From contig NZ_CP093396.1 in the NCBI RefSeq assembly GCF_029027405.1, forward strand, positions 1,364,001 through 1,428,000: 64,000 nt of DNA, written 5' to 3'. A program made the translations under genes and the position numbers. This document shows positions 1-64,000 of this stretch, piece after piece (the first letter of the stretch is position 1; every line of letters starts with the position of its first letter). This stretch comes from Sulfurimonas sp. (GTDB lineage: Bacteria > Campylobacterota > Campylobacteria > Campylobacterales > Sulfurimonadaceae). The notes under the pieces were generated by a model. The model did not search any database. It was not told the origin of the DNA and worked only from the letters and a program-made list of their open reading frames with translations.

Positions 1-177
1 AGAAAAAAAGATATTATTTTGTACCTTAAGGGTAATGTTTTTTTCGAATTTTATACTACCCCAATATGTCAAGACAACTTTTTCAAAAATCTAATTCCCT
101 AAATACCTGTTACCCTATGCTACATTTTCACTAGATTTAGTGTAATTCTCATCATTTATTTTTAAACTATCATTATA
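1..177. other. non-coding left flank of the IS
   Basis: No gene is visible. The stretch is very AT-rich and holds a short palindrome, TACCTTAAGGGTA (21-33), of unknown role, plus a sequence at 52-79 resembling the terminal repeat of the neighbouring insertion sequence. It may be the remnant of an older insertion or the 3' flank of a gene lying outside the window. Confidence 0.5.
52..79. repeat. diverged IS terminal-repeat-like sequence
   Basis: The first 13 bases (TATACTACCCCAA) are identical to the left end of the intact IS at 174-186. By eye about 21 of 28 bases match, including the ACAACT at the far side, in the same orientation. It could be the decayed end of an earlier copy or of a related element; no second transposase fragment is visible between the two. 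Confidence 0.45.
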
Positions 178-262
178 CTACCCCAAGAAAATCAAACAAC
201 TATTTCTAAAGTTTTACTCTTTTAAGAATTAAACTTTAGAAATAGTTGAACCCTCTGAACAA
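178..262 (+). repeat. left terminal inverted repeat of the IS, interrupted
   Basis: Bases 178-201 (begins CTACCCCAAGAAAATC) and 248-262 (GAACCCTCTGAACAA) together match the complement of the right end without mismatch. The 46 bases between them, 202-247, are absent from the right end. Confidence 0.85.
198..247 (+). repeat. 17-bp stem hairpin inside the left IS end
   Basis: AACTATTTCTAAAGTTT (198-214) is exactly complementary to 231-247, with a 16-nt loop between. It lies within the left terminal repeat, upstream of the transposase promoter and start. There is no T-tract after the stem, so it is not a classic intrinsic terminator. It could shield the transposase from outside transcription or affect end recognition. 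Confidence 0.8.
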
Positions 263-312
263 TCAAGCAATTTAACTTAACCTCCTTCAAACCAATAATT
301 AGCTAAAATAGA

Positions 313-318
313 TATACT
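313..318 (+). promoter_or_regulatory. candidate -10 box for the transposase
   Basis: TATACT lies 25 nt before the transposase ATG; a GAGGG ribosome-binding sequence (332-336) follows. The position is consistent with a sigma-70 promoter; no convincing -35 element was seen. Confidence 0.4.
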
Positions 319-343
319 AAGAAGCTAAGTTTGAGGGATAAAT

Positions 344-1354
344 ATGCAACTAAGTTTTTTTGACCATGCCATGAAATACCAAGGTGGTAAGAAGAGTATG
401 AAGTTTCTAAATGAGATGAAAGAGATTATTCCATTTGAAGCAATTGAGAAAATACTTATAGAGAAAAATGTATATAAACCTAACAAAGGTAAGACAGGAA
501 GACCATCTATCATTGCAAAGATATTAGTAGGCTCACTCTTCTTGCAGAATTGGTATGGATTGTCAGATCCAATGACACGTGTGACAGTTTCCTTACCAGA
601 AACTGTAGAAGAGCTTATACATGACCGTATAAGCTTTAGAAAGTTTCTTGATATTAAAGATGAAGACACTATTCCAGATGAGACTACAATTTGTAAATTT
701 AGAAACAAACTTATAAAAGAAGAGCTGCTAGGTTCAATATTTGAAGAAGTAAAAAAGATGATGGAATCTAAAAGACTTATACTCAATGAGGGAACTCTTA
801 TAGACGCTACTCTCATCCACTCAAGCGAACCAAAGAGAAAAAAAGATGACAAGGGTAAAGTTATTTCAAATAAAGCCCATGATTCTGATGCAACCTATAC
901 TTCAAAAAGAGGTCGTAAACATCATGGATTAAAGATGCATATAGCAACTGATACAAACGGTATCATCAAAAAAGTAATAGCTACAACTGCATCAACTCAT
1001 GATAGTACTCAATTCGATGAACTTACTCAAGATGAAGATAAAGCTATCTTTGCAGATAGCGGCTATATGCAAAAGGCAAGAAAAGTGGCACTAAGAGCAA
1101 AAGGTATTTTTGCTGGTATAGTTGAAAGACGAGTAAGAGGTCAATCGAAACTAAGACCTAAACAATCAAGAAATAATACAAGATTCTCAAAGATAAGATG
1201 TCTCGTGGAATTACCATTCGCATTTATAAAACAACATATGAACTTCAGAAAAACCAGATATCGGGGAATAGATAAAAATCAACAACACTTTTTTATGTTG
1301 GCTGCTTGTTATAATCTGAGACGGACACCTGCACTGGTAAGGGCTAGGAACTGA
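344..1354 (+). CDS. IS5-family DDE transposase
   Basis: A 336-residue transposase that would cut and rejoin the ends of the IS. The N-terminal part (to about residue 125) has the IS5-type helix-rich domain ending in the IPDETTICKFRNKL block. The catalytic RNase-H-like part follows, with candidate acidic residues D154 (LIDATLI), D238 (FADSGY) and E289 (CLVELPF), then the YRGIDKNQ and LAACYNLRR signatures. No frameshift or stop is seen, so it may be active. The start is the ATG preceded by GAGGG at about 8 nt. The reverse strand of this gene also lacks stops over 500 nt, but that reading has no transposon-like features. Confidence 0.93.
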   Translation: MQLSFFDHAMKYQGGKKSMKFLNEMKEIIPFEAIEKILIEKNVYKPNKGKTGRPSIIAKILVGSLFLQNWYGLSDPMTRVTVSLPETVEELIHDRISFRKFLDIKDEDTIPDETTICKFRNKLIKEELLGSIFEEVKKMMESKRLILNEGTLIDATLIHSSEPKRKKDDKGKVISNKAHDSDATYTSKRGRKHHGLKMHIATDTNGIIKKVIATTASTHDSTQFDELTQDEDKAIFADSGYMQKARKVALRAKGIFAGIVERRVRGQSKLRPKQSRNNTRFSKIRCLVELPFAFIKQHMNFRKTRYRGIDKNQQHFFMLAACYNLRRTPALVRARN

Positions 1355-1490
1355 TACAAAAGGAACAAAATAAGGTTCTAACATGCTAATAAATAGTAGA
1401 AATATAGAAAAACAAGACAGAAACTCACTTCAAAATTGAAAGAGAATTTTTAAAATGATAGAATATTAGTATAAAGAAGAATCATCTGGC

Positions 1491-1529
1491 TTGTTCAGAG
1501 GGTTCAGTTGTTTGATTTTCTTGGGGTAG
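1491..1529 (-). repeat. right terminal inverted repeat of the IS, uninterrupted
   Basis: This is the reverse complement of the two blocks of the left repeat, read as one continuous 39-nt sequence ending CTTGGGGTAG. Confidence 0.85.
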
Positions 1530-1654
1530 TATATTTCTCATTATACACAAAAATAAAACTATAACCATTTTGTAACCATAAGCACTCTAAATCATAGTAA
1601 AGTTATTACAAATATGTCCTAAATCCCTTAATCAGCGTGTTTCTTAAATTCTAC

Positions 1655-1660
1655 TATAAT
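1655..1660 (+). promoter_or_regulatory. -10 box, possibly giving a leaderless mRNA
   Basis: TATAAT ends 7 nt before the ATG at 1668. Transcription from such a box normally starts about 6-8 nt downstream, which would be at or next to the start codon. No Shine-Dalgarno sequence lies before this ATG. Confidence 0.5.
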
Positions 1661-1667
1661 TCTTCGC

Positions 1668-2450
1668 ATGATTTACATAGCTTTTTTATTTTTTACATTT
1701 TTGATTTTAATTTATGCTTTTTATGAGTGGCAATATCATATGATTTTTACTCCAACCTTGCATAGAGAGAGTGAGCTTGACGATAAATTTGAGATGCTTA
1801 GTATAAACAATGAAGATGGAATTGAGCTTGAAGGTGTTGTTTTTACTCCAAAAGAGTTTAAAAATACGATGCTCTTTTTTGGTGGTCGTTCACACGATGT
1901 AGTAGGTTTGATTAAAAAACTATCACTTACTTACCCAACACTTAGGATTATCTCTTTTAACTACCGTTCTTATGGAAAAAGTGAGGGTGTAGCAAGTGAG
2001 AAAAATCTTTTTAAAGATTCACTTCAAATCGCTTCATTAACTCAAAAGTATTATGGTGATTTTTATATTTTAGGATTTTCTTTAGGTTCAAGTGTTGCCT
2101 CTTATGTTGCGAGTAAACACAAGAATTTGGGAGTTATTTTAGTTGGCTCTTTTGATTCCATCGCATCTGTCGCAAAAGAAAAGTTCGTACAAAGAGGTGT
2201 TTTTCCTATGATTGATTTGAGTAATGTTTTTAGATACAAATTTAGAAACTATGAACATGTTCAAAGTATAGATGCCAAGACTTATCTTTTTGTAAGTCGT
2301 GATGATGAAACAACATATATCCAAAATGCTAGAAATCTAAAAAATTATATTAAAAATTTAGCTCTTTACAAAGAAGTAGATGGATTAAGCCACAAAGAGT
2401 TACTTTGGGATGAGAAAGTAGTAGAAGAAATTAATGGAGTAATTAGATGA
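1668..2450 (+). CDS. membrane-anchored alpha/beta hydrolase
   Basis: A 260-residue serine hydrolase of unknown substrate. Residues 1-18 form a hydrophobic anchor. The nucleophile elbow is GFSLGS with S138, the likely acid is in SRDDE near residue 212, and the likely base is H242 in LSHKELLW, so the triad looks complete. The Pfam-type fold is that of the BEM46/YheT-like and S33-like hydrolases. The gene overlaps the next by 4 nt (ATGA), so the two are probably made together. There is no ribosome-binding site and the TATAAT box sits only 7 nt upstream. The immediately adjacent IS raises the possibility that upstream control sequence has been replaced. Confidence 0.82.
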   Translation: MIYIAFLFFTFLILIYAFYEWQYHMIFTPTLHRESELDDKFEMLSINNEDGIELEGVVFTPKEFKNTMLFFGGRSHDVVGLIKKLSLTYPTLRIISFNYRSYGKSEGVASEKNLFKDSLQIASLTQKYYGDFYILGFSLGSSVASYVASKHKNLGVILVGSFDSIASVAKEKFVQRGVFPMIDLSNVFRYKFRNYEHVQSIDAKTYLFVSRDDETTYIQNARNLKNYIKNLALYKEVDGLSHKELLWDEKVVEEINGVIR

Positions 2451-3196
2451 ATGAAGTAGGATTTTTTTTAAAGAAGTTGGTTTCTTTTTTTATAGAGCCT
2501 TACGGAATGATTCTTTTACTATTTATCTTTTGGTATCTATTTTTAAAGATGAAGAAAAAAAACTTATCAACTGCTTCTTTATATCTTGCTTTTACTTTTA
2601 TGTTTTTATTCTCTTACCCACCATTTTCAAATTTTTTAATCAGTAACCTAGAAGATATGCAAACAAAATATGATTATAAACGAGAGGCAAAATATATTCA
2701 TGTTTTAGGAAGTGGACACAATACAGATGCTACGCAACCTCTCTCTTCACAAATCAGACCAACAGGCTTAACTAGGGTGATTGAAGGTGTTATAATTCAC
2801 AAGCATTTAAAAGACTCGAAGCTTATTTTTACAGGTTATGCTAGAAAAACAGATACTTCAAATGCTTTAATGCATGCAAAAATAGCAATGGAACTTGGAG
2901 TAAATAAAGAAAATATTATAGTTGGAAGTGAGCCAAAGGATACAAAAGAAGAGGCTCTTTTTAGTAAAGATATAGTAAAAAATTCTTCTCTTATTTTAGT
3001 TACATCTGCAAGTCACATGCCTCGTGCCATAAGCCTTTTTAAAAATACTGGAATTGACGCTATATCAGCATCTACAGATTTTCAAAAAAGAGATGACATA
3101 AGTTTTTTTATGCTTCCGAGTATTGATTCTTTTGAAAATTCTCAAATAGCTATTCATGAATATTATGGTATTTTGTGGAATAAATTAAGAAGTTAA
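2447..3196 (+). CDS. YdcF/ElyC/SanA-family (DUF218) membrane protein
   Basis: 249 residues. Two N-terminal membrane segments (about residues 15-32 and 40-60) are followed by a DUF218 domain with HVLGSGH near residue 85 and TSASHMPRA near 185. Family members act in envelope or peptidoglycan-precursor homeostasis in other bacteria, but the biochemical activity is not settled. It is translationally coupled to the hydrolase upstream. Nothing in the sequence shows the substrate. Confidence 0.82.
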   Translation: MNEVGFFLKKLVSFFIEPYGMILLLFIFWYLFLKMKKKNLSTASLYLAFTFMFLFSYPPFSNFLISNLEDMQTKYDYKREAKYIHVLGSGHNTDATQPLSSQIRPTGLTRVIEGVIIHKHLKDSKLIFTGYARKTDTSNALMHAKIAMELGVNKENIIVGSEPKDTKEEALFSKDIVKNSSLILVTSASHMPRAISLFKNTGIDAISASTDFQKRDDISFFMLPSIDSFENSQIAIHEYYGILWNKLRS

Positions 3197-3207
3197 TAGT
3201 AAAATTC

Positions 3208-3213
3208 TATAAT
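3208..3213 (+). promoter_or_regulatory. candidate -10 box for the sulfatase-fold gene
   Basis: TATAAT lies 33 nt before the ATG at 3247, after the stop codon of the preceding gene. An AAAGAGAG ribosome-binding sequence follows. It suggests that the next gene has its own promoter. Confidence 0.5.
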
Positions 3214-3246
3214 ATTTTTTATACTTTAAATAAAGAGAGTTTATTT

Positions 3247-5262
3247 ATGTTTTTAAAACTTCCCAAAATTTTAAGATTTTTACTTGTTTTTATACCTTCT
3301 TTGACATTTCTTTATGTTTTTATGAGAGTTGTTTTTTATATAGTTTTTTCTGACCCATCTTCTCCTCTGATTTTCAATGATTATGCTCAAGCTATGTGGC
3401 TAGGTTTTAGGTTCGATTTAAGAATGGTTATTTTGATGATTGTACCTCTTTTCTTTTTGGGAGGTATTAAGTGGCTTAGTCCATTTAATGGAGGCTTTTT
3501 TAAATATTTTTGGCTTGTCTATCTAGGTTTAGTATTTGCTTTTTATTTTTTATTTTACACTATTGACTTTGGACATTTTGCATATCTTCATACAAGGGTA
3601 GATTTTACAGCTATAAGATTTTTAGAAAATTTAGATATTTCGACTCAAATGGTTTGGGAGAGTTACCCAGTTGTTTGGATATCTTTGGGTGTATTTTTAG
3701 TAAATATAATTTTTATATTTTTCACATATAGGTTAATAGTTGATATCGAAGAACAAAGAAAGATAAAAATATCTATAAATCAAGGTATAGTTTTTGGTTT
3801 TGTGGCATTTATAATTCTTCTTGTTGGAGGTTATAGTAAGTTTTCGCAGTATCCTCTTAGGTGGAGTGAAGCAGCTTTTTCAAAACATGCTTTTGCTACT
3901 CAACTAACTTACAACCCTATACACTATTTTTTTGATACTTGGAAAAATGGAAGAGTATCTTACGATAAAAAAGAAGTTAAAAAATACTACTCTTTGATGA
4001 GTGATTTTTTGGGTGTAAAAGATAAAGATGAAGAAAGTTTAAACTTTAAAAGAGAAATAACTCCAAAACACATAATAGGTAAAAAACCAAATATTGTTAT
4101 AGTTATTTTAGAATCTTTTGCTTCATATAAATCTAGTGTATCAAATAATCCTATAGACCCTTCTCCTGTTATGAATGATTTAGCTAAAAATGGGTACTTC
4201 TTTAAAAACTATTTTACTCCATCAACTGGAACTGCCCGTTCTATCTATACTACAGTTACAAGTCTTCCAGATGTGGAACTAAAAGGTACATCTTCTCGTA
4301 ATCCTCTTATAGTTGATCAGCATAGTATTGCTCAAGATTTTAAAGGGTATGAGAAGTCTTATTTCATCGGTGGCTCAGCTTCATGGGGAAATATTCGTGG
4401 TATGCTAACTCAATCAATGACAAACTTAAAGCTTTATGAAGAAGGAGATTACTCATCACCTCGTAATGATGTTTGGGGTATTTCAGACATAGACCTTTTT
4501 CGTGAAGCAAATAAGGTACTAGTAAAAGAAAAAGAGCCATTTTTTAGTGTGATTCAAACTTCAGGAAATCATAGACCATATACTATTCCAAATGATAGTT
4601 ATGGTTTTAAAGTTAGAGATGATATAAGTGAAGAAGAAGTTGTGAAGTATGGTTTTCAATCTGTAAAGGAGTATAATTCATTTAGATTTATGGACTACTG
4701 CGTTGGTCATTATATGGAACTTGCAAGAAAAAGTGAATACTACAAAAATACTATCTTTATCTTTTGGGGAGACCACGGCATCCATGGAAGAACAGGTGAG
4801 CATACTTTTGTTGGAGAGAGTAATTCAAACCTAGGTTTAGGCTCACACAGAGTCCCTTTTGTAATCTACTCACCACTTATAAAAGAGCCAAAAGTATATG
4901 ACACCGTCTTAAGTGAAATAGATGCACTCCCAACAATTGCATCTATGGCAAACATCTCATATACTGCAACAACTCTAGGTCGAGATGTCTTTGATGAAGA
5001 ATTTGACAATAGTAGATATGCTTTTACAATCCAGCATAGTTCAAACCCTACAATTGGTTTAGTTGGAGAAAAATACTACTTTAGAACAAAAGCAGATGGA
5101 ACAAATGAGGCTCTTTTTGATATATATAGTGATTCCCCACTAGAAGATCATTCAGACCAAAATGAAGAGTTACTACAAAAGATGAAAGATTTAACTTTTG
5201 GCATCTATGAAACTGCTAAATATATTCCTTATTTTAATAAACAAGCAGATGTTAAAAAGTAG
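3247..5262 (+). CDS. LtaS/MdoB-type phosphoglycerol transferase family membrane enzyme
   Basis: 671 residues: about five membrane segments (residues 8-33, 56-74, 86-105, 140-162 and 180-196), then a long periplasmic sulfatase-fold domain from about residue 280. The residues that bind metal and form the nucleophile in LtaS-like enzymes are present: E289 in VILESF, Thr in PSTGTAR (327-329), and D509-H510 in WGDHGIHGR. The family transfers phosphoglycerol, or in relatives phosphoethanolamine, from lipid to glycan; which one applies here is not shown. In a Gram-negative cell a periplasmic glycan or lipid A/LPS acceptor is more likely than lipoteichoic acid. The gene ends directly against the stop of truA on the other strand. 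Confidence 0.85.
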   Translation: MFLKLPKILRFLLVFIPSLTFLYVFMRVVFYIVFSDPSSPLIFNDYAQAMWLGFRFDLRMVILMIVPLFFLGGIKWLSPFNGGFFKYFWLVYLGLVFAFYFLFYTIDFGHFAYLHTRVDFTAIRFLENLDISTQMVWESYPVVWISLGVFLVNIIFIFFTYRLIVDIEEQRKIKISINQGIVFGFVAFIILLVGGYSKFSQYPLRWSEAAFSKHAFATQLTYNPIHYFFDTWKNGRVSYDKKEVKKYYSLMSDFLGVKDKDEESLNFKREITPKHIIGKKPNIVIVILESFASYKSSVSNNPIDPSPVMNDLAKNGYFFKNYFTPSTGTARSIYTTVTSLPDVELKGTSSRNPLIVDQHSIAQDFKGYEKSYFIGGSASWGNIRGMLTQSMTNLKLYEEGDYSSPRNDVWGISDIDLFREANKVLVKEKEPFFSVIQTSGNHRPYTIPNDSYGFKVRDDISEEEVVKYGFQSVKEYNSFRFMDYCVGHYMELARKSEYYKNTIFIFWGDHGIHGRTGEHTFVGESNSNLGLGSHRVPFVIYSPLIKEPKVYDTVLSEIDALPTIASMANISYTATTLGRDVFDEEFDNSRYAFTIQHSSNPTIGLVGEKYYFRTKADGTNEALFDIYSDSPLEDHSDQNEELLQKMKDLTFGIYETAKYIPYFNKQADVKK

Positions 5263-5973
5263 TTAGTATTTTATTTTAGAGAGATAAAGCCCGTTGCTTG
5301 GTGCGGGTTTTATCTTAAAGTCTTTTTCGCAGTTGAGTAGAGCTATTATTTTAGATGCATCTAGTTTTAATAACGCTCCGACCATTAATCTAATTTGACT
5401 TCTTAAAAATCCATTCGCTTCAAAATTTAAGACAATATACTTCTTATGTTTATATACAGATGCTTTGTAGATAACTCTTATATTGCTTTTTGTATCACTT
5501 CCTGTTTTTTTAAAGTTTGAAAAATCATGTTCACCTAAAAAAAGTTTTATATTTTTTTGTATTTCATCAAAATTTATAGAGTTTAAAAATGTAATATAGT
5601 TTTCTTCAAAAGGGTTACTTTTTGACTCTTTCATTATGTAGCGATAAACTCTTCTTTTAGCACTATATCTTGCATGAAATTGCTCATTTACCTTTATGAT
5701 ATTTTTTACTTTTATACTTGGTGGTAGCATCTCATTTAAAACTTTTTTTAGTTTTTTTAAATCTGTCCAAAATGCAGGTAAATCAATATGACATACTTGT
5801 CCAGTTGCATGAACTCCTTTATCTGTTCTTCCAGATGCTATGATTTTAGAGTCTATACTAAGTTGTAAAAGAACTTTTTGTAAATTACCTAATATGGTGT
5901 TGTTTGAGCTTTTTTGAGTTTGTGAGCCTAAAAAATGAGTGCCATCATAAGACAAGGTTAATGCACAACGCAT
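5263..5973 (-). CDS. truA: tRNA pseudouridine(38-40) synthase TruA
   Basis: 236 residues, normal for the family. TruA converts U38-U40 of the tRNA anticodon stem-loop to pseudouridine. The N-terminus LSYDGTHFLGSQTQ and the catalytic loop ASGRTDKGVHATGQV with D51 are clear, as is the C-terminal FLRSQIRLMVG block. It is the last gene of the leftward run, 7 nt after the LptF/G-type permease, and faces the rightward sulfatase-fold gene with adjacent stop codons. Confidence 0.95.
   Translation of the reverse strand: MRCALTLSYDGTHFLGSQTQKSSNNTILGNLQKVLLQLSIDSKIIASGRTDKGVHATGQVCHIDLPAFWTDLKKLKKVLNEMLPPSIKVKNIIKVNEQFHARYSAKRRVYRYIMKESKSNPFEENYITFLNSINFDEIQKNIKLFLGEHDFSNFKKTGSDTKSNIRVIYKASVYKHKKYIVLNFEANGFLRSQIRLMVGALLKLDASKIIALLNCEKDFKIKPAPSNGLYLSKIKY
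5283..5314 (+). terminator. candidate terminator for the rightward operon, inside truA
   Basis: GATAAAGCCCG (5283-5293) pairs with 5304-5314 through one G-U wobble, with a 10-nt loop; a CTTTTT tract follows at 5321-5326. It lies within the 3' coding end of the convergent truA gene, so coding and termination signals would overlap. Confidence 0.4.
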
Positions 5974-5980
5974 CTATAAC

Positions 5981-7000
5981 TTAAAACCTATCTAAAATTG
6001 TTTTTTTATACATATAGTATGTTCCTGTTAACCAACTAATTATAACAAATGGAATAGTGTAGTAAACTAAAGTTTTTTGTAGTCCTAGAGTTGCTCCATA
6101 AAAAATTAAAATGCCTAAAAATAGGTATAAATATATTCTTCCTTTCTGATGACGAACATGAACTATACCAATACTCGCAACTAGAAAAAGACTTATAAGA
6201 GGAAAAAGACTCAAAAGAACATCAGTAATCATCATATGAGTTTTACTTTCTTTTCTCTCATCTGATAGCCAATATTCAATAGGTGAACGATATGTTGCAA
6301 GGTCAGTTGCCATAGTATCATTTATATACATGACTTCAAAATCAATTTGTGATAGTTTTTTTGTGGAATAACTATAGCCTTTTCCATCGGTAAGCTTTAA
6401 TCTTAAAATCCCTGAATCATTAATGATTTGAGCTTTTTTTGCATTGATAATAATCTCTTCTTTTTTATTTTTGTTAAATAAAATAACATTGGAGTAAGTT
6501 TCATTACCATTATCTTTGTCAATATAAAGTAACCAGTCACCAAAACTATGTCCAAACTCAGATGCACTCAGATTAAACTTAGCTTCACTTTTTTTATAGG
6601 AGACAAAGTTACTTGAAAGTGTAGTAGAGTGTGGAAAAAGTATAAAAAAATTAAACATTAAAAGTACAGATAGTAAAGCTGCTGGTTTTAAAAATGTTTT
6701 TAATATAAAACTAGGGTGGATCCCAAGAGAAAAAAGAACAACCATTTCATTATCTGTTGAGAGTTTAAACAAAGATAGAGTCGCAGCAATAAAAAATGTA
6801 ATAGGCAAGGTATAAAATAAAATTTCTGGTAAAACAAAGGTGTAGAGTTTTAACATATCTAAGATGCTTAGTTGTATAACTGCTGTATATGTCGCAAGTT
6901 TAATCATAAAGATAACAGATGCGATGGCAAAAAGAGGCATAAACATTGATAAAAAAATCATAAAAAGATTGTTGAGCATATATTTTCTAAGTCTATCCAT
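5981..7000 (-). CDS. LptF/LptG-family permease (YjgP/YjgQ)
   Basis: 339 residues with the layout of the LPS-export permeases: three N-terminal membrane segments (about 8-32, 50-75 and 98-120), a periplasmic beta-rich domain (about 125-250) and three C-terminal segments (about 258-330). With LptB, LptF and LptG extract LPS from the inner membrane and pass it to LptC/A. Only one such gene is in the window, and sequence alone does not tell me whether it is LptF or LptG. It follows the prepilin peptidase gene by 2 nt and is part of the same run. Confidence 0.85.
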   Translation of the reverse strand: MDRLRKYMLNNLFMIFLSMFMPLFAIASVIFMIKLATYTAVIQLSILDMLKLYTFVLPEILFYTLPITFFIAATLSLFKLSTDNEMVVLFSLGIHPSFILKTFLKPAALLSVLLMFNFFILFPHSTTLSSNFVSYKKSEAKFNLSASEFGHSFGDWLLYIDKDNGNETYSNVILFNKNKKEEIIINAKKAQIINDSGILRLKLTDGKGYSYSTKKLSQIDFEVMYINDTMATDLATYRSPIEYWLSDERKESKTHMMITDVLLSLFPLISLFLVASIGIVHVRHQKGRIYLYLFLGILIFYGATLGLQKTLVYYTIPFVIISWLTGTYYMYKKTILDRF

Positions 7001-7002
7001 GA

Positions 7003-7818
7003 TTAATAATTAGCCTCGATATATGAAAGTATTGGTGAATCGTAAATATAAACTATAAAAGTTGCTAGTGCTAAAAATGGCACAAAAGGAACTCTTTGTT
7101 CTTGGGCTGATTTGTTAAGTAGAAGTAGCATTACCGGCAAGGCTAAAATAGCAGATAAAAAGACAGCGACTAGAGTTAGTTTAGCACCAAGTAAAGCCCC
7201 CATAGTTGCAGCTACCATTATGTCACCTTCTCCCATTGCTTCTATAAATGGTGTTCTGTCATAATGTTTATTCCACGGAGTTTTTGTCTTTAGTCCTGCT
7301 CGGTAACTACTAGAGGTTAAGTAGTAAGAAAGTGCAAACCTTAACAGTGTAAAACCACCAGCAAAAAGAAGAGCATTTTGAAAGTTTAGAAAAACTCCAT
7401 TTAGGTTCCATGCTCCAAAAATTGCAAAAAACATAGCCAAAAGGTTTAAAGAATCTGGAACCATTTTATATTTAAAATCAATTATAGAAAGAGCTAAGAG
7501 CATTAAAAAACTAAAACCTATTAAAAGTAAAGGAAGAGATAAAGTATATTTAGTAGCTAATATTAAAAATATTAGACCAGATATAAACTCTATAATTGGA
7601 TATTGTGAGGAAATTTTAGTTTTACAAAAAGAGCATTTTCCTCTTAAGAAAATCCAAGAAAATATAGGAATATTGTGCCAAGGTTTGAGTGAATTCAAGC
7701 ATTCTGGACAATGAGATGCGCCAAAAACTACACTCTCATCTTTTGGAATTCTTAAAATTAAAACATTAATAAATGAGCCTATTAAAGTACCAAGTATAAA
7801 AGCAAAAAGTGTTTCCAT
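7003..7818 (-). CDS. pilD: type IV prepilin peptidase / N-methyltransferase (A24 family)
   Basis: 271 residues. The N-terminal methyltransferase part has two Cys pairs, CPEC and CSFCKT, which bind zinc in PilD. The peptidase part follows, with the two aspartates of the A24 family in the D-x-K motif (DFKYKMVPD) and the GEGD motif. About eight membrane segments. It cleaves and methylates pseudopilins or pilins at the inner membrane. No pilin gene is in the window. The start overlaps the uppS stop by one base (TAATG). Confidence 0.92.
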   Translation of the reverse strand: METLFAFILGTLIGSFINVLILRIPKDESVVFGASHCPECLNSLKPWHNIPIFSWIFLRGKCSFCKTKISSQYPIIEFISGLIFLILATKYTLSLPLLLIGFSFLMLLALSIIDFKYKMVPDSLNLLAMFFAIFGAWNLNGVFLNFQNALLFAGGFTLLRFALSYYLTSSSYRAGLKTKTPWNKHYDRTPFIEAMGEGDIMVAATMGALLGAKLTLVAVFLSAILALPVMLLLLNKSAQEQRVPFVPFLALATFIVYIYDSPILSYIEANY

Positions 7819-8495
7819 TATTTTAAACCTCCAAAACGGCGTTCAATTTTTGTAAATTTTTTTATGATTTTCTCTAAGTCTTCTTTTGTAAAATCAGGCC
7901 AAAGTGTGTCAATGAAGAATAGTTCTGCATAAGCTGCCTGCCAAAGTAAGAAGTTAGAAAGCCTATGGTCACCACCTGTTCGTATAAGTAAATCAACACA
8001 GTGTTTACAATCCAGTTCATTACTAAGCATTGCCTCTGTAATGTTTTCTTCGTTGCTTTTTAGTTTGTTTATCGCTCGTACTATCTCATCTTGTGCACCA
8101 TAGTTTAAAGCTAAAGATTGAACTAAACCATCGCAATGAGCAGTTTTTTCTTTTACCTCATTTATGGTTTTTTGTAAAGATTTTGAAAAAGCTCTTATGT
8201 CGCCAATTGGTTCAAATCTAACATTATTTTTTAGATAAACACTCAGTTCATTTTTTAAATACCTCTCTAGTAGTTTCATTAAAAACTCAACTTCCAAGCG
8301 AGGTCTTTTCCAGTTTTCAGTTGAAAACGCATAAAGTGTTAATCGTTCTATATCAGGATTATTTGAGCAGTAAGTTGTAATGTTTTTAACAACTTTAGCA
8401 CCTTCTTCATGCCCCTTTACTCTTTTTTTGTCTTGAAGTTCAGCCCAACGACCATTTCCATCCATGATGATGGCTATATGTTTTGCACTATTCAT
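7818..8495 (-). CDS. uppS: isoprenyl (undecaprenyl) diphosphate synthase
   Basis: 225 residues. Cis-prenyltransferase making the C55 carrier lipid from farnesyl-PP and isopentenyl-PP. The signature IAIIMDGNGRWA with the catalytic Asp, the KGHEEG block, and RTGGDHRLSNFLLWQ plus AELFFIDTLWPDF at the end are all present. It sits between coaBC (adjacent, no gap) and the prepilin peptidase gene. The lipid product is the likely carrier for the prenyl-phosphate sugars inferred for the cluster upstream. Confidence 0.95.
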   Translation of the reverse strand: MNSAKHIAIIMDGNGRWAELQDKKRVKGHEEGAKVVKNITTYCSNNPDIERLTLYAFSTENWKRPRLEVEFLMKLLERYLKNELSVYLKNNVRFEPIGDIRAFSKSLQKTINEVKEKTAHCDGLVQSLALNYGAQDEIVRAINKLKSNEENITEAMLSNELDCKHCVDLLIRTGGDHRLSNFLLWQAAYAELFFIDTLWPDFTKEDLEKIIKKFTKIERRFGGLK

Positions 8496-9764
8496 TTATA
8501 GATTTTTCGCATGTGAAATTATATCAAAAGATAGACTTAGCTTATCATTACTTGGTAAAATTTCTTTTCTTTGAGGAGTTATAAATTCAATTGTATTTGT
8601 ATCACTACCAAAACTTGATGAGTCTTTTAAAATATTTAAACAAACTGCATCTACATCTTTTTTATCTATCATTTTTGAAGCATTTTTCATGGCTGTATCT
8701 TTATCCATTTCTGCTTTAAACCCAACAGTTATGATGCCTTTTTTATCTATGGAGTTTAAGATGTCAATATTTTGAGTTAAACTAAGTTCAAACTCTTCTC
8801 CTAACATCTCTTTTTTTAGCTTTCCATCTTGAGAAAATTTAGGAATATAGTCACTAACGGCTGCTGCCATAAAGAGATAAGGCTCTTTTTGAATTAGATG
8901 AATTTGCTCATCTCTCATAAGAGTTGCTTTTGAAAGTTTTCCTTTTTTAGCGATGCGAATTGAGTCTGTTAAATACTCTAACATCTCATGCGAACTCTCA
9001 ACATCAATAGTGTGGATACCTTTAGGAATATTCTCTTCAAACCTAGTTGCTATTAAGTTTACATCAGCACCTCTGCAATAAAGTGCAGTTGCTAAAGATG
9101 ATGCCATCTTACCACTTGAAAAGTTTGAAAGATATCGAACATCATCTATCTTTTCAATTGTTCCACCACCAGTAACTATAACTCTTCTATCATCCCAAAA
9201 CTCTTCTCTTAACAGTTCTCTTGCACTCTGCCAAAATATATCAAGAGGTTCAGCCATCGCTCCATCACCAAGAGTTTTACAAGCCAACTCTTTTACTTGA
9301 GTATCTACTACTTCATAGTTAGCAATAGCGAGCATTTTAATATTACCTTTTGTGATAGGGTTTTGTAACATATTTGTATTTGCAGACGGTGCTATGATTT
9401 TTGTGCTTGGGAATGCTAAAGCGCATTGTAACAGCATATTGTCAGCTATAGCATTTGCAAGTTTTGCGATTGTGTTTGCAGTTGCAGGAGCGATTATAAA
9501 TATATCTGCCCACTGAGTTGTTTTTATGTGATTGTGGTCATCTACCCAAGACTCACTTGTATCATCCAAAACCTTTTTTGAAGTTAGAACTTCAAAGCTA
9601 AGTGGAGTAACAAACTTTTTAGCTGCTTCACTCATTACAACTTTAACCTCTGCACCAGCCTTTATAAAAAGTCTTGTAAGTTCAAGTGATTTATAAACAG
9701 CAATAGAACCTGTTACACCTAGAAGTATTTTTTTATCTTTAAGTAAGTCAGATGGAATAATCAT
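8496..9764 (-). CDS. coaBC: bifunctional phosphopantothenoylcysteine decarboxylase / phosphopantothenate-cysteine ligase
   Basis: 422 residues, two domains. The N-terminal CoaC part (1-190) has the flavin-binding GVTGSIAVYKS, the catalytic His region (DDHNHI), and APATANTIAKLANAIADNM. Its usual PAMN-type loop reads PSANTNM, a variant. The C-terminal CoaB part has VTGGGTIEKIDDVRYLSNFSSGK and AVSDYIP. The two steps make 4'-phosphopantetheine for coenzyme A. It lies 12 nt downstream of glmU. Confidence 0.93.
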   Translation of the reverse strand: MIIPSDLLKDKKILLGVTGSIAVYKSLELTRLFIKAGAEVKVVMSEAAKKFVTPLSFEVLTSKKVLDDTSESWVDDHNHIKTTQWADIFIIAPATANTIAKLANAIADNMLLQCALAFPSTKIIAPSANTNMLQNPITKGNIKMLAIANYEVVDTQVKELACKTLGDGAMAEPLDIFWQSARELLREEFWDDRRVIVTGGGTIEKIDDVRYLSNFSSGKMASSLATALYCRGADVNLIATRFEENIPKGIHTIDVESSHEMLEYLTDSIRIAKKGKLSKATLMRDEQIHLIQKEPYLFMAAAVSDYIPKFSQDGKLKKEMLGEEFELSLTQNIDILNSIDKKGIITVGFKAEMDKDTAMKNASKMIDKKDVDAVCLNILKDSSSFGSDTNTIEFITPQRKEILPSNDKLSLSFDIISHAKNL

Positions 9765-9776
9765 AAAATCACCTCT

Positions 9777-11084
9777 TTACTTGATTTTACCAAAAAATTT
9801 ATAATAAAAATCTTTGATAGTTCTTAATTTAGTACGACTTAAAACTAATGAGCCTTTTTTTACTGTTCCTGTGGTAACTGTTGTTCCTGCTGCGACCATT
9901 ACATCATCTTCAAGCGTTACAGGTGCTACAAGATGGGAATCACTACCTACAAATACATTCTTGCCTATAATTGTTTTATGTTTGTTGATGCCATCATAGT
10001 TACAAGTAATAAATCCTGCACCGATATTTGTACCTTCATCAATCAAAGCATCACCAATATAGCTTAGATGCCCAGCTTTTACACCTTTAAGAGAGCTTTT
10101 TTTAACTTCTACAAAGTTTCCTATGTGAGAATCTTCTATATATGAAGCAGGGCGAAGGTGTGCAAGAGGACCAACATCAGAATTTTTAACTATCGAGTCT
10201 TCTATAACACTATTTGCTTTGATATGTGAGTTTTTTATGAGGGTTTCACCAGTTAAGCGACAACCATTCTCAACTATACACTCACCTTCAAATGTTACAC
10301 TATTTTCTATATAGATGCTAGAAGGTAGTTGCATATTCACACCACTCATCATCAATTTTGATTTTATAGCGTCTTGCATAATTACTTCTGCAGCAGCTAA
10401 ATCTACTCTTGAGTTTACGCCTTTAAATTGTTCCTCATTTACTAGTAGAGGTACAATATTGGCTTCGTCTTTTCTTGCCATTGAAATAACATCTGTTAAA
10501 TAGTACTCTTCTTGTGCATTGTCATTACTAAGTAGTGGAATATACTTTTCTAAAATATCGTTGCTAAAAGCATAGATGCCAGCATTTACAGTTGTTATTT
10601 TAAGTTCATCTCTAGATGCATCTTTTTGTTCAACTATACTTTGAACTTGTCCATCTTGTATAACTACGCGACCATAACCATCTGGGTCTTGCAAATCAAA
10701 TATTGACATTATTATCTGTGCATCTGTGTCAAGGAAACCTTGCAAAGAACTTGCTCTTATAAGTGGCATATCTCCATTTAAAACTAAAACTTTTTCATTT
10801 TTAGCCTTAACATTCATCATAGCACCACCAGTTCCTGGGAACTTTATAGCATCTTGAGTAACGAAGTTAATATCTTTAAAAAAAGATTCCATTTTCTGTA
10901 TAACAGCTTCTTTTTGGTGTGCAACAACAACTGTTATGTCATTTGAAATTTCTAGTGAAGATTTTATAATGTGATAAAGCATAGGTTTTCCACTTATATT
11001 ATGGAGTACCTTTGCAGTCCCTGATTTCATTCTACTACCTTTACCAGCAGCCAAAATTACTATACTTATTTTATCTTTACTCAT
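9777..11084 (-). CDS. glmU: bifunctional GlmU: GlcN-1-P acetyltransferase / GlcNAc-1-P uridylyltransferase
   Basis: 435 residues. The N-terminal pyrophosphorylase domain has LAAGKGSRMKSGTAKVLH. The C-terminal left-handed beta-helix (from about 240) shows hexapeptide repeats and the acetyltransferase block GAGFITCNYDGINKHKT. It makes UDP-GlcNAc for peptidoglycan and LPS. The start codon overlaps the stop of the upstream phosphoesterase gene by 4 nt (ATGA), tying it to the envelope cluster. Confidence 0.95.
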   Translation of the reverse strand: MSKDKISIVILAAGKGSRMKSGTAKVLHNISGKPMLYHIIKSSLEISNDITVVVAHQKEAVIQKMESFFKDINFVTQDAIKFPGTGGAMMNVKAKNEKVLVLNGDMPLIRASSLQGFLDTDAQIIMSIFDLQDPDGYGRVVIQDGQVQSIVEQKDASRDELKITTVNAGIYAFSNDILEKYIPLLSNDNAQEEYYLTDVISMARKDEANIVPLLVNEEQFKGVNSRVDLAAAEVIMQDAIKSKLMMSGVNMQLPSSIYIENSVTFEGECIVENGCRLTGETLIKNSHIKANSVIEDSIVKNSDVGPLAHLRPASYIEDSHIGNFVEVKKSSLKGVKAGHLSYIGDALIDEGTNIGAGFITCNYDGINKHKTIIGKNVFVGSDSHLVAPVTLEDDVMVAAGTTVTTGTVKKGSLVLSRTKLRTIKDFYYKFFGKIK

Positions 11085-12388
11085 CTGTTTCCTTCACATT
11101 TTGTATTGTCTTTTTTGATGATAAACTCATCTTTAATCTCTCCATCAATAGTTAAAAATTTTGAACTAAGTGTGTTTGGTGTAATTTCGAGCATAATTGA
11201 ACCCATGAGTTCAAATGCGAAAGGTAGAGCAGGGTGTTTTAATTCTGCCCCGTCTAGTTTAGAAGAAGAGCCACATACTTGATAAATTGTACCACTATTT
11301 TTTGTTGCTTGTAAAGGTTTTGTATAGCAAGAATTATTATCTTGCACTAGATGCTCTTTTGCATTAAAAGTATCACTTGTTTGTATATGATTTACCATAA
11401 GCTTTGAGCGTTCGTAGTCATGTGAATGCCCGCTTAAAACTAAATCAACACCAAACTCATCAAAGATAGGAACAAGATTTTCTCTTATTTTTGTAAGACG
11501 ACCGCCACTATCAGAAGTATCATCAGAATCATGTCCTCCATCTGTGTATGGTGGAGTATGTATTACGACAATAACCCAAGGTTTTTTGTTTGCTTTTAAA
11601 TCTTTTCTTAACCACTTAGAAAGTTTAGAATTTACATCAAATCTTTGTGACTCACCGTCAAGCATTATGAGGTGTAGATTAGCATTGTCGATAGAGTAAA
11701 AGTGTTCACTTCCACTAGCAACTCCGCCACTTTCAGCATTTGTGGGAAAATCCCAAATATTATAAAATGCCCATCTTCTAGCATCATGATTACCTATTAC
11801 CGCCCAAGGAACAAGTTTTTTTACAAGTTTTTTATATGGTTCAAAAAGTTTTTCATTGTATTGCTTTTGAGTACCACTTCTGTATGCGTTATCTCCTAAA
11901 AGCAACCACATATCAAGTTTATCTACATCATTATCTATGGTTTTAAGCATTTCTTGATAGACTTTTTGTTGGTTTTCACCTGCTTCTCCACTATCTCCAA
12001 TCACCCATAATAGTTGCTTGTCGGAGTTTTTACAAAGTGTTTTAAAACTTCTATTAGTATTGTCAATTTCTAGTGTTTTTGATATAACTTTGTAGTAGTA
12101 TTTTGTACACTCATTTAAACCTGAGATAGTCATAGAGTGTTTATTCGTTTTTTTTGCATCTATGATGTTTTTATCAAGAGTATCTTCAAAAAATCCGTAT
12201 TCAACTTTTCCTATTTCATATTCGTTACTTTGCCATTTTATAGTCATAGAATTTTGTGTCTGCATAACCAAGTATGGTGCACGAGGAACGAAAACATAAC
12301 TATCGTAAGTTACTACACCTAGTCTTCCTATGCCATATATGAGAACAATAGCAACTAAAAAAATTGCAATTCTTTTAAATATTTTCAT
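11081..12388 (-). CDS. purple-acid-phosphatase-like metallophosphoesterase, exported
   Basis: 435 residues from the chosen start. An N-terminal hydrophobic signal or anchor is followed by a fibronectin-III-like domain (about 35-110) and a calcineurin-type phosphoesterase domain with GDSGE, GDNAY, GNHDARR, VVIHTPPY and SGHSHDYER, which supply the two-metal site. The reading frame stays open to 12439, but the ATG at 12386-12388 has AAGGAG 8 nt upstream and cuts the overlap with the PAP2 gene to 14 nt, so I prefer it. The enzyme would remove phosphate from a periplasmic ester; whether it serves the glycan cluster or phosphate scavenging is unknown. Confidence 0.85.
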   Translation of the reverse strand: MKIFKRIAIFLVAIVLIYGIGRLGVVTYDSYVFVPRAPYLVMQTQNSMTIKWQSNEYEIGKVEYGFFEDTLDKNIIDAKKTNKHSMTISGLNECTKYYYKVISKTLEIDNTNRSFKTLCKNSDKQLLWVIGDSGEAGENQQKVYQEMLKTIDNDVDKLDMWLLLGDNAYRSGTQKQYNEKLFEPYKKLVKKLVPWAVIGNHDARRWAFYNIWDFPTNAESGGVASGSEHFYSIDNANLHLIMLDGESQRFDVNSKLSKWLRKDLKANKKPWVIVVIHTPPYTDGGHDSDDTSDSGGRLTKIRENLVPIFDEFGVDLVLSGHSHDYERSKLMVNHIQTSDTFNAKEHLVQDNNSCYTKPLQATKNSGTIYQVCGSSSKLDGAELKHPALPFAFELMGSIMLEITPNTLSSKFLTIDGEIKDEFIIKKDNTKCEGNR

Positions 12389-13025
12389 TGATTTTCTCCT
12401 TAAATTTAGAGTATAAATATATAGTAGAAAAGCTACCAACTATAATACCTGCAAAAATATCACTTACAAAATGATCATTTGCCAAGATTCTACTTGAAAC
12501 TATAATGAGTCCTGTGATTACTATCAAGTATAGATGACGAGGAAACAAAATAATCAGATAAGTAAAAACTGCCGCGACAGTTGTAGTATGTCCAGATGGA
12601 AAAGAGGAGTAAGTAGTTGGTGATTCTAAAACAGTAATAAAGTGATACTTCATTTTTTCTACCAAACCAAGGTCAAAATTTTGAAAAAGTAAAAATCCAT
12701 AATCATCACTATCGCCTCTCATACCCCAAGGTCGTATTCGTCCAAAAAGTTGTTTTAAAACTAAACTTATAAGACCTGAAAAAATATTTATATATAGTAA
12801 AAATAGAAATCTTTGCTCAAATAATTTGTTCTTTTTGAAATACTTAAAAAATATAAATCCAATAATTGCAGTTCCTATATACCAATGTGATTCGCCAAGT
12901 ATGCTGATTGTATCGCCAATATGCTCATAGCTTGGAATATTTGCTAAAAAATACTCAGCAACACTTTTATCTACAAAAAAGTAGGATAAAAAGATAAGTG
13001 CTGTGAGAATTAAAAAGTAAATCAT
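12375..13025 (-). CDS. PAP2-family membrane phosphatase
   Basis: 216 residues, about six membrane segments. The three phosphatase motifs are visible: KQLFGRIRP, PSGHTT and SRILANDHFVSD. Relatives dephosphorylate undecaprenyl-PP, lipid A or other prenyl phosphates on the periplasmic face. In mycobacteria a PAP2 protein is coded beside the phosphoribosyl-prenyl-phosphate synthase of the arabinan pathway and has been proposed as its phosphatase, so a similar role here is possible. It overlaps the GT39 gene by 4 nt. Confidence 0.87.
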   Translation of the reverse strand: MIYFLILTALIFLSYFFVDKSVAEYFLANIPSYEHIGDTISILGESHWYIGTAIIGFIFFKYFKKNKLFEQRFLFLLYINIFSGLISLVLKQLFGRIRPWGMRGDSDDYGFLLFQNFDLGLVEKMKYHFITVLESPTTYSSFPSGHTTTVAAVFTYLIILFPRHLYLIVITGLIIVSSRILANDHFVSDIFAGIIVGSFSTIYLYSKFKEKINENI

Positions 13026-14452
13026 TTAAGACCTTGATAATTTGTACACTTAACTAAGTCAATAGTATCTGGTTTCGTTTCATCTAGTAAAACATTAAAA
13101 CTCTTTAATTTCTCTACGCTATCGCATTTCATATAGCTGTTTGTATCTTTATGCAGTATGTTTATGTCTATAACAATTAAATCTTTTCCTATGGGAGAGC
13201 CTTTTTCCCAGATATCAAACTGATCATCTCTTGAGTCAATTAAAAAAACTTTAGATCGATATTTATCATTGTAAAAGATTGCGCGAGATGCTAATGTCCA
13301 GTGAGTTACTGCTAAGGCTTCATCATCTGTAATGGCTTTATTTGCTTCTTTTAAAATATTTTCAAAACCATAAATATCGATTTGTAGTGAGTTTTCATCT
13401 GGAAGAGGTATGAGTTTTGTTCCAACTTCTAAGTAGATAAGTGAAGATAGAATTAGTCCAATTGCAATACTAAATTTTAGATATTTTTTAAACTTGTTTG
13501 AGAGTTCATAAAAATAGTAAGCTCCTAAAGGAATGAAAAGCATATAAAAAAGTGCACTCCAGTGAGGTAGGGCAGTTTTATAAAGAGCAGAATAAGTGAA
13601 AAATGAAAATAATACTAAGCCAAAAAGAGCTGATAAAAAGAGATAAGAGTTTTTTGATCTCAGAGATTTATAAAGTCCAAAAAATGCCAAAGGAAAAAGA
13701 AAAGGATTATAAGCGACAAATTGTCCAACTAAAGATGTTGTAAATCCATCCCAATTTATACTTTTAGCACCGACAACATGATTGCTTTGGTAGATAAGAC
13801 TTGCAAAATCTGTTTGTACATTCCAGTAAATCACAGGAGAAACAATCAGTAAAGCAAGAAAAGCAGATGGAATAACATTTGGTGAAAATAAAATATCAAA
13901 TCTTCTTCTGATGATAAAATATAAAATAATAGGAATTAAAAATAAAATAGCAGTATATTTTGCTAAACCAGCAAGACCTAAAAAAAGACCAAGTAAAAGC
14001 CATGAACGATGAGTTCCTTTTTCTTCAATTGCAATAACACAATATATTATTGGAATTAGTAGTAAAAAGAGTAGAGTGTCTGGCATTGTCATTAAAAATA
14101 GAGCGTTAAAAAGAAAAGAAGCGTGAAGAGCTAAAATGGCTATAAAGCTTCTTTTTGAGTCTTTATCAATTTGAAATATAAGAAAATAGATAAAGATAGA
14201 AGTAAAAAAACCAATAGTTATGGCACTTACTCTTGCTCCAAACTCATTTAAACCAAAGATAGAAGTAAAGATATACTGAACCCAACCAACAAGAGGAGGA
14301 TGGTCATAATAACTCCAATCAAGATTTAAGGCATAGATAACATAATGTGCTTCATCTGCTCCAAGCCCCAAGTGTGGAGCTAAAAGTAGTCTTATTATTG
14401 CAACTAAAGCAATAAAAGCAAAAAAAGGAGAGTGTGCTTTAAGAGAGTTCAT
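13022..14452 (-). CDS. GT39-type (PMT_2/ArnT-like) glycosyltransferase, copy 1
   Basis: 476 residues from ATG 14452 (a TTG one codon earlier is also possible). Multi-pass GT-C enzyme: the first periplasmic loop has ADEAHY, with the Asp-Glu that acts catalytically in this fold, followed by YYDHPPLVGW. About ten or more membrane segments follow, then a small C-terminal periplasmic domain. Such enzymes transfer a sugar from a polyprenyl-phosphate donor to lipid A, protein or glycan in the periplasm. It is one of three similar genes in 10 kb. The start overlaps the GT9 gene end by 14 nt. Confidence 0.87.
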   Translation of the reverse strand: MNSLKAHSPFFAFIALVAIIRLLLAPHLGLGADEAHYVIYALNLDWSYYDHPPLVGWVQYIFTSIFGLNEFGARVSAITIGFFTSIFIYFLIFQIDKDSKRSFIAILALHASFLFNALFLMTMPDTLLFLLLIPIIYCVIAIEEKGTHRSWLLLGLFLGLAGLAKYTAILFLIPIILYFIIRRRFDILFSPNVIPSAFLALLIVSPVIYWNVQTDFASLIYQSNHVVGAKSINWDGFTTSLVGQFVAYNPFLFPLAFFGLYKSLRSKNSYLFLSALFGLVLFSFFTYSALYKTALPHWSALFYMLFIPLGAYYFYELSNKFKKYLKFSIAIGLILSSLIYLEVGTKLIPLPDENSLQIDIYGFENILKEANKAITDDEALAVTHWTLASRAIFYNDKYRSKVFLIDSRDDQFDIWEKGSPIGKDLIVIDINILHKDTNSYMKCDSVEKLKSFNVLLDETKPDTIDLVKCTNYQGLK

Positions 14453-15659
14453 CAAGCTTTGGTTTGAGTGTATTAAATACCCACTCAGGAGTTATGATTT
14501 TTATACATTGGTTATCCCAACAAGGTGTTTTTCTGTGGTTTGAAGCACTAACACATGGACTACAAGACATTCCTGCATAGATAGGTGTTGTTGGACCTAA
14601 TGAGCCGTAAAGAGCAGGTGTTTCAGGTCCAAATAAAACAAAAGTATGCATATCAGTTATAGATGCAAAGTGAGCAGGTCCTGAATCATTTGTAAGCATA
14701 AATTTACTCACACTATAAAGAGCTGGAAGTTGTAAAAACTTAACAGCACTTGCAAAGTTTATACATCTTTTATCTCCTACATAGTCTGCTAAAAGTTGCG
14801 CTCCAGCTTTTTCTGAAGGTGCTCCTGTTAAAAGAATAACAACATTTTTGTTCTCTTGTAAAATCATCTTTATAACATCACCGTAGTTCTCTTTATCCCA
14901 TCTTCTTTGAGGAAGTAGGTCAGATGCATTTGAGTTTACTAAAATTACTGAATTTTTATCTTTGTCAAATCCTTCATACATATTAGAAATTGTTGAGATG
15001 ATACTTTCTTTTTGATTTTCATTTATTTGTGCTTTTGCAATTACAGTTTCTTCATCAGGAATAATTCTTTTCAAAAAAGGAAGTTCTTCTTTTTCACTCA
15101 AAAGAGCATCTACTAAAGCGATGAAGTTTTTAGCGATATGTTGATGAGCATTATATGCAACTTTTTTAGTTAAAAAGTCTCCTCTATAAAGTCCTTCGTT
15201 GTGAAAAGAGTGGAAACCTACAATATTAACAGCACCACAAGTTGCACTCAGAAGTGCTGTAAAGCGAGAAAAAAGTTCTAAATCTATTACAGAATCAATT
15301 TTATTTTTTCTACACCATTTTAAAAAGTTTATTGCACTTAGAGCAAGGTTTGGAATGCTACTCTCATCAATAGTAAAGATATTTTCTTCTTTAACAGTTC
15401 CTAGAAGTTGAAGACTCACTTTATTTTTAGAAAAGATTACAAAAAATAGTTCACCCTCTATGTTTGATTGAAGCTTTCTCATAGCGGGATCAACGATAAT
15501 AGCACTTCCCATTTCTGAAAGCTCAATAAGAAGAACATTTTTAGGCTTTATTTTTTTAAGTGGTTTGAAAAATTCAATAGTTTTTTTAATAATAGTGCCT
15601 AGAAATGTAAGTGGTACACCAGCGTAATGGTCGATGTTTCTCATAGTATCTACATTCAT
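14439..15659 (-). CDS. glycosyltransferase family 9 (heptosyltransferase-like)
   Basis: 406 residues, soluble and cytoplasmic. GT9 features: ILVNSNASDLLPQRRWDKENYG in the middle and LTNDSGPAHFAS plus VLFGPETPALYG near the C-terminus, the block binding ADP-heptose or a related nucleotide sugar. The C-terminus has a C-x2-C ... C-x4-C pattern (MSCSPCVSASNHRKTPCWDNQC) seen in some GT9 proteins. The start has AAAGGA upstream. The likely acceptor is the LPS core or a related glycan; the sugar is not determined. Confidence 0.85.
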   Translation of the reverse strand: MNVDTMRNIDHYAGVPLTFLGTIIKKTIEFFKPLKKIKPKNVLLIELSEMGSAIIVDPAMRKLQSNIEGELFFVIFSKNKVSLQLLGTVKEENIFTIDESSIPNLALSAINFLKWCRKNKIDSVIDLELFSRFTALLSATCGAVNIVGFHSFHNEGLYRGDFLTKKVAYNAHQHIAKNFIALVDALLSEKEELPFLKRIIPDEETVIAKAQINENQKESIISTISNMYEGFDKDKNSVILVNSNASDLLPQRRWDKENYGDVIKMILQENKNVVILLTGAPSEKAGAQLLADYVGDKRCINFASAVKFLQLPALYSVSKFMLTNDSGPAHFASITDMHTFVLFGPETPALYGSLGPTTPIYAGMSCSPCVSASNHRKTPCWDNQCIKIITPEWVFNTLKPKLDELS

Positions 15660-15684
15660 AAAATTCCTTTAGTTTGTTTTATTT

Positions 15685-16590
15685 TTAAGTTGCTTTTTTA
15701 CTTTTTATCCATTGGTAAGAACCTGGAAAAGAAGCGATAATTAGAAGTATTCCATATAAAATACTCATAGCTAATATCTTAGTTTCATCTGCTCCAACTA
15801 GCATAAATATACCAATCATAGCACCTTCTCTTATTCCCCAACCAGCAAGAGAAATCGGTATGATTGTCAGTAGAAAAACAGGAGGTACTGCTATTAGAAA
15901 AGTTTGTATGCTCATGTTAATATTTATACTGTCTGCAAGTGCAAAAATCACTAAAACGGAGAGTAGATGCACACAAACTGAGATGCTGATGTGTTTGTAT
16001 AAAAGAGTTCTATCCCCGTAAAGAGTATTTAATCTTCTAGCAAGTCTATAAAAAAGGTCTAAGCCTTTGTACTTGGAAAGAAAAGTAATCTTATCAAGGT
16101 GAAATAAAAGAGCAAATCCAGCAATACCAGAAGCTGAAATAAAAATGACCAATAGTGAAAAATCTTTCTCAAAAGTTCCAAAAAATAGTATAGATGCTAC
16201 GAGGTTTAAAACAAGTAAACCAACAAGTCCAACAACTCTATCTACAAACACGCCATAAAAAGCATCTTTTTTCTCATAACCTTTTCTTGTTAAGTCTATG
16301 ATTCTTACTGCATCTCCACCGATACTACTTGGCAATACTTGATTGAAAAATGCACCTTTAAAATAACTATTTACATAAAAAGATAGTTTTTCTCTAAAGA
16401 CAAGTAGTTTACTAATAGCTCTCCATCTATATGCGGCTAAATAGGTACTAGCAAGTTGAAGAAGTAAAGCAATTAGTATAGTTCCACCGTGACTTTTAGC
16501 CAATACATTTTTTAATTCATTAAAGTCAATATATTGAAATAGGTAGTAAAATATAATAATAGTAATTAAAAGTTTTATAATGTTTTTCAT
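15685..16590 (-). CDS. LPG-synthase-TM / UPF0104 flippase-like membrane protein
   Basis: 301 residues with about eight membrane segments and the family's conserved blocks (SSIGGDAVRI near residue 90, GWGIREGAMIG near 255). No aminoacyl-transfer domain is attached. Stand-alone members are common in envelope-glycan clusters, and a lipid- or glycolipid-moving role has been proposed but not shown in general. Here it lies between the HAD phosphatase and GT9 genes, so it may move a prenyl-linked sugar. Confidence 0.8.
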   Translation of the reverse strand: MKNIIKLLITIIIFYYLFQYIDFNELKNVLAKSHGGTILIALLLQLASTYLAAYRWRAISKLLVFREKLSFYVNSYFKGAFFNQVLPSSIGGDAVRIIDLTRKGYEKKDAFYGVFVDRVVGLVGLLVLNLVASILFFGTFEKDFSLLVIFISASGIAGFALLFHLDKITFLSKYKGLDLFYRLARRLNTLYGDRTLLYKHISISVCVHLLSVLVIFALADSININMSIQTFLIAVPPVFLLTIIPISLAGWGIREGAMIGIFMLVGADETKILAMSILYGILLIIASFPGSYQWIKSKKAT

Positions 16591-16636
16591 AAATAACCAG
16601 ATTTCTTAAATTGTTTGTATTTTATCTAAAAAAAGA

Positions 16637-17239
16637 TTAAATTTGTTTAATGGCACCATTTTTTATGAGGTATTTGTAGTCTGCTATCTCTAGCATCTGA
16701 GTGTCTCCACTACTGTCACCATAGGCATAAATGCTATCATAGTCACTAATGTTTAAGTGTTTATTTATCCTGTTTAATTTCTCGATTCCATGACAATTTT
16801 TTGTAGCAAATTTTGCTGTAAATTTTTCATTTTCAAAAAGTAACTCTGTTGATATTAACTCAACTTTTTCTTTTTTGCACCAAGCATCTAACCAACATTT
16901 CATAGATGCTGAAACTATTATAACTCTATCGCCATTTTTTATATGCTTTTGAAATCTTTTATATGTGTTTTGTCTAAGTATTTTATCCAGCTCGCTTAGA
17001 GAAAATTTTTCAGCCATTGTTTTAAAAGTTTTTTCATCAATATCGTTAAAAAACATCTTAAAAAGTATTTCTTTTGCCTTGTAGTTTTTTATGATTTTTA
17101 ATTGCCAAAGTAAAAAAAAAGGGCTGAATTTTATAAGAGTTAAGTAATACTTTGTATTTCCAACAGCATACTTGAAAAACTCTCCAAGTGAATCCTTTGT
17201 AGTTAGTGTTCCATCAAAATCAAAAAGAGCTAAATTCAA
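16637..17239 (-). CDS. HAD-IB family phosphatase
   Basis: 200 residues. HAD motif I is FDFDGTLTTKDS, motif II IIVSASM, and motif III/IV AYGDSSGDTQML. The cap is small and helical, as in the SerB-like subgroup. In the context of UbiA, DprE1 and DprE2 genes, a good candidate role is dephosphorylation of the 5-phosphoribosyl-prenyl-phosphate intermediate, but that is inferred from neighbourhood alone. It overlaps the GT39 gene upstream by 4 nt. Confidence 0.85.
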   Translation of the reverse strand: MNLALFDFDGTLTTKDSLGEFFKYAVGNTKYYLTLIKFSPFFLLWQLKIIKNYKAKEILFKMFFNDIDEKTFKTMAEKFSLSELDKILRQNTYKRFQKHIKNGDRVIIVSASMKCWLDAWCKKEKVELISTELLFENEKFTAKFATKNCHGIEKLNRINKHLNISDYDSIYAYGDSSGDTQMLEIADYKYLIKNGAIKQI

Positions 17240-18723
17240 TCTCTTTTTCCATTATAATATTTATCTAAAAAGTAACACTTACCAATAGGCAACCACTTAG
17301 GAATAGTATAAAATCTTTTCTTTTGAAGCTCTAGATGCTCTTTTTTATAACTAGCATAGTCAAATCCACTACACTTTGCCATGTGAAATTTTGCACCCTT
17401 TATATCAAACTCTTCGATAGATACTTTTGCACAAACTCCACTTAACTCATGTTCTTCTATCCCATGATTATCAAAGAGATAAATATCTTTTGTCTCTAGA
17501 CTTCGAACATCAAGTAGTTTGTCATCCATACGACCAAATTTAGAGTCGTTAAAAAGCATTTTTATATCTCGATTACAACTATATGAGAGCATAGAAGCTG
17601 TTGTGTAACCTAAAGTGAAAAATTCTTCATCAGAGTATTGCTCAAACTTTTCACAAAGTAGCTCAGGCGAAGTAGCGTAGATAATATCTGAGTAATATTT
17701 TTGCTCTTTTAGTAAAGAAGTTGGAATACTTAAAGCTATAAATAAAATAGCAATATGAACAAAAGTGAAAATATAGTTGTACTTAAATAGTTTTTTAAGA
17801 TAAACATCATCAAGAAAACTAAAGAGTAAAAATAGATAAGGAACAAAAAGAATAAACCAGTGAATACCAAGCTCGTTTTTAAGTGCAACCATAAAAAATA
17901 CTATAAATATAAGGATTAAAATAGATGCTATTAGCTTCATCAAATCGTTGTTTTTAAAGTTCTTTCTGCTTTTATAAAGAAAGTAAAATCCCCAAGGAGT
18001 TACTAAATATGTTAGATTCAAAAAGAAGTTACCAAGAGTTTCTAAGTTGTATTCACTTTGCGTTCTCGCAAAGAAGTTAAACATGATGTTATTCCAGCAA
18101 CTGTTATAGTTAAAGTATAGGTTTTGGGCTATTGCTAAAAGAACTATAACAGAGATGATTAGAACATTTTTTATGGCTTTAGTTTTATACTTTATAAAAA
18201 CAAAAATCAGTAAAGATATAAGTAAAAAAGCAGCAAAATATTTACTTAAAAATGCGAAACCTAAAAATAGACCTGAGAGGAGGGCATAGAGTATTTTTTT
18301 TTCTTTTTCAAAAGAATAAAGCAGAAAAAAGACTCCAAGTGTACCAAAAAGCAAAAGTGCTACATCGTTTGTAAATAGAGAGATTAAAATATCAACAGGA
18401 GATGCTAAAAAGAGCAAACCAATATAAAAAGCTCTTTTTTGCTCCATATATAACTCTGCGATTTTATAAATTAGATAGGTAACTATAAAGGTAGTAACAA
18501 CAGAAAAAAGTCTATAAAAAATATAGTTATCACTAACAAAACTCATAAGATAAATAAGCCAACCAACCATCGGAGGATGGTCGTAGTAACCCATGCTAAG
18601 TGTGTTTCCCCACTTTATAAAGTAAGCTTCATCCCCAGTTAATGGAACTAAAGAAAGTAAAATGATTTTAAATATAAATATAAGAAAAACAATTTTAATC
18701 TCTTTGGAATAGAGTTTTGTCAT
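17236..18723 (-). CDS. GT39-type glycosyltransferase, copy 2
   Basis: 495 residues. Same plan as the other two: TGDEAYF in the first loop, YYDHPPMVGW, then many membrane segments and a C-terminal soluble domain containing several cysteines. It sits directly after the DprE2-like gene (4 nt gap), which makes it the best candidate user of the prenyl-phosphate sugar made by this cluster. Donor and acceptor are not shown by the sequence. Confidence 0.87.
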   Translation of the reverse strand: MTKLYSKEIKIVFLIFIFKIILLSLVPLTGDEAYFIKWGNTLSMGYYDHPPMVGWLIYLMSFVSDNYIFYRLFSVVTTFIVTYLIYKIAELYMEQKRAFYIGLLFLASPVDILISLFTNDVALLLFGTLGVFFLLYSFEKEKKILYALLSGLFLGFAFLSKYFAAFLLISLLIFVFIKYKTKAIKNVLIISVIVLLAIAQNLYFNYNSCWNNIMFNFFARTQSEYNLETLGNFFLNLTYLVTPWGFYFLYKSRKNFKNNDLMKLIASILILIFIVFFMVALKNELGIHWFILFVPYLFLLFSFLDDVYLKKLFKYNYIFTFVHIAILFIALSIPTSLLKEQKYYSDIIYATSPELLCEKFEQYSDEEFFTLGYTTASMLSYSCNRDIKMLFNDSKFGRMDDKLLDVRSLETKDIYLFDNHGIEEHELSGVCAKVSIEEFDIKGAKFHMAKCSGFDYASYKKEHLELQKKRFYTIPKWLPIGKCYFLDKYYNGKRD

Positions 18724-18727
18724 TAAA

Positions 18728-19459
18728 TTAGATGCTCATTTTTTTAAATATAAACTCTGGAATATGTTTTATAATAAGCATAATATATCGCCACATCCAT
18801 TTTGTGTAAAGTGTATTTTTCCCACTTTGTTGAGCTGAAAAAATATCATCAGCTACTTCTTGTGGTTGTGCTGTTAGTTTTTCTGGTAGGTCTAAGCCTT
18901 CTGTCATTTTAGTTGCTACAAATCCAGGCTTAACTGTTAATACTGACACACCACTCTCATGAAGTCTGTTTCTCATTCCATTTAAGTAAGTGCTAAAAGC
19001 AGCTTTTGCACTTCCGTAGATATAGTTTGTTTTTCTTCCTCTATCGCCTGCAACAGAACTAACACCAACTATAAAACCGCGTCTTTGTTTTTCAAAATCA
19101 TTGGCTACTATATTTAAAAAACTAACTGCTCCGGTATAGTTTACATTGATAGTATTTAACGATTTGCTCCAATCTTCTTGAGCTTCATCTTGATCTGCCA
19201 TAAACCCAGCTACATAAATAACGCCAAGTGGTTTTTCTTCCAAATTTTCATAGATTTTTTCATGTGTTTTATACTTAGTTACATCAAGGTCAACAAGTTT
19301 TACTTCTACGCCTGAGCGAACCTTTATATCTGTTGCTAATTCTTCTAATTCACTGGCATCTCTTGCACTTAGGTATAAATCGTAACCATTTTTTGCATAA
19401 ACTCTTGCTACTTCTTTTGCTATATCACTCTTTGCACCAACTATAAAAACATAACTCAT
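18728..19459 (-). CDS. short-chain dehydrogenase, DprE2-like
   Basis: 243 residues. Rossmann start VGAKSDIAKE, then catalytic Ser in VSSVAGDRGRKTNY and the Y-x3-K pair YGSAK, with VKPGFVATKM after it. The SSVAG...R...N..YGS.KA pattern is that of DprE2, which reduces the 2-keto prenyl-phosphoryl pentose to the arabinose form. The 4-nt overlap with the DprE1-like gene supports a paired oxidation-reduction, that is, epimerisation at C2. A general SDR role cannot be excluded. Confidence 0.85.
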   Translation of the reverse strand: MSYVFIVGAKSDIAKEVARVYAKNGYDLYLSARDASELEELATDIKVRSGVEVKLVDLDVTKYKTHEKIYENLEEKPLGVIYVAGFMADQDEAQEDWSKSLNTINVNYTGAVSFLNIVANDFEKQRRGFIVGVSSVAGDRGRKTNYIYGSAKAAFSTYLNGMRNRLHESGVSVLTVKPGFVATKMTEGLDLPEKLTAQPQEVADDIFSAQQSGKNTLYTKWMWRYIMLIIKHIPEFIFKKMSI

Positions 19460-20748
19460 AATCCCAACCTTTTACTTTGCACAGAGTTGAACTTTTCATC
19501 CATCTTATGCTTTTTTCTTAAACTTCTAAATATTTCTATATCTTTATATCCTGCTTCAAAAGTATCTTTTGAAACTCTTACATCTTTTGTTAGATAGATG
19601 CGACCTTCATATTTTAAAACGATTTTATCTAGAGCATCTAGGAGTTCAAAAAGCCCCTTTTCTATCTTAAAATCAAGTGCTAAAGAGTAACCTTCTCTTG
19701 GAAATGATAAGTAATTTTTATTTGCTTTGCCGTAGAGTTTTAAAACTGCTAAAAACGAGCCTTTTCCACTATCTGATATGGTTTGTAAAATCTCTTTAAG
19801 TCCATCATAGCTTTTCTCTTTTGGAAGAATAAATTGATACTGAGTAAAACCATTTTTACCGTAAATTCTATTCCAATTTTTTATGCTGTCAAGCGGATAA
19901 AAAAATGAGTCAATTCCAACTTTTTGTTTTGATACACCATTTGGTGCTTTGTTGTAGTAAAGCCAGTTAAAAGCTCTTACACTTAAGTTGTTTAATGCAA
20001 ATGATGGAAAGTTAAATGGGATGTTTAATCTATTTTTTTCTTTATATTTTAGTTTGCCATCATCACAAAAATCACCAACCATAAGTAAACATTTACCTAT
20101 ATTCTCTCCACTTGCAAGACAGTCTATCCAAGCAACAGAATAAGGAAGCTCTTTGTACTCTTCAAAAGCTTCAAAAGTTTTTTTTAGGTTTTTTGTTTTT
20201 ATGGTCGTTTGGTTTATAAACTGTGAAGAAACTTTTTTTAAAGAAATCTTTGCTTCAAGTATAAGACCTGTTAATCCCATACCTCCACAAGTTGCTAAAA
20301 AAAGTTCATCTCCTTTTTTACAGTTTTTTATCTCTCCACTAGGAAGTTGAAGTTTAAACTCTTCTACACACTCGCTAAAACAACCCTCAACATGATGATT
20401 TTTACCGTGAACATCAGATGCTATGGCTCCACCAATAGTTATAAGTTTAGTTCCTGGGGTAACTTTTAAAAACCAACCACGAGGTAGATAACTCTGTATG
20501 ATTTCACTTAAAAGAACTCCACTTTGAATATGTAAAATACCTTTTTTATCATCAAAACCTAAGAAGTTGTTATAAGGTTTTGCGTAGATTATGTTTTTAC
20601 TTAATGCGCTGTCACCATAACTTCTACCATTTCCGTAAGGTATGATTTCTTCATTTGCACCTATGAAGTCTTGAACTTGTGCTGGAGTTTTTAAAGTGAT
20701 TTTATTATTGTCTATTTGTGGGTACATTCCCCAAGAGTTTAAACTCAT
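19456..20748 (-). CDS. FAD-dependent oxidase, DprE1-like (prenylphosphoryl-ribose 2-epimerase, oxidising subunit)
   Basis: 430 residues, close to DprE1 length. FAD-binding PCMH domain with GNGRSYGDSA and GGAIASDVHGKNHHVEG, very like the mycobacterial GGAIACDIHGKNHH. The later blocks FYPLDSIKNWNRIYG and TQYQFILP, and the C-terminal LTKDVRVS and QSKRLGL, also fit DprE1 rather than a generic FAD oxidase. Known role of the family: oxidation of decaprenyl-phosphoryl-ribose at C2. It is 1 nt from gtrA and overlaps the DprE2-like gene. Confidence 0.87.
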   Translation of the reverse strand: MSLNSWGMYPQIDNNKITLKTPAQVQDFIGANEEIIPYGNGRSYGDSALSKNIIYAKPYNNFLGFDDKKGILHIQSGVLLSEIIQSYLPRGWFLKVTPGTKLITIGGAIASDVHGKNHHVEGCFSECVEEFKLQLPSGEIKNCKKGDELFLATCGGMGLTGLILEAKISLKKVSSQFINQTTIKTKNLKKTFEAFEEYKELPYSVAWIDCLASGENIGKCLLMVGDFCDDGKLKYKEKNRLNIPFNFPSFALNNLSVRAFNWLYYNKAPNGVSKQKVGIDSFFYPLDSIKNWNRIYGKNGFTQYQFILPKEKSYDGLKEILQTISDSGKGSFLAVLKLYGKANKNYLSFPREGYSLALDFKIEKGLFELLDALDKIVLKYEGRIYLTKDVRVSKDTFEAGYKDIEIFRSLRKKHKMDEKFNSVQSKRLGL

Positions 20749-20749
20749 G

Positions 20750-21139
20750 CTAATCCTTGAAAACGAATTTTTTATCTAAAAAGTATTTTACAGCGTAACC
20801 TATACTTAAACCTACAACTGCACCGATGTATTTTGCATTTTGATTATCAAAGAAAAAGTCAAAACCAATCTCAAAACCCCAAAATATGATAGTCGTAAAA
20901 ACACTCATAAGGGTATAAAGTAAAAACTTTTTACTTTCATCTTTTTTGCTTTTTGTAGTATGAAAAAAGATATATTTTTTATCTAAAACATACTTTAAAA
21001 CTAAACCACTTATAGTTCCAATAAACATAGCTATATAAAGTGAAAATGAACCGCTATAAATCAAAAAACTTAAATATTGAAAAAAGAGGTTAATTATGGT
21101 TGAGATTATAGCAAAAACTATATAACGAAAAGCAATCAT
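20750..21139 (-). CDS. GtrA-family small membrane protein
   Basis: 129 residues, four membrane segments, with the internal repeat of KYxLDKKxxF (KYVLDKKYIF near 50, KYFLDKKFVF at the end) typical of GtrA. Family members are thought to help move or present prenyl-linked sugars; in mycobacteria a GtrA protein (Rv3789) lies beside dprE1/dprE2. It overlaps the UbiA-type gene by 4 nt. Confidence 0.9.
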   Translation of the reverse strand: MIAFRYIVFAIISTIINLFFQYLSFLIYSGSFSLYIAMFIGTISGLVLKYVLDKKYIFFHTTKSKKDESKKFLLYTLMSVFTTIIFWGFEIGFDFFFDNQNAKYIGAVVGLSIGYAVKYFLDKKFVFKD

Positions 21140-21999
21140 GCGAAAGAGATTACCCCTATAAAACTAGCTATCCAAAGAACGATTGTGATTTGTAAAAATC
21201 TATCTTTTAGGACTATTTTAGTTGGACTTCCGCTTTGTTCTTCCACGAAAGTTATTTGCATATATCTAAAGATACCAAGGACAACAAAAAAGGTTGTTAA
21301 GTATAGGTTATGAGTATTTAAACGCTCTAAAACTTCAGGAGAAACTGTGTACTGAAGGTAGCTGACTATAACAACTCCAGCCATTAAAACCATAGATGCA
21401 TTTACAAACTCTAAGTTATATCCATCTATATTTTTTCTCGTTTCTTTTCCTGCAATGGATAGAAGTACATCATCTCTTCTTTTTGCAAGTGACAAAAATA
21501 TTGCAAGTAAAAAAGTTATGATGATTATCCACATAGAAAGTGGTGTGTCTGTTACTAAAGCACCAGCAAAAAGTCTTAAAACAAAACCAGTTGAGATAAT
21601 GAAAATATCTACAATAGCGATATGTTTGAGTTTAAATGAGTATAGAACATTTAATGTAAAATAAAGAACTAAAACTGCAAAAAGTTTTAAATCAAAAATA
21701 AAAGAGAATAAAAAAGCTATTCCAGATAGAGATACTATAAGTTTTTGTGCAGTTGCTTTATTTACCGCACCGCTAGCGAGTGGACGATTTTTTTTACTTG
21801 GATGTTTTTTGTCTTCTTCTATATCCATTAAATCATTTAAAACATAGATGCTACTTGCAACAAGACAAAATAGTACAAATGCTATTACGGTTGAGAACAA
21901 ACTCCCCACACTAAAGTGAAAACTAAAAAGAAGAGGAGCAAATATAAAAAGATTTTTTATATACTGATGTGGTCTTAAAAGAGTGATAATATGTTTCAT
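21136..21999 (-). CDS. UbiA-family prenyltransferase, likely phosphoribosyl-prenyl-phosphate synthase
   Basis: 287 residues, about eight or nine membrane segments. The N-terminus LRPHQYIKNLFIFAPLLFS and the first acidic motif NDLMDIEEDKKHPSKKNRPLASG match the subfamily of mycobacterial Rv3806c, which moves 5-phosphoribose from PRPP to decaprenyl phosphate. This differs from the motifs of UbiA proteins for quinones. It is the probable first step of the sugar-lipid pathway in this cluster. The gene starts 12 nt after the GT39 copy 3 stop. Confidence 0.85.
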   Translation of the reverse strand: MKHIITLLRPHQYIKNLFIFAPLLFSFHFSVGSLFSTVIAFVLFCLVASSIYVLNDLMDIEEDKKHPSKKNRPLASGAVNKATAQKLIVSLSGIAFLFSFIFDLKLFAVLVLYFTLNVLYSFKLKHIAIVDIFIISTGFVLRLFAGALVTDTPLSMWIIIITFLLAIFLSLAKRRDDVLLSIAGKETRKNIDGYNLEFVNASMVLMAGVVIVSYLQYTVSPEVLERLNTHNLYLTTFFVVLGIFRYMQITFVEEQSGSPTKIVLKDRFLQITIVLWIASFIGVISFA

Positions 22000-22011
22000 T
22001 TTTTAATTATA

Positions 22012-23409
22012 TCATTTAATTGGGTTTTTGACACGGTAAATATAGAATGTTTTAGTTGAGTTTATGCCTCTTTTAAAAGCCACACTATCTACTAACTTCA
22101 CCTCTTTATATAAGTTTTTAAGTTGACTTTCTACGGGGTCTTGTGTTAAAACTAGTCCATCTTTAAGATAATCTTTTTTTCTCCACATATCGTACTGAGA
22201 AAATCTTGAACGAAGTGCTAGGTCGGTGTCAGGGTGATTTTTAAGGTAGTACTTTAGATAAGCAGCGATTGTTAAATGATCACCATAAAAAGAATCACCA
22301 TCTTTTGCATAAGTTTGCACTAGATGCACGGCTTCTCTATTTCCATACATTCTGTCTTGAACTATTTCTAAGAAAAACATAAATCCAATACGACCGATTA
22401 TACTAAAAGTAATGGCAATTATAAGACCAACTTTATAAGCTTTTTTAAACTCATACTTGGAAATGATATATGAGAGGAGAATCACACCGCCAATATACAT
22501 AGGAGCAGCGTAGTTTAGACCCATACTTTTAAACAGACTTTTGTACATAAAAAAGCCTAAAATAACTACTATGCTAAGAGAAAGAAAAAAGAGTTTATTA
22601 TCTTTGTAATAAAGTTTGTCTTTGACTAAGTAAAAGAAAAGAAGTCCTGCAAAAACAGGAGAAAATATACCAAATTGTCCTGCTAAAAAACCAAACATAT
22701 CAGGAATATTTAGCGTAAAATCATCAGTAGAACCATGATCCATTTGAAAACCAAAACTTATCCAATCATTTTGATAGTTCCACCAAAGCATAGGTGAAAC
22801 AACTAAAAAAGCTATGATTATGGCTAAGTAAAAACGAGGATTTAAAAATATATCTCGTCTTTTAAAAATTAAGAAAATAAGAAGAGTAAAAACAAATAAA
22901 ATAGCTGTATATTTACTCAGCATCATAAGTCCAAGCATGATTCCAGTTAAAATATAATCTTTTGTTTTACCATAAAAAATAGCCTTGTATGAGTAGTACA
23001 TACTAAGTGTCCAAAATAAAATAATAGGCGAATCAGTTGTAGTCATGATGTAGCCAGCATGAACTAAAATAACACTTGAAAAAATTATGATGGCATTTAA
23101 AGCAATTTTTTCATCAAACATTTCTGCTGAGAGTTTAAAAATATACACAGCTGCGATGCTAAAAGAAAATACATTTACAAGTCTTACTCCCCACTCAGCC
23201 TCAGAAATAAAATTTGTTAAATATATAAGATAGGCAATCATTGGTGGATGATCGTAGTAGCCAGTTTGTAAGTGATGACTCCACATCCAATAGTAAGCTT
23301 CATCTCCATGAAGAGGTGAAAAAGCATTGTAGATTGTGCTAAAAATTGCTAGTAAAAGTATAATTGTATAAGCACTTTTTTTAGGTGTATTATGTAGTAG
23401 TTCAAGCAT
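22012..23409 (-). CDS. GT39-type glycosyltransferase, copy 3
   Basis: 465 residues. HGDEAYYW and YYDHPPMIAYL in the first periplasmic loop, about eleven membrane segments, short C-terminal domain. It is the first gene of the leftward glycan run, so its upstream region probably carries the operon promoter. Similar to copies 1 and 2 in the same first-loop signature, though the three differ elsewhere, so they are old paralogues rather than recent duplicates. Confidence 0.87.
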   Translation of the reverse strand: MLELLHNTPKKSAYTIILLLAIFSTIYNAFSPLHGDEAYYWMWSHHLQTGYYDHPPMIAYLIYLTNFISEAEWGVRLVNVFSFSIAAVYIFKLSAEMFDEKIALNAIIIFSSVILVHAGYIMTTTDSPIILFWTLSMYYSYKAIFYGKTKDYILTGIMLGLMMLSKYTAILFVFTLLIFLIFKRRDIFLNPRFYLAIIIAFLVVSPMLWWNYQNDWISFGFQMDHGSTDDFTLNIPDMFGFLAGQFGIFSPVFAGLLFFYLVKDKLYYKDNKLFFLSLSIVVILGFFMYKSLFKSMGLNYAAPMYIGGVILLSYIISKYEFKKAYKVGLIIAITFSIIGRIGFMFFLEIVQDRMYGNREAVHLVQTYAKDGDSFYGDHLTIAAYLKYYLKNHPDTDLALRSRFSQYDMWRKKDYLKDGLVLTQDPVESQLKNLYKEVKLVDSVAFKRGINSTKTFYIYRVKNPIK

Positions 23410-23483
23410 TAAAAATATATCCGTTAGAGTTTAGATTGTCTAATTGTACAGTTTTACTCATAATATATATTAAAACACTTAAA

Positions 23484-24227
23484 TTATGCAAGTTTCTTAG
23501 ATGAAACCAACAATATAATCGAACTTAGTAATGAACCTAAAAACACTATGGTATAACCTGTTGGTAAATCATAATAGTAAGATATGATAATTGCACTTAT
23601 ACTAAAAAACCATCCAAATGCAAAACTACTTAAAAGTGATTTGTTTAGTTTAAGTGAAGTCGATACTAGTGCTGGAGCTATAAGAAGTACAAAAACTACA
23701 AGTACCCCCGCTAGGGCTACAGATGAAGTAACAGTTAATGCCAACAAAGAAAAGAACATTAACTCTTTAAAAAATCCTGTCAGTTTTGGATAAACCTTCC
23801 AAATAATTAAAGCTATAAAAGTATAGATGCCAGCACTCTTTATTACATCATCGACAGGAGTGAAAAGTATATCGCTCGCAAGTAGTGACTTGAAATGTTC
23901 CATACCTTCTGCTGAATGAGAAAGAACCATCATGATTCCACTCGCACCCAAGACATAAAGAAGCCCAATAAAGGCTTCTAGTTTTATGTTTCTTTGAGAT
24001 GCAATAGCTATGATAAAAGCACTAAAAAGAGCAAAGATAAGAGTAAGAACATAGTAGTACTCAGAATGAAAATATCCAAGGCTTATGGCAGAACCAAGAG
24101 CAGCAAACTGCGCAATAGCTAGGTCTGTAAAGATGATTCCTTTTTTAAGGATTCTCATCCCAAACCACGAGTGCATCATAACAAGGATGATAACTAGCGC
24201 GATTGGAACTAAAAGAATATCTATCAT
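23484..24227 (-). CDS. znuB: zinc/metal ABC transporter permease, ZnuB-like
   Basis: 247 residues, about eight membrane segments, ABC-3 permease family, with GVLVVFVLLIAPALVS near residue 175. It overlaps the substrate-binding protein gene by 4 nt. An ATPase gene (znuC) is expected beside it but is not in the window; either another ABC ATPase serves it or znuC lies elsewhere. Confidence 0.88.
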   Translation of the reverse strand: MIDILLVPIALVIILVMMHSWFGMRILKKGIIFTDLAIAQFAALGSAISLGYFHSEYYYVLTLIFALFSAFIIAIASQRNIKLEAFIGLLYVLGASGIMMVLSHSAEGMEHFKSLLASDILFTPVDDVIKSAGIYTFIALIIWKVYPKLTGFFKELMFFSLLALTVTSSVALAGVLVVFVLLIAPALVSTSLKLNKSLLSSFAFGWFFSISAIIISYYYDLPTGYTIVFLGSLLSSIILLVSSKKLA

Positions 24228-25093
24228 TGCACTGCTCCTGTTAGGTAGTCAAAAAGAGATGTCAAATCCTTTATGCTTTCTAGCGCACCTATATCATGGG
24301 GCATTAGAACGATTTTTATACCTGTTTTTTCACGAATAAACTTAGCTGTTTTTGTAGAGTGATATACATCATGTAAGATGCAACAAGGCTTTTGCTCTTT
24401 AATGAGTTTTATAGTTTTTATAATGTGTCTTGATGATGGCGGAATTCCAGGTAGAGGCTCTATAGTACCTATATTTATAAGACCATAAGCCTTGTTAAAG
24501 TAAGCTAGATTGTTATGAAATTGTATAACTTTCATACCTTTTTTATTAGCCATTTTTTCTTGCCATACTTTCATCTTTTCTATCCAAGAAGTAGAAAACT
24601 TTTCATAGTTGTTTTTGTAAATATCAGCATGTTCACTATCTATAGAGATAAGAAACTTCTCGATACTTTTTGCTAAAATTAAAATATTGTGAGGGTCAAG
24701 ATGAAAATGTGGATTCCCGTCTGGATGCACATCTCCACCAGAACGGTCAACATGAATAGGTTTATGTAAAAGATGTAGGGAATGAGAAAGGTTTAAAAAA
24801 CTCTCTGAGCCAACATTTGTCTTTGGATTTCCTGCTCTACGAAGAAGTGGAGGCATCCAGCCAATCTCTAACTGACCTCCATTCATGATAAGAGCATCTG
24901 CATTTCTTACCTTAGATATAAGCGAAGGACGAGGAACCACAAAATGTGGATCCCAGTTTCCTTTTGCTAAAACAACAGTGTTTATATGCTCACCACCGAT
25001 ACTCTTTGTAATAGCACCAATGTAAGGATAACTAACAGCTATGTTCATGTGAGAAAATAGTGCTAGTGGTAAAAGTAGTAATAAAAATTTCAT
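24224..25093 (-). CDS. znuA: zinc ABC transporter substrate-binding protein, ZnuA-like
   Basis: 289 residues with a signal peptide (1-18). Cluster A-1 (TroA/ZnuA) fold. Probable metal-binding histidines lie at HFVVPRPS, in the His-rich stretch HPDGNPHFHLDPHN and in QFHNNLAYF; a final acidic/His region CCILHDVYH is present. Periplasmic capture of Zn2+ and delivery to ZnuB. It follows the outer-membrane barrel gene by 8 nt. Confidence 0.9.
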   Translation of the reverse strand: MKFLLLLLPLALFSHMNIAVSYPYIGAITKSIGGEHINTVVLAKGNWDPHFVVPRPSLISKVRNADALIMNGGQLEIGWMPPLLRRAGNPKTNVGSESFLNLSHSLHLLHKPIHVDRSGGDVHPDGNPHFHLDPHNILILAKSIEKFLISIDSEHADIYKNNYEKFSTSWIEKMKVWQEKMANKKGMKVIQFHNNLAYFNKAYGLINIGTIEPLPGIPPSSRHIIKTIKLIKEQKPCCILHDVYHSTKTAKFIREKTGIKIVLMPHDIGALESIKDLTSLFDYLTGAVQ

Positions 25094-25101
25094 CTTTTAT
25101 C

Positions 25102-26373
25102 CTAAAAACTATGAGCCCCATGAGCTCCAATTGATATATTTACTTGAAATATAATAGTATCTATATTTTGTTGTACATCTTGCCCTGCGACCTCTTTGTA
25201 AAGTGCATTATTTCGATTGTATTGAAGTCTAAAGCGTGCAAATTCACTTGTTGAATATTCTACCATAGCAGAGTATTTATCCATGTTTGTTGGCATATTC
25301 TTATTTACACCGTTAACTTCAACATCATTTTGATATATTGAATCATACCTTATGCCAGCTTTCCAGCTCTTGTCATGGGCATATACAAGCTGAGAGTAAA
25401 GACCTGCTTGCTTTTTTGTAAGATTTATACCATTTGGTTTAGCAGCATTATATTGCTTTCCATCCATATCACGCATCATCCACTCACTTTGCCATTTCAA
25501 AGAGCTATAAGAATCAAAATAGTGTTTAACAACTAAGTCAGCTCCATATATCTTAGAATCACCACTAAATGCATGAGCATTAGCATCATCAGTGTGGTCA
25601 AGTCTTGATTTTCCTTGTGCGTAAGACAAACCACCTAAGAAAGTAGTTTCTCCAACATCAAAAGATGTTTTAACATAACCTATAAAGAGTGATGGTGCAT
25701 CTGCTGCTTCAACTTCTGTACCACCTATCGCACTCAAATCTATCTCTCCATTTCCAAGCATTTGCTCATTGTCACCTTGAAGAATTTCTGCACCTATCAT
25801 AAGATAAGTGTCAGTTGGTGCTACCCACTGAAGCTGAACACCTTTTTCATTGATACCGTGCATCCCTAAAAATGACTCATAGACTAAAGGCATGTCTGCA
25901 AAGTCCCAAGAGTGGTGATGTTGCTCATTTAAGTAACCAAAGTTTGAGTTAAACTTTCCACCCTTTACTCTTGCTCCATATCCAAGAGCTGTACTTGTAA
26001 AATAAAGTTCCTCTATTTCTACACCATTTTCACTAAAGTGAAATACTCCATCCATAGTAAAGAAAGGATCCACAGAGCTAGATAGAACAAGCTCTGCATA
26101 GTTTAAGTTAAAACCATTTTTAGCATTGTAAGGTGAATGTGAGGCTGAACCGTGATCGTGTGAGCCAAGTAAACCATGTGCAACTCCTGGTAATTCAAGA
26201 GATTCTGTTTCATGGTCTTTAACACTTCTGTTTACATAAGAAACATCCATAACTAAAGAGATGTCAGGCATAAATTTAGACTGAGTAAAAGTTCTCTTTT
26301 CAACTGGAATCACATCGGTTCCACCAAAGGCTATAATCGCGCAGAATGCGCTTAGTAGTAATATTTTTTTCAT
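25102..26373 (-). CDS. His-rich outer-membrane beta-barrel protein, likely metal-related
   Basis: 423 residues: signal peptide (1-18), then alternating hydrophobic/hydrophilic strands typical of a porin, ending in a terminal aromatic (HGAHSF). Loops rich in histidine (LGSHDHGSASHS near 90, NEQHHHSW near 160) would suit metal binding at the surface. No TonB box or plug domain is evident. Its place directly before znuA and znuB suggests zinc passage across the outer membrane; that is inference from position. Confidence 0.7.
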   Translation of the reverse strand: MKKILLLSAFCAIIAFGGTDVIPVEKRTFTQSKFMPDISLVMDVSYVNRSVKDHETESLELPGVAHGLLGSHDHGSASHSPYNAKNGFNLNYAELVLSSSVDPFFTMDGVFHFSENGVEIEELYFTSTALGYGARVKGGKFNSNFGYLNEQHHHSWDFADMPLVYESFLGMHGINEKGVQLQWVAPTDTYLMIGAEILQGDNEQMLGNGEIDLSAIGGTEVEAADAPSLFIGYVKTSFDVGETTFLGGLSYAQGKSRLDHTDDANAHAFSGDSKIYGADLVVKHYFDSYSSLKWQSEWMMRDMDGKQYNAAKPNGINLTKKQAGLYSQLVYAHDKSWKAGIRYDSIYQNDVEVNGVNKNMPTNMDKYSAMVEYSTSEFARFRLQYNRNNALYKEVAGQDVQQNIDTIIFQVNISIGAHGAHSF

Positions 26374-26421
26374 AATTATCCTAATATTTTTTATATTTGT
26401 AATAGTTTTTTGTTTTATTGT

Positions 26422-26691
26422 TTAGGATACAAAAGGAGGGGCACGATTTTGGTAAGAGTGGTCTTTTCTGTGGAATTTGTGAACTAAGTTTGAAAGAATA
26501 ATGTTTTCAAATTTGAAAACTTCTACATTTTTAAAATTATTTACGATATTTGCAGATACTGAGTGGTCGTCTATTATACATATCTGACATGTTGAATTGT
26601 CAATATCCTCATGTATATGTTCTATCTCATGCATAGCTGTGGCAGTTGTAGCGATGATAAATAGTATAGATATCAGCAGTCTTAGTTTCAT
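26422..26691 (-). CDS. small exported CxxC/His protein (DUF2946-like)
   Basis: 89 residues from the ATG at 26691 (an in-frame ATG three codons earlier lies on top of the -10 box and is unlikely). Hydrophobic N-terminus (signal peptide, cut near TATAMHE), then HEIEHIHED, CQIC and a C-terminal RAPP, features shared with small metal-linked proteins of the DUF2946 type. It heads the zinc gene set and may bind or sense metal in the periplasm. Function unproven. Confidence 0.6.
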   Translation of the reverse strand: MKLRLLISILFIIATTATAMHEIEHIHEDIDNSTCQICIIDDHSVSANIVNNFKNVEVFKFENIILSNLVHKFHRKDHSYQNRAPPFVS

Positions 26692-26698
26692 AAATAAC

Positions 26699-26718
26699 AT
26701 TATATCAGATTATGATAT
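26699..26718 (-). promoter_or_regulatory. extended -10 promoter overlapped by a palindrome (possible metal-regulator operator)
   Basis: On the minus strand TGATATAAT gives an extended -10 box, ending 7 nt before the ATG at 26691. It overlaps ATATCA-gatta-TGATAT (26702-26718), a perfect 6-bp dyad. A repressor of the Fur/Zur type binding here would block the promoter; the palindrome is short and AT-rich, so this is tentative. Confidence 0.4.
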
Positions 26719-26840
26719 TTATTAATAAAATAACTTTTTTATATTATTAGAAATAGCAAATTTTCCAGCAAAAAAAGTATATTTATTAATATTTGAAGAT
26801 GATGTTAAAGTAAAATAGAAATATAAAATCTTTTTTGTGG

Positions 26841-26846
26841 TATTAT
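26841..26846 (+). promoter_or_regulatory. candidate extended -10 box for motA
   Basis: TATTAT preceded by TGG (TGN-type extension) lies 30 nt before the motA ATG; AAGGT follows as ribosome-binding site. No sigma-54 or sigma-28 signature was seen. Confidence 0.35.
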
Positions 26847-26876
26847 AAGCTTAATATTTATTTTTAAGGTATTTGA

Positions 26877-27641
26877 ATGGATTTAGGTACGGTAGTTGGT
26901 ATAGTTCTAGTTATGGCTCTTTTACTTGGCGCCATGAGTATGGGTGTTGGGATAGGTGCGTATATTGATATTCCATCTATATTAATTGTTATTGGTGGTT
27001 CTATTGGTGCGTTGATGATTTCTTTTAAACCTGCCCAAATGAAGGGTTTTGTAAAAGTTTTTATGATTGCTATCAAGCCTCCTATAACAGATGAAATAGA
27101 ATTAATAAAAAAACTTGTTGATTTTGCTACAAAAGCAAGAAAAGATGGTATTTTAGCCTTAGAATCAGAAGTAAATTCAGAACCAAATGAATTTTTGAAA
27201 AAAGGTCTTTCTATGGCGATTGATGGCAGTGAACCAGATACGATTCGTGAACTTCTAGAAATTGACATGGAACAAACCAGTACAAGACATAAAATTAATA
27301 GTTCTATTTTTAACAACTGGGCAGGATTAGCAGGAGCTATGGGTATGGTTGGTACACTAATTGGTCTTGTTGCGATGCTTCTAAACATGGCTGATCCATC
27401 AGCGATTGGTCCATCTATGGCTGTTGCTTTGCTTACGACGATGTACGGTGCGATTATTGGTAATGTTTTTGGTACTCCTATTTACAATATATTAACAATT
27501 AGAAATGATGAAGAAACTTTAGTTAAAGAGATGATTTTATCTGGAATCATGTCTATACAATCAGGTGATGCACCAAGGGTTTTAGAAGCAAAACTTCTTA
27601 GTTATTTAGCACCAAAAGACCGTATTAGTCAGTTTGACTAA
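26877..27641 (+). CDS. motA: flagellar stator protein MotA
   Basis: 254 residues, four membrane segments (1-25, 32-52, about 145-170 and 180-205). The cytoplasmic loop between segments 2 and 3 has SMAIDGSEPDTIRELLEIDMEQ, the region touching FliG. Segment 3 has the MVGTLIGLVAMLLNM pattern. With MotB it forms the ion-driven torque unit. Start chosen at the ATG after AAGGT. Followed by motB after 15 nt. Confidence 0.95.
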   Translation: MDLGTVVGIVLVMALLLGAMSMGVGIGAYIDIPSILIVIGGSIGALMISFKPAQMKGFVKVFMIAIKPPITDEIELIKKLVDFATKARKDGILALESEVNSEPNEFLKKGLSMAIDGSEPDTIRELLEIDMEQTSTRHKINSSIFNNWAGLAGAMGMVGTLIGLVAMLLNMADPSAIGPSMAVALLTTMYGAIIGNVFGTPIYNILTIRNDEETLVKEMILSGIMSIQSGDAPRVLEAKLLSYLAPKDRISQFD

Positions 27642-27656
27642 AGATGGAACTGATTA

Positions 27657-28433
27657 ATGGCTAAGAAAAAATGTCCTGATTGTGAAAAGTGTTTACCTGC
27701 GTGGTTAGCTGCGTTTGGGGACTTAATGTCACTGCTTTTATGTTTCTTCGTTCTACTTCTTTCTATGTCTAGCATGGATGCTAAAAAAATCTCAGAAGCT
27801 ATTGGTTCTCTCTCTGGTGCTATGAGTGTTTTAGAAGGTGGAACAAAAACTGAAATATCAAAACAAAGGATGCAACAATCAACTCCAATAGACTCAAATG
27901 ATGAAACAAGTGAAGCAGTAAATAGAGTAGTTCAAGCCGCCATGGATGCTAATGAGATGATAGATAAGGGCAATGGTCCTGCTATTACTGTTGAAGAGGC
28001 TCAGGAAGGTTTTGTTATTGAGTTACCAGCATCTTTACTATTTAAATCAGGAAGTGCAACTATCCAAAATGAGGATGCACTTTTATTTTTAAAAAGGATT
28101 GCTCTAATTGTAGATGAATTACCAAATACAATGCAAGTAAGTGTTCGGGGTCATACTGACAATCAAGGACCTGGTAAAAATAGTGTTTTTAAAGATAATT
28201 GGGAACTTTCCTCTGCAAGAGCAATTTCTGTTCTTCAAGAGCTTCTATTAGATGGAGTTGACCCAAAAAGAATTAGTGCTTCAGGACATGCTGAATTTAA
28301 ACCATTAGCAACAAATGTCACAGAAGCAGGGCGAGCTAAAAACCGTAGAGTCGAGTTGCACTTTTTTGGTGAAAAATCAACCGATAAAGAAAAAGCTAAA
28401 CAATCTGTTTTAGATAAAGTTACCAGTAAATAA
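27657..28433 (+). CDS. motB: flagellar stator protein MotB
   Basis: 258 residues. A short cytoplasmic head with CPDCEKC, one membrane segment with the ion-carrying D22 (AFGDLMSLLLCFFVLLLSMS), a plug/linker, and a C-terminal OmpA domain binding peptidoglycan (VSVRGHTDNQG near 163, NRRVELHFF near 230). The head cysteines are unusual but sit outside the channel. The stop overlaps the fliP start by one base (TAATG). Confidence 0.95.
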   Translation: MAKKKCPDCEKCLPAWLAAFGDLMSLLLCFFVLLLSMSSMDAKKISEAIGSLSGAMSVLEGGTKTEISKQRMQQSTPIDSNDETSEAVNRVVQAAMDANEMIDKGNGPAITVEEAQEGFVIELPASLLFKSGSATIQNEDALLFLKRIALIVDELPNTMQVSVRGHTDNQGPGKNSVFKDNWELSSARAISVLQELLLDGVDPKRISASGHAEFKPLATNVTEAGRAKNRRVELHFFGEKSTDKEKAKQSVLDKVTSK

Positions 28434-29173
28434 TGAGTAAACTTTTTTTCTTTTTTTTCTTTTTCTTTTTTAGTTCTATTCTAGGAGCCGCACCTGTAGA
28501 TATTCCTACTATGAATTTTGCTCTAGGTGCTCCAGATACTCCAGAACAACTAGTAAGTTCTTTAAATGTTTTAATAATTTTAACCTTACTATTTTTAGCT
28601 CCAAGTATGATTTTAGTTATGACAACATTTACTCGTTTTGTCATAGTGTTTGGTTTTTTACGACAAGCTTTAGGTACGCAACAAGTACCACCCACACAAC
28701 TTTTGGTTATGTTGGCAATGATTTTAACTTTTTTTGTTATGGAACCAGTTGGACAAAAAGCTTATGATAATGGAATAAAACCATATATAGAAGAAAAAAT
28801 AGGTTACGAAGAAGCTTTTACTAGATCTGTTCTTCCTTTTAAGAATTTTATGATTAGAAATACTAGAGAAAAAGATTTAGCACTTTTTTTTAGAATTAGA
28901 AAAATGGAAAATCCTGATAGTATAGCTGATGTGCCTCTTTCTGTTATTATTCCTGCTTTTGTTATTAGTGAACTCAAGACTGCTTTTGAGATAGGTTTTT
29001 TAATATTTTTACCATTTTTAGTTATAGATATGGTTGTAGCATCTATACTTATGTCTATGGGTATGATGATGCTTCCTCCTGTTATGATTTCTCTACCATT
29101 TAAGATACTTATTTTTGTTCTTATAGATGGTTGGAATTTGATTATTGGCAATTTAATAGCCACGATAAAATAG
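28433..29173 (+). CDS. fliP: flagellar export apparatus protein FliP
   Basis: 246 residues, core of the flagellar type III export gate. Family blocks are present: PSMILVMTTFTRFVIVFGFLRQALG (about 60-85), VISELKTAFEIGF, and PPVMISLPFKI near the end. The N-terminal signal segment is MSKL followed by nine phenylalanines, coded by T7, T8, T5 and T6 runs at 28443-28471. Gain or loss of one T would shift the frame within ten codons. The start overlaps motB by one base. Confidence 0.95.
   Translation: MSKLFFFFFFFFFSSILGAAPVDIPTMNFALGAPDTPEQLVSSLNVLIILTLLFLAPSMILVMTTFTRFVIVFGFLRQALGTQQVPPTQLLVMLAMILTFFVMEPVGQKAYDNGIKPYIEEKIGYEEAFTRSVLPFKNFMIRNTREKDLALFFRIRKMENPDSIADVPLSVIIPAFVISELKTAFEIGFLIFLPFLVIDMVVASILMSMGMMMLPPVMISLPFKILIFVLIDGWNLIIGNLIATIK
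28443..28471 (+). repeat. interrupted poly-T tract in the fliP start
   Basis: Four T runs of 7, 8, 5 and 6 bases separated by single C bases encode the poly-Phe part of the FliP signal segment. Such runs are prone to replication slippage, so this is a possible on/off switch for motility. Confidence 0.75.
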
Positions 29174-29186
29174 GATATATTGGTAG

Positions 29187-30299
29187 ATGCAATGTGAATA
29201 TTTTGGTGAGTGTGGTGCTTGTAGAGTTTATGAAGATGGATATGAAGCTCAGCTAACTTACAAACTAAAATTAAACAAAGATAGATTTGAACCTTTTTAT
29301 AAAGGCGATATATCTGTTTATAAATCACCAGAGTCGAATTATCGTTCAAGAAGTGAATTTAAAATATGGCACGAGGGTGATAATATACATTATGCAATGA
29401 ATCACTTGTCGGGTAAGGGTGTTGTTCTTGTTGATGAGTGTTCCCAAGTAAATATACACATAGTTAGTCTTATGCCAAAGTTACTTCAAAGTATAAAAGA
29501 AAAAGGTATAGGTTTTAAACTATTTGGTGCAGATTTTTTATCTGCACAAAGTGGTGAAATAGTAGTTTCATTGATTTACCATCGTAAACTAGATGAAGAG
29601 TGGCAACAAAAAGCACGATTAATAGCAAATGAACTTGGCATCTATATTATTGGTAGGAGTCGTAAACAAAAGTTAGTTATTGGACAAGACTACATAACAG
29701 AAAATTTAAATGTAAATGGCGAAGTCTTTAGATTTAACTATATAGAAAATAGTTTTACTCAACCAAATACACAAGTTAATGAACAGATGATTTCATGGGC
29801 ATTAGAGCATGCTCAAGGCTCAAATGGAGATTTATTAGAGTTATATTGTGGTGCTGGAAACTTTACCATACCTTTTGCTAAAAAGTTTAATAAGGTGCTT
29901 GCTACTGAGATATCAAAATCCTCAATAAATGCAGCAAAAATAAATATGCTTTTAAATGATGTAGAGAATATAGAATTTGTTCGTATGAGTGCAGAAGATT
30001 TTGTTGGAGCCTTGGATGGAGTTAGAGAGTTTCGTCGAATGAAGGGAATAGATATTAACTCTTATAAGATAGATACAATATTTATTGATCCACCTCGAAG
30101 TGGAATGGATGAAGTGAGTTGTTCTTTTGCCTCAAGATATGATAATATTTTATATATTTCATGTAATCCAGAGAGTTTAGTAAGAGATTTAGAACTTCTT
30201 AGTAAAACACATGAAGCAGTAAGTATGGCTCTTTTTGATCAATTTCCTTATACTCATCATGTTGAGATGGGTGTAAAATTACTTAGGAAGTTAAAATGA
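29187..30299 (+). CDS. trmA: tRNA (uracil-5-)-methyltransferase TrmA
   Basis: 370 residues, SAM-dependent formation of m5U54 in tRNA. The N-terminal CEYFGECGAC and FRSRSEFK-like YRSRSEFKIW blocks, the SAM-binding LELYCGAGNFT, the FIDPPRSGMD motif and the catalytic Cys in ISCNPESL, plus FDQFPYTHHVE at the end, are all as in TrmA. It follows fliP by 13 nt in an unrelated-function neighbourhood. Confidence 0.95.
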   Translation: MQCEYFGECGACRVYEDGYEAQLTYKLKLNKDRFEPFYKGDISVYKSPESNYRSRSEFKIWHEGDNIHYAMNHLSGKGVVLVDECSQVNIHIVSLMPKLLQSIKEKGIGFKLFGADFLSAQSGEIVVSLIYHRKLDEEWQQKARLIANELGIYIIGRSRKQKLVIGQDYITENLNVNGEVFRFNYIENSFTQPNTQVNEQMISWALEHAQGSNGDLLELYCGAGNFTIPFAKKFNKVLATEISKSSINAAKINMLLNDVENIEFVRMSAEDFVGALDGVREFRRMKGIDINSYKIDTIFIDPPRSGMDEVSCSFASRYDNILYISCNPESLVRDLELLSKTHEAVSMALFDQFPYTHHVEMGVKLLRKLK

Positions 30300-30784
30300 A
30301 AATAGTATTTGTTTATTTATTATTAATGTCACTGCTTTATGCAAGTGAGATACAAAGAATAGAATCAATCGTTGATGATGTTTCAAAACTTAGAGTTGAA
30401 TATAAAAATCTTTTAAAAATTAAAGATAAAGAAATTAGAATTTTAAAAATAAAATTAGCAAAACTTAAAAAGAATAATCTAAAAATTAAAGATGAGAATA
30501 CTTTTCCAAAGCTTGTACCCAAGAGAGGAACAAACATAGCTAAAAGTAAAAAAAAAGAAAAGGCTAGAAGCTTTAAAGCAAGTGTATTTCGTTTGAAAAA
30601 GAATAGTTCTATTTACTTTACACCAAACACTAATAAGCTATACCTTTGGAATAAAAATCGAATATTTACATCAAATATTGGAACTAAAAACTGGATAAAA
30701 ATAACAGGTTATTTTGTAAATAAAAAATGGATGCGCGCTAAAAATGAATTGTGGATTAAAAGAGATGATATTAGTAAAAAGTAA
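30296..30784 (+). CDS. exported coiled-coil protein with SH3-like tail
   Basis: 162 residues, no recognised family. Signal peptide (1-16), a Lys-rich coiled coil (about 18-60), a basic linker, and a C-terminal part (from about 95) with short beta-strand-like stretches (GTKNWIKITGYFV, ELWIKRDDIS) that resembles a bacterial SH3 fold. It overlaps trmA by 4 nt. A periplasmic wall-associated role is possible but unproven. Confidence 0.6.
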   Translation: MKIVFVYLLLMSLLYASEIQRIESIVDDVSKLRVEYKNLLKIKDKEIRILKIKLAKLKKNNLKIKDENTFPKLVPKRGTNIAKSKKKEKARSFKASVFRLKKNSSIYFTPNTNKLYLWNKNRIFTSNIGTKNWIKITGYFVNKKWMRAKNELWIKRDDISKK

Positions 30785-30790
30785 TATATT

Positions 30791-31066
30791 ATGAAAATAC
30801 ATTTCTTTCTCGTAGTATCTTTATTTTTTATATCAAATTTCTTTGTAGCTTGTTCCACTTCTGTAAAGGTTATGAAAGTAATATGTAAAAAAGAAAATAT
30901 AAATAAGTGTAATCAAGAGCAAAAAATTCAAGCTGTTAACAAAAATCCAGAACTTATAGAGTATATAATAAAACCAAATAAAGAGGTACAGATTGAAGCT
31001 TTAAAGCAAGACCCTTCTTTAATACGGTTTATAAAGAACCCCTCAAAAGAAGCAATGCTCTATTGA
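30791..31066 (+). CDS. small lipoprotein with DUF4116-like repeats
   Basis: 91 residues. Signal peptide with lipobox FVAC, so lipidation at about C21 is likely. The mature part has two imperfect repeats of the form VNKNPELIEYI / LKQDPSLIRFI, similar to DUF4116 units. It ends directly against the stop codon of a small leftward ORF at 31067. Role unknown. Confidence 0.6.
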   Translation: MKIHFFLVVSLFFISNFFVACSTSVKVMKVICKKENINKCNQEQKIQAVNKNPELIEYIIKPNKEVQIEALKQDPSLIRFIKNPSKEAMLY

Positions 31067-31231
31067 TTATTCATAGGTGTTAAATATATTTTTTACTTTC
31101 TTAATGAAGTTAGTTTTTTCTTCAGGTAGAAGTAATTGTCTTGCTTTTCTTCTTCTTCCTAGCCTAAGTTGAAGTTGTTTTCTTATTGATTGTAATTTCA
31201 CGGGACGAAAAAAAACTTCTTTATTTATCAT
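31067..31231 (-). CDS. very short basic protein coupled to the MotB-like gene
   Basis: 54 residues, not recognised. The ATG at 31231 overlaps the stop codon of the MotB/OmpA-like gene in an ATGA arrangement, the same coupling used by real gene pairs throughout the window, and the frame ends exactly where the convergent lipoprotein gene ends. The product is rich in Lys and Arg (LRLGRRRKARQ in the middle), with no signal peptide or membrane segment, so it would stay in the cytoplasm and could bind nucleic acid or acidic partners. Confidence 0.5.
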   Translation of the reverse strand: MINKEVFFRPVKLQSIRKQLQLRLGRRRKARQLLLPEEKTNFIKKVKNIFNTYE

Positions 31232-32394
31232 CTTTTTTTCTCTTTTTTATTTAAGTAATTCATCAATTCCTGTACAGCTTCTTTATTTTTTATACGAAAT
31301 TTTATTTCAATTCTTCGAGAAGCATCTTTGTCTTCTTTATTGTTTTTGTAAAGTATTGGCTCTGCAAAAGAGCGACCACTTGCACTTAGATATTTTTGAA
31401 ATACTTTTGTCTTTTTAGGGTATCGTTTATATAGAAAATGCATAACTGCTAAAGCTCTCTTTTGAGACAAATCAAGATTATATAGATATGAACCATCAGA
31501 ATTAGTGTGACCTTCTATTGTTATTAAATCAATATAACGGCGTATTTTAGCATCACTTAACAGTACATCAATGTAACGACCAAGGACGCGACTAAGTTCT
31601 TTTTTAGCACTAGGTTTAAGTTCTGACTTACCTTGATTAAATAAAATATTTGAACTAAAAGATAAGGCACCAGTTTTAGGGTTTATTTCTATCGAATTTC
31701 CAAGTTTCTTTTTTAGTCTTCTAACTACAGAAATTTTTATACCTGTTAAATTTTTTATTTTTATTTTTGTTATATTTAAATCTTCAACAACTCTTTGGTA
31801 ATCTCTTGATTTGTAAAGTAAAGCTTTTTCAAGTTGAGCTATTTCTTCATCTCTTATTTTTATAAAAGTACTGTCTAATTCATGTCTAATATTTGCATTT
31901 TTTATAAAACTTTTTAGTTGAGAAGATTCTTTGTTTAATATATCTATTTTGAAACCTAGCATATCAGCATCTTCTTCGCTCGCTAGTAGCAACTCTTTTA
32001 GACTTTGCATTTCTCTTTCATTTAGTGATAGTTTTGAGGCTTTTGTTTCTATGCTTGAGTTTAAAAGTGATATATTATCTTTTAGTTCATTAGTTTCACT
32101 CTCAAGTCTACTTATCATAAGGCTTAGTTTTAGGTTCTCCTCTCTTGAAGCACGAAGTTTTTTTACAAGTTCACGAAGTTTGCTCTTTTTGCTAAATAGC
32201 TCTGATTCACTCATCTCTAGAGCACTTTTTTCTTTTTCGAGATTTATTCGTATAGTTTCTAAGTCACTTTGCATAAGTAGAGTTTTAACTACTATGGCTC
32301 CAACAACTAGTATGAAAACAAAAAGAAGACCAGCCATTAAGTCAGCATAAGATACCCAAAAGTTTTGATTTTCATCTTTATTTTGTTTTAGCAT
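31228..32394 (-). CDS. MotB/ZorB-like protein: one membrane segment, long coiled coil, OmpA domain
   Basis: 388 residues. The membrane segment near the start has an ion-channel aspartate, D18, in SYADLMAGLLFVFILVVG. A heptad-rich coiled coil spans about 40-215 and an OmpA/peptidoglycan-binding domain about 250-370 (ITIEGHTNSDGSYLYN, LSQKRALAVMHF, SRRIEIKFRI). That is the plan of stator B subunits including ZorB, but longer because of the coiled coil. It pairs with the MotA/TolQ-like gene 6 nt upstream. It is distinct from the flagellar MotB at 27.7 kb. Confidence 0.8.
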   Translation of the reverse strand: MLKQNKDENQNFWVSYADLMAGLLFVFILVVGAIVVKTLLMQSDLETIRINLEKEKSALEMSESELFSKKSKLRELVKKLRASREENLKLSLMISRLESETNELKDNISLLNSSIETKASKLSLNEREMQSLKELLLASEEDADMLGFKIDILNKESSQLKSFIKNANIRHELDSTFIKIRDEEIAQLEKALLYKSRDYQRVVEDLNITKIKIKNLTGIKISVVRRLKKKLGNSIEINPKTGALSFSSNILFNQGKSELKPSAKKELSRVLGRYIDVLLSDAKIRRYIDLITIEGHTNSDGSYLYNLDLSQKRALAVMHFLYKRYPKKTKVFQKYLSASGRSFAEPILYKNNKEDKDASRRIEIKFRIKNKEAVQELMNYLNKKEKKR

Positions 32395-32400
32395 AAAATT

Positions 32401-33693
32401 TTATTTATCTGATTTTAGTTGAGAAATTTGTGATACTATTGTGGCTGTTTCAGAATCAATCATTTTTAATGCATCTTGTAGTTTATTTAAAAACTTACCA
32501 TCAAAATCATCAATCTTTTTATCAAAAGAGTTACCTATTTCATTTATTTCTTCTTTCATTAAATTTATATTTTTAATGACTCCACTATATAGGTTTTGTA
32601 CATTTTGTACATTTATATTTGAGAGAGCCTCGTTAAGTTTTACACTGTTATCACTTAATACTTCGGCAATCATAACAGCACGAGAAAATTCAGATGAAAG
32701 TGCATTATGCGCTTTGTCTAAAGTGTTATGTTGATTATTTATATTTGATGAAAACTTTTCAAATTTTTCTATTGTTTTGTCAAAAATAGATGCTAAATCT
32801 TTCTGTTGAGATGCAATCATATCAACCCTATTGGCACTTTCTTCTAAAATTTTTGATACTTTAAGAGTGGCTTTTTGTTCTTGGTCTATAATTTGTTCAA
32901 ATATATTCATTCTTTGAACAAGTGCTTTGTTTAAATTTTCAACAAAAGTGCCAGATGCAAAGGTATCAAAAACACTATTTAACTTTTCAAAGTTTTCCAT
33001 ACTTTTTTTGAAGTATGTTTGTTCAATTTCTTCTTTTTGCCAAAAATATTCACTTGTTGCTTCTTTTATAAGATTTGCATCTTTTTGAAAACGACTCATT
33101 CCTGTTTTCTCAAAAAATATCCACCAAATTGATAAAAATATACCATATATAGATACATAAAAAGCTGTGCCAACTCCACCTAAAAGCTTTGAAATTTCTT
33201 CTTCAAGAACCTGTGATGTTTGTGAAGAAAAATCAGGCATGGAAATTGCAATACTAATAAAAGTACCTAAAATACCTAAGGTTGGAAATATACCAGCAGC
33301 GATTGAAGAAAAATTTTCATTTCTCATTTTTTTTGATTCTTGACTTAAAAAATCTTCTAAAGAAGCATTTGCTTTTTCAATTCCAGCAATAAAAAGAAGA
33401 TTTTTGTTTATGAAAACTGATAAGTTGCTTTTAACTTCATCAAAATTTTTTCTAAGTTTACACGAAGCGTAGTAAGCATTGTGTCTTACAAAAAACAGAT
33501 AGATAATAAAAATAGTGCCAATCATTAAAATACTGTGTATTTCAACTCGGAAATTTATAAGCTTTAGATAACCTGCAAGAGCAAAAGCTAAGAGAAAAAT
33601 AGGAATCGACAGTAACCATAAAAACCTAAAAGAACAATCCCGTCCTTTACCTAAAGTTGTTGATAATTTATTAAACTCTTCTATATTTTGCAT
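32401..33693 (-). CDS. MotA/TolQ/ZorA-like inner-membrane protein
   Basis: 430 residues. Two membrane segments near residues 22-45 and 52-70, and two more around 130-150 (GIFPTLGILGTFISIAIS) and 170-195 (GGVGTAFYVSIYGIFLSIWWIFF), the latter typical of MotA/TolQ/ExbB channels. A long cytoplasmic coiled coil follows to the C-terminus, a tail also seen in ZorA proteins. It probably forms an ion-driven unit with the MotB-like partner downstream. It is 0 nt from the exported protein upstream. Confidence 0.78.
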   Translation of the reverse strand: MQNIEEFNKLSTTLGKGRDCSFRFLWLLSIPIFLLAFALAGYLKLINFRVEIHSILMIGTIFIIYLFFVRHNAYYASCKLRKNFDEVKSNLSVFINKNLLFIAGIEKANASLEDFLSQESKKMRNENFSSIAAGIFPTLGILGTFISIAISMPDFSSQTSQVLEEEISKLLGGVGTAFYVSIYGIFLSIWWIFFEKTGMSRFQKDANLIKEATSEYFWQKEEIEQTYFKKSMENFEKLNSVFDTFASGTFVENLNKALVQRMNIFEQIIDQEQKATLKVSKILEESANRVDMIASQQKDLASIFDKTIEKFEKFSSNINNQHNTLDKAHNALSSEFSRAVMIAEVLSDNSVKLNEALSNINVQNVQNLYSGVIKNINLMKEEINEIGNSFDKKIDDFDGKFLNKLQDALKMIDSETATIVSQISQLKSDK

Positions 33694-34719
33694 TTATCTA
33701 AATACCTTATCACAATCTTTTTGAATAGCACCTGGTATAGTGGCAATAGTCATAAACTCCGACATTGAAAGGTTCGGATACATTATTGCTATATAGTATT
33801 TTGGTGCTAATATTTTAGCTACATTATCTTCTATCAAAATAGAATAAGGGAGAAGTTCACTATTTTGATAACCAGTTTTTTTCACAAACTTACTAGTTCT
33901 TCTTGACAGTTTTACACCAATGATTACAGAACCATTATCAAGATGATGTTCATAAATAATTTTTTTTGATTTTCGAGCTTTTTTTAGAAGTGTTTTGTTA
34001 TTGCCCATTGCAACTTTTATCATATCTTGATAATGAGGCATATTTTGCATAAATTGGTATCTGCTTAGTCTTGTGAATTTCACAACATCTTTTGAGTTTT
34101 TTAAATCATTAAAAATGCTGTGTAAATCATCGAGTATTTTTTTAGTTATTTTTTCATCATAATCAGTTTGCATAAATGCTTTATGTATAAACAACGGGTT
34201 TAGTATGCTAATGAGAGAATTCTTTTTATCAATAAGGAGTCTAAGAGATCCAGAGAAACCTCTTTTCTTCGTAGAAGCCATCTTTGTCATGGCATTGTTT
34301 GTAAAAATCATGGCAACATAATTTGCTTTTTTATCAATTTGATATTCACCAAGAATTTTAAAATTAGCATTTTGCAGTTTCTCTATAAGTTCTTTTTGTG
34401 AAATAAGAGCAGTTTGTAGATAAGCACTAACTCGAGAGTTTTTTACATATCCTGATTTAACATTTTTTGTAGATATAACTTCTTCTTGTTTGTAGTAATC
34501 AGGGGGAACTCTTTTACTAGAACCAATAGCATTTGTTTTCTTAACTCTAGTGATTTGCTGAGAGCTTGCAGACACGCTTACAGAAGGAACTCTAATTTTA
34601 ACCTCTGGTACTTTTGGCACATTTATAATAATTATTTTATCTTGAGATGCATATAAATTTGACAAATTTAAAAGAGATAAAAGGGATATGGACAAAACTT
34701 TAATAAAGTTTACTTTCAT
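33694..34719 (-). CDS. exported protein of unknown function, operon partner of the stator-like pair
   Basis: 341 residues with a signal peptide (1-24), a low-complexity Pro/Val/Ser part to about 70, then a folded region of alternating strands and helices (about 105-320). The region EKLQNANFKILGEYQ ... ISILNPLFIHKAFMQ recalls DUF302-type domains, but weakly. No catalytic motif was recognised. It is followed without gap by the MotA/TolQ-like gene, so it is probably the periplasmic partner of that unit. The start has CAGGA upstream. Confidence 0.6.
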   Translation of the reverse strand: MKVNFIKVLSISLLSLLNLSNLYASQDKIIIINVPKVPEVKIRVPSVSVSASSQQITRVKKTNAIGSSKRVPPDYYKQEEVISTKNVKSGYVKNSRVSAYLQTALISQKELIEKLQNANFKILGEYQIDKKANYVAMIFTNNAMTKMASTKKRGFSGSLRLLIDKKNSLISILNPLFIHKAFMQTDYDEKITKKILDDLHSIFNDLKNSKDVVKFTRLSRYQFMQNMPHYQDMIKVAMGNNKTLLKKARKSKKIIYEHHLDNGSVIIGVKLSRRTSKFVKKTGYQNSELLPYSILIEDNVAKILAPKYYIAIMYPNLSMSEFMTIATIPGAIQKDCDKVFR

Positions 34720-34737
34720 GAGTATTCCTGATGCTTC

Positions 34738-34756
34738 AGGGAGCTAGATGCTCCCT
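34738..34756 (-). promoter_or_regulatory. stem-loop before the exported-protein gene
   Basis: AGGGAGC and GCTCCCT form a 7-bp stem with a 5-nt loop. The T-rich stretch lies on the 5' side for the minus strand, so this is not an intrinsic terminator there. It may be an RNA-processing or stability element between the repeat-protein gene and the stator-like operon. Confidence 0.4.
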
Positions 34757-34772
34757 AAGTTTAAAAAAAAGT

Positions 34773-35723
34773 CTATTTTTTAGAAGCTTTAAATTTTTTG
34801 TACTCCTCATACTCTTTGTCGGTTAAAGAGTGAGTAGCGTCGTTAGCATTTTCAGTAGCACTTACAGTTGATTTACGAGTATCATTTGAGATAGTTTTAG
34901 TAGAATCATTGAAGTTATTTGAAGTAGCTTTCGTAGAGTCATTCAAGTTGTTTGAGGTTGTCTTTGTAGAGTCATTCAAGTTGTTTGAGGTTGTCTTTGT
35001 AGAGTCATTCAAGTTGTTTGAAGTTGTCTTTGTAGAGTCATTCAAGTTGTTTGAAGTTGTCTTCGCAGAGTCATTCAAGTTGTTTGAAGTTGTCTTCGCA
35101 GAGTCATTCAAGTTGTTTGAAGTTGTCTTTGTAGAGTCATTCAAGTTGTTTGAAGTCGTCTTTGTAGAGTCATTCAAGTTGTTTGAAGTCGTCTCTGTTG
35201 AGCTTTTAAGATCACCTGAAATAGTCTTTGTAGAGTCGTTTAAGTTATTAGAAGTAGTCTTTGTTGCATCATTTACATCATGAGAAACTGCTACAGTAGA
35301 GTCTTTAAAGTCTTTTGTAGCCATAGTTGAACTATCTTTAAAGTCACGACTTGTGTTAGAGATACTATCTTTAGAATCTTCTGCCAATTCAATAGTGCTA
35401 TCACGAACATCACGACTAACACTTGTTGTTGAAACTTCTCCACTTTTTACAGTAGCAATTTCACTTGTTTTAAGATCATCAGATGCTTTTACAGCTGTAT
35501 CACGAGCGTCATGTCCAAGAGAAGTAACAGTTCTTTCACCACTCTTACTTACTTCAACTCCACCATCTTTCATTGAATCAGCTGTATCACGAGCATCGTG
35601 ACTCATAGTTGTAGTAGCATCTTTCATATCTTTAAACATATCACCAAAACTAAAATCACCAGCAGTAGCTGTTGAAGCTAATAAACTTAATACTATAGTA
35701 CTCATCACAATTGTTTTTTTCAT
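34773..35723 (-). CDS. exported 11-residue-repeat, LEA-like protein
   Basis: 316 residues. Signal peptide (1-21), then nearly the whole protein follows an 11-residue period: diverged units such as SRDVRDSTIEL first, then eight consecutive units of SNNLNDS[TA]K[TA]T and one SNNFNDSTKTI. Such 11-mers form amphipathic helices in LEA-type proteins, which protect membranes or proteins during drying, cold or salt stress. No Cys, no catalytic motif. Strong ribosome-binding site AAGGGG. Exported, so probably periplasmic. The function is inferred from repeat type only. Confidence 0.7.
   Translation of the reverse strand: MKKTIVMSTIVLSLLASTATAGDFSFGDMFKDMKDATTTMSHDARDTADSMKDGGVEVSKSGERTVTSLGHDARDTAVKASDDLKTSEIATVKSGEVSTTSVSRDVRDSTIELAEDSKDSISNTSRDFKDSSTMATKDFKDSTVAVSHDVNDATKTTSNNLNDSTKTISGDLKSSTETTSNNLNDSTKTTSNNLNDSTKTTSNNLNDSAKTTSNNLNDSAKTTSNNLNDSTKTTSNNLNDSTKTTSNNLNDSTKTTSNNLNDSTKATSNNFNDSTKTISNDTRKSTVSATENANDATHSLTDKEYEEYKKFKASKK
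34900..35210 (-). repeat. 33-bp tandem repeat array
   Basis: About nine units of a 33-bp sequence containing TAGAGTCATTCAAGTTGTTT follow one another with only a few substitutions (Thr/Ala codons, third bases). Because 33 is a multiple of 3, unit gain or loss keeps the frame. Boundaries are approximate. Confidence 0.85.
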
Positions 35724-35992
35724 TTATATCCCCTTAATTTATCACTAAATATCATTGATTTTTCGCCATTGAAAATGTGATAAAAGTGTGTTATATTAAA
35801 ACTATATCCCGTAAATGCTAAAGTGTAACTTAAATTCACATAATAATTTTTTTATAAATTTTATAAATTTTTCTTGAAAAACATCCATTGTATCCCAATA
35901 ATAGCCGATTATAATTTATTCGCATACTATATATTTGTTCTTATAATGAATATTGAATAAGCCCTTGGTTGTGATGTTAAATGATGGCCAAG

Positions 35993-36045
35993 TGTGACAA
36001 AAATGTGACAAAATAAAATTTACAAATTTGCATTAAAGTGTTACA
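35993..36045 (+). promoter_or_regulatory. TGTGACA direct repeats (possible regulator sites)
   Basis: TGTGACA occurs at 35993-35999 and 36004-36010, exactly 11 bp apart, and TGTTACA at 36039-36045. The one-turn spacing would place two protein molecules on the same DNA face, as for OmpR-type response regulators. They lie just upstream of the -10 box at 36063. Confidence 0.35.
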
Positions 36046-36062
36046 AAAGTAAATATTTTTGT

Positions 36063-36068
36063 TATACT
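36063..36068 (+). promoter_or_regulatory. candidate -10 box for the cytochrome/RND operon
   Basis: TATACT lies 41 nt before the GTG start at 36110. It follows the TGT[GT]ACA elements at a distance suited to activation. Confidence 0.35.
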
Positions 36069-36109
36069 CTTGTTAATAGTAATAAATTATTTTATAAAGG
36101 GTTAGGTAA

Positions 36110-36517
36110 GTGAAAAATATATTAACAACCTTATTGTTAAGTACAGCACTTTTTTCGAGTGTATATACAAAGCAAGACAGAATCAAAGATATGCAAGTTA
36201 TGGCAGAAGCAATGACAACAATTGAAACTGGTTTTTTTTATAACAATAACGATATAGTGCAAAATGGTGCTTTATCTCTCTCAGATGCTATAAGAAGAAT
36301 TAAGCCACCATTGGAAGTTAAAGAAGAAAAAGACCCAATGGCTAGATACATGAATAATAAAGTAGTTTTTAGTAATAAAATAGTAAAGACTATCGATAAA
36401 AAAGCTAAGATAATTATAGAAAGATTTGCTGTTGGTGATGTTCAAGCCGCAACGCAAGCATATACAAAAATAATGAAGCAATGTATGAGATGTCATCACG
36501 AAATTCGTCAATGGTGA
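36110..36517 (+). CDS. small periplasmic c-type cytochrome, C-terminal heme site
   Basis: 135 residues with GTG start after AAAGGG. Signal peptide (1-20), a helical body, and one CxxCH (CMRCH, residues 125-129) ten residues before the end. A C-terminal heme motif on a helical domain is the plan of cytochrome c'/c-556-like proteins. It precedes the membrane-fusion protein of an RND pump by 4 nt, which suggests co-expression; whether it passes electrons or senses a small molecule is unknown. Confidence 0.75.
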   Translation: MKNILTTLLLSTALFSSVYTKQDRIKDMQVMAEAMTTIETGFFYNNNDIVQNGALSLSDAIRRIKPPLEVKEEKDPMARYMNNKVVFSNKIVKTIDKKAKIIIERFAVGDVQAATQAYTKIMKQCMRCHHEIRQW

Positions 36518-36521
36518 TGTA

Positions 36522-37334
36522 TTGAAAAATATTTTTTTAATATCAATTATTTTATTTAGTGTGAATATTTTAGCTTTTGAATTGCCAATAACAGGAACTG
36601 TAGTCTCGTATAACCAAAAAATGGTTGGAGCAAGATATATGGGTTATATCAAAAACATATATTTTGATATTGGAGACAGGGTAGAAAGAGAGGACACTCT
36701 TTTTGAAATGGAATCTGCTGAGTTTGATATTTTAAAATCTCAAGCAGATTTAGCTCTAGAACAAGCGAATTCCATTGTGAATATGTATAAAACTCGTATG
36801 GATTCTATTAATAGAGAGCGAAAAGCTTTAAAAAAACAAGGTATGTTTAATCCTGAAGATATGCAGAACCTTGATATTACAGCAAATAATGTTTCAGCAG
36901 GACTTGCATCTGCTCAAGTTCTTGTTAAAAATGCTGCTTCAAAACTAAAACAAGTTGCAACTATAACAGGTTACCTCGAGATTAAAGCACCAAATAGTGG
37001 AATAATAGTTGAAAAAAGAATTCGTGTTGGAGATTTAGTAGCTCCTGGTATGCTTGGTATGATTATTGTAGATTTAGAGCATCTACAGATTGAGGGTGAA
37101 GTTGCAGAATCAGATTTAAAATATGTAAATAAATATCAAAAAGTAAAAATAGAAATCCCATCTATTAGTTATAGGGATACAGGTTACATTAAATCAGTAG
37201 TTCCAAGTGCAAATCCTATGGCGCACACATTTAAAATAATTATTAACTTTAAAAAAAAGAGTAATAAAATATTTCCTGGAATGTATGCGAAAATTCTCAT
37301 TAAAATAGATGAAAAATATTATACAAGAGATTAA
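36522..37334 (+). CDS. RND efflux membrane-fusion protein (periplasmic adaptor)
   Basis: 270 residues from a TTG start. Signal peptide (1-18), lipoyl-like halves (GTVVSYNQKMVGARYMGYI near 24 and IKAPNSGIIVEKRIRVGDLV near 155), an alpha-helical hairpin between them (about 70-140), and a beta-barrel after it. Shorter than the usual 350-400 residues, because the C-terminal membrane-proximal domain is reduced. It would link the split RND permease downstream to an outer-membrane channel, which is not coded here. Confidence 0.85.
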   Translation: MKNIFLISIILFSVNILAFELPITGTVVSYNQKMVGARYMGYIKNIYFDIGDRVEREDTLFEMESAEFDILKSQADLALEQANSIVNMYKTRMDSINRERKALKKQGMFNPEDMQNLDITANNVSAGLASAQVLVKNAASKLKQVATITGYLEIKAPNSGIIVEKRIRVGDLVAPGMLGMIIVDLEHLQIEGEVAESDLKYVNKYQKVKIEIPSISYRDTGYIKSVVPSANPMAHTFKIIINFKKKSNKIFPGMYAKILIKIDEKYYTRD

Positions 37335-37338
37335 GTAA

Positions 37339-38916
37339 GTGTCTGAGGATTATAAAAGCAAAAATATAGCAGGACACTTAGCCGAAGCATTTTTGAATAA
37401 TCCGCTAACTATGCTGTTTGCAATTTCGATTATCCTTCTTGGATATATCACCTTAAATATTGCACCAAGAGAAGAGGATCCACAAATAGAAGTAAGCGGT
37501 GGTTCAATTATTATTATGATACCAGGAGCATCTCCAAAAGCTATAACGAATGTTGTTGTAAAACCACTTGAGAGAAGGATACGAGAGATTAAAGGGGTAG
37601 AGCATATTTATGGCACTGCCATGAATAATGTCGGTATGATAAATGTACAATATTTCATAGGCGAAGATAGAGAATCCTCAAATTTAAAGCTGTATGATAA
37701 AGTAATGCAAAATATGGATACTTTACCAAAAGGCATAGGAATGCCATTGGTAAAACCTTTTGATATAGATATTGATATTCCTGTTATTACTGTTGCTTTT
37801 TATCAAAAAGACGCATCTAAACCAAGCACTTTAAAACAATATCATACAGTAAGAGAAATTCAACAAGAGATAAATGCACTAAACAATGTATCTAAAAGTA
37901 CTCTAAAGGGTATGCATAAACCACAGTTTAATATACAAGTAGATATAGATAAGTTATCTTCTTATCATCTTTCTTTAGGTCAAATAGCAAGTTCTGTAAA
38001 AGCTATTGCAACAAATGCACCAAATATCAATGCTCCTACAAGTAGTAATTCTATAATTGTTTTTGGTGTTAAAAATGCAATAGAAGATATAGATGATTTG
38101 AAAGATTTAATAATTGCACAATACATGGGTTCCCCAATTTATCTTAAAAATGTTGCAAAGATTGAGTATGGTTATGATGTACAACATTTTCAAAATTCTC
38201 TTATTGCACAAAGAGATAACAACTCTTCTTTTGATAGTCCAGTTCAACAAGTTACATTAACTGTATCAAAGTTAAAAGGTACAAATGCTGTTTATGTTGC
38301 CCAAGATGTTATAGATTTACTAGATGAAAGAAGTGAGTTTTTCAATCAAGAAGGCATAGGTTATATTATTACTAGAAACTATGGAGAAAGAGCAAATGAA
38401 GCTGTTGGTGAACTTATGCATCATCTTGTAATTACTATTGGAATTATTGGTCTTATTCTTATTCCTTTTCTTGGATGGAGAGAGTCTTTAGTTGTATCTA
38501 TTGCAGTTCCTATGATTTTAGCCGCAACACTTTTTATAGCTTATATGACAGATCAAACTATAAATAGAATTACACTTTTCGCATTTTTACTTAGTCTAGG
38601 GCTTATTGTAGATGATGCAATTATTGTTATTGAAAACATACATAGAAGAATGCATCTAAAAGAAACACAAGATCATAGTTTTGATCGCATCATCGTTGAA
38701 GCAACAGATGAAATAGGACCATCTACAAACATCGCTACAATAGCAATCATTTTGACGATGGTTCCTATGGGGTTTGTAGGTGGAATGATGGGTCAGTTTA
38801 TGAAACCTATACCATTAAATGTTCCAGTTGCTTTAGCAGTTTCACTTTTTGTAGCTTATGTGTTTACTCCATTTTTAGCAAAGAAGATGATTAAACGCGC
38901 GAAAGGAACGCATTAA
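37339..38916 (+). CDS. RND transporter permease, N-terminal half protein
   Basis: 525 residues from GTG. One membrane segment (about 18-37), a large periplasmic porter region, then five segments (about 355-520). The fourth membrane segment has LGLIVDDAIIVIEN, the two Asp of the proton relay. The protein ends in FLAKKMIKRAKGTH after segment 6, exactly the middle of a normal 1000-1050 residue RND permease. The stop codon overlaps the next start by one base (TAATG), so both halves are made together. COG0841-like; substrate unknown. Confidence 0.87.
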   Translation: MSEDYKSKNIAGHLAEAFLNNPLTMLFAISIILLGYITLNIAPREEDPQIEVSGGSIIIMIPGASPKAITNVVVKPLERRIREIKGVEHIYGTAMNNVGMINVQYFIGEDRESSNLKLYDKVMQNMDTLPKGIGMPLVKPFDIDIDIPVITVAFYQKDASKPSTLKQYHTVREIQQEINALNNVSKSTLKGMHKPQFNIQVDIDKLSSYHLSLGQIASSVKAIATNAPNINAPTSSNSIIVFGVKNAIEDIDDLKDLIIAQYMGSPIYLKNVAKIEYGYDVQHFQNSLIAQRDNNSSFDSPVQQVTLTVSKLKGTNAVYVAQDVIDLLDERSEFFNQEGIGYIITRNYGERANEAVGELMHHLVITIGIIGLILIPFLGWRESLVVSIAVPMILAATLFIAYMTDQTINRITLFAFLLSLGLIVDDAIIVIENIHRRMHLKETQDHSFDRIIVEATDEIGPSTNIATIAIILTMVPMGFVGGMMGQFMKPIPLNVPVALAVSLFVAYVFTPFLAKKMIKRAKGTH

Positions 38917-40670
38917 TGGAAGAACTTATTTATGGCATCATAGGTTCAAAAGCTAAAAGAAAAAAAGTGATTTTATATATAGTATTGGCTTTTTTATTTT
39001 CTATAATGCTCATTCCTACAAAGTTGGTCTTGGCAAAAATGCTACCTGGGAAAAGTGCAAATACCTTTAGCATCTATGTTGATACAGCAACAAATAGCTC
39101 CTTAGAAGAAACTAGAGCTGTAGCAAACTGTGTTTTAGGGTATTTAAAAAAAGAAGAAGCTGTAAAAAATGTTGAAGTATATTTAGCTCAAGGTGCACCA
39201 CTTGATTATGCAGGATTGGTTAAAGGTAGTGCTTTAAAAAGAATGAAAAATCAGGCTGAAATGGTTGTAAACCTTAGTGATAAAAATTCTCGTGATGAAG
39301 CATCATATAAAATGGTGCATAGAATTCGTCCTATAATACAAAAAGCTTGCCAAACTTTAACTAATTATAGAACCGTAAAATTTGTAGAGATGCCATCAGG
39401 TCCACCAACTTTTGCAACTTTAGAGATTAATATTTTTGGTAAAGATGATAACTTGATGCGTAGGACTGCTGAGCGAGTAGCTATGATATTAGGTAAAACT
39501 GATGGTTTAGTTGATATAGATGTTATGCAAGATGACATATATCCATATTTTGAAATCATTCCAGATAAAGAAAAAATTATAAAAAGTGGTCTTAGTGTTG
39601 ATCAGGTAAATAATATTTTATATATTGCTTTTGAGGGCATGGTTGTTGCTGTTAAAAACTCTAAAAAACAACAAGATCAAATTCCGATTTTTGTTCGTCT
39701 TGATGATAAAAGTAGAGAGATAAGGTCAAATTCCAAATCAGCGATATACTTTAAACTGTCAAGATTAAAACTATTAAATCAAAGAGGCATGATGATACCC
39801 ATAAGAGAGGTTATAAGTGTAAATGAGATTCCATCAAGTCCAACTATTTTTAGAAAAAATTTACAAAATTTTGTAAGCATTAGTGCAGAATGTGATTTAG
39901 TTTCTCAGCTATACCCACTTTTAGAAGCTAGGGATACTATAATAGAGAAACTATCGGATGATTTTAATGTTACAAAAGTAGACGGAATGTCAACTTACAT
40001 GTTTGACTTAAATTTAGTAGAAAAAAATTCAGGTAAAAAATTGTTGCTTAGATGGGATGGAGAGATGAAAGTTTCTCTTGATACCTTTCGTGACTTAGGT
40101 GGTGCTTTTATAGCAGCTCTTATTTTAATGTTCTTACTTATGGTAATGTATTACAAGTCATTTGCCTTGAGTGGTATTATTTTATTAGCAAGTTTTTTGT
40201 CTATCATTGGAGTAATTACAGGGCATTTTATTACAGATATGATTTCACTTTTTTTTGCGGACATCAACTTTTTTTTAACAGCCACTTCACTCATTGGTTT
40301 TATCTCTTTAATGGGAATTAGTGCTAGAAGTTCATTGTTACTAATAGATTTTTCTATGGCACTTATAGAAAAAGGTGTAGAGAAAAAAAGAGCTATTGCT
40401 ATCTCAACAGCAACAAGAGCGAAGCCTATTGTTATGACAGCGGTTGCAATTATTTTAGGTTCATTGTTGCTCTCAACTGACCCTATTTTTGGTGGATTAG
40501 GTGTTGCTTTGATTTTTGGCTCTATCGCTTCTACTGTGGTGTCTTTGTTCCTTGTTCCTGTTCTCATAGTAAATACTGTGGCGATTTGTCCCAAAGGAAT
40601 GGATCATAGACATCATGAATGTCATGGAGGGATTGATAAACATGTGGACCCTGAAGAGATGGGGTTATAA
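38916..40670 (+). CDS. RND transporter permease, C-terminal half protein
   Basis: 584 residues. Corresponds to membrane segments 7-12: one segment (about 15-37), a periplasmic porter domain, then five segments (about 390-565) with GISARSSLLLIDF in the segment equivalent to TM10. The C-terminus is His-rich (HRHHECHGG), which may bind metal. Taken with the previous gene it makes a full-length pump of about 1109 residues, so two chains probably assemble as a heterodimer repeated three times. Confidence 0.87.
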   Translation: MEELIYGIIGSKAKRKKVILYIVLAFLFSIMLIPTKLVLAKMLPGKSANTFSIYVDTATNSSLEETRAVANCVLGYLKKEEAVKNVEVYLAQGAPLDYAGLVKGSALKRMKNQAEMVVNLSDKNSRDEASYKMVHRIRPIIQKACQTLTNYRTVKFVEMPSGPPTFATLEINIFGKDDNLMRRTAERVAMILGKTDGLVDIDVMQDDIYPYFEIIPDKEKIIKSGLSVDQVNNILYIAFEGMVVAVKNSKKQQDQIPIFVRLDDKSREIRSNSKSAIYFKLSRLKLLNQRGMMIPIREVISVNEIPSSPTIFRKNLQNFVSISAECDLVSQLYPLLEARDTIIEKLSDDFNVTKVDGMSTYMFDLNLVEKNSGKKLLLRWDGEMKVSLDTFRDLGGAFIAALILMFLLMVMYYKSFALSGIILLASFLSIIGVITGHFITDMISLFFADINFFLTATSLIGFISLMGISARSSLLLIDFSMALIEKGVEKKRAIAISTATRAKPIVMTAVAIILGSLLLSTDPIFGGLGVALIFGSIASTVVSLFLVPVLIVNTVAICPKGMDHRHHECHGGIDKHVDPEEMGL

Positions 40671-40690
40671 ATCAAAAAAAAGGAAAAAAA

Positions 40691-41260
40691 ATGAATAAAA
40701 AAATAGGACTTATTTTAGTGGTATTATTAGCAATAACATCACTTAATGCAGAGGTAAAAAAAACTCTATATAAAAATGGAAAAGTAAAGTTTGAGAAAAC
40801 TTATAAAAATGGAAAGTTAAACGGTAACGCAAGAGTTTATTACAAAAGTGGACGCATAAAAACAAAAACATATTTTGTAAATGGTAAGGTAGATGGAGTT
40901 ACTTATGGTTACTATAAAAATGGTAGATTAAAAGCAAAAATTCCTATGAGAAAAGGTAAAATAAATGGAACTCAAAAAGAATTTTATGCAAACTCGCAGT
41001 TAAAATCTGTAAGTATGTATAAGATGGATAAATTAGTTGGACATAAGAAAATTTATTATTCAAATGGAAATATGAAAGCAAAGCTAAATTTTGATGATAA
41101 TGGAAATTTTTATGGAACTCAAAAAGAATATTATAAAAATGGAAATATGAAATATAAAGTTTCTATGGATAATGGTAAAGCTAAAAAAGGTCGCATCTAT
41201 GAGTTAGATGGTGAAAGTAGAAAAATGAACGAAGGTGATTTTGAAAAATTAGGATTTTAA
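40691..41260 (+). CDS. MORN-repeat (YwqK-type) exported protein
   Basis: 189 residues: signal peptide (1-20), then about six or seven MORN_2-type repeats of the form YYKNGRLKAKIPMRKGKINGT. Such proteins are often named as YwqK-family antitoxins, but no toxin gene lies beside it, and the signal peptide argues for a periplasmic or surface role. It follows the RND genes by 20 nt with AAAAGGA as ribosome-binding site, so it is probably the last gene of that operon. Confidence 0.75.
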   Translation: MNKKIGLILVVLLAITSLNAEVKKTLYKNGKVKFEKTYKNGKLNGNARVYYKSGRIKTKTYFVNGKVDGVTYGYYKNGRLKAKIPMRKGKINGTQKEFYANSQLKSVSMYKMDKLVGHKKIYYSNGNMKAKLNFDDNGNFYGTQKEYYKNGNMKYKVSMDNGKAKKGRIYELDGESRKMNEGDFEKLGF

Positions 41261-41282
41261 AATAATGGAATAAGCATAATGA

Positions 41283-43076
41283 ATGTATTATTCCCACATG
41301 AGCAAATTTGAAATACTAAAGAATACATTTGGACATGATAAATTTAGAGCTTCTCAAGAAGAGGCAATAGATGCTATCTTGTCAAAGAAAGATTTAATAA
41401 CCATTTTACCAACCGGTGGTGGAAAATCTTTATGTTATCAGCTTCCATCTCTTATGATGGAGGGTGTGACTATTGTTATATCTCCCCTTATAGCTCTTAT
41501 GCAAGACCAAGTGAATGCTCTTGTAAATAGTTCTATAAATGCACACATGATAAACTCCTCACAAAATTATGAAGAAATACAAGAGACAACTAAAAAGCTT
41601 TTAGCTGGTGAGATTAAACTTTTATATATCGCACCAGAGAGGTTTAGTGCAAATGGATTCGTAGAACTTTTAAAAAGAGTTAATATAAATTTTTTTGTTA
41701 TTGATGAAGCTCATTGTGTTAGCGAGTGGGGGCATGAGTTTAGAGCAGACTATAGAAATCTATCTTTACTAAAGCAAACCTTTCCTTTAATTAGTATAGC
41801 TGCTTTTACAGCAACAGCCACTCATAAAGTCCAAGATGACATAGTAAAGACATTGAATCTTGAAAATCCACTACAAATTCGTGGTAAGACTCTTCGAGAT
41901 AATTTAAAAATTAATGCCCAACAAAGAATTGGTAATGGACGAAATCAATTAGTAGATTTCATATCAAAGTACAATGCTCAATGTGGGATTGTTTACGCTT
42001 TTAGCAGAAAGGATGTAGAGAGCGTAGCAGGATTTTTAAAAACAAAAGGTTTTAGTGTTGGAGCCTATCACGCAGGTCTTCCAAGTAAAATACGAGATAA
42101 GGTGTATAAAGATTTTATATATGAAAAAATAGACATTGTAGTGGCTACAATTGCTTTTGGTATGGGAATAGATAAGAGTAATATTCGCTTTGTGGTTCAT
42201 ATGAGTATGCCTAAAACTATGGAGAACTACTATCAAGAGATAGGTCGTGCTGGTCGAGATGGAGTTAAGGCTCAAACACTTCTTTTATACACAAAATCTG
42301 ATGATGTAAAGATGCGATCGTTTATAGATGATATTGACAATAATGAATATAAAGAGTTGCTATATAATAAACTTCGCAAGATGTATAGCTACTCTAATTC
42401 AAGTGAATGTAGACATAAATTGATTGCACAATATTTTGATGATGATAGTGAAAGCTGTGAAGATATTTGCGATAATTGCAAGCGAGGAGAGGTTGAAAAA
42501 ATAGATATTACGCTACTTGCACAAAAATTACTATCTGGCATCTATAGATGTGATCAAAGATTTGGTTTAATACATATTGTTGATATATTAAGAGGCTCAA
42601 AAGGACAAAAGATTTTTCAGTTTAACCATGACAAACTCTCTGTTTATGGAATAGGAAGTGATACAAATAAAAATGACTGGAATGCAGTGGCTGATAGGCT
42701 TTTTGAGTTAGATGCAATGGAAATAGGGGAGTTTAGAGCTGTTAAGCTTAAAAACTTTGGTATAAAAATCTTACAAAAAAAAGTGCTAATAGAGATAGAT
42801 AAACATAAAATGAATATAAAAACTACTTCTAAGAAAAAAGAGATATCAACCCCATTAAATAATGATATTTTTGAGAGCTTTAGAGCTTTAAGATTAGAAA
42901 TAGCAACAAAAAATGAGATACCTGCATATATAGTTTTTTCAGATAAAACACTTATAGATTTTTCTCAAAAACTACCTCAAAATAAAGAAGAAATGTTAGA
43001 AGTAAATGGAGTGGGAGAGGTTAAGTATGAGAGATATGGGGAAGAGTTTTTAGCTCTTTGTAAAGAGATAATCTAA
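41283..43076 (+). CDS. recQ: ATP-dependent DNA helicase RecQ
   Basis: 597 residues. Motif I TGGGKS (about residue 50), DEAH in FVIDEAHCVSEWGHEFR, TATA in FTATATH, motif VI QEIGRAGRDG, the zinc-binding Cys region (ECRHK ... CEDICDNCK), a winged-helix RQC part and a C-terminal HRDC domain (from about 525). Unwinds DNA during recombination and repair. The start could also be the ATG at 41298; neither has a clear ribosome-binding site. Confidence 0.93.
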   Translation: MYYSHMSKFEILKNTFGHDKFRASQEEAIDAILSKKDLITILPTGGGKSLCYQLPSLMMEGVTIVISPLIALMQDQVNALVNSSINAHMINSSQNYEEIQETTKKLLAGEIKLLYIAPERFSANGFVELLKRVNINFFVIDEAHCVSEWGHEFRADYRNLSLLKQTFPLISIAAFTATATHKVQDDIVKTLNLENPLQIRGKTLRDNLKINAQQRIGNGRNQLVDFISKYNAQCGIVYAFSRKDVESVAGFLKTKGFSVGAYHAGLPSKIRDKVYKDFIYEKIDIVVATIAFGMGIDKSNIRFVVHMSMPKTMENYYQEIGRAGRDGVKAQTLLLYTKSDDVKMRSFIDDIDNNEYKELLYNKLRKMYSYSNSSECRHKLIAQYFDDDSESCEDICDNCKRGEVEKIDITLLAQKLLSGIYRCDQRFGLIHIVDILRGSKGQKIFQFNHDKLSVYGIGSDTNKNDWNAVADRLFELDAMEIGEFRAVKLKNFGIKILQKKVLIEIDKHKMNIKTTSKKKEISTPLNNDIFESFRALRLEIATKNEIPAYIVFSDKTLIDFSQKLPQNKEEMLEVNGVGEVKYERYGEEFLALCKEII

Positions 43077-43082
43077 AGATGA

Positions 43083-43088
43083 TATAAT
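43083..43088 (+). promoter_or_regulatory. extended -10 box, possibly giving a leaderless mRNA
   Basis: TGATATAAT ends 6 nt before the ATG at 43095, between recQ and the COG3400 gene. No Shine-Dalgarno sequence fits in the gap. Confidence 0.5.
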
Positions 43089-43094
43089 TCGCAT

Positions 43095-44501
43095 ATGAAA
43101 AAGATACTGATAATTAGTGATGGCGCTGTTGGCGAGCATTTTATACGAAGAGTTCTTCAAACTCATACTAGTGAAAATATTTACTATATAGTTGAATTGC
43201 GTGCAAAAGAGTATGAAGATGTAAATCCAGCAAGATTTAAATTTTATAACTTTGATCCAACAAGTTTTTCAAAACTCTCAAATCTTCTCAAAATGGAGTT
43301 TGTTCAAGTTATCATTGCCATGGATAATCAAGTTGAAATTGAAAATACTATAAAAAACATTAATTTAGTTAAAGCAAAACTTCGTGTAATTGTTTTAACA
43401 CAACATAATTTAAAAAATGAAGATGCAAATGTTGTTATAGTAAACTCAAATGAAATCTTAGCATCTAGACTACTTGACTATCTTCCAAATGTTCCAGTAA
43501 TTGCTCAAAATGTCGGTTTGGGTGAAGGTGAAATAATGGAAGTGCTTGTTCCATTTGGTAGTTCTTTTGTTTATAAGCATATTGGCGTTATAGAGCAGAA
43601 AAACTGGCGTATTGTTGCGATATATAGAAATAGAAAACTTATTATGCCTTCAAGAAGAAGGATGATTCAACCAAACGATCAGCTTGTTTTAGTTGGTGAA
43701 CCAACAGTTTTGAAGTCAGTTTATAGAGCCATTAAGAGAGAACTTGGCGAGTTTCCAGAACCTTTTGGTTCTAATCTTTACCTATATGTAGATATGACTT
43801 TAGTTAACTTGACAACGATTGAAGAGTTAATCACAAGAGCAGTATTTGCACATAAAAAATTTAAACATGATTTAATTATAAAAGTAGTAAATCCGAGTAA
43901 TATACCGATTCTTCAGTATATTAAAGACTTGAGAAATACTAATGTAATAATTGATATTGAATATGATTCAAGAGATTTAGAAGATGTTTTTCATAAAGAT
44001 ATAAAGTCTTATCATGTAGGACTTGTTATAGTATCAGGGGATATGTTTGCGCATGATCGTACTAGAAAGCTTCTTTATGAGTCTCATGTTCCTATTTTAA
44101 AATTATCAGATAAGCCATTTTCTAGTATCAAAGAAGCAGCTATTATTTTGGGAGATAATCGTGATTTAGAAAAGATTTCTGCTACAATATTTGATATTTC
44201 TGAGCAACTAGGTTTTAACTTGGAAATATATAACTATTTGAACGAACATCAAGAAGAAAAAGAAGAAGTTATAGAACATTATTATAGTTTGGCAACTATT
44301 TTTTCTAAAAATATTAAAGTTATAAAAGAAACGCAAAATCCCATTCGAATGCTAAAGAAAAAAGATAATTTTGTTCATATTTTACCTTTTACTCAGAAGT
44401 TAACAAAAAATAGAATTTTTTCCATTTTTTCAACTGATAGTGAAAGACTATATTATAAACTTGATAATTATCATCAAATTTTTATTCCTGTTCAATTATA
44501 A
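43095..44501 (+). CDS. COG3400-type TrkA-domain protein (RCK_N/TrkA_C)
   Basis: 468 residues. The N-terminal Rossmann part (ILIISDGAVGEHFIRR) resembles the NAD-binding TrkA-N domain. A TrkA_C-like domain (about 140-215, with PSRRRMIQPNDQLVLVGEP) follows, and then a long C-terminal part found mainly in Campylobacterota. No membrane segment. It is likely a cytoplasmic regulator of a K+ channel or transporter. No partner channel gene adjoins it. Confidence 0.8.
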   Translation: MKKILIISDGAVGEHFIRRVLQTHTSENIYYIVELRAKEYEDVNPARFKFYNFDPTSFSKLSNLLKMEFVQVIIAMDNQVEIENTIKNINLVKAKLRVIVLTQHNLKNEDANVVIVNSNEILASRLLDYLPNVPVIAQNVGLGEGEIMEVLVPFGSSFVYKHIGVIEQKNWRIVAIYRNRKLIMPSRRRMIQPNDQLVLVGEPTVLKSVYRAIKRELGEFPEPFGSNLYLYVDMTLVNLTTIEELITRAVFAHKKFKHDLIIKVVNPSNIPILQYIKDLRNTNVIIDIEYDSRDLEDVFHKDIKSYHVGLVIVSGDMFAHDRTRKLLYESHVPILKLSDKPFSSIKEAAIILGDNRDLEKISATIFDISEQLGFNLEIYNYLNEHQEEKEEVIEHYYSLATIFSKNIKVIKETQNPIRMLKKKDNFVHILPFTQKLTKNRIFSIFSTDSERLYYKLDNYHQIFIPVQL

Positions 44502-44538
44502 AGGCTTACTTTAGTATTTTTTATGTATTATTTAATCC

Positions 44539-44544
44539 TATAAT
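44539..44544 (+). promoter_or_regulatory. candidate -10 box for aroB
   Basis: TATAAT lies 22 nt before the aroB ATG, downstream of the COG3400 gene stop; TTGGA follows as a weak ribosome-binding site. Confidence 0.45.
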
Positions 44545-44566
44545 TAATTAAAAATTTGGATAATAA

Positions 44567-45616
44567 ATGCTAGTAAATATACCTCTTAAAAAAACTATAG
44601 ATAACTCTTATGATATAACTATCGATACTCTTGAAAAAAAATACTTTGATACAAAAGTAGCAATAGTTACAAACGATACTGTTTCAGAGTTACATCTTAA
44701 ATATCTTTTAGAAAAAATATCTGCGAAAGAACTTCATATAATTACACTCAAAGATGGAGAACAATATAAAAATCAACAAAGCATAGATGCTATACTAGAT
44801 TCTATGTTTGAGCATAAGTTTAATAGGAAATCAATGTTAATAGCTTTTGGTGGAGGTGTTATTGGGGATATGACAGGTTTTGCTGCAAGTATTTATCAAA
44901 GAGGTATTGACTTTATTCAGATACCTACAACGCTTCTTTCTCAGGTAGATGCTAGTGTTGGTGGAAAAACTGGTATGAATAATTCTTACGGAAAAAATCT
45001 TGTTGGTGCTTTTCATCAACCGCGCGCGGTATATATAGACCCATATTTTTTAACAACGCTCCCATCAAGGGAATTTAGTGCTGGATTTGCTGAAATAGTT
45101 AAAATGGCGGTAACCTTTAACAAAAAATTCTTTGAGTATTTACAAATAGCTAACTTAAAAGATGAAAAAATCTTAGAAGAAGTTATAAAAAAAGCAGTTC
45201 AAACAAAAGCTAATGTAGTAGCACAAGATGAGAAAGAACATGGCATACGAGCTGCTTTAAACTATGGACATACTTTTGGTCATGTTATTGAAAATGAAAC
45301 AAAATATATAGAATTTTTACATGGAGAAGCAGTAGCCATAGGTATGGTTATGGCAAATGAAATATCTGTAAAGATGGGCTTGATGACAAAAGAAGAAGCT
45401 TTAAGTATAAAAGATTTATTGCAAAAATACAAACTACCAACAAGATATAAAGTAGAAAACTCTGATGATTTTTATGAAACATTTTTTCTTGATAAAAAAA
45501 GTTCAGATGCTAAGATAACTTTTATCATTCCTGTTGGTATTGGTGGTGTTAAAATTACTAATGCAGTAGATAAAGATTTAGTTATCTCAGTTTTAAATGA
45601 ATTTGGAGAAGTATGA
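44567..45616 (+). CDS. aroB: 3-dehydroquinate synthase
   Basis: 349 residues, second step of the shikimate pathway, converting DAHP to 3-dehydroquinate with NAD+ and a metal. Clear family blocks: AFGGGVIGDMTGFAAS, IPTTLLSQVDASVGGKTGMN, KNLVGAFHQP and the metal-binding ALNYGHTFGHVIE plus FLHGEAVAIGM. It overlaps the mscS-type gene by 4 nt and starts the conserved block that continues to the bioV-like gene. Confidence 0.96.
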   Translation: MLVNIPLKKTIDNSYDITIDTLEKKYFDTKVAIVTNDTVSELHLKYLLEKISAKELHIITLKDGEQYKNQQSIDAILDSMFEHKFNRKSMLIAFGGGVIGDMTGFAASIYQRGIDFIQIPTTLLSQVDASVGGKTGMNNSYGKNLVGAFHQPRAVYIDPYFLTTLPSREFSAGFAEIVKMAVTFNKKFFEYLQIANLKDEKILEEVIKKAVQTKANVVAQDEKEHGIRAALNYGHTFGHVIENETKYIEFLHGEAVAIGMVMANEISVKMGLMTKEEALSIKDLLQKYKLPTRYKVENSDDFYETFFLDKKSSDAKITFIIPVGIGGVKITNAVDKDLVISVLNEFGEV

Positions 45617-47238
45617 TGATAAAAATATTATCAATTTTATTACTTATTTCTTCAGTATTATTTGCAAATGAGATTACAGCCGAAGAATTAAAAGCTAATG
45701 CTGAGCTAAAAGAAAGACAAAGAGTCACAAAAGTTATAGAATATGTAAGAACTTTACAAAATCTTGAAAATGAAATATCTAAAGAGAAAGTTTGGACGAA
45801 AAGTTATGCTTCTTATATGACCTCTCTTGATGTTAGAAATTCTCTTCAAAAGATAAAAAAACGCATAAAATACCTTAAAAATAAAGCTAAAAAAAATCTA
45901 AGTCAGCAAGATGAACTAAATGCGTTGATTTCAAAAGAGAGAATTTTAGCTTCTCAAATAGAAAAACTAAAAAAGAAAAATACAGCACCATTTTCAAAGA
46001 TAATTACTCCTCCAAGTATTGAAGATAGACCAAGCATATCAAACCCTTTTGATATTTTTGCAGGAATTTCACTTAAAAAAACACTTACTTCAGGTTACAA
46101 TGATTATATAAAAAGAAAAGATGAATTAACAGATTTAATAATTATTTTAGAAAAAGAAAAAATGATTTATAACGAACTCACTTCAATAGATGTTGATAAT
46201 AAATATGATATAGATTCAAGTAAAAAGACTAAACAACTAGAACGCTTTAAAACTGCACTTGATACCATGAGTGTTACAGCAGAAGTTTATCAAAAAAGAT
46301 TAGAAATTTTAGAGATAAATATCAACAAAGATATAGAAGTTCAAGTTATAAAACTTGGCAAGATAGGAGTTGTTATTCTTATCGTATTTTTTGTATTTTT
46401 TATTTTAAGACTTTTTGTTAAAAAATATATAACAGACAATGAACGCTTTTATATGGCAAATAAGTTTATTACTTTTATAAATGTAACTATTATTATTTTG
46501 ATTTTATTTTTTAACTATATAGAAAATGTCAGTTATTTAGTAACTATTTTAGGTTTTGCATCTGCTGGTATCGCTATTGCGATGAAAGATTGGTTTATGA
46601 GTATTTTAGGTTGGCTTGTAATTGTTATAGGCGGTAGCATTCATGTTGGAGATAGAATTAGAGTTGATATGGATGGTATGAAATATGTTGGTGATGTGAT
46701 GGATATTTCATTACTTCGTATGACAATTTTAGAAGATATTACGCTAACGGCAATTATGAAAAACAGGAGAGCAGGAAGAATAATCTTCGTGCCAAATAAT
46801 TTTGTTTTTACTCGTATGATAGCTAACTATACTCACTCTTCACTAAAAACTGTTTGGGATGGTGTTCATCTAACTATCACTTTTGATTCAAATCATAAAA
46901 AAGCGATGCATTTAGCTAAAGAAATAGTTAAAAAGTATTCTAAAGGTTATACCGATATTACAAGAAAACAATTAAATAAACTTAGAAATCAATATAGTCT
47001 TAAAAATACAAATGTAGAGCCTAGAATTTTTTCTTTTATAGAGCCAAATGGTATATCTATTGATTCTTGGTATTTAACAAATGCTTACGCTACTTTGACT
47101 TTAAGAAGTGTTATTTCTGTTGAGATTGTAGATGCTTTTAACGCAGCGGATGATATAACCATCGCATACCCTACTCAAAAACTACATATTCAAAGTGAGC
47201 CAAAGCAACCTCCTTTTAATACTAACGAGATTCTATGA
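45613..47238 (+). CDS. MscS-family mechanosensitive ion channel
   Basis: 541 residues. Signal peptide (1-18), a periplasmic coiled-coil region (about 22-235), then three membrane segments (about 250-272, 285-305 and 310-335) with the pore-lining ATILGFASAGIAIAMKDWFMSILGWLVI-type sequence, and the cytoplasmic beta and alpha/beta domain (GDVMDISLLRMTIL, VPNNFVFTRMI). Opens under membrane tension to release solutes after osmotic down-shock. The gene overlaps mtaB by 4 nt. Confidence 0.9.
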   Translation: MMIKILSILLLISSVLFANEITAEELKANAELKERQRVTKVIEYVRTLQNLENEISKEKVWTKSYASYMTSLDVRNSLQKIKKRIKYLKNKAKKNLSQQDELNALISKERILASQIEKLKKKNTAPFSKIITPPSIEDRPSISNPFDIFAGISLKKTLTSGYNDYIKRKDELTDLIIILEKEKMIYNELTSIDVDNKYDIDSSKKTKQLERFKTALDTMSVTAEVYQKRLEILEININKDIEVQVIKLGKIGVVILIVFFVFFILRLFVKKYITDNERFYMANKFITFINVTIIILILFFNYIENVSYLVTILGFASAGIAIAMKDWFMSILGWLVIVIGGSIHVGDRIRVDMDGMKYVGDVMDISLLRMTILEDITLTAIMKNRRAGRIIFVPNNFVFTRMIANYTHSSLKTVWDGVHLTITFDSNHKKAMHLAKEIVKKYSKGYTDITRKQLNKLRNQYSLKNTNVEPRIFSFIEPNGISIDSWYLTNAYATLTLRSVISVEIVDAFNAADDITIAYPTQKLHIQSEPKQPPFNTNEIL

Positions 47239-48479
47239 AGAAAGTCTACTTCAAGACTTTTGGATGCAGAACAAACCTCTATGATTCGCAAGTGATGATG
47301 GGTGCTTTAAAAGAGCATGAAATCACACAAAATGAAGCCGAAGCCGATACCATAGTTATAAACTCTTGTACGGTTACAAATGGGGCAGACACTCATGTTC
47401 GCTCATATATTTCTCATATAGAAAAAACTGCAAGTGCCAAAATACTTTTAACAGGTTGTGGAGCACATACAAAGGGGGAGAGTCTCTTAGCATCTGGGAG
47501 AGTTCATGGTGTTTTTGGTCAAAGTGAAAAACTTAAAATAGATTCTTTACTTTCAGAAGAAAAACCTTTTTATGATGCTGGAGATTTAAATCATATAGAT
47601 GAAGCAGTAGTTGATGATTTTGTGGGTAAAAGTAGAGCTTTTATAAAAATACAAGAGGGTTGTGATTTTAGATGCTCTTATTGTATTATCCCTTTTGTTC
47701 GCGGGAGTGCGAGAAGCATGAATGAGAGCAAAATTTTAGAACAGATTACTAGATTAGCCCTTAATGGATTTGGTGAGTTTATTTTAACTGGAACAAATGT
47801 TGGTAGTTATGGAAAAAAAACAGATAGTTCTATGGCTAAATTAATGAAAAAAATATCAAAAATTCGAGGGGTAAGACGCATAAGGCTAGGAAGTGTAGAA
47901 CCCATTCAAATAGATGATGAGTTTAAAGAGCTTCTTGATGAACCGTGGCTTGAAAAGCATTTGCATATTGCTCTTCAGCATACTTCTCCGCAGATGCTTC
48001 GTCTTATGAATAGAAGAAATGTTTATAAACAAGATAAAGAACTTTTTGATATCTTAGCTTCTAAAGATTTTGCAATTGGAACCGATTTTATAATAGGTCA
48101 CCCAGGTGAGAGTGAGGATATTTGGACGGAAGCTATGCAAAATGTTCATAATTTACCCCTTACGCATCTTCATGCTTTTTCTTATTCTAAAAGAGACGGT
48201 ACAGCATCTGCAACAATGAAGTTAGATGTTAATGGTAAACTTGCTAAAGAGCGTTTGCATGAGTTAGAAGATATCGTTAAGAGTAAAAATTTAGAATTTA
48301 GAAAAGCTTTTAATGGTGAGTTAGAAGTTTTAATAGAAAGTAAAAAAGATTCATTTTTTATAGGGTACGATCAACATTTTAACAAAATTTTAGTTGAATC
48401 AAATGAAGACCTGCTAGGAAATTGGATAAATATTAAAAATTATGAAAGAAGAGAGGGATTTAACTATGCCAAGTTCTAA
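47235..48479 (+). CDS. mtaB: tRNA (t6A37) methylthiotransferase MtaB
   Basis: 414 residues. Three domains: UPF0004 (TFGCRTNLYDSQ, INSCTVTNGAD and LTGCGA supply three Cys for one Fe-S cluster), radical SAM (GCDFRCSYCIIPFVRG) and a short C-terminal TRAM-like part. Adds the methylthio group to t6A at position 37 of tRNA. The MtaB rather than MiaB assignment rests on N-terminal motif form and length. The 3' end is overlapped by the next gene. Confidence 0.9.
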   Translation: MKKVYFKTFGCRTNLYDSQVMMGALKEHEITQNEAEADTIVINSCTVTNGADTHVRSYISHIEKTASAKILLTGCGAHTKGESLLASGRVHGVFGQSEKLKIDSLLSEEKPFYDAGDLNHIDEAVVDDFVGKSRAFIKIQEGCDFRCSYCIIPFVRGSARSMNESKILEQITRLALNGFGEFILTGTNVGSYGKKTDSSMAKLMKKISKIRGVRRIRLGSVEPIQIDDEFKELLDEPWLEKHLHIALQHTSPQMLRLMNRRNVYKQDKELFDILASKDFAIGTDFIIGHPGESEDIWTEAMQNVHNLPLTHLHAFSYSKRDGTASATMKLDVNGKLAKERLHELEDIVKSKNLEFRKAFNGELEVLIESKKDSFFIGYDQHFNKILVESNEDLLGNWINIKNYERREGFNYAKF

Positions 48480-50109
48480 TACAAACAGAATTCTATTATA
48501 TGTTTCAGCTTTTTTCATTATAGCTTTAATTCTTTTCGCACTATTAAGAGATATCGCATCTGAGATAACACTCAAAGATGCGCAAAAAATACTAGAAAAT
48601 AGAACAGTTACTCAGGTAACAGTTGCTAAAGAATTTGTATATTTAAAAACAGATAGCAATTTTTACAAAATAGCTTCTTCACAAGTTACTCCAAAAATGT
48701 TTATAGATTATAAAGTAAAAGTAGATACTGGAGCAAATATCCTTATTTATTTTCTTTTTGGAGTTTTATTTTTAGGAATTGGAACTATTATTCTTAGATG
48801 GTGGCAAAAAAGAGAACCTCTTATCGAAGGTGGTGGAGTTAGACAGAGCGTTAAAAATGATTTAAATGATGCTTCTCCTATTGAAGCGATAAAAAGTGAT
48901 GTTAAGTTTAGCGATATCGGTGGAATAAGTGATGTTAAAATGGAACTTGAAGAGATCATAGATTTCATGAAAAATCCAAAAAAATATAAAAATTTTGGAG
49001 CTAGAATGCCAAAAGGTGTACTCTTGGTTGGTCCTCCTGGAGTTGGTAAGACTATGATTGCTAAAGCTGTTGCTCATGAGGCAGGAGTTCCATTTTACTA
49101 TCAAAGTGGTGCTTCTTTTGTTCAAATATATGTAGGCATGGGTGCAAAAAGAGTTCATGAACTCTTTGAGGCTGCAAAAAATAATTCTCCTTCTATTATA
49201 TTTATAGATGAGATAGATGCTGTTGGAAAAGAGAGAGATGGTACTAGAAATGATGAAAGAGAAGCAACGCTAAACCAACTTCTAACAGAAATGGATGGCT
49301 TTGAAAGTAAAAATGGCGTTATTGTTGTTGCAGCTACAAATAAAATAGATATCCTAGACTCTGCTCTTCTTCGTGCAGGTAGATTTGATAGAAGAGTATT
49401 TGTTGAGCTTCCTACAAAAAGAGAACGCTCTTGTATTTTAAGTAAATATATTAAAGAAGTTCCACATGATTTAGATGTAGATGCCATATCAAATATGACA
49501 GTTGGTTTTAATGGAGCTTCTTTAGCTGCTCTAGTAAATGAAGCTGCACTTTTAGCTTTAAGACAAAATGATTTTCAAGTTAATATTGAGCATTTTCATC
49601 AAGTAAAAGATAAAGTTATGTTTGGCAAGAAAAAGTTACAAATGCTAAGTGAGAAGCAAAAAGCATTTCGTGTTACTTATCAAGCTGCAAAAGTAATATG
49701 TGCTACTTATTTTGACTTACCTTTTGAAAAATTAATGCTTTCAAATGAAAAACTTACGCCAACTACTGATGAACCACTAATTCAACATGAGTTAGAATCA
49801 AGAATTAAAATGCTTTTAGCTGGAATAGTAGCTTGTTCATTAAAGTATGGAGAACATGCTAGTAGTGCTAAGATAGATTTAGATGAAGCAAAAGAGTTAA
49901 TATCAAAAATGCTTCAAGAGTATGGCATGGGTAATAGTTTAATATCTAATGGTGATGATAAACTGACTCTAATGAATAAGCTATACGATGAAACGAAAAT
50001 CTTCATAGAGTCAATGAGTGTCGCTATGAATGCGGTTGAAGCTGTTTTAAGTGAAAGAGAAAGCATAAGTAAAATAGATGTAAAAAAAGAGATAGATGCA
50101 ATTCTTTAG
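48466..50109 (+). CDS. FtsH-like AAA ATPase lacking the protease motif
   Basis: 547 residues from the ATG at 48466 (GAGAGGGA upstream); an ATG at 48442 is also in frame but without such a site. Two membrane segments (about 9-27 and 92-111) flank a small periplasmic domain, then a full AAA module: Walker A GPPGVGKT, Walker B IIFIDEID, arginine finger region RAGRFDRR. In the peptidase region the expected HEAGH reads TYQAAKVIC (short numbering about 404-412), so both zinc His and the catalytic Glu are missing. It should unfold or remodel membrane proteins but not digest them. Confidence 0.9.
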   Translation: MPSSNTNRILLYVSAFFIIALILFALLRDIASEITLKDAQKILENRTVTQVTVAKEFVYLKTDSNFYKIASSQVTPKMFIDYKVKVDTGANILIYFLFGVLFLGIGTIILRWWQKREPLIEGGGVRQSVKNDLNDASPIEAIKSDVKFSDIGGISDVKMELEEIIDFMKNPKKYKNFGARMPKGVLLVGPPGVGKTMIAKAVAHEAGVPFYYQSGASFVQIYVGMGAKRVHELFEAAKNNSPSIIFIDEIDAVGKERDGTRNDEREATLNQLLTEMDGFESKNGVIVVAATNKIDILDSALLRAGRFDRRVFVELPTKRERSCILSKYIKEVPHDLDVDAISNMTVGFNGASLAALVNEAALLALRQNDFQVNIEHFHQVKDKVMFGKKKLQMLSEKQKAFRVTYQAAKVICATYFDLPFEKLMLSNEKLTPTTDEPLIQHELESRIKMLLAGIVACSLKYGEHASSAKIDLDEAKELISKMLQEYGMGNSLISNGDDKLTLMNKLYDETKIFIESMSVAMNAVEAVLSERESISKIDVKKEIDAIL

Positions 50110-50617
50110 CGGTTTTTCTATCTCAAAAGAAGAGTATCTTTTAGAAGATTTTTTAAATACTTCAGCATATACTATTTCAGGTTTTTCGTATGGGGCAATA
50201 AAAGCATTTCAAGAAGCAAAAAAGAAGTTGGCATCTAGGCAAAGAGTAGATACTTTACAGCTTTTATCTCCTGCATTTTTTCAATCAAAAGATGAAAAAT
50301 TTAAAAGACTTCAAAAGAGAGCATACTCTAAAAATAAGATAATATATTTAAAGCAGTTTTTAAACTCTTGTTTTGAGCCTTATGAAAAAAAAATAGTACA
50401 AAATAGAGTTAGTAATTTAGAAGAACTTGATGAGTTGCTTTTTTATATATGGAGTCTCGATGAGTTGAAAAAACTCCAAGAGCAGGGTGTTAAGATAGAA
50501 GTTTATTTAGGCGGTAAAGATAGTATAGTAGATGCTCTTAGTGCAAAAGAGTTTTTTTTAGAAGTGGCAACGGTTACATATATTAAAGATGCAAATCATT
50601 TTTTACAGACTACATAA
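50096..50617 (+). CDS. bioV: BioV-like pimeloyl-ACP methyl ester esterase
   Basis: 173 residues, a compact alpha/beta hydrolase. The nucleophile elbow is SGFSYGA with S31; the likely Asp is in GGKDSIVD (about 144) and the likely His in KDANHFL (about 168). Size and motifs match BioV of Helicobacter, which removes the methyl group that ends the pimelate-making stage of biotin synthesis. It overlaps the FtsH-like gene by 14 nt. No other bio gene is in the window. Confidence 0.75.
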   Translation: MQFFSGFSISKEEYLLEDFLNTSAYTISGFSYGAIKAFQEAKKKLASRQRVDTLQLLSPAFFQSKDEKFKRLQKRAYSKNKIIYLKQFLNSCFEPYEKKIVQNRVSNLEELDELLFYIWSLDELKKLQEQGVKIEVYLGGKDSIVDALSAKEFFLEVATVTYIKDANHFLQTT

Positions 50618-50640
50618 CAAATTAATAAACGGAGATATTT

Positions 50641-51174
50641 ATGAGTAAAATAAAAATAGGCGTTATTACTGCTAGTGATAGAGCTAGTAAAGGAATATAT
50701 GAAGATATTTCAGGTGTTGCAATTCAAGATACAATGAAAGATTATTTAAAAAGTGAATTTGAGATAATTTATAGATGCATTCCAGATGAGCAATATGTGA
50801 TTGAGCATACAATCAAAGAGTTATGTGATGAAGAAGCTTGTTGTTTAGTTGTAACAACAGGTGGAACAGGACCAGCTTTAAGAGATGTAACTCCAGAAGC
50901 AACTGAGAATGTGTGTGAGAAGATGATGCCAGGTTTTGGTGAGCTTATGCGTCAAGTTAGTTTAAAGTATGTTCCTACAGCTATTCTTTCAAGACAGACA
51001 GCAGGAATCAGAGGGAAATCTTTAATTATTAACCTCCCTGGAAAACCAAAGTCTATTCGTGAATGTTTAGATGCTGTGTTTCCAGCAGTTCCATACTGCA
51101 TAGACTTAATTGAAGGTCCATTTTTAGAGGTAAAAGAAGATGTTATAAATGTTTTTAGACCAAAGGCTAAGTAA
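50641..51174 (+). CDS. mogA: molybdopterin adenylyltransferase MogA
   Basis: 177 residues. The MoCF-binding fold has VVTTGGTGPALRDVTPEAT and the later INLPGKPKSIRECLDAVFPAVPY blocks. It adenylates molybdopterin before molybdenum insertion, for enzymes such as nitrate or formate oxidoreductases. Start preceded by CGGAGA. It is convergent with xthA. Confidence 0.94.
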   Translation: MSKIKIGVITASDRASKGIYEDISGVAIQDTMKDYLKSEFEIIYRCIPDEQYVIEHTIKELCDEEACCLVVTTGGTGPALRDVTPEATENVCEKMMPGFGELMRQVSLKYVPTAILSRQTAGIRGKSLIINLPGKPKSIRECLDAVFPAVPYCIDLIEGPFLEVKEDVINVFRPKAK

Positions 51175-51187
51175 GTTAAATACTTAG
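51167..51187. terminator. weak hairpin between mogA and xthA
   Basis: CTAAGTA and TACTTAG form a 7-bp stem with a 7-nt loop across the two facing stop codons. There is no clean T-tract, so it is only a possible bidirectional terminator. Confidence 0.3.
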
Positions 51188-51952
51188 TCTTATCCCAACA
51201 GGACAGTGGTCAGAGCCTTCAATATAGTCTAAAATAAATGCATCTTCTAGGTTTTCTGCCAAATCTTCACTAATGAAAAAGTAATCTATCCTCCAACCTA
51301 CATTTTTAAGTCTAGCGCCAGAGCGATAAGACCACCAGCTATATCTATCAATCTCATCATCATTTACATATCTAAAAGTATCTATATAGCCATGTTCTAA
51401 GAGCTTATCTATCCATGCTCTTTCTATTGGTAAAAAACCTGATGTTTTAGAGTTTGATTTTGGATTTTTTAGGTCAATCTCTTTGTGTGCTGTGTTTACA
51501 TCACCGCAAATAATAATTGATTTTCCTTTATCTTTTAGCTTTTCGCAGTAATCTAAAAAGTCATTATAAAACTTCATTTTATATGCAAGTCTAGTTTCAT
51601 CTTTTTGACCATTTGGAAAGTAGACATTGAAAAGAACTATATCATCGTAGTGAGTTTCTACTATTCTGCCTTCTGTTAAAGTATCTATATTTGTACAGGT
51701 AGAATTATAGTTGCTTTGTAAAGTACTCCAAGTCATAGTCCCACTGTAACCCTTTTTAGTCGCAGAATTTACTATAATTTCTTGATATTTTTTATCAAAC
51801 AGTTCTTGCGGTATTTGCTCTTCTAGGGCTTTTATCTCTTGGAGACATAAAATATCAGGTTGTCTTTCATCTACCCATTTTAGAGCTTCTTTGTTACCAA
51901 TAGCACGAATACCATTAACATTCCATGAAATTATTTCTATTGAGTTTGACAT
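51176..51952 (-). CDS. xthA: exodeoxyribonuclease III
   Basis: 258 residues from ATG 51952. AP endonuclease/exonuclease family: ISWNVNGIRA, DILCLQEIKA with the metal Glu, FPNGQKDETRLAYK, CGDVNTAHKEIDL and SDHCPVGI at the end. Repairs abasic sites. The frame extends upstream to 51988, but that start lies inside a 9-bp stem-loop, and AAGG lies before the shorter start, so I prefer 51952. Confidence 0.93.
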   Translation of the reverse strand: MSNSIEIISWNVNGIRAIGNKEALKWVDERQPDILCLQEIKALEEQIPQELFDKKYQEIIVNSATKKGYSGTMTWSTLQSNYNSTCTNIDTLTEGRIVETHYDDIVLFNVYFPNGQKDETRLAYKMKFYNDFLDYCEKLKDKGKSIIICGDVNTAHKEIDLKNPKSNSKTSGFLPIERAWIDKLLEHGYIDTFRYVNDDEIDRYSWWSYRSGARLKNVGWRIDYFFISEDLAENLEDAFILDYIEGSDHCPVGIRLSI

Positions 51953-51981
51953 AATATGTAGCCTTGAAATTTTTATATGAA

Positions 51982-52004
51982 TTCCCAAGTATAGAACTTG
52001 GGAA
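51982..52004 (-). terminator. 9-bp stem-loop after the sdh operon
   Basis: TTCCCAAGT and ACTTGGGAA pair perfectly around a 5-nt loop, in the gap between the CCG-domain subunit gene and xthA. On the minus strand the stem is followed by an AT-rich stretch rather than a strict T-run, so it may be a weak terminator or an RNA-end stabiliser. Confidence 0.45.
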
Positions 52005-52021
52005 CTAGTCGGAGTTTTTTA

Positions 52022-52903
52022 TTAGATAAAATTCACTTCACTTATATGATGTTCAAGACCAAGTTCACTTGTTTCACAACCAAGTGCAAGACCTATCATT
52101 TGTTGCATATGAAGAACAGGAAGATTTAAGTCACGACCTACTGCATCTCCAGAGTGTTTCATTTGAGTATCAAGTTTAAGATGACATAATGGACACGGAG
52201 TTACCATCCAGTCAGCATTTCCATCTGTCGCACCAGCTATAGCAGTTCCTGCTAAGATAGAAGCAGTTTTAGGAGCTTGAAGTTCAACATGAAAACCACA
52301 ACATTTATTTTTTTGCTCATAATCTACAGTATGACCACCACAAGCGATGATTAAATCATCTAGTGAAGTAGGGTTGTAAGGATTTTCAGGAGTTTTATGA
52401 GTTTTGTTTTGAAGCTCAGATGGACGAATATTGTGACAGCCATAAAAAGGAGCAATGTTAAACTGACTAAGAGGTTTAACTACCATCTCTTTGATTTTAT
52501 CAAGACCAATATCATCTATGATAGCATATAGAAAATGAGTAACAGCAGAAGTGCCTTTATACTCTAAGCCAACTTCCCCAAGTTTTTCATTTACTCTTGC
52601 TTTTAAATCTTCATTATTATCTAAACGATGTTTTGTCATTGCAGTATTTAATTGACAAGTATTACAGATTGTCACCATTGTAAGTTCATGTTTTTCTGCA
52701 TAAGCAATATTTCTTGCATTTAAAACTAGAGATAAAAAGTCATCATAATCTTGTAAATGTGAAGCTCCACAACATGATGCTTCCGTAAGTTCAACTAGCT
52801 CTATATTTAATTTTTTAGCAACCGCTAAAGTTGACATCATTTGCTCTGGAGTACTCTGTTTAGCTGTGCATCCTGTAAAAAGTGCATATTTTAGTTTTTT
52901 CAT
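52022..52903 (-). CDS. sdhE: succinate dehydrogenase/fumarate reductase CCG-domain subunit (HdrB-like, SdhE type)
   Basis: 293 residues with two CCG-type Cys clusters (EASCCGASHLQDY near 45 and KNKCCGFHVEL near 200) plus further Cys (CNTCQLN, TPCPLCH), like the B subunit of heterodisulfide reductase. In type-E succinate:quinone reductases this subunit replaces the heme-carrying membrane anchor. It follows sdhB by 10 nt. Symbol usage varies (SdhC, SdhE, MfrE). Confidence 0.9.
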   Translation of the reverse strand: MKKLKYALFTGCTAKQSTPEQMMSTLAVAKKLNIELVELTEASCCGASHLQDYDDFLSLVLNARNIAYAEKHELTMVTICNTCQLNTAMTKHRLDNNEDLKARVNEKLGEVGLEYKGTSAVTHFLYAIIDDIGLDKIKEMVVKPLSQFNIAPFYGCHNIRPSELQNKTHKTPENPYNPTSLDDLIIACGGHTVDYEQKNKCCGFHVELQAPKTASILAGTAIAGATDGNADWMVTPCPLCHLKLDTQMKHSGDAVGRDLNLPVLHMQQMIGLALGCETSELGLEHHISEVNFI

Positions 52904-52913
52904 ATTTTTACCC

Positions 52914-53894
52914 CTAGAACTTTGATGTTGATGATGATTTTACAAGTTTTTGAATTTCATCAAGGTTATCAGATTTTGGCACAGCCCAAGGCATAACAAT
53001 TTTACCTTTTTTGTACATTTTCATAGCAACAGGAACATGTTTAATAACACCTGGACCTTCAGAGTAAAGAACTAACTCTCCTTCATCTAGAACACCGCGT
53101 TTTTTGATAGAGTGCATAAATCCAACCGCATGGCGAGTAGCCACATTTGAAGTTGCAACACCTTCTCTAAAGAGCATGTGGTGAAGTTTAGTTATTTTAT
53201 CAATAGGGTTAACATCTTTTGGACAAACTTCAGCACACTCATAGCATTTTACACAGTCCCAAAGACCTTGTTTCTCTTTATGTAGCTCTTCAAGTCTTTT
53301 AACATGAGTATCATCTCGCACATCTGCCTCAAATCTATAAGCTTTAGCAAAAGCGGCAGGACCAAAAAAGTCTTCATTAACTTCAACAACTGGACAAGCA
53401 TAGTGACATGCTCCACATTGAATACACAGATCTGCTTCATTTAATTCTTCCGCTTCTTCTGGCGTTACTAAGTGTTCATGCTCTGGATGTTCATCAACAT
53501 CAGAGATAAGGTATGGATGCACGGAGTCATGTTTTTCCCAGAAATCACCCTTATCTATAATCATATCTTTTATAGCTCTTTTGATACTCAGCGGTTCAAT
53601 AGTAAGTTCATTACCAAAAAACTCTATCATAGTACTCATGCTTTCTTTACATGCAAGAGTAGCTCGACCATTTACTTTTATGGAACATGCGCCACAAATA
53701 CCATGACGACAGCTACGACGATATGAAAAACTACCATCGTGGTCCCATTTAATTCTGTTTAGTATATCTAGTACAACTTCCTCAGAAGTCACTTCCATTG
53801 TATAATTTTCATAATATGGAAGGTAATCTTCATCAGCATTAAAACGAAATACTCTGAAGTTTACTTGTTGTGTAGTTATTTTATTGATACTCAT
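52914..53894 (-). CDS. sdhB: succinate dehydrogenase/fumarate reductase iron-sulfur subunit
   Basis: 326 residues, longer than the usual 240. A [2Fe-2S] domain (CRHGICGACSIKVNG, later C in LACKES) is followed by a ferredoxin domain with CIQCGACHYACPV and CVKCYECAEVCPKDVNP. Carries electrons between flavin and the CCG subunit. The C-terminal extension is characteristic of the Campylobacterota form. Gap to sdhA is 9 nt. Confidence 0.94.
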   Translation of the reverse strand: MSINKITTQQVNFRVFRFNADEDYLPYYENYTMEVTSEEVVLDILNRIKWDHDGSFSYRRSCRHGICGACSIKVNGRATLACKESMSTMIEFFGNELTIEPLSIKRAIKDMIIDKGDFWEKHDSVHPYLISDVDEHPEHEHLVTPEEAEELNEADLCIQCGACHYACPVVEVNEDFFGPAAFAKAYRFEADVRDDTHVKRLEELHKEKQGLWDCVKCYECAEVCPKDVNPIDKITKLHHMLFREGVATSNVATRHAVGFMHSIKKRGVLDEGELVLYSEGPGVIKHVPVAMKMYKKGKIVMPWAVPKSDNLDEIQKLVKSSSTSKF

Positions 53895-53903
53895 AAGTTC
53901 TCC

Positions 53904-55616
53904 TTAGTATGTTCTTTCTTGTAGTTCATGTTTTCCAAGTTTAACATCCATATATTCAAGTTTAATTTCACCATTTTTATCCATATAGGCCATTGTGTGT
54001 TTTAAGAAATTTTCATCATCACGACTCTCAAAATCTTCTCTATAATGAGCACCACGACTCTCTTTTCTTGCAAGAGCACTCTCAACTATAAAAGCACTGT
54101 AATCAATCATGTGACCTAATTCTATTGCTTCTTGAAGTTCTGTATTGAAAACTTTTGACTTATCTTTGATGCGAATATTTTTATATTTTTGACGAATCTC
54201 TTTAATCTTTTTTATTGCAGTATCAAGAAGTTTTTTAGTTCTAAATGCACCAACATTATCTGTCATACATTGTTGAAGTTCTTTTCTTAACTCTGGAACA
54301 TTCTCTTTTCCATTATTGTTTAGTACAAAGTCAATTTCATTTATTGCAGTTTGTGCATCTGCTTGTGTTGCAGGACGAAGCTCAATAGATTCTATTTCTT
54401 TAACCATTGTTTTTCCAACAAAACGACCAAAAAGAAGAGCTTCTAAAACAGAGTTTGCACCGAGACGATTTGCCCCATGAACTGAAACACAGGAACACTC
54501 ACCAGCAGCATAAAAACCTTCTATGAGTTCATCATTGTTCAGACGAACATTACCATCTATATTTACAGGGATACCGCCCATGGAGTAGTGCGCAGTTGCA
54601 GAAATTAAAATAGGGTCTTTTATCATGTCGAGACCTAAGAAAGTCATCGCCAAATCACGAAGTTCAGGAAGTTTTTCCATTATTAACTCTTCACCTAGAT
54701 GAGTTACATCTATATAAACAGCATCTTTTTTTGCTCCAACTCCACGACCTTCTCTAATCTCATTTAAAATAGCACGACTTACAACGTCTCTAGATGCTAA
54801 CTCCATTGCATTAGGCGCATACTTGCTCATAAACCTCTCACCAAGAGAATTTAGAAGATAACCACCTTCTCCTCTAGCTGCTTCAGAGATTAAAACGCCA
54901 TTTCCAGATAATCCAGAAGGATGAAATTGTACAAATTCCATATCCTCTAATGGAAGACCATGTCTTGCAACTATTGAAAGGCCATCACCTGTGTTTGCAT
55001 GTGCATTTGAGTTGACTTTATATGAACGAGCATATCCACCCGTAGCAAACATTATAGATTTTGCATTAAAAATTACAACTTGCATATCTCTAATGTTAAA
55101 GGCAACTATACCACTTGCCTTTCCATCTTTATAGATTAAATCAGCAACATACCATTCATCCCAAAACTTAACACCAACACGATGCGCTTGTTCATATATA
55201 GTTTGTAGTAGAGTTAAACCTGTTCTGTCTTTTGCAAAACATGCTCTTGGGGAACTTTGTCCACCGAAAGGTCTTTGTGCAATTTTTCCATCAGGAGTAC
55301 GGCTGAACGCTGCACCCATTCTTTCTATCCATCTGATAGTTTGCGGAGCTTTTTGACACATAAACTCAACAGCATCTTGATCTGCTAAATAATCAGAACC
55401 TTTTACTGTGTCAAATTCATGCAATTCAACGCTGTCTTCATCACTAAATGCTGCATTAACACCACCTTGAGCTGCACCTGAATGACTTCTAAGTGGGTGT
55501 AGCTTCGTAATAACAGCAACATTTTTTCCTGCTTTTTGTAATTGTCTAGCTGCAGCACAACCTGCTAAGCCAGCACCAACAATTATTGCATCGTAAGTAT
55601 AAATAGGAATACTCAT
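53904..55616 (-). CDS. sdhA: succinate dehydrogenase/fumarate reductase flavoprotein subunit
   Basis: 570 residues. N-terminal FAD site [30 protein letters not shown] with the His that links FAD, active-site blocks [21 protein letters not shown] and [10 protein letters not shown]. No twin-arginine signal, so the complex should face the cytoplasm, unlike the periplasmic Mfr enzymes of Campylobacter and Wolinella. Strong ribosome-binding site GAAGGAAAG. Confidence 0.95.
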
Positions 55617-55652
55617 TAGCTTTCCTTCGATTAAAGATATTAAATAAGGATG

Positions 55653-55658
55653 ATTATA
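55653..55658 (-). promoter_or_regulatory. candidate -10 box for the sdh operon
   Basis: TATAAT on the minus strand, 36 nt before the sdhA ATG, followed by a purine-rich ribosome-binding site. The 162-nt region to the GGDEF-like gene has no other visible gene. Confidence 0.5.
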
Positions 55659-55778
55659 TCTTTAGATGCCTTTGTATATGATAAACATTAGATTTGAAAT
55701 AAGGAACTTTCATATTGTTACTTCATGAAACATTTATTAATGAGCCAGAAGCAATAAAGTTACTTTTAGTAACCATTC

Positions 55779-56984
55779 TTATAGTTCATGTTCTGCTAAA
55801 TCTCGTATTTGTGAAATTAAATTAGTACCAGTTTTTTTCGCATATAGTAAGACTTCCTTAGCCTGCTTTAATGCTTCATTCAGGTTCTGATTGTTTGGTT
55901 TGATGATAAAACCACCAGAAACTGTAATTATTATTGGACCGCCACCTGGTGCTTTGAATTTAATCTCTGAAATACTTTGTCTTATAATATCAACATCTTT
56001 AAAAGATCGTTCTTTAGATCCTCTGGATAAAATAATTGTAAATTGATTGTAGTCAGTTCTAGCAATAACATCTGTTGCTTGTTCATGTAAAGACATAGTA
56101 AAAGCAATTTTTTTAAGAATAGCTTGAGTAAACTCTTGACTAAATGTTCTTTTTTGTTTTGAAAAATTATCTATCTCAATTATTGTTACTGAAGTGAAAT
56201 TACTGTCTTTGAGACCTTTTTTATTACTATAAGAGCTCAACATTCCTTTATGGTTATTTATTTGAGTAACAGGGTCTAGCATTGCAGGGTTGTCTGTTGA
56301 AACAGGCTTTCTATTCATTCTCAGTCGTATAGCATCTGCTTCTTGTGAAAATATAACATACTCTTTTTTACTTTTATCTATTGCATATAGATATAGAATA
56401 TCTTTATAGATAGCGTTTAGTCTTTTCTTATACCAAAACATAGATGACACACCAATCAGAAAAGTAAATATAGCTAGGTATTGAATGAAAATGAATTTTT
56501 TTTCATCATAAAGTATATTTTGAAAAATTATATAATCTAGATGAGCATTAACAGCATATAGAGCATTTTGTAAATCTTTACTTTTTTTTCTTTTATTTTT
56601 TAAATTTTTAATATAATATTTATGAGCAATGTCATTAAAGTTTATAGTAAGTTTAGTTAATTTATCTAAGTCTAATATGTATTCAGCTTGATTATCTAAT
56701 ATATATTTTCCGCTATAATCGTATTTGTTTAAACTACGAAGTTTATCAACTTCATAATGAAGTTTAGTACTTTTGCCATTAAATTGAATAAGAGCTAGTT
56801 CAATGTCTGCTTTTTGTAGGTTTGCTAGAGAATTAATTATTTTTTTTTGATTTTTAATATTGTTGATTTTAGAATAAGAGTTATTTTGTTCCAGAATCAA
56901 TAGAGTTAATATTGTTATGCTTAAGCTTATTAAAATCAAAGACATTGATAGATTTGCGAATATTTGTTTGATAGAATGTTTCAT
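55779..56984 (-). CDS. membrane protein with a degenerate GGDEF domain
   Basis: 401 residues: membrane segment (about 15-32), extracytoplasmic helical sensor region (35-165), second segment (about 165-184), then a GGDEF-fold domain (about 235-395). The active-site loop that should read GGDEF reads DYNQF (311-315), and the metal-binding acid positions are partly changed (IIEIDNF is kept). It is unlikely to make cyclic-di-GMP; it may bind it, bind GTP, or only relay a signal. Ribosome-binding site AGGAAG. Confidence 0.75.
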   Translation of the reverse strand: MKHSIKQIFANLSMSLILISLSITILTLLILEQNNSYSKINNIKNQKKIINSLANLQKADIELALIQFNGKSTKLHYEVDKLRSLNKYDYSGKYILDNQAEYILDLDKLTKLTINFNDIAHKYYIKNLKNKRKKSKDLQNALYAVNAHLDYIIFQNILYDEKKFIFIQYLAIFTFLIGVSSMFWYKKRLNAIYKDILYLYAIDKSKKEYVIFSQEADAIRLRMNRKPVSTDNPAMLDPVTQINNHKGMLSSYSNKKGLKDSNFTSVTIIEIDNFSKQKRTFSQEFTQAILKKIAFTMSLHEQATDVIARTDYNQFTIILSRGSKERSFKDVDIIRQSISEIKFKAPGGGPIIITVSGGFIIKPNNQNLNEALKQAKEVLLYAKKTGTNLISQIRDLAEHEL

Positions 56985-57003
56985 GTTTGTCTTCCTAAAA
57001 TGA

Positions 57004-57009
57004 TATAAT
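57004..57009 (+). promoter_or_regulatory. candidate extended -10 box for thiL
   Basis: TGATATAAT on the plus strand, 65 nt before the thiL ATG, in the divergent gap shared with the GGDEF-like gene. Confidence 0.45.
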
Positions 57010-57074
57010 TATGAGTATTTTATATTTATAGCCTTTAATTCTTACTTAAGGCAGACATAAAGAAGTTAATTGTA

Positions 57075-57890
57075 ATGAAAGAAAGTTATTTTATAGCCCA
57101 ATTTGATAATAAACATATAGGTGATGATGGTGCATTAATAGATAATAAAGTGTATTCAAAAGATGCTTTTTTTCAAAATGTACACTTTAAAGCACAATGG
57201 ATGAATCACTATCAAATAGCAACAAAAGCGATGATGATTAATATCTCAGATGCTATTGCGATGAATGCTCAGCCAAAGTATGCACTCTTAAGTGTAGCAA
57301 TGCCAAAAAGCATTACAAAAGAGCAGATGCGAGAGTTGGCATCTGGTTTTAAAGATGTTGCATCTTTGCATGATATCGAGATTATAGGTGGCGACACTAT
57401 AAGTAATTCAAAACTTGATATTACTATTACAATAGTTTCTGAGGTAGAAAAACCTCTTTTAAGAGTAGGAATGAGAAATAAACATCTACTAGCATTTACT
57501 GGAGACTTAGGTAGAAGTAAAAAAGATTTAAAGCGTCTTTTTAATTTGGGAATATTACATAAAAATTCTAAATTTTTAAATATAAAACTTAGAGGAAAAT
57601 TTATTAATGCTTCTCAAAGATTTTTAAGTAGCGGTATGGATATATCAGATGGCTTATTTAGTGATTTAGGTAAGCTTTCACAAATAAATAAATTAGGGTA
57701 TATTTTTAATAGTAAATTATCAAATGAAATTGCTTGTAGTGGTGAAGAATATGAGATGTTGATATCTTTTGATATGAGACATAAAAAAACATTGATAAGA
57801 CGCGCACAGCAAACTAGGACACCACTTAATATTTTTGCACAAGCCTCAAGAGTTAAATATAGTGTAAAATGTAAAGAACATCATTTTTAA
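57075..57890 (+). CDS. thiL: thiamine-monophosphate kinase
   Basis: 271 residues, shorter than the usual 310-330. The N-terminal GDDGALID and the block MINISDAIAMNAQPKYALLSVAMPK plus IIGGDTISNSKLDITITI and SSGMDISDGLFSDLGKLS are typical of the ThiL/PurM fold. Makes thiamine diphosphate from thiamine phosphate. Followed by truD after 12 nt. Confidence 0.9.
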   Translation: MKESYFIAQFDNKHIGDDGALIDNKVYSKDAFFQNVHFKAQWMNHYQIATKAMMINISDAIAMNAQPKYALLSVAMPKSITKEQMRELASGFKDVASLHDIEIIGGDTISNSKLDITITIVSEVEKPLLRVGMRNKHLLAFTGDLGRSKKDLKRLFNLGILHKNSKFLNIKLRGKFINASQRFLSSGMDISDGLFSDLGKLSQINKLGYIFNSKLSNEIACSGEEYEMLISFDMRHKKTLIRRAQQTRTPLNIFAQASRVKYSVKCKEHHF

Positions 57891-57902
57891 AAGGTAAACA
57901 AA

Positions 57903-58976
57903 TTGGATAAATTTTATTCGCTAGAACATTCTAGTATAGATTTTCATTTTAAGCAGAGTCCTCGAGATTTTGTAGTAGAAGAGATTCCTCTTTATGAGTT
58001 TTCAGGAGAAGGAGAGCACCTTATTTTATTTGTAAGAAAGAAAAATCTTACTACCTCTGAGCTTATTGGAATATTGGCAAGATTTCTAGGAATCAAAAAT
58101 AGAGATATTGGTTATGCTGGTTTAAAAGATAAGCATGCAATGACAAAACAATACATTTCTATACATAAGCAGCACGAAGAAAAGTTAGAAACTTTTGAGC
58201 ATGAAAATATTAAAATAGTTTCTAAAACTTACCACAATAATAAGATAAGAATAGGGCATCTAAAAGGAAATAGGTTTTATATAAAAATAAAAAAAGTAAA
58301 TCCAACTAGCGCAGTTAAAATAGATGAAGCACTTAAAAATATAGCTAAATTTGGTATGCCAAACTTTTTTGGTTTTCAAAGATTTGGTAATGATGGAGAT
58401 AATCATATAATAGGTGAGAAGCTTGCTAAAGGTCAGGCAAAAGAAAGAAATCCTAGAGTAAAAAAGCTTCTTATAAATGCTTATCAGAGTCATCTTTTTA
58501 ATTTATGGCTTAGCAGAAGGTTGGAGATAAATAGACTTATAAATTGTTTTGAAGTATCAGAGCTTGAGTCTGTTTTAAATATGCCAAACGAAGAAGTAAC
58601 AAAATTAAAAGCACAAATACACCCTTTTAAATTAATAAATGGTGATATTATGGAACATTATCCGCATGGAAGACTTTTTGATTTTGAAGCGAATGAAGAA
58701 GACTTGCAAAGATTTAACGATAGAGGTATATCAATCACAGGGCTTTTGTGTGGAAAAAAAGTTAAAATATCATCTGGTATATCTAGAACAATTGAAAAAG
58801 ATTTTGATGATGAAATAAATGCAGATGGTGCAAGAAGATATGCTTGGGTTTTTCCAGAGAATATAGAAGGAAGATATAAGCCAATAGAAGCTCAATATGA
58901 AATGAATTTTACTCTTCCAAAAGGCTCATACGCAACAGTTTTAATAGAAGAAATAGCTAAAAGAAAAATAATTTAA
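57903..58976 (+). CDS. truD: tRNA pseudouridine(13) synthase TruD
   Basis: 357 residues, TTG start. Catalytic Asp in GYAGLKDKHAMTKQY, then FPNFFGFQRFG-like MPNFFGFQRFGNDGDN and LINAYQSHLFN. Converts U13 of tRNA-Glu. Unusual only in its start codon. Followed by psd after 10 nt. Confidence 0.94.
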   Translation: MDKFYSLEHSSIDFHFKQSPRDFVVEEIPLYEFSGEGEHLILFVRKKNLTTSELIGILARFLGIKNRDIGYAGLKDKHAMTKQYISIHKQHEEKLETFEHENIKIVSKTYHNNKIRIGHLKGNRFYIKIKKVNPTSAVKIDEALKNIAKFGMPNFFGFQRFGNDGDNHIIGEKLAKGQAKERNPRVKKLLINAYQSHLFNLWLSRRLEINRLINCFEVSELESVLNMPNEEVTKLKAQIHPFKLINGDIMEHYPHGRLFDFEANEEDLQRFNDRGISITGLLCGKKVKISSGISRTIEKDFDDEINADGARRYAWVFPENIEGRYKPIEAQYEMNFTLPKGSYATVLIEEIAKRKII

Positions 58977-58986
58977 AAGGTAAAAA

Positions 58987-59808
58987 ATGAACAAAAGACA
59001 TATAACATCTTTAATTTCACAACAATTTGGTAGATTTGCGAGTAAAGAATTTTCTCCAAAAATTCAGGGTATTGTTAATAATACTTATGTCGGTTTAATG
59101 GGTTTAGATATGAGTGATTTTTATGACCGCTCAACATATAAATCTTTAAATGCACTCTTTACAAGAAAACTAAGAGAAGATAGAAAGTTTTCTAAAAGAA
59201 AGGCTGAATTTATTTCTCCATGTGATTCTTATATATCAGAAAGTGGTGATTTAAATGACGAGGATGCACTTCAAATAAAAGGTATGAGATATGATTGTCA
59301 TACTTTACTTGGAGATAACTTTAGTGATGAAGAAAAAAGTATAGTTGATAATGGAAAATTTATAAATTTTTATCTTTCTCCAAAAGACTATCATCGTTAT
59401 CATATACCAACTGATTTACAAGTTTTAAAAGCTGTTCATATTCCAGGTAAATTTTATCCTGTAAATATCTCATCTCTTAAGATGAGAGTAAATCTTTTTA
59501 TTGAGAATGAAAGAGTTGTCTTACTATGTGAATCTACAAATGGAAAGAAATTCTATATGGTGTTAGTAGCTGCACTCAATGTAGGTGTTATGCAGGTTTC
59601 ATTTGAGCCAAATATAAAAACAAACTCTAGCCATTTAGAACCAACGCTTTATGAATACGAAGACCTTCATCTTAAAAAAGGTGATGATTTTGGATGTTTT
59701 GAAATGGGTTCAACTATTGTAATTATTGCAGAGGAAAATATGTTAGAGTTAGAAAATATAAATTATTCAGATGTTAAGTATGGACAAACAATAGCAAAAT
59801 ATGTATAA
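58987..59808 (+). CDS. psd: phosphatidylserine decarboxylase proenzyme
   Basis: 273 residues. The self-cleavage site that forms the pyruvoyl group is in FEMGSTIVI (Gly-Ser, near residue 240), and KDYHRYHIP with the conserved His is present. Makes phosphatidylethanolamine at the inner membrane. The last codons overlap the next gene by 8 nt. Confidence 0.94.
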   Translation: MNKRHITSLISQQFGRFASKEFSPKIQGIVNNTYVGLMGLDMSDFYDRSTYKSLNALFTRKLREDRKFSKRKAEFISPCDSYISESGDLNDEDALQIKGMRYDCHTLLGDNFSDEEKSIVDNGKFINFYLSPKDYHRYHIPTDLQVLKAVHIPGKFYPVNISSLKMRVNLFIENERVVLLCESTNGKKFYMVLVAALNVGVMQVSFEPNIKTNSSHLEPTLYEYEDLHLKKGDDFGCFEMGSTIVIIAEENMLELENINYSDVKYGQTIAKYV

Positions 59809-60574
59809 GAACCAAGAGGAAAAAGAAGAGTATATAGAAAAACTATTTAGCGACAAAGCACTTTTTGAGTGGGAGGTTTTACATATATCTTCTCACTATG
59901 ATAGAGTGGAAGTTATGGAGATACTTTCAGATGTGCTTGTAACAGATAAGCTAAAATATGAGCTAAATTTTTTGTATATTAAAGAGTATAAAGATTTTAA
60001 ATTTTCTCAAATTATTAATATAATTTTTCATGAAATAGCAAATGAATGGCTTAGTTTTGCTACCAATATAATGTATTATTCAAAAAAAGAGGCTATAGAG
60101 ACCTTGCAAGATAAAAAAAAAGTAATTTTTATTCACACCTTATCCATCAATTATTATAAAAAATATAGACAACAAATATTTGAAAAAGTATCAAACACTT
60201 TTATTGAGTTGGTTTCAAATGCAAAAAATGATAAAGATACAAATAAATTAATAAATAAAGTTTTAAAAAGTGATATGATAAAAAATAAACAGATTTTATC
60301 TATGCATACTTTTTCTCAACTCTACAAAAGAGTTAAGATAGCCCAGGATGTAAAGACTGCTCAAGTAGCAACTACAAATACAAGACTAATAGAATTAAAA
60401 ATAAGATACGAAAGTCAAAATGATGAAAAAGAAAAAGAAAGACTTTTAAGACTTTTTAAAAAAGATAAGTTAGAATTTGAAAAGTTAAAAAATGAAAGTT
60501 TAGATAACTTTGATTCAGGAGTTAGTAGACTCCACGACACAATGGTTCATACTATGATGAGTATGAACCATTAG
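59801..60574 (+). CDS. helical cytoplasmic protein of unknown function, coupled to psd
   Basis: 257 residues, no family recognised. Mostly helical and highly charged, with a coiled coil near 195-245 (TNTRLIELKIRYESQN, RLLRLFKKDKLEFEKLK). No signal peptide or clear membrane segment. The 8-nt overlap with psd shows co-expression. The last dozen codons are also the arms of a perfect 13-bp hairpin. Confidence 0.6.
   Translation: MYKNQEEKEEYIEKLFSDKALFEWEVLHISSHYDRVEVMEILSDVLVTDKLKYELNFLYIKEYKDFKFSQIINIIFHEIANEWLSFATNIMYYSKKEAIETLQDKKKVIFIHTLSINYYKKYRQQIFEKVSNTFIELVSNAKNDKDTNKLINKVLKSDMIKNKQILSMHTFSQLYKRVKIAQDVKTAQVATTNTRLIELKIRYESQNDEKEKERLLRLFKKDKLEFEKLKNESLDNFDSGVSRLHDTMVHTMMSMNH
60541..60572. 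terminator. bidirectional hairpin terminator inside a gene end
   Basis: AATGGTTCATACT (60541-60553) is exactly complementary to 60560-60572, with a 6-nt loop: a 13-bp perfect stem between the facing stop codons at 60574 and 60579. It has no strong T-run on either side, but position and symmetry fit shared termination of the two convergent genes. Confidence 0.6.
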
Positions 60575-60578
60575 TTGA

Positions 60579-61454
60579 TTATTTACTGATTTTTGAAAGT
60601 AAATCAGGGTTTATAACAAGGTTTCGTACACCATGTGCATGGTCTTCATTAAAAGTATTACCTTTACACCAATCATTTAGAGACGCTATATTAACCTTTG
60701 CTACTTTAGGGCGAACACTCCATGTAACTTGAAATGGAGACCCCTTTTCATTATAAGAAGGTCCAGTGGTTGATCCAGCATATTGAATCGGAGTACCTGT
60801 ATTTGATGGTATATTCGTAGCTTGATGTAAACCATTAACTACTTCATGTTTAGTTAGTATATTAAAATTAAGAGCATTTTTATCATTAACAAGAACATAA
60901 ACCTGAGTTTCTACGCGTAGTTGAGGGTTTTTAATTGAGTCACTTAAACATGAACCCAAAGTTGGACCAGGTTTTACTTTTGCAGTTGAGTAAACATAGT
61001 GAACTTCAATAGTATCGCCAGAACTAAGCCCACCATGCTTACTTTGACAAGCTTCATTCTTAGTTAGTTTTAGTTCAGATTTACTTAGTTTAGATGAATA
61101 TTTATATCCACTTTGGTAACCGTGACCATCTCCATTCCCTGCATATAGAGTAAATTCTCCACCTTTATGCTCTGCATTTTTATGAAAATGAATATTACAT
61201 AGATTCATTTTTTTATAAGTAGGTGCTGAGTTAAATGCTCTTTCATTTTTACCTGTAAGCGCATCTATATCGCGTGGAGATTGTGGTCCAAACCCTACAT
61301 TTTTAGTGTTTTTTGCTAGTGAAGTTCGTTGTGAAGCAATTACACTATCTGTAACTGTATTGTGAACACCATGATGTATATCTTTGGCGTTTAGGCTAAA
61401 TGGTGCCATAGCAACTATGGCACATAACATTAAAGGGTTTATTCGTTTTTTCAT
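60579..61454 (-). CDS. delta-class carbonic anhydrase-like protein (CA_like)
   Basis: 291 residues with a signal peptide (1-23), so periplasmic. The block GFGPQSPRD followed by CNIHFHKNAEHKGGEF gives three candidate zinc ligands H89, H91 and H96, as in delta carbonic anhydrases first known from diatoms and later found in bacteria. Several Cys (86, about 136, 170 and 265) may form disulphides. It would speed CO2/bicarbonate exchange at the cell surface, in keeping with an autotroph. Strong ribosome-binding site AGGAGA. Confidence 0.82.
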   Translation of the reverse strand: MKKRINPLMLCAIVAMAPFSLNAKDIHHGVHNTVTDSVIASQRTSLAKNTKNVGFGPQSPRDIDALTGKNERAFNSAPTYKKMNLCNIHFHKNAEHKGGEFTLYAGNGDGHGYQSGYKYSSKLSKSELKLTKNEACQSKHGGLSSGDTIEVHYVYSTAKVKPGPTLGSCLSDSIKNPQLRVETQVYVLVNDKNALNFNILTKHEVVNGLHQATNIPSNTGTPIQYAGSTTGPSYNEKGSPFQVTWSVRPKVAKVNIASLNDWCKGNTFNEDHAHGVRNLVINPDLLSKISK

Positions 61455-61481
61455 TCTATTTCTCCTGTTTTAATAAGCATA

Positions 61482-61487
61482 AGTATA
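61482..61487 (-). promoter_or_regulatory. candidate extended -10 box for the carbonic anhydrase gene
   Basis: TGATATACT on the minus strand, 27 nt before the ATG at 61454, after the ychF stop region. Confidence 0.45.
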
Positions 61488-61507
61488 TCAGAACTAATTG
61501 TTAACTG

Positions 61508-62608
61508 TTAAATATTAAACCTAAAATGCATAACATCACCGTCGTTAACAATATATTCTTTTCCTTCTAGTCTCATCTTGCCCGCTTCTTTAGCTTTGTT
61601 TTCCCCACCAAGTTCTACAAAGTCATCATAAGCAATAACTTCTGCACGAATAAAACCTTTTTCAAAGTCATTATGTATAGCTGCTGCCGCTTTTGGTGCT
61701 GTTGTATTTTTGCGAATTGTCCAAGCACGAACCTCTTTTACTCCCGCAGTAAAGTAAGACATAAGACCAAGCTTGTCAAATCCTTTATGAATGATTTGCT
61801 CAAGTCCAGATTCTTCAACACCCAGTTCATCTAAAAACTCTTTTGCTTCATCTTCTTCTAAGCCAATAAGTTCTTCTTCAACTTTTGCACAAAGTTTTAT
61901 GATTTCACAGTTGTTATCTTGCGCATGTTTAGTTAATGCTTGAACATAATCATTATCTTCAAGAAGTCCATCTTCATCAACATTAGCACCATACATAATC
62001 TCTTTGTCTGTTAAAAATCTAACTTCATTGTTAAGCAGTTTATATATGTCAGTATCAGCTTCAGGGAAATTTCTAGCTAAGTTTCCATCAGCTAAAAATT
62101 CAACAAGAATTTCTGCCATTTCTAAAGCTGCTTTAGCATCCTTGTCTGCTTTTGCTTGCTTTTTTAGTCTTTGTATTCTGTTTTGTAAAACTTCAACATC
62201 AGCTAAGATTAATTCTGTTTCTATAATTTCTACATCTCTTAAAGGGTCGATGCTTCCTTCATTATGAACAATATTTTCATCATCAAAGCATCTTACTATC
62301 TGTAAAATAACCTCTGTTTCACGGATATTAGATAAAAATTTATTTCCTAGGCCTTCACCTTTAGACGCACCTTTTACTAACCCTGCAATATCTACAAAGT
62401 CTAAAGTAGAATACTGAAGTTTCTCTGGGTTAACAATCTTTGCTAACTCCAATAACCTTTTATCAGGAACAGGAACAACAGCCTTGTTTGGCTCTATTGT
62501 ACAAAAAGGATAATTTGCTGCTTCTGCATTTTGTGCTTTTGTTAGTGCATTGAAAGTTGTTGATTTGCCTACATTTGGAAGTCCTACTAGACCGATTGAT
62601 AATCCCAT
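61508..62608 (-). CDS. ychF: redox-regulated ATPase / GTPase-like protein YchF
   Basis: 366 residues. P-loop GLVGLPNVGKSTTFNALT, DFVDIAGLVKGASKGEGLGNKFL, the NVDEDG region in place of the usual NKxD, and a C-terminal TGS domain (about 280-364). Obg-like family; prefers ATP in studied members, and binds ribosomes. It lies between the carbonic anhydrase and pepA genes with its own AT-rich upstream region. Confidence 0.95.
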   Translation of the reverse strand: MGLSIGLVGLPNVGKSTTFNALTKAQNAEAANYPFCTIEPNKAVVPVPDKRLLELAKIVNPEKLQYSTLDFVDIAGLVKGASKGEGLGNKFLSNIRETEVILQIVRCFDDENIVHNEGSIDPLRDVEIIETELILADVEVLQNRIQRLKKQAKADKDAKAALEMAEILVEFLADGNLARNFPEADTDIYKLLNNEVRFLTDKEIMYGANVDEDGLLEDNDYVQALTKHAQDNNCEIIKLCAKVEEELIGLEEDEAKEFLDELGVEESGLEQIIHKGFDKLGLMSYFTAGVKEVRAWTIRKNTTAPKAAAAIHNDFEKGFIRAEVIAYDDFVELGGENKAKEAGKMRLEGKEYIVNDGDVMHFRFNI

Positions 62609-62683
62609 ATTAAACCTTTTTTAAACATATAAAATAATTTTATAATAATATCCAAGTAAACTTATATGAATACTAAAATCTTA

Positions 62684-64000
62684 TTAGATGTTTTTTAAGT
62701 ATTGACTCATTAAACGAACTCCAGCCCCAGTTCCACCATAAACATTACAATCCCATGGACTTTCAGTATAGGCTGACCCTGCTATATCAAAGTGCATCCA
62801 TTTGTTCTTGTTCTCTTCTTTAATAAATTTATCTAAAAATAGACCAGCTGTTATTGCACCTCCATAAGGTTTTGAAGATACATTTGATATATCAGCAATA
62901 TCACTTTTTAGAAGCTTTTTAAGATGTCTGTTAAATGGAAGTGAGCCTATTAATTCTCCGGATGCACTTCCTGCTTTTGAAAAATCATGCTTTAGTTTAT
63001 GAGAATGTCCCATAAGTCCTGTTGTGTATTGACCAAGAGCCACCATACAAGCACCAGTAAGCGTTGCAAAGTCAAAAATACCATCGGCTTTAACATTATC
63101 TTGAGCATAAGTTAAAACATCTGCTAAAACTAAGCGACCTTCAGCATCTGTATTTCTAACTTCAATAGTAGTTCCATTGCGTGATACTAAAACATCATCA
63201 GGTTTATAAGCATTTCCACCAATCATATTTTCAACAGCACCAACAAAAGCGTGAATCTCAACATCTAGTTTTAATTCACTTGCTGCTTTAATCATTCCAA
63301 GTACCGCACAAGCACCTGCTTTATCCATTTTCATTGTTACCATCGATGCAGCAGATTTTAGACTTAATCCACCACTATCATAAGTAAGACCTTTACCAAC
63401 TAGAGAGATGATTTTTTTAGGATTAGCTGGTTTATATGTTAGATGAATTAATTTGCTATCATGAATAGAAGCTCGTCCAACAGCCAACATAGAGTTCATA
63501 TTTTCTTCTTTTAACCTATCTTCACCAAGTATTTCACACTCTAATTTATTATCAGTTGCAAGTTTAGCAGCCAAAATAGCTAAAGTTTCAGGGTTTAACT
63601 CTTGTGGAGCAGTGTTTACAATATCACGAGTAAAACAAGTTGCTTTAGAGATTATAACTGCTTCATCAAAAGTTTTTTTAAGTTCATCATAGTCAAGCTC
63701 GTTAGATGCAAGAGAGATTTCTTTTAGAGTTATCTCATTTGGCTTTGATTTATACTCATTGAACTCATATCCACCTAGTATAATCCCTTCAACTATCCCA
63801 GTTAAAGAATTATTTTTTATAACACTAAGTGAAGCACTTTCGTAGTTTGAAGCTTTAAGAGCTTTTATTACACTAGCACTAGCACTTCTGATATCATCTA
63901 TCTTTTTACTAGCTACTCCACAAAAAAGCAAACCTTTTTCATGTAGAAAACAGATAGAGTCTTGCTCTGCTTTGAAGCCTGCTTGATTTAGTATTTTAAC
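62684..64000 (-). CDS. pepA: cytosol aminopeptidase (leucyl aminopeptidase), 5' end outside the window
   Basis: The frame is open from the stop at 62684 to the right edge (439 codons), so the true start lies beyond 64000; a TTG at 63931 is only an internal codon. Catalytic domain: VGKGLTYDSGGLSLKSAASM with metal-binding Lys and Asp, KMDKAGACAVLG, NTDAEGRLVLAD with the second metal site, GGTGAGVRL at the C-terminus. M17 family; removes N-terminal residues from peptides. The missing part would be the start of the N-terminal domain. Confidence 0.94.
   Translation of the reverse strand, partial: VKILNQAGFKAEQDSICFLHEKGLLFCGVASKKIDDIRSASASVIKALKASNYESASLSVIKNNSLTGIVEGIILGGYEFNEYKSKPNEITLKEISLASNELDYDELKKTFDEAVIISKATCFTRDIVNTAPQELNPETLAILAAKLATDNKLECEILGEDRLKEENMNSMLAVGRASIHDSKLIHLTYKPANPKKIISLVGKGLTYDSGGLSLKSAASMVTMKMDKAGACAVLGMIKAASELKLDVEIHAFVGAVENMIGGNAYKPDDVLVSRNGTTIEVRNTDAEGRLVLADVLTYAQDNVKADGIFDFATLTGACMVALGQYTTGLMGHSHKLKHDFSKAGSASGELIGSLPFNRHLKKLLKSDIADISNVSSKPYGGAITAGLFLDKFIKEENKNKWMHFDIAGSAYTESPWDCNVYGGTGAGVRLMSQYLKNI

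What the first reader, a model, noticed from the sequence alone, without database searches (positions are those of the whole stretch)
31067..34719. Stand-alone stator-like ion-driven system with an exported partner, recalling ZorA/ZorB
A MotA/TolQ-like protein with a long cytoplasmic coiled-coil tail and a MotB/OmpA-like protein with a coiled coil form a pair separate from the flagellar motA/motB at 27 kb. The plan resembles the membrane engine of Zorya phage defence, but the ZorC/ZorD/ZorE effectors are absent. Instead there are an exported protein with no known family and a 54-residue basic ORF at the end. It could be an envelope-tension or defence machine with new effectors.
Basis: partly seen in the sequence, partly recalled or inferred. 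Interest (0 to 1): 0.6.

Follow-up and report, generated by a model that had tools for sequence, protein, structure and literature searches.

The report
ZorAB-like envelope motor without defence genes
Two neighbouring genes encode an ion-driven membrane motor of the kind known from the Zorya phage-defence system, but it forms its own family, carried by nearly all Campylobacter relatives and many other Campylobacterota without any defence genes, so it is probably a general cell-envelope machine of unknown duty.

Summary
In detail: window 31228-33693 (- strand) encodes a MotA/TolQ-like protein with a long cytoplasmic coiled coil and a MotB/OmpA-like protein with a long periplasmic coiled coil, separate from flagellar motAB. 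Profiles and predicted fold place the pair nearest ZorA/ZorB, above ExbB/TolQ and MotA. It is not a Zorya system: ZorC, ZorD and ZorE are absent from the genome; 20 Campylobacterota pairs form one clade (99/99) outside Zorya I and II; and two Campylobacter-family genomes carry both this pair and a separate true Zorya II. The pair is in 142 of 298 Campylobacterota genomes and 91 of 100 Campylobacteraceae, there at a fixed site after peb4-fba (Cj0598/Cj0599 by synteny). Its B protein carries 100-185 more periplasmic residues than ZorB. The exported 341-aa protein is probably not a dedicated partner: its C-terminus folds like DUF302, and its relatives mostly lie away from the pair, several beside a hendecad-repeat protein and a split RND pump. 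In the window's genus, however, the pair and one class of that pump lie next to each other (15 of 15 same-contig cases within 7 kb). Best reading: a non-defence, peptidoglycan-anchored, ion-driven envelope motor of a new ZorAB-like subfamily, duty unknown.

The parts
32401..33693 (-). A subunit (430 aa): four predicted TM helices (about 25-43, 50-68, 128-146, 176-194), beta hairpin 99-108, then a cytoplasmic helical tail from about residue 196 to 428
   Evidence: ORF; MotA_ExbB PF01618 36.8 bits; ZorA profiles up to 60 bits; hydropathy; AF2 pLDDT 78; best folds are Zorya ZorA
31228..32394 (-). B subunit (388 aa): one TM helix with conserved Asp18 (SYADLMAG), periplasmic coiled coil of about 200 residues, C-terminal OmpA-like peptidoglycan-binding domain (251-358)
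   Evidence: OmpA PF00691 48.4 bits; ZorB PDLC00609 195 bits; alignment A2; spacing count
33694..34719 (-). exported 341-aa protein; C-terminal domain (229-341) with DUF302-like fold; accessory gene of a repeat-protein/RND neighbourhood, joined to the pair only in a few Sulfurimonas-like genomes
   Evidence: alignment; distribution and context; (1q9u Z 8.2, 1j3m Z 8.1)
31067..31231 (-). 54-aa basic protein (net charge +11), translationally coupled to the B gene
   Evidence: conserved in L011 and L016 with coupled starts; 63% hit in L166
34773..35723 (-). exported 316-aa protein with 11-residue (33-bp) repeats, first gene of the run; also found beside the RND pump in loci without the pair
   Evidence: TRF array 34900-35264, 11 copies
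36110..36517 (+). cytochrome c'-like 135-aa exported protein, divergent from the run
   Evidence: Pfam Cytochrom_C_2 18.1 bits, below cut-off; CxxCH motif in sequence
36522..37334 (+). RND periplasmic adaptor (HlyD/MFP family)
   Evidence: TIGR01730 87.6 bits, just under cut-off
37339..38916 (+). first half of a split RND transporter ('class I')
   Evidence: ACR_tran 245.7 bits, model 5-494; linkage to the pair
38916..40670 (+). second half of the split RND transporter
   Evidence: ACR_tran 140.5 bits, model 526-1017

Best explanation
The pair is a peptidoglycan-anchored, ion-driven inner-membrane motor of the 5A:2B class, in a ZorAB-like subfamily of its own that serves the cell envelope and is not a phage-defence system. 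Inferred working: five A subunits ring two B transmembrane helices; ions pass Asp18 of B against the Thr144/Ser181 ring of A once the B OmpA domains, at the end of a periplasmic coiled coil of up to about 200 residues, grip peptidoglycan far from the inner membrane. The ring then turns or shifts around B and moves the bundled cytoplasmic tail of A, passing an envelope-gap or load signal (or force) to an unknown partner. In the window's genus it is built into an envelope module with a split RND pump and exported accessories. Shown by computation: homology, fold class, residue conservation, distribution, absence of effectors, gene linkage. Inferred: 5:2 assembly, ion flow, peptidoglycan grip, direction of signalling, envelope duty.
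For: Best sequence matches in PDB are Zorya ZorA and ZorB; the predicted A fold matches Zorya ZorA first (E 6e-6; ExbB 2e-2) and the six Zorya entries head the list at Z 10.2-10.8 (ExbB/TolQ follow at 9.3). B Asp18 and A T144/S181 align with the ion path, and H296, L309, R313 are spaced exactly like ZorB H186, L199, R203, which bind peptidoglycan (PMC11890865). The pair is in 142/298 phylum genomes and 91/100 Campylobacteraceae, in the latter at one syntenic site between peb4-fba and an ACC-deaminase-like gene in the genera read; in other families its neighbours are unrelated housekeeping genes. One clade apart from Zorya, 99/99. Two genomes have both the pair and true Zorya II. Sulfurimonas: pair and class I RND co-occur 18/6/15/75, Fisher p 1.3e-7, 15 of 15 same-contig cases within 7 kb.
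Against: No experiment shows any function. In the window's own genus the pair is patchy (33/114), as defence genes are. At least one Campylobacter-family lineage has lost the Asp and the RR motif of B (L079), so the ion-driven step is dispensable there. The class I RND association is within one genus and the genomes are related, so the Fisher value overstates independence; 15 of 33 pair genomes lack that RND. Stoichiometry and stalk extension are not modelled.
Confidence: 0.6

Rival explanations
1. A stand-alone anti-phage machine: the pair senses phage-induced envelope damage as ZorAB does and acts through effectors not recognised so far (the 54-aa protein, the exported protein, or genes elsewhere).
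For: Nearest characterised homologues are ZorA/ZorB; patchy in Sulfurimonas; PADLOC ZorB1 model PDLC00609 scores 195 bits, not far below the 244 bits it gives a ZorB-like protein next to a helicase on a Nostoc plasmid.
Against: Near-universal and syntenic in Campylobacteraceae, unlike defence genes; no ZorC/ZorD/ZorE; no common effector-like neighbour in any lineage; proposed effectors absent beside nearly all relatives.
Confidence: 0.15
2. The motor directly energises or gates the split RND transporter and its adaptor, with the exported repeat and DUF302-like proteins as periplasmic parts of one exporter.
For: Pair next to class I RND in 15 of 15 same-contig Sulfurimonas cases, with two different A/B subfamilies and two gene orders; two of the six RND-only genomes break at the contig end where the pair would lie.
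Against: Outside Sulfurimonas the pair mostly lies far from any such RND; the Campylobacteraceae genomes listed have the pair but no close RND of this kind; RND pumps are ion-driven by themselves.
Confidence: 0.15
3. A second flagellar stator that helps turn the flagellum.
For: Lies near motAB-fliP in the window lineage.
Against: Pair with intact Asp occurs in genomes where no MotA match was found (G222, G026, G264, G058, Asp); A has a long C-terminal tail and only about 57 residues between TM2 and TM3; fold nearer ZorA than MotA.
Confidence: 0.03
4. An ExbBD/TolQR-type energiser for outer-membrane transport or Tol-Pal.
For: Same superfamily, Z 9.3 to TolQ/ExbB.
Against: B has an OmpA domain and a long coiled coil, which ExbD/TolR lack; the genome has its own ExbB and TolQ loci; ZorA matches are better.
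Confidence: 0.05

Closest known systems
Zorya types I and II, ZorA/ZorB (PDB 8qyd, 8vvn, 8vvi)
   Same: A fold with cytoplasmic helical tail, B TM Asp, Ser/Thr ring, OmpA-type peptidoglycan-binding domain with the same key residues
   Different: separate clade; no ZorC/D/E; B has 100-185 more residues between Asp and OmpA motif (216-300 against 107-120); an extra N-terminal TM in A; conserved syntenic distribution
Campylobacter Cj0598/Cj0599 (gene numbers from my own knowledge of NCTC 11168; locus by synteny nth-peb4-fba)
   Same: same family, same clade
   Different: no exported protein, repeat protein or 54-aa gene beside it; B stalk shorter (320 aa in L077)
Flagellar MotAB
   Same: superfamily, OmpA-type B
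   Different: A tail, small TM2-TM3 loop, co-occurrence independent of MotA
ExbBD / TolQR
   Same: superfamily of the A subunit
   Different: B subunit architecture; sequence and fold further away
DUF302 (PF03625; 1q9u, 1j3m), for the exported protein
   Same: C-terminal domain aligns at Z 8.1-8.2 over about 105 residues; a paralogue elsewhere in the genome sits next to a PF03625 protein
   Different: no Pfam match of the protein itself; model confidence low

Membership tests
Zorya defence system | ZorA/ZorB homologues with TM Asp and Ser/Thr ring | tested here: met
   B D18, A T144 and S181 conserved
Zorya defence system | effector genes ZorC+ZorD (type I) or ZorE (type II) beside ZorAB | tested here: not met
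   ZorC; ZorD, with positive control G125; ZorE; neighbours
Zorya defence system | type III effectors ZorF/ZorG | not tested
   no query for them was run; no such gene recognised next to the pair
Zorya defence system | reaches curated ZorA/ZorB equivalog cut-offs | tested here: not met
   ZorB1 75 of 400 bits, ZorA 38 of 500; but true Campylobacterota Zorya II also fall short, so this test is weak
Zorya defence system | groups within the Zorya ZorAB clades | tested here: not met
   20 pairs one clade 99/99, Zorya II 100/99 and Zorya I outside; deep order unresolved
Zorya defence system | anti-phage activity | not testable with these tools
   needs phage challenge
ExbBD/TolQR | B subunit ExbD/TolR-like without OmpA domain | tested here: not met
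   OmpA domain in B
Flagellar MotAB stator | occurs with, and depends on, a flagellum | tested here: not met
   pair present in four genomes without a MotA match
5:2 ion-driven motors (superfamily) | A5B2 assembly and ion conduction | not testable with these tools
   inferred from homology; no complex was modelled
DUF302 (exported 341-aa protein) | DUF302 fold | tested here: inconclusive
   Z 8.2 to 1q9u over residues 229-341, but mean pLDDT 51 and no Pfam match

The most novel reading that the evidence does not exclude
A phylum-wide, non-defence relative of ZorAB in which a long periplasmic stalk places the peptidoglycan-binding domains near the outer membrane, and which in Sulfurimonas is mechanically coupled to a split RND exporter with hendecad-repeat and DUF302-like periplasmic parts: a stator-driven export or envelope-lipid machine of a kind not described.
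Probability: 0.15. Interest if true: 0.8.

Novelty: new variant of a known kind. Interest (0 to 1): 0.5.

Why it matters
It shows that ZorAB-type motors exist as conserved genes outside defence, including in most Campylobacter relatives, where Cj0598 is listed only as 'hypothetical, function unknown' (PMC5841378). That gives a test of what such a motor does without its nuclease effectors, and a comparison point for how Zorya senses the envelope. Defence annotation that scores ZorB alone would mislabel it: the PADLOC ZorB1 model gives it 195 bits.

Tried and rejected
Flagellar auxiliary stator: rejected because the pair occurs without MotA. ExbBD/TolQR: rejected by B architecture and by separate ExbB and TolQ loci. 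Degenerate Zorya remnant: rejected because the pair forms its own clade and co-exists with true Zorya II. Exported protein as dedicated partner: tested by phylum search; 31/298 genomes, linked to the pair only in the window's own genome in that sample. Searches of the exported protein against PDB sequences, plasmids and PHROGs gave nothing. Foldseek on the poor model of the exported protein gave only weak, unrelated hits before VIA-align brought up DUF302. NCBIfam equivalog cut-offs proved too strict to separate true Campylobacterota Zorya II from this family. Promoter and terminator scans were at chance level. The Nature 2024 Zorya structure paper is not held.

Full report
OBSERVATION. The window is G000:C1:1364001-1428000, a 2.83-Mb single-contig genome whose relatives are Sulfurimonas and other Campylobacterota. 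On the minus strand a tight run of five genes reads 316-aa repeat protein, 341-aa exported protein, A (430 aa), B (388 aa), 54-aa protein; gaps are 53, 0, 6 and -4 nt. A is MotA/TolQ/ExbB-like (PF01618, 36.8 bits) and B carries an OmpA domain (PF00691, 48.4 bits). Flagellar motAB are separate at 26877-28433.

WHAT THE PAIR RESEMBLES. PADLOC ranks ZorB1 and ZorA1 models first (195 and 60 bits). For comparison, the Zorya ZorB proteins scanned get 232-353 bits and the ZorA proteins 238-1355 bits from their best models. In PDB sequences the family profiles hit ZorB (8qyd, E 2e-23) and ZorA (8vvn, E 7e-9) first. The AlphaFold model of A (pLDDT 78) matches Zorya ZorA best (E 6e-6; ExbB 2e-2). VIA-align lists the six Zorya entries at Z 10.2-10.8, then ExbB/TolQ at 9.3, MotA at 7.2. 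Z values this close would not decide alone, but sequence and Foldseek agree.

HOW IT DIFFERS. A tree of concatenated A+B puts 20 Campylobacterota pairs in one clade (99/99), outside five Zorya II systems, four Zorya I-like systems and MotAB; the deep order is unresolved. The distance from the B TM Asp motif to the GHT motif is 216-300 residues, against 107-120 in Zorya, so B carries a much longer periplasmic coiled coil. A shows four hydrophobic helices, and most Zorya ZorA structures align from about residue 47 on, leaving one extra N-terminal helix. ZorC (0 in this genome, 1 of 298 in the phylum above cut-off), ZorE and ZorD (positive control G125) are absent. Genomes G093 and G132 carry both the pair and a separate ZorA2-ZorB2-ZorE locus; in G093 the ZorE match shows internal stops in the tool's alignment, although an open frame of 271 aa is present at that place.

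DISTRIBUTION. The B profile is found in 142 of 298 phylum genomes and 91 of 100 Campylobacteraceae. In the Campylobacteraceae loci read the site is fixed: nth | peb4 - fba - A - B, then mostly an ACC-deaminase-like gene and a hisD-like gene. By my knowledge of C. jejuni gene numbers this is Cj0598/Cj0599; Cj0598 is listed as hypothetical with unknown function in PMC5841378. Elsewhere neighbours change from lineage to lineage, so only the pair itself is conserved. Four genomes have the pair without a MotA match.

THE EXPORTED PROTEIN AND THE 54-AA ORF. Relatives of the 341-aa protein occur in 31 of 298 genomes. Where the context was read, several sit directly after a repeat protein like 34773-35723 and beside RND, adaptor or cytochrome-like genes, with no pair nearby (L100, L101, L102, L104, L106). 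In the own genome a paralogue is next to a DUF302 (PF03625) protein. The model of the 341-aa protein is poor (pLDDT 51), but its C-terminal domain aligns best with the two solved DUF302 structures (Z 8.2 and 8.1). The 54-aa ORF is a real coupled gene in the window lineage and in L011/L016, with a further hit in L166; it was not seen in the other loci read.

LINK TO THE SPLIT RND PUMP. In the window the pair's operon diverges from cytochrome-like, adaptor and two RND halves (36110-40670). Across 114 genomes of the genus, a close form of that RND ('class I', at least 68% identical) is present with the pair in 18, without it in 6; the pair lacks it in 15; neither in 75 (Fisher p 1.3e-7). In all 15 cases on one contig they lie within 7 kb. 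There are two A/B subfamilies (about 34-40% identical) and two gene orders. Two of the six RND-only genomes end their contig where the pair would be (G406, G369). The genomes are related, so the p-value is not a test of independent events. Outside the genus the association is absent or weak (about 10 kb in G264 and G221, with other genes between).

MECHANISM. By homology to Zorya (PMC11890865: Asp, peptidoglycan-binding residues and tail all needed there) the pair should form an A5B2 ion-driven motor anchored in peptidoglycan; the residues are conserved. A 200-residue parallel coiled coil would reach up to about 30 nm if straight, so the OmpA domains may grip peptidoglycan close to the outer membrane (inference). 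What the tail drives is unknown. The near-universal, syntenic distribution in Campylobacteraceae argues for an envelope duty and against defence.

LIMITS. No function was tested. Assembly, ion flow and direction of signalling are inferred. Tree placement relative to Zorya I is unresolved. Zorya III effectors were not searched for.

Noticed in passing
L079 5646-6620 (G012; low-scoring relatives G017, G024, G220, G230 in the same genus were not read): The B protein of L079 has lost the ion-binding Asp (SFAGLM for SYADLM) and the RR motif although A is kept and MotA is present; possible loss of motor function in a Campylobacter-family lineage.
   Followed up: partly
window 37339-40670: An RND transporter encoded as two half genes (525 + 584 aa), a split form seen in most Campylobacterota hits but in a long frame (about 1150 aa) in family f5.
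   Followed up: partly
window 34900-35264: 33-bp tandem repeat, 11 copies, inside the 316-aa repeat protein; protein length differs between relatives.
   Followed up: no
L127-L131, L132: Zorya II (ZorA2-ZorB2-ZorE) and one Zorya I (ZorA-B-C-D) loci in Campylobacterota genomes, those scanned falling below NCBIfam equivalog cut-offs.
   Followed up: partly
L101 4132-6258, L100 5577-8699: Relatives of the exported 341-aa protein form the C-terminus of 700-1040-aa proteins in another family of the phylum.
   Followed up: partly
window 28441-28471: fliP begins with MSKLFFFFFFFFFF: T-rich interrupted tract at the gene's 5' end.
   Followed up: no
L114 5434-7492: A Paracoccus plasmid carries another OmpA-containing A/B-like pair without Zorya effectors, very divergent.
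   Followed up: no

Follow-up and report, generated by a model that had tools for sequence, protein, structure and literature searches.

Helices built of 11-residue units (hendecads), arrays of variable length and apolipoprotein-like proteins are known kinds of protein architecture. The exchangeable apolipoproteins (PF01442) and insect apolipophorin III (PF07464) are secreted and consist of amphipathic helical repeats of 11 residues. LEA group 3 proteins (LEA_4, PF02987) have the same period, and are associated with the idea of a disordered chain that becomes helical. Perilipin 4, as far as it is portrayed in PMC5889406, contains a long, unbroken, Thr-rich array based on 11 residues, which is weakly amphipathic and almost free of aromatic residues. 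Expansion of the perilipin 4 repeat occurs (PMC7360652).

Here, an apparently exported hendecad-repeat protein of Sulfurimonas sp. is compared with these systems; it is called FAM in the following. With the apolipoproteins and apolipophorin III it shares secretion and the amphipathic 11-residue repeats, but it is more polar, lacks Pro in the array, is bacterial and has a conserved N-terminal head; the likeness is most likely convergent. Perilipin 4 shares the long Thr-rich array, but differs in its higher unit of 33 residues, cytosolic location, net positive charge and hydrophobic fraction (0.35, compared with 0.12–0.20 for FAM; values for perilipin 4 as given in PMC5889406). FAM gives the impression of a helix that coats a surface or serves as scaffold, not of a drought-protection protein. 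No earlier description of an exported bacterial family of this kind, with its gene module, promoter and sequon avoidance, was found in the open-licence literature.

Results and Discussion

FAM is an apparently exported protein with a 33-bp tandem array

FAM (316 aa, ATG start) is encoded on the reverse strand at 34,773–35,723 of the window, the stretch of 64,000 nucleotides that was analyzed, as judged from the ORF call and from its relatives, and is the single match in its own 2.83-Mb single-contig genome. Residues 1–21 (MKKTIVMSTIVLSLLASTATA; 35,661–35,723, reverse strand) form an apparent signal peptide, read from sequence alone, in agreement with the export signal proposed in a preliminary description of this DNA. 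GDFSFG comes directly after MKKTIVMSTIVLSLLASTATA, and the mature N-terminus it belongs to (GDFSFGDMFKDMKD, residues 22–35; 35,619–35,660, reverse strand) is near-invariant: DFSFGDMF[KR]DMK[DE] was counted in 71 of 81 family proteins, and the remaining 10 carry near-variants. Part of this uniformity stems from how the proteins were selected, because MF[KR]DMK[DE] was one of the two search patterns. Apparently, FAM is a Sec-exported, periplasmic protein made almost entirely of hendecads. Its C-terminal residue is Lys in only 41 of the 70 proteins counted (L, D, I, Q, H, F, S or Y in the others), and a peptidoglycan-linked, Lpp-like spacer was therefore rejected as a general explanation.

Tandem Repeats Finder placed a 33-bp array of 11.1 copies at 34,900–35,264 (reverse strand; 89% matches and a score of 509); none of the other four arrays in the window is as strong. 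The window protein has 14 in-register units, the commonest being STKTTSNNLND. At the core stands a run of eight units, STETTSNNLND followed by seven of the STKTTSNNLND/SAKTTSNNLND type, which are nearly identical at the DNA level and include two pairs of identical neighbors, whereas the outer units have diverged; the array had been described as nearly perfect, which is true of the core run but not of the outer units. Near-identical central units together with identical neighbor pairs favor recent local duplication. Within the array, lag-11 identity of the protein was 0.82, compared with 0.21 in the N-terminal half. Position-specific composition of 700 family array units yielded the consensus S-T/V-K-T-V/I-S-N-D/N-x-N/R-D, and the family arrays contain no Pro, Cys or Trp. 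When concerted evolution was probed by a nearest-unit test, 346 of 829 units were nearest to a unit of their own array, ties included.

The family is so far seen in Campylobacterota and varies by whole units

When the window's own genome and those of 59 relatives were searched, 14 of these 60 gave matches, of which 11 were counted as the long array form; the weak matches L013, L014 and L019 were excluded from the family, and the short relatives in G043 from the array-bearing count. A scan of GTDB species genomes yielded 116 relatives. Among the best 80 of these 116, all record titles but one point to Campylobacterota or to a group within it (such as Sulfurimonas, Sulfurovum, Helicobacteraceae, Campylobacteraceae or Epsilonproteobacteria); the exception reads just "bacterium". 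A phylum sample of 397 genomes gave 20 with a match, of which six belong to the window's genus and the others to further families of the same order. As seen here (best 80 of 116), the family thus appears confined to Campylobacterota, mostly kin of Sulfurimonas and Sulfurovum. From their genus names, the carriers are presumably sulfur oxidizers, and we take many of their record titles to indicate vents, sulfidic caves, lakes or marine samples, the sites being partly drawn from project names.

Family proteins were 144–498 aa long (median 283; 68 complete proteins of 81); the shortest, L055 (144 aa), ends abruptly and may be broken, and a longer relative of 532 aa is encoded in the two-contig genome G009. 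In the closest comparisons, the window protein differs from L021 by 33 aa, or three units, and from its counterpart in the single-contig genome G389 by 66 aa, or six units (counted by hand from a shared internal Met); the proteins of G322 and G281, both single-contig, differ by two units (383 vs 361 aa). For 351 pairs, identity over the N-terminal 130 aa was 85% or more; of these, 118 differed in length by a multiple of 11 (105 non-zero, 13 zero), compared with ∼32 expected by chance; the tails vary as well, so that most of the 351 pairs do not fit multiples of 11 exactly. These comparisons, drawn between relatives, agree with the earlier proposal that the array can change in size without loss of frame. 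A constant number of units across strains, together with a lack of helix formation, had been named beforehand as the contrary observation; unit number instead varies across relatives. The accompanying warning that short reads may miscount the units was fair: in 8 of the 80 best of 116 relatives the gene runs off the 3′ contig end within the repeat part, compared with ∼2.9 expected if the array is assumed to measure 430 bp.

Two loci are unusual in arrangement. In G265 (C1:1251264-1252919), two oppositely oriented cytochrome matches flank overlapping matches to the FAM N-terminus on both strands, an arrangement reminiscent of an inverted duplication. In G343 (C66:35233-37695), three consecutive FAM matches were found, and a fourth lies on a different contig.

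FAM is linked to a cytochrome-adaptor module

The surroundings of FAM are conserved (denominators are the loci with enough flank to test). Divergent from FAM, a small c-type cytochrome is encoded (36,110–36,517, forward strand), which carries a C-terminal CxxCH and resembles cytochrome c′ weakly, below the cut-off. Of 70 testable loci, 66 have such a gene in the vicinity of FAM, at a median gap of 210 bp, and all 63 clustered cytochrome copies have CxxCH near the C-terminus. An RND/HlyD-type periplasmic adaptor (MFP; 36,522–37,334, forward strand) was found in 65 of 68 testable loci. The RND permease is encoded by an N-terminal (37,339–38,916, forward strand; ACR_tran positions 5–494 of 1021) and a C-terminal half-gene (38,916–40,670, forward strand; positions 526–1017 of 1021), and the halves were matched in 21 of the 31 loci that offered 5.5 kb of flank on either side. 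Since two adjacent half-length RND ORFs occur in 34 of 81 loci, including the window, the split is no sequencing error. Neither cytochrome nor adaptor was found near L023, L057 and L097, and L094 is without the cytochrome.

The association also holds at the level of genomes. In the set of 60, a close cytochrome (at least 120 bits, a threshold chosen post hoc from the gap down to the next score, 57 bits) was present in all 11 array-bearing genomes and in two of the other 49, G002 and G036; only G002 is a clear exception, because the contig of G036 ends just past the cytochrome. G043, with its array-less relatives, gave no cytochrome match. In 15 further array-bearing genomes (from the 20 matching ones, omitting G000, G040 and G042 as already counted and G285 and G367 as weak), a cytochrome match was found every time (103–242 bits), in 14 cases on the contig carrying FAM; eight of these exceed 120 bits and seven would miss that threshold.

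Next downstream of FAM, and in the same direction, lies the gene for another exported protein (c2, 341 aa; 33,694–34,719, reverse strand), which was present in 48 of 62 testable loci, in 46 of the 48 downstream and on the same strand as FAM. Relatives of c2 (e.g., L063:10416-12446) come in forms of ∼340 and ∼700 aa, plus three of ∼1,050 aa; a 676-aa relative, the one longer form scanned, has a DUF302 match in its N-terminal half. Between FAM and c2, an inverted repeat without a T-run, AGGGAGC-N5-GCTCCCT (34,738–34,756), was spotted by eye; it is possibly an mRNA processing or stabilizing hairpin, and the terminator listing of the window has no terminator at this site.

A MotA/ExbB-like protein with a long, helical-looking tail is encoded at 31,228–33,693 (reverse strand), together with an OmpA-domain partner. 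Counterparts of these ExbB-like and OmpA-like genes were found in 5 of 28 and 6 of 27 testable loci (8 and 7 of the 80 best of 116 relatives overall). A Zorya-like system was rejected, the resemblance of the ExbB-like gene to ZorA being far below cut-offs and both genes being rarely kept near FAM.

Upstream of FAM, a putative tandem operator with a −10-like element (TTTAAG-N6-TTTA-N12-TATAGT; 35,801–35,834, reverse strand) emerged from comparison of upstream regions. TTTAAG-N6-TYYA was present in 50 of 75 FAM upstream regions, compared with a mean of 0.8 and a maximum of 3 in 50 dinucleotide shuffles, and G-N-TA-N3-T stands at a fixed distance after it; for 38 of these 50, the distance from the beginning of the motif to the start codon is ∼61–70 bp, and in the window it is 111 bp. 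The full motif has one copy in the window, that at FAM, and three in the whole genome, in which a reversed-pattern control gives one hit. Because the two other copies sit near genes that were named by eye as integrase-like, or as transposase-like and unknown, and because the control also hits once, no regulon was drawn from them. The HP1043 operator of Helicobacter pylori is given as ttTAAG-5bp-tTTAAg and overlaps the promoter (PMC8345958). Compared with that consensus, the FAM operator has TTTAAG, the 5-bp gap, TT and A at key places, and the promoter overlap in common; its first half-site is exact, and in the second, three of the four key bases are retained, with T/C in place of A at the remaining one. 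By analogy, an HsrA/CosR orthologue may bind the candidate operator.

The arrays avoid the acidic N-glycosylation sequon

N-x-S/T is abundant in the FAM arrays. The sequon of the bacterial oligosaccharyltransferase PglB, D/E-x-N-x-S/T, is absent from the window protein and occurred only seven times in 78 proteins, compared with 94.6 in shuffles (of the 81 proteins, L052, L053 and L096 were left out for masked residues; units could be placed in 77). When residues were shuffled by column within each protein (892 in-register units, 77 proteins, 500 shuffles), 115.9 sequons were expected, with a minimum of 100, again compared with seven observed. In strict register, with D at position 11, none of 742 units contained the sequon (86.6 expected); this register misses the seven cases because those units have S or K at 11. 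With the acid and Ser/Thr positions kept as they are, no comparable depletion was seen in the 892 units when other residues were considered at the Asn position: R (286 vs 187.4 expected), T (57 vs 52.8), S (21 vs 25.0), K (30 vs 22.9), A (6 vs 9.4) or D (12 vs 18.8). Nor were sequons depleted in c2 (34 vs 21.4), in the two RND halves (19 vs 9.8 and 21 vs 8.6) or in a set of proteins from the same loci with signal-peptide-like N-termini picked with a crude pattern (85 vs 49.5). Fewer sequons than expected were, however, also counted in the adaptor (2 vs 9.5) and the cytochrome (0 vs 4.8).

An STT3/PglB homologue is encoded in the window's genome, in 47 of the 60 genomes overall and in 12 of the 15 FAM genomes tested (16 of 80 loci were chosen for this test, including the four with sequons). 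The three FAM genomes without a match are all drafts; one of them (G063, holding L098) has one sequon, and the holders of L075 and L045 have none. PglB of Campylobacterota generally needs an acidic residue at −2, with exceptions (PMC6025236), and the specificity of the Sulfurimonas enzyme may differ. An N-glycosylated repeat, a candidate in view of the many N-D-S units and the STT3/PglB homologue, was rejected for the classical sequon, which is depleted; glycosylation at the non-acidic N-x-S/T sites of the array is possible.

The gap in sequons, as opposed to the function of FAM, could also be a founder effect: if a few ancestral unit types (NN, DR and DNDA) were amplified, D8-N10-S1 would be rare for historical reasons and not because of selection. 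Units do copy one another, so that the sequon counts are not independent, and much of the D-x-N-D-A class may stem from a single ancestral unit, SHDVNDA. Against such a history, the 306 units with N10 and Ser/Thr at +2 hold an acidic residue at −3 in 90 cases (36 proteins) but at −2 in only seven, which come from four proteins (L058, L080, L086 and L098), whereas position −2 is acidic in 526 of the other 586 units and in 58 of the 73 with Asn but without Ser/Thr at +2. Furthermore, when the proteins were clustered at 80% identity, all six informative clusters agreed, two of them resting on three or fewer Asn-Ser/Thr units. A founder effect is less likely than not. The array amounts to a natural experiment, with hundreds of similar Asn sites that often have an acidic residue at −2, but not when +2 is Ser/Thr, and avoidance of bacterial N-glycosylation thereby becomes measurable in natural sequence. 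No related description of such avoidance was found in the open-licence literature.

A weakly amphipathic helix and what it may do

Across 68 complete proteins, hydrophobic residues recur with a period of 3.66 (5–95% range 3.655–3.665), which equals 11/3. The hydrophobic moment of the window array at 11/3 residues per turn was 0.385, compared with 0.059 ± 0.031 in shuffles, none of 1,000 of which reached it; the 11-residue units are thus amphipathic, as first suggested. For the family arrays the moment was 0.384 and mean hydrophobicity was below zero (−0.075). Table 1 of PMC5889406 lists moments of 0.257 (Plin4), 0.30 (alpha-synuclein), 0.35 (Plin3), 0.39 (ApoA-I) and 0.48 (CCTalpha), a range that includes the FAM value, although those moments are averaged over short helices and that of FAM over the whole array. 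The hydrophobic fraction, 0.122 for the window array and 0.196 for the family, falls below the range of 0.32–0.47 for known 11-mer surface helices (0.35–0.47 for Plin4, Plin3, ApoA-I and alpha-synuclein) given in the same source.

At E ≤ 1, the apolipoprotein profile PF01442 matched all 29 members scanned (best E 8.2e-17) and the ApoLp-III profile (PF07464) 25 of the 29; the curated PF01442 cut-off of 90 bits was reached neither by the window protein (28.8 bits) nor by L045, and hendecad profiles can match each other by convergence. No solved structure matched FAM by sequence at E ≤ 1. AlphaFold models showed helices at low confidence, with a mean pLDDT of 41.6 for the full length (261 of 316 residues below 50) and 47.4 for the N-terminal half (103 of 172), and a fold search of the PDB with the low-confidence model returned nothing at E ≤ 0.001 and one meaningless hit (E 9.7). 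Low confidence of this sort would be expected if the chain folds only on a partner or surface, without proving it.

Tentatively, we favor the reading that FAM is an amphipathic helix in the periplasm, free of sugar and adjustable in length, that serves as a surface coat or scaffold together with the cytochrome-adaptor module. The hydrophobic head at the mature N-terminus, FSFGDMFKDMK, would dock the protein. The repeat region, loose in solution, would probably become one long, weakly amphipathic helix along a hydrophobic surface, much as apolipoproteins and perilipins do, each hendecad making three helical turns and contributing to a narrow T/V-V/I-x stripe. That surface may be the outer or inner membrane, or a particle of poorly soluble substrate. 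If every unit contributed a little binding, length would be tunable and gains or losses of 33 bp would be tolerated; if the surface of the units had to remain free of glycans, D/E-x-N-x-S/T would be excluded from the array. FAM would be switched on from the tandem TTTAAG-type operator and serve the adjoining cytochrome c-adaptor (-RND) module. With the low hydrophobic fraction, binding to a surface could be too weak, and T, S, N and D, being poor helix formers, count against a surface helix as well.

The body of FAM may either cover a surface or self-associate. In the latter case two, three or four chains would form a right-handed coil with the T/V-V/I-x stripe as its core, and FAM would be a periplasmic spacer or fiber whose length is set by the number of units. 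The period of 3.66 and the 3-4-4 spacing of hydrophobic positions 2, 5 and 9 are those of a hendecad coiled-coil core, the core residues are β-branched, and packing would need a glycan-free flank. Position 9, at the center of the stripe, is A, T, L, S or V and often polar, the core of the window units (T-T-L) is weak for a coil, and neither a relative among solved structures (E ≤ 1) nor a confident model came to its aid; such a rod is the less likely of the two. The same hydrophobic positions coincide with those of LEA group 3, which counts for a protectant that is disordered in water and shields envelope membranes and proteins on drying, freezing or salt, as do the amphipathic 11-residue units. 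Between these positions, positions 6–8 included, we take the group 3 consensus to have other residues. The LEA label given to FAM at the outset did not survive: LEA_4 (PF02987) did not match the window protein at E ≤ 1 and matched six of the 29 members weakly (best E 0.014), far behind the apolipoprotein profiles, and membership was rejected. Export signal and conserved gene neighborhood also set FAM apart from LEA group 3, and linkage to one cytochrome/adaptor module and a dedicated promoter fit a specific partner better. Module, promoter and sequon avoidance had gone unnoticed at the outset. Desiccation is an unlikely driver, because many carrier titles point to vents, sulfidic caves, lakes and marine samples, and a protectant role as a whole is improbable. 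More remote still is a type I-like ice-binding helix, in which Thr recurs at intervals of 11 residues. Its motif, T-x2-N-x7, is approached by T-x2-N at 20 places in the window protein, but this antifreeze pattern is not conserved across the family, where the Thr is mostly Val or Ile (position 5: V 53%, I 26%, A 12%, T 7%); the window array has no Ala-rich face, and many carriers are apparently from vents, according to record titles.

A more specific version of the favored coat or scaffold, namely that FAM is a bacterial, periplasmic counterpart of apolipoproteins and perilipins, is a long shot at present. In this version FAM would coat or carry a hydrophobic substrate, perhaps zero-valent sulfur or a lipid, on behalf of a cytochrome c-linked RND/adaptor module of sulfur-oxidizing Campylobacterota; the number of units would tune avidity, and selection would have purged PglB sequons to keep the helix sugar-free. 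How Campylobacterota activate insoluble sulfur is not clearly understood, as stated in PMC10045233, and a coat-like helix that is exported and belongs with a single cytochrome/transport module would be a concrete candidate to consider. In some Sulfurimonas (L029, L034 and G036 among those inspected), the cytochrome-adaptor operon continues toward LolA-like and MMPL/HAE3 transporter genes, which hints at the handling of lipids or hydrophobes in a minority of loci.
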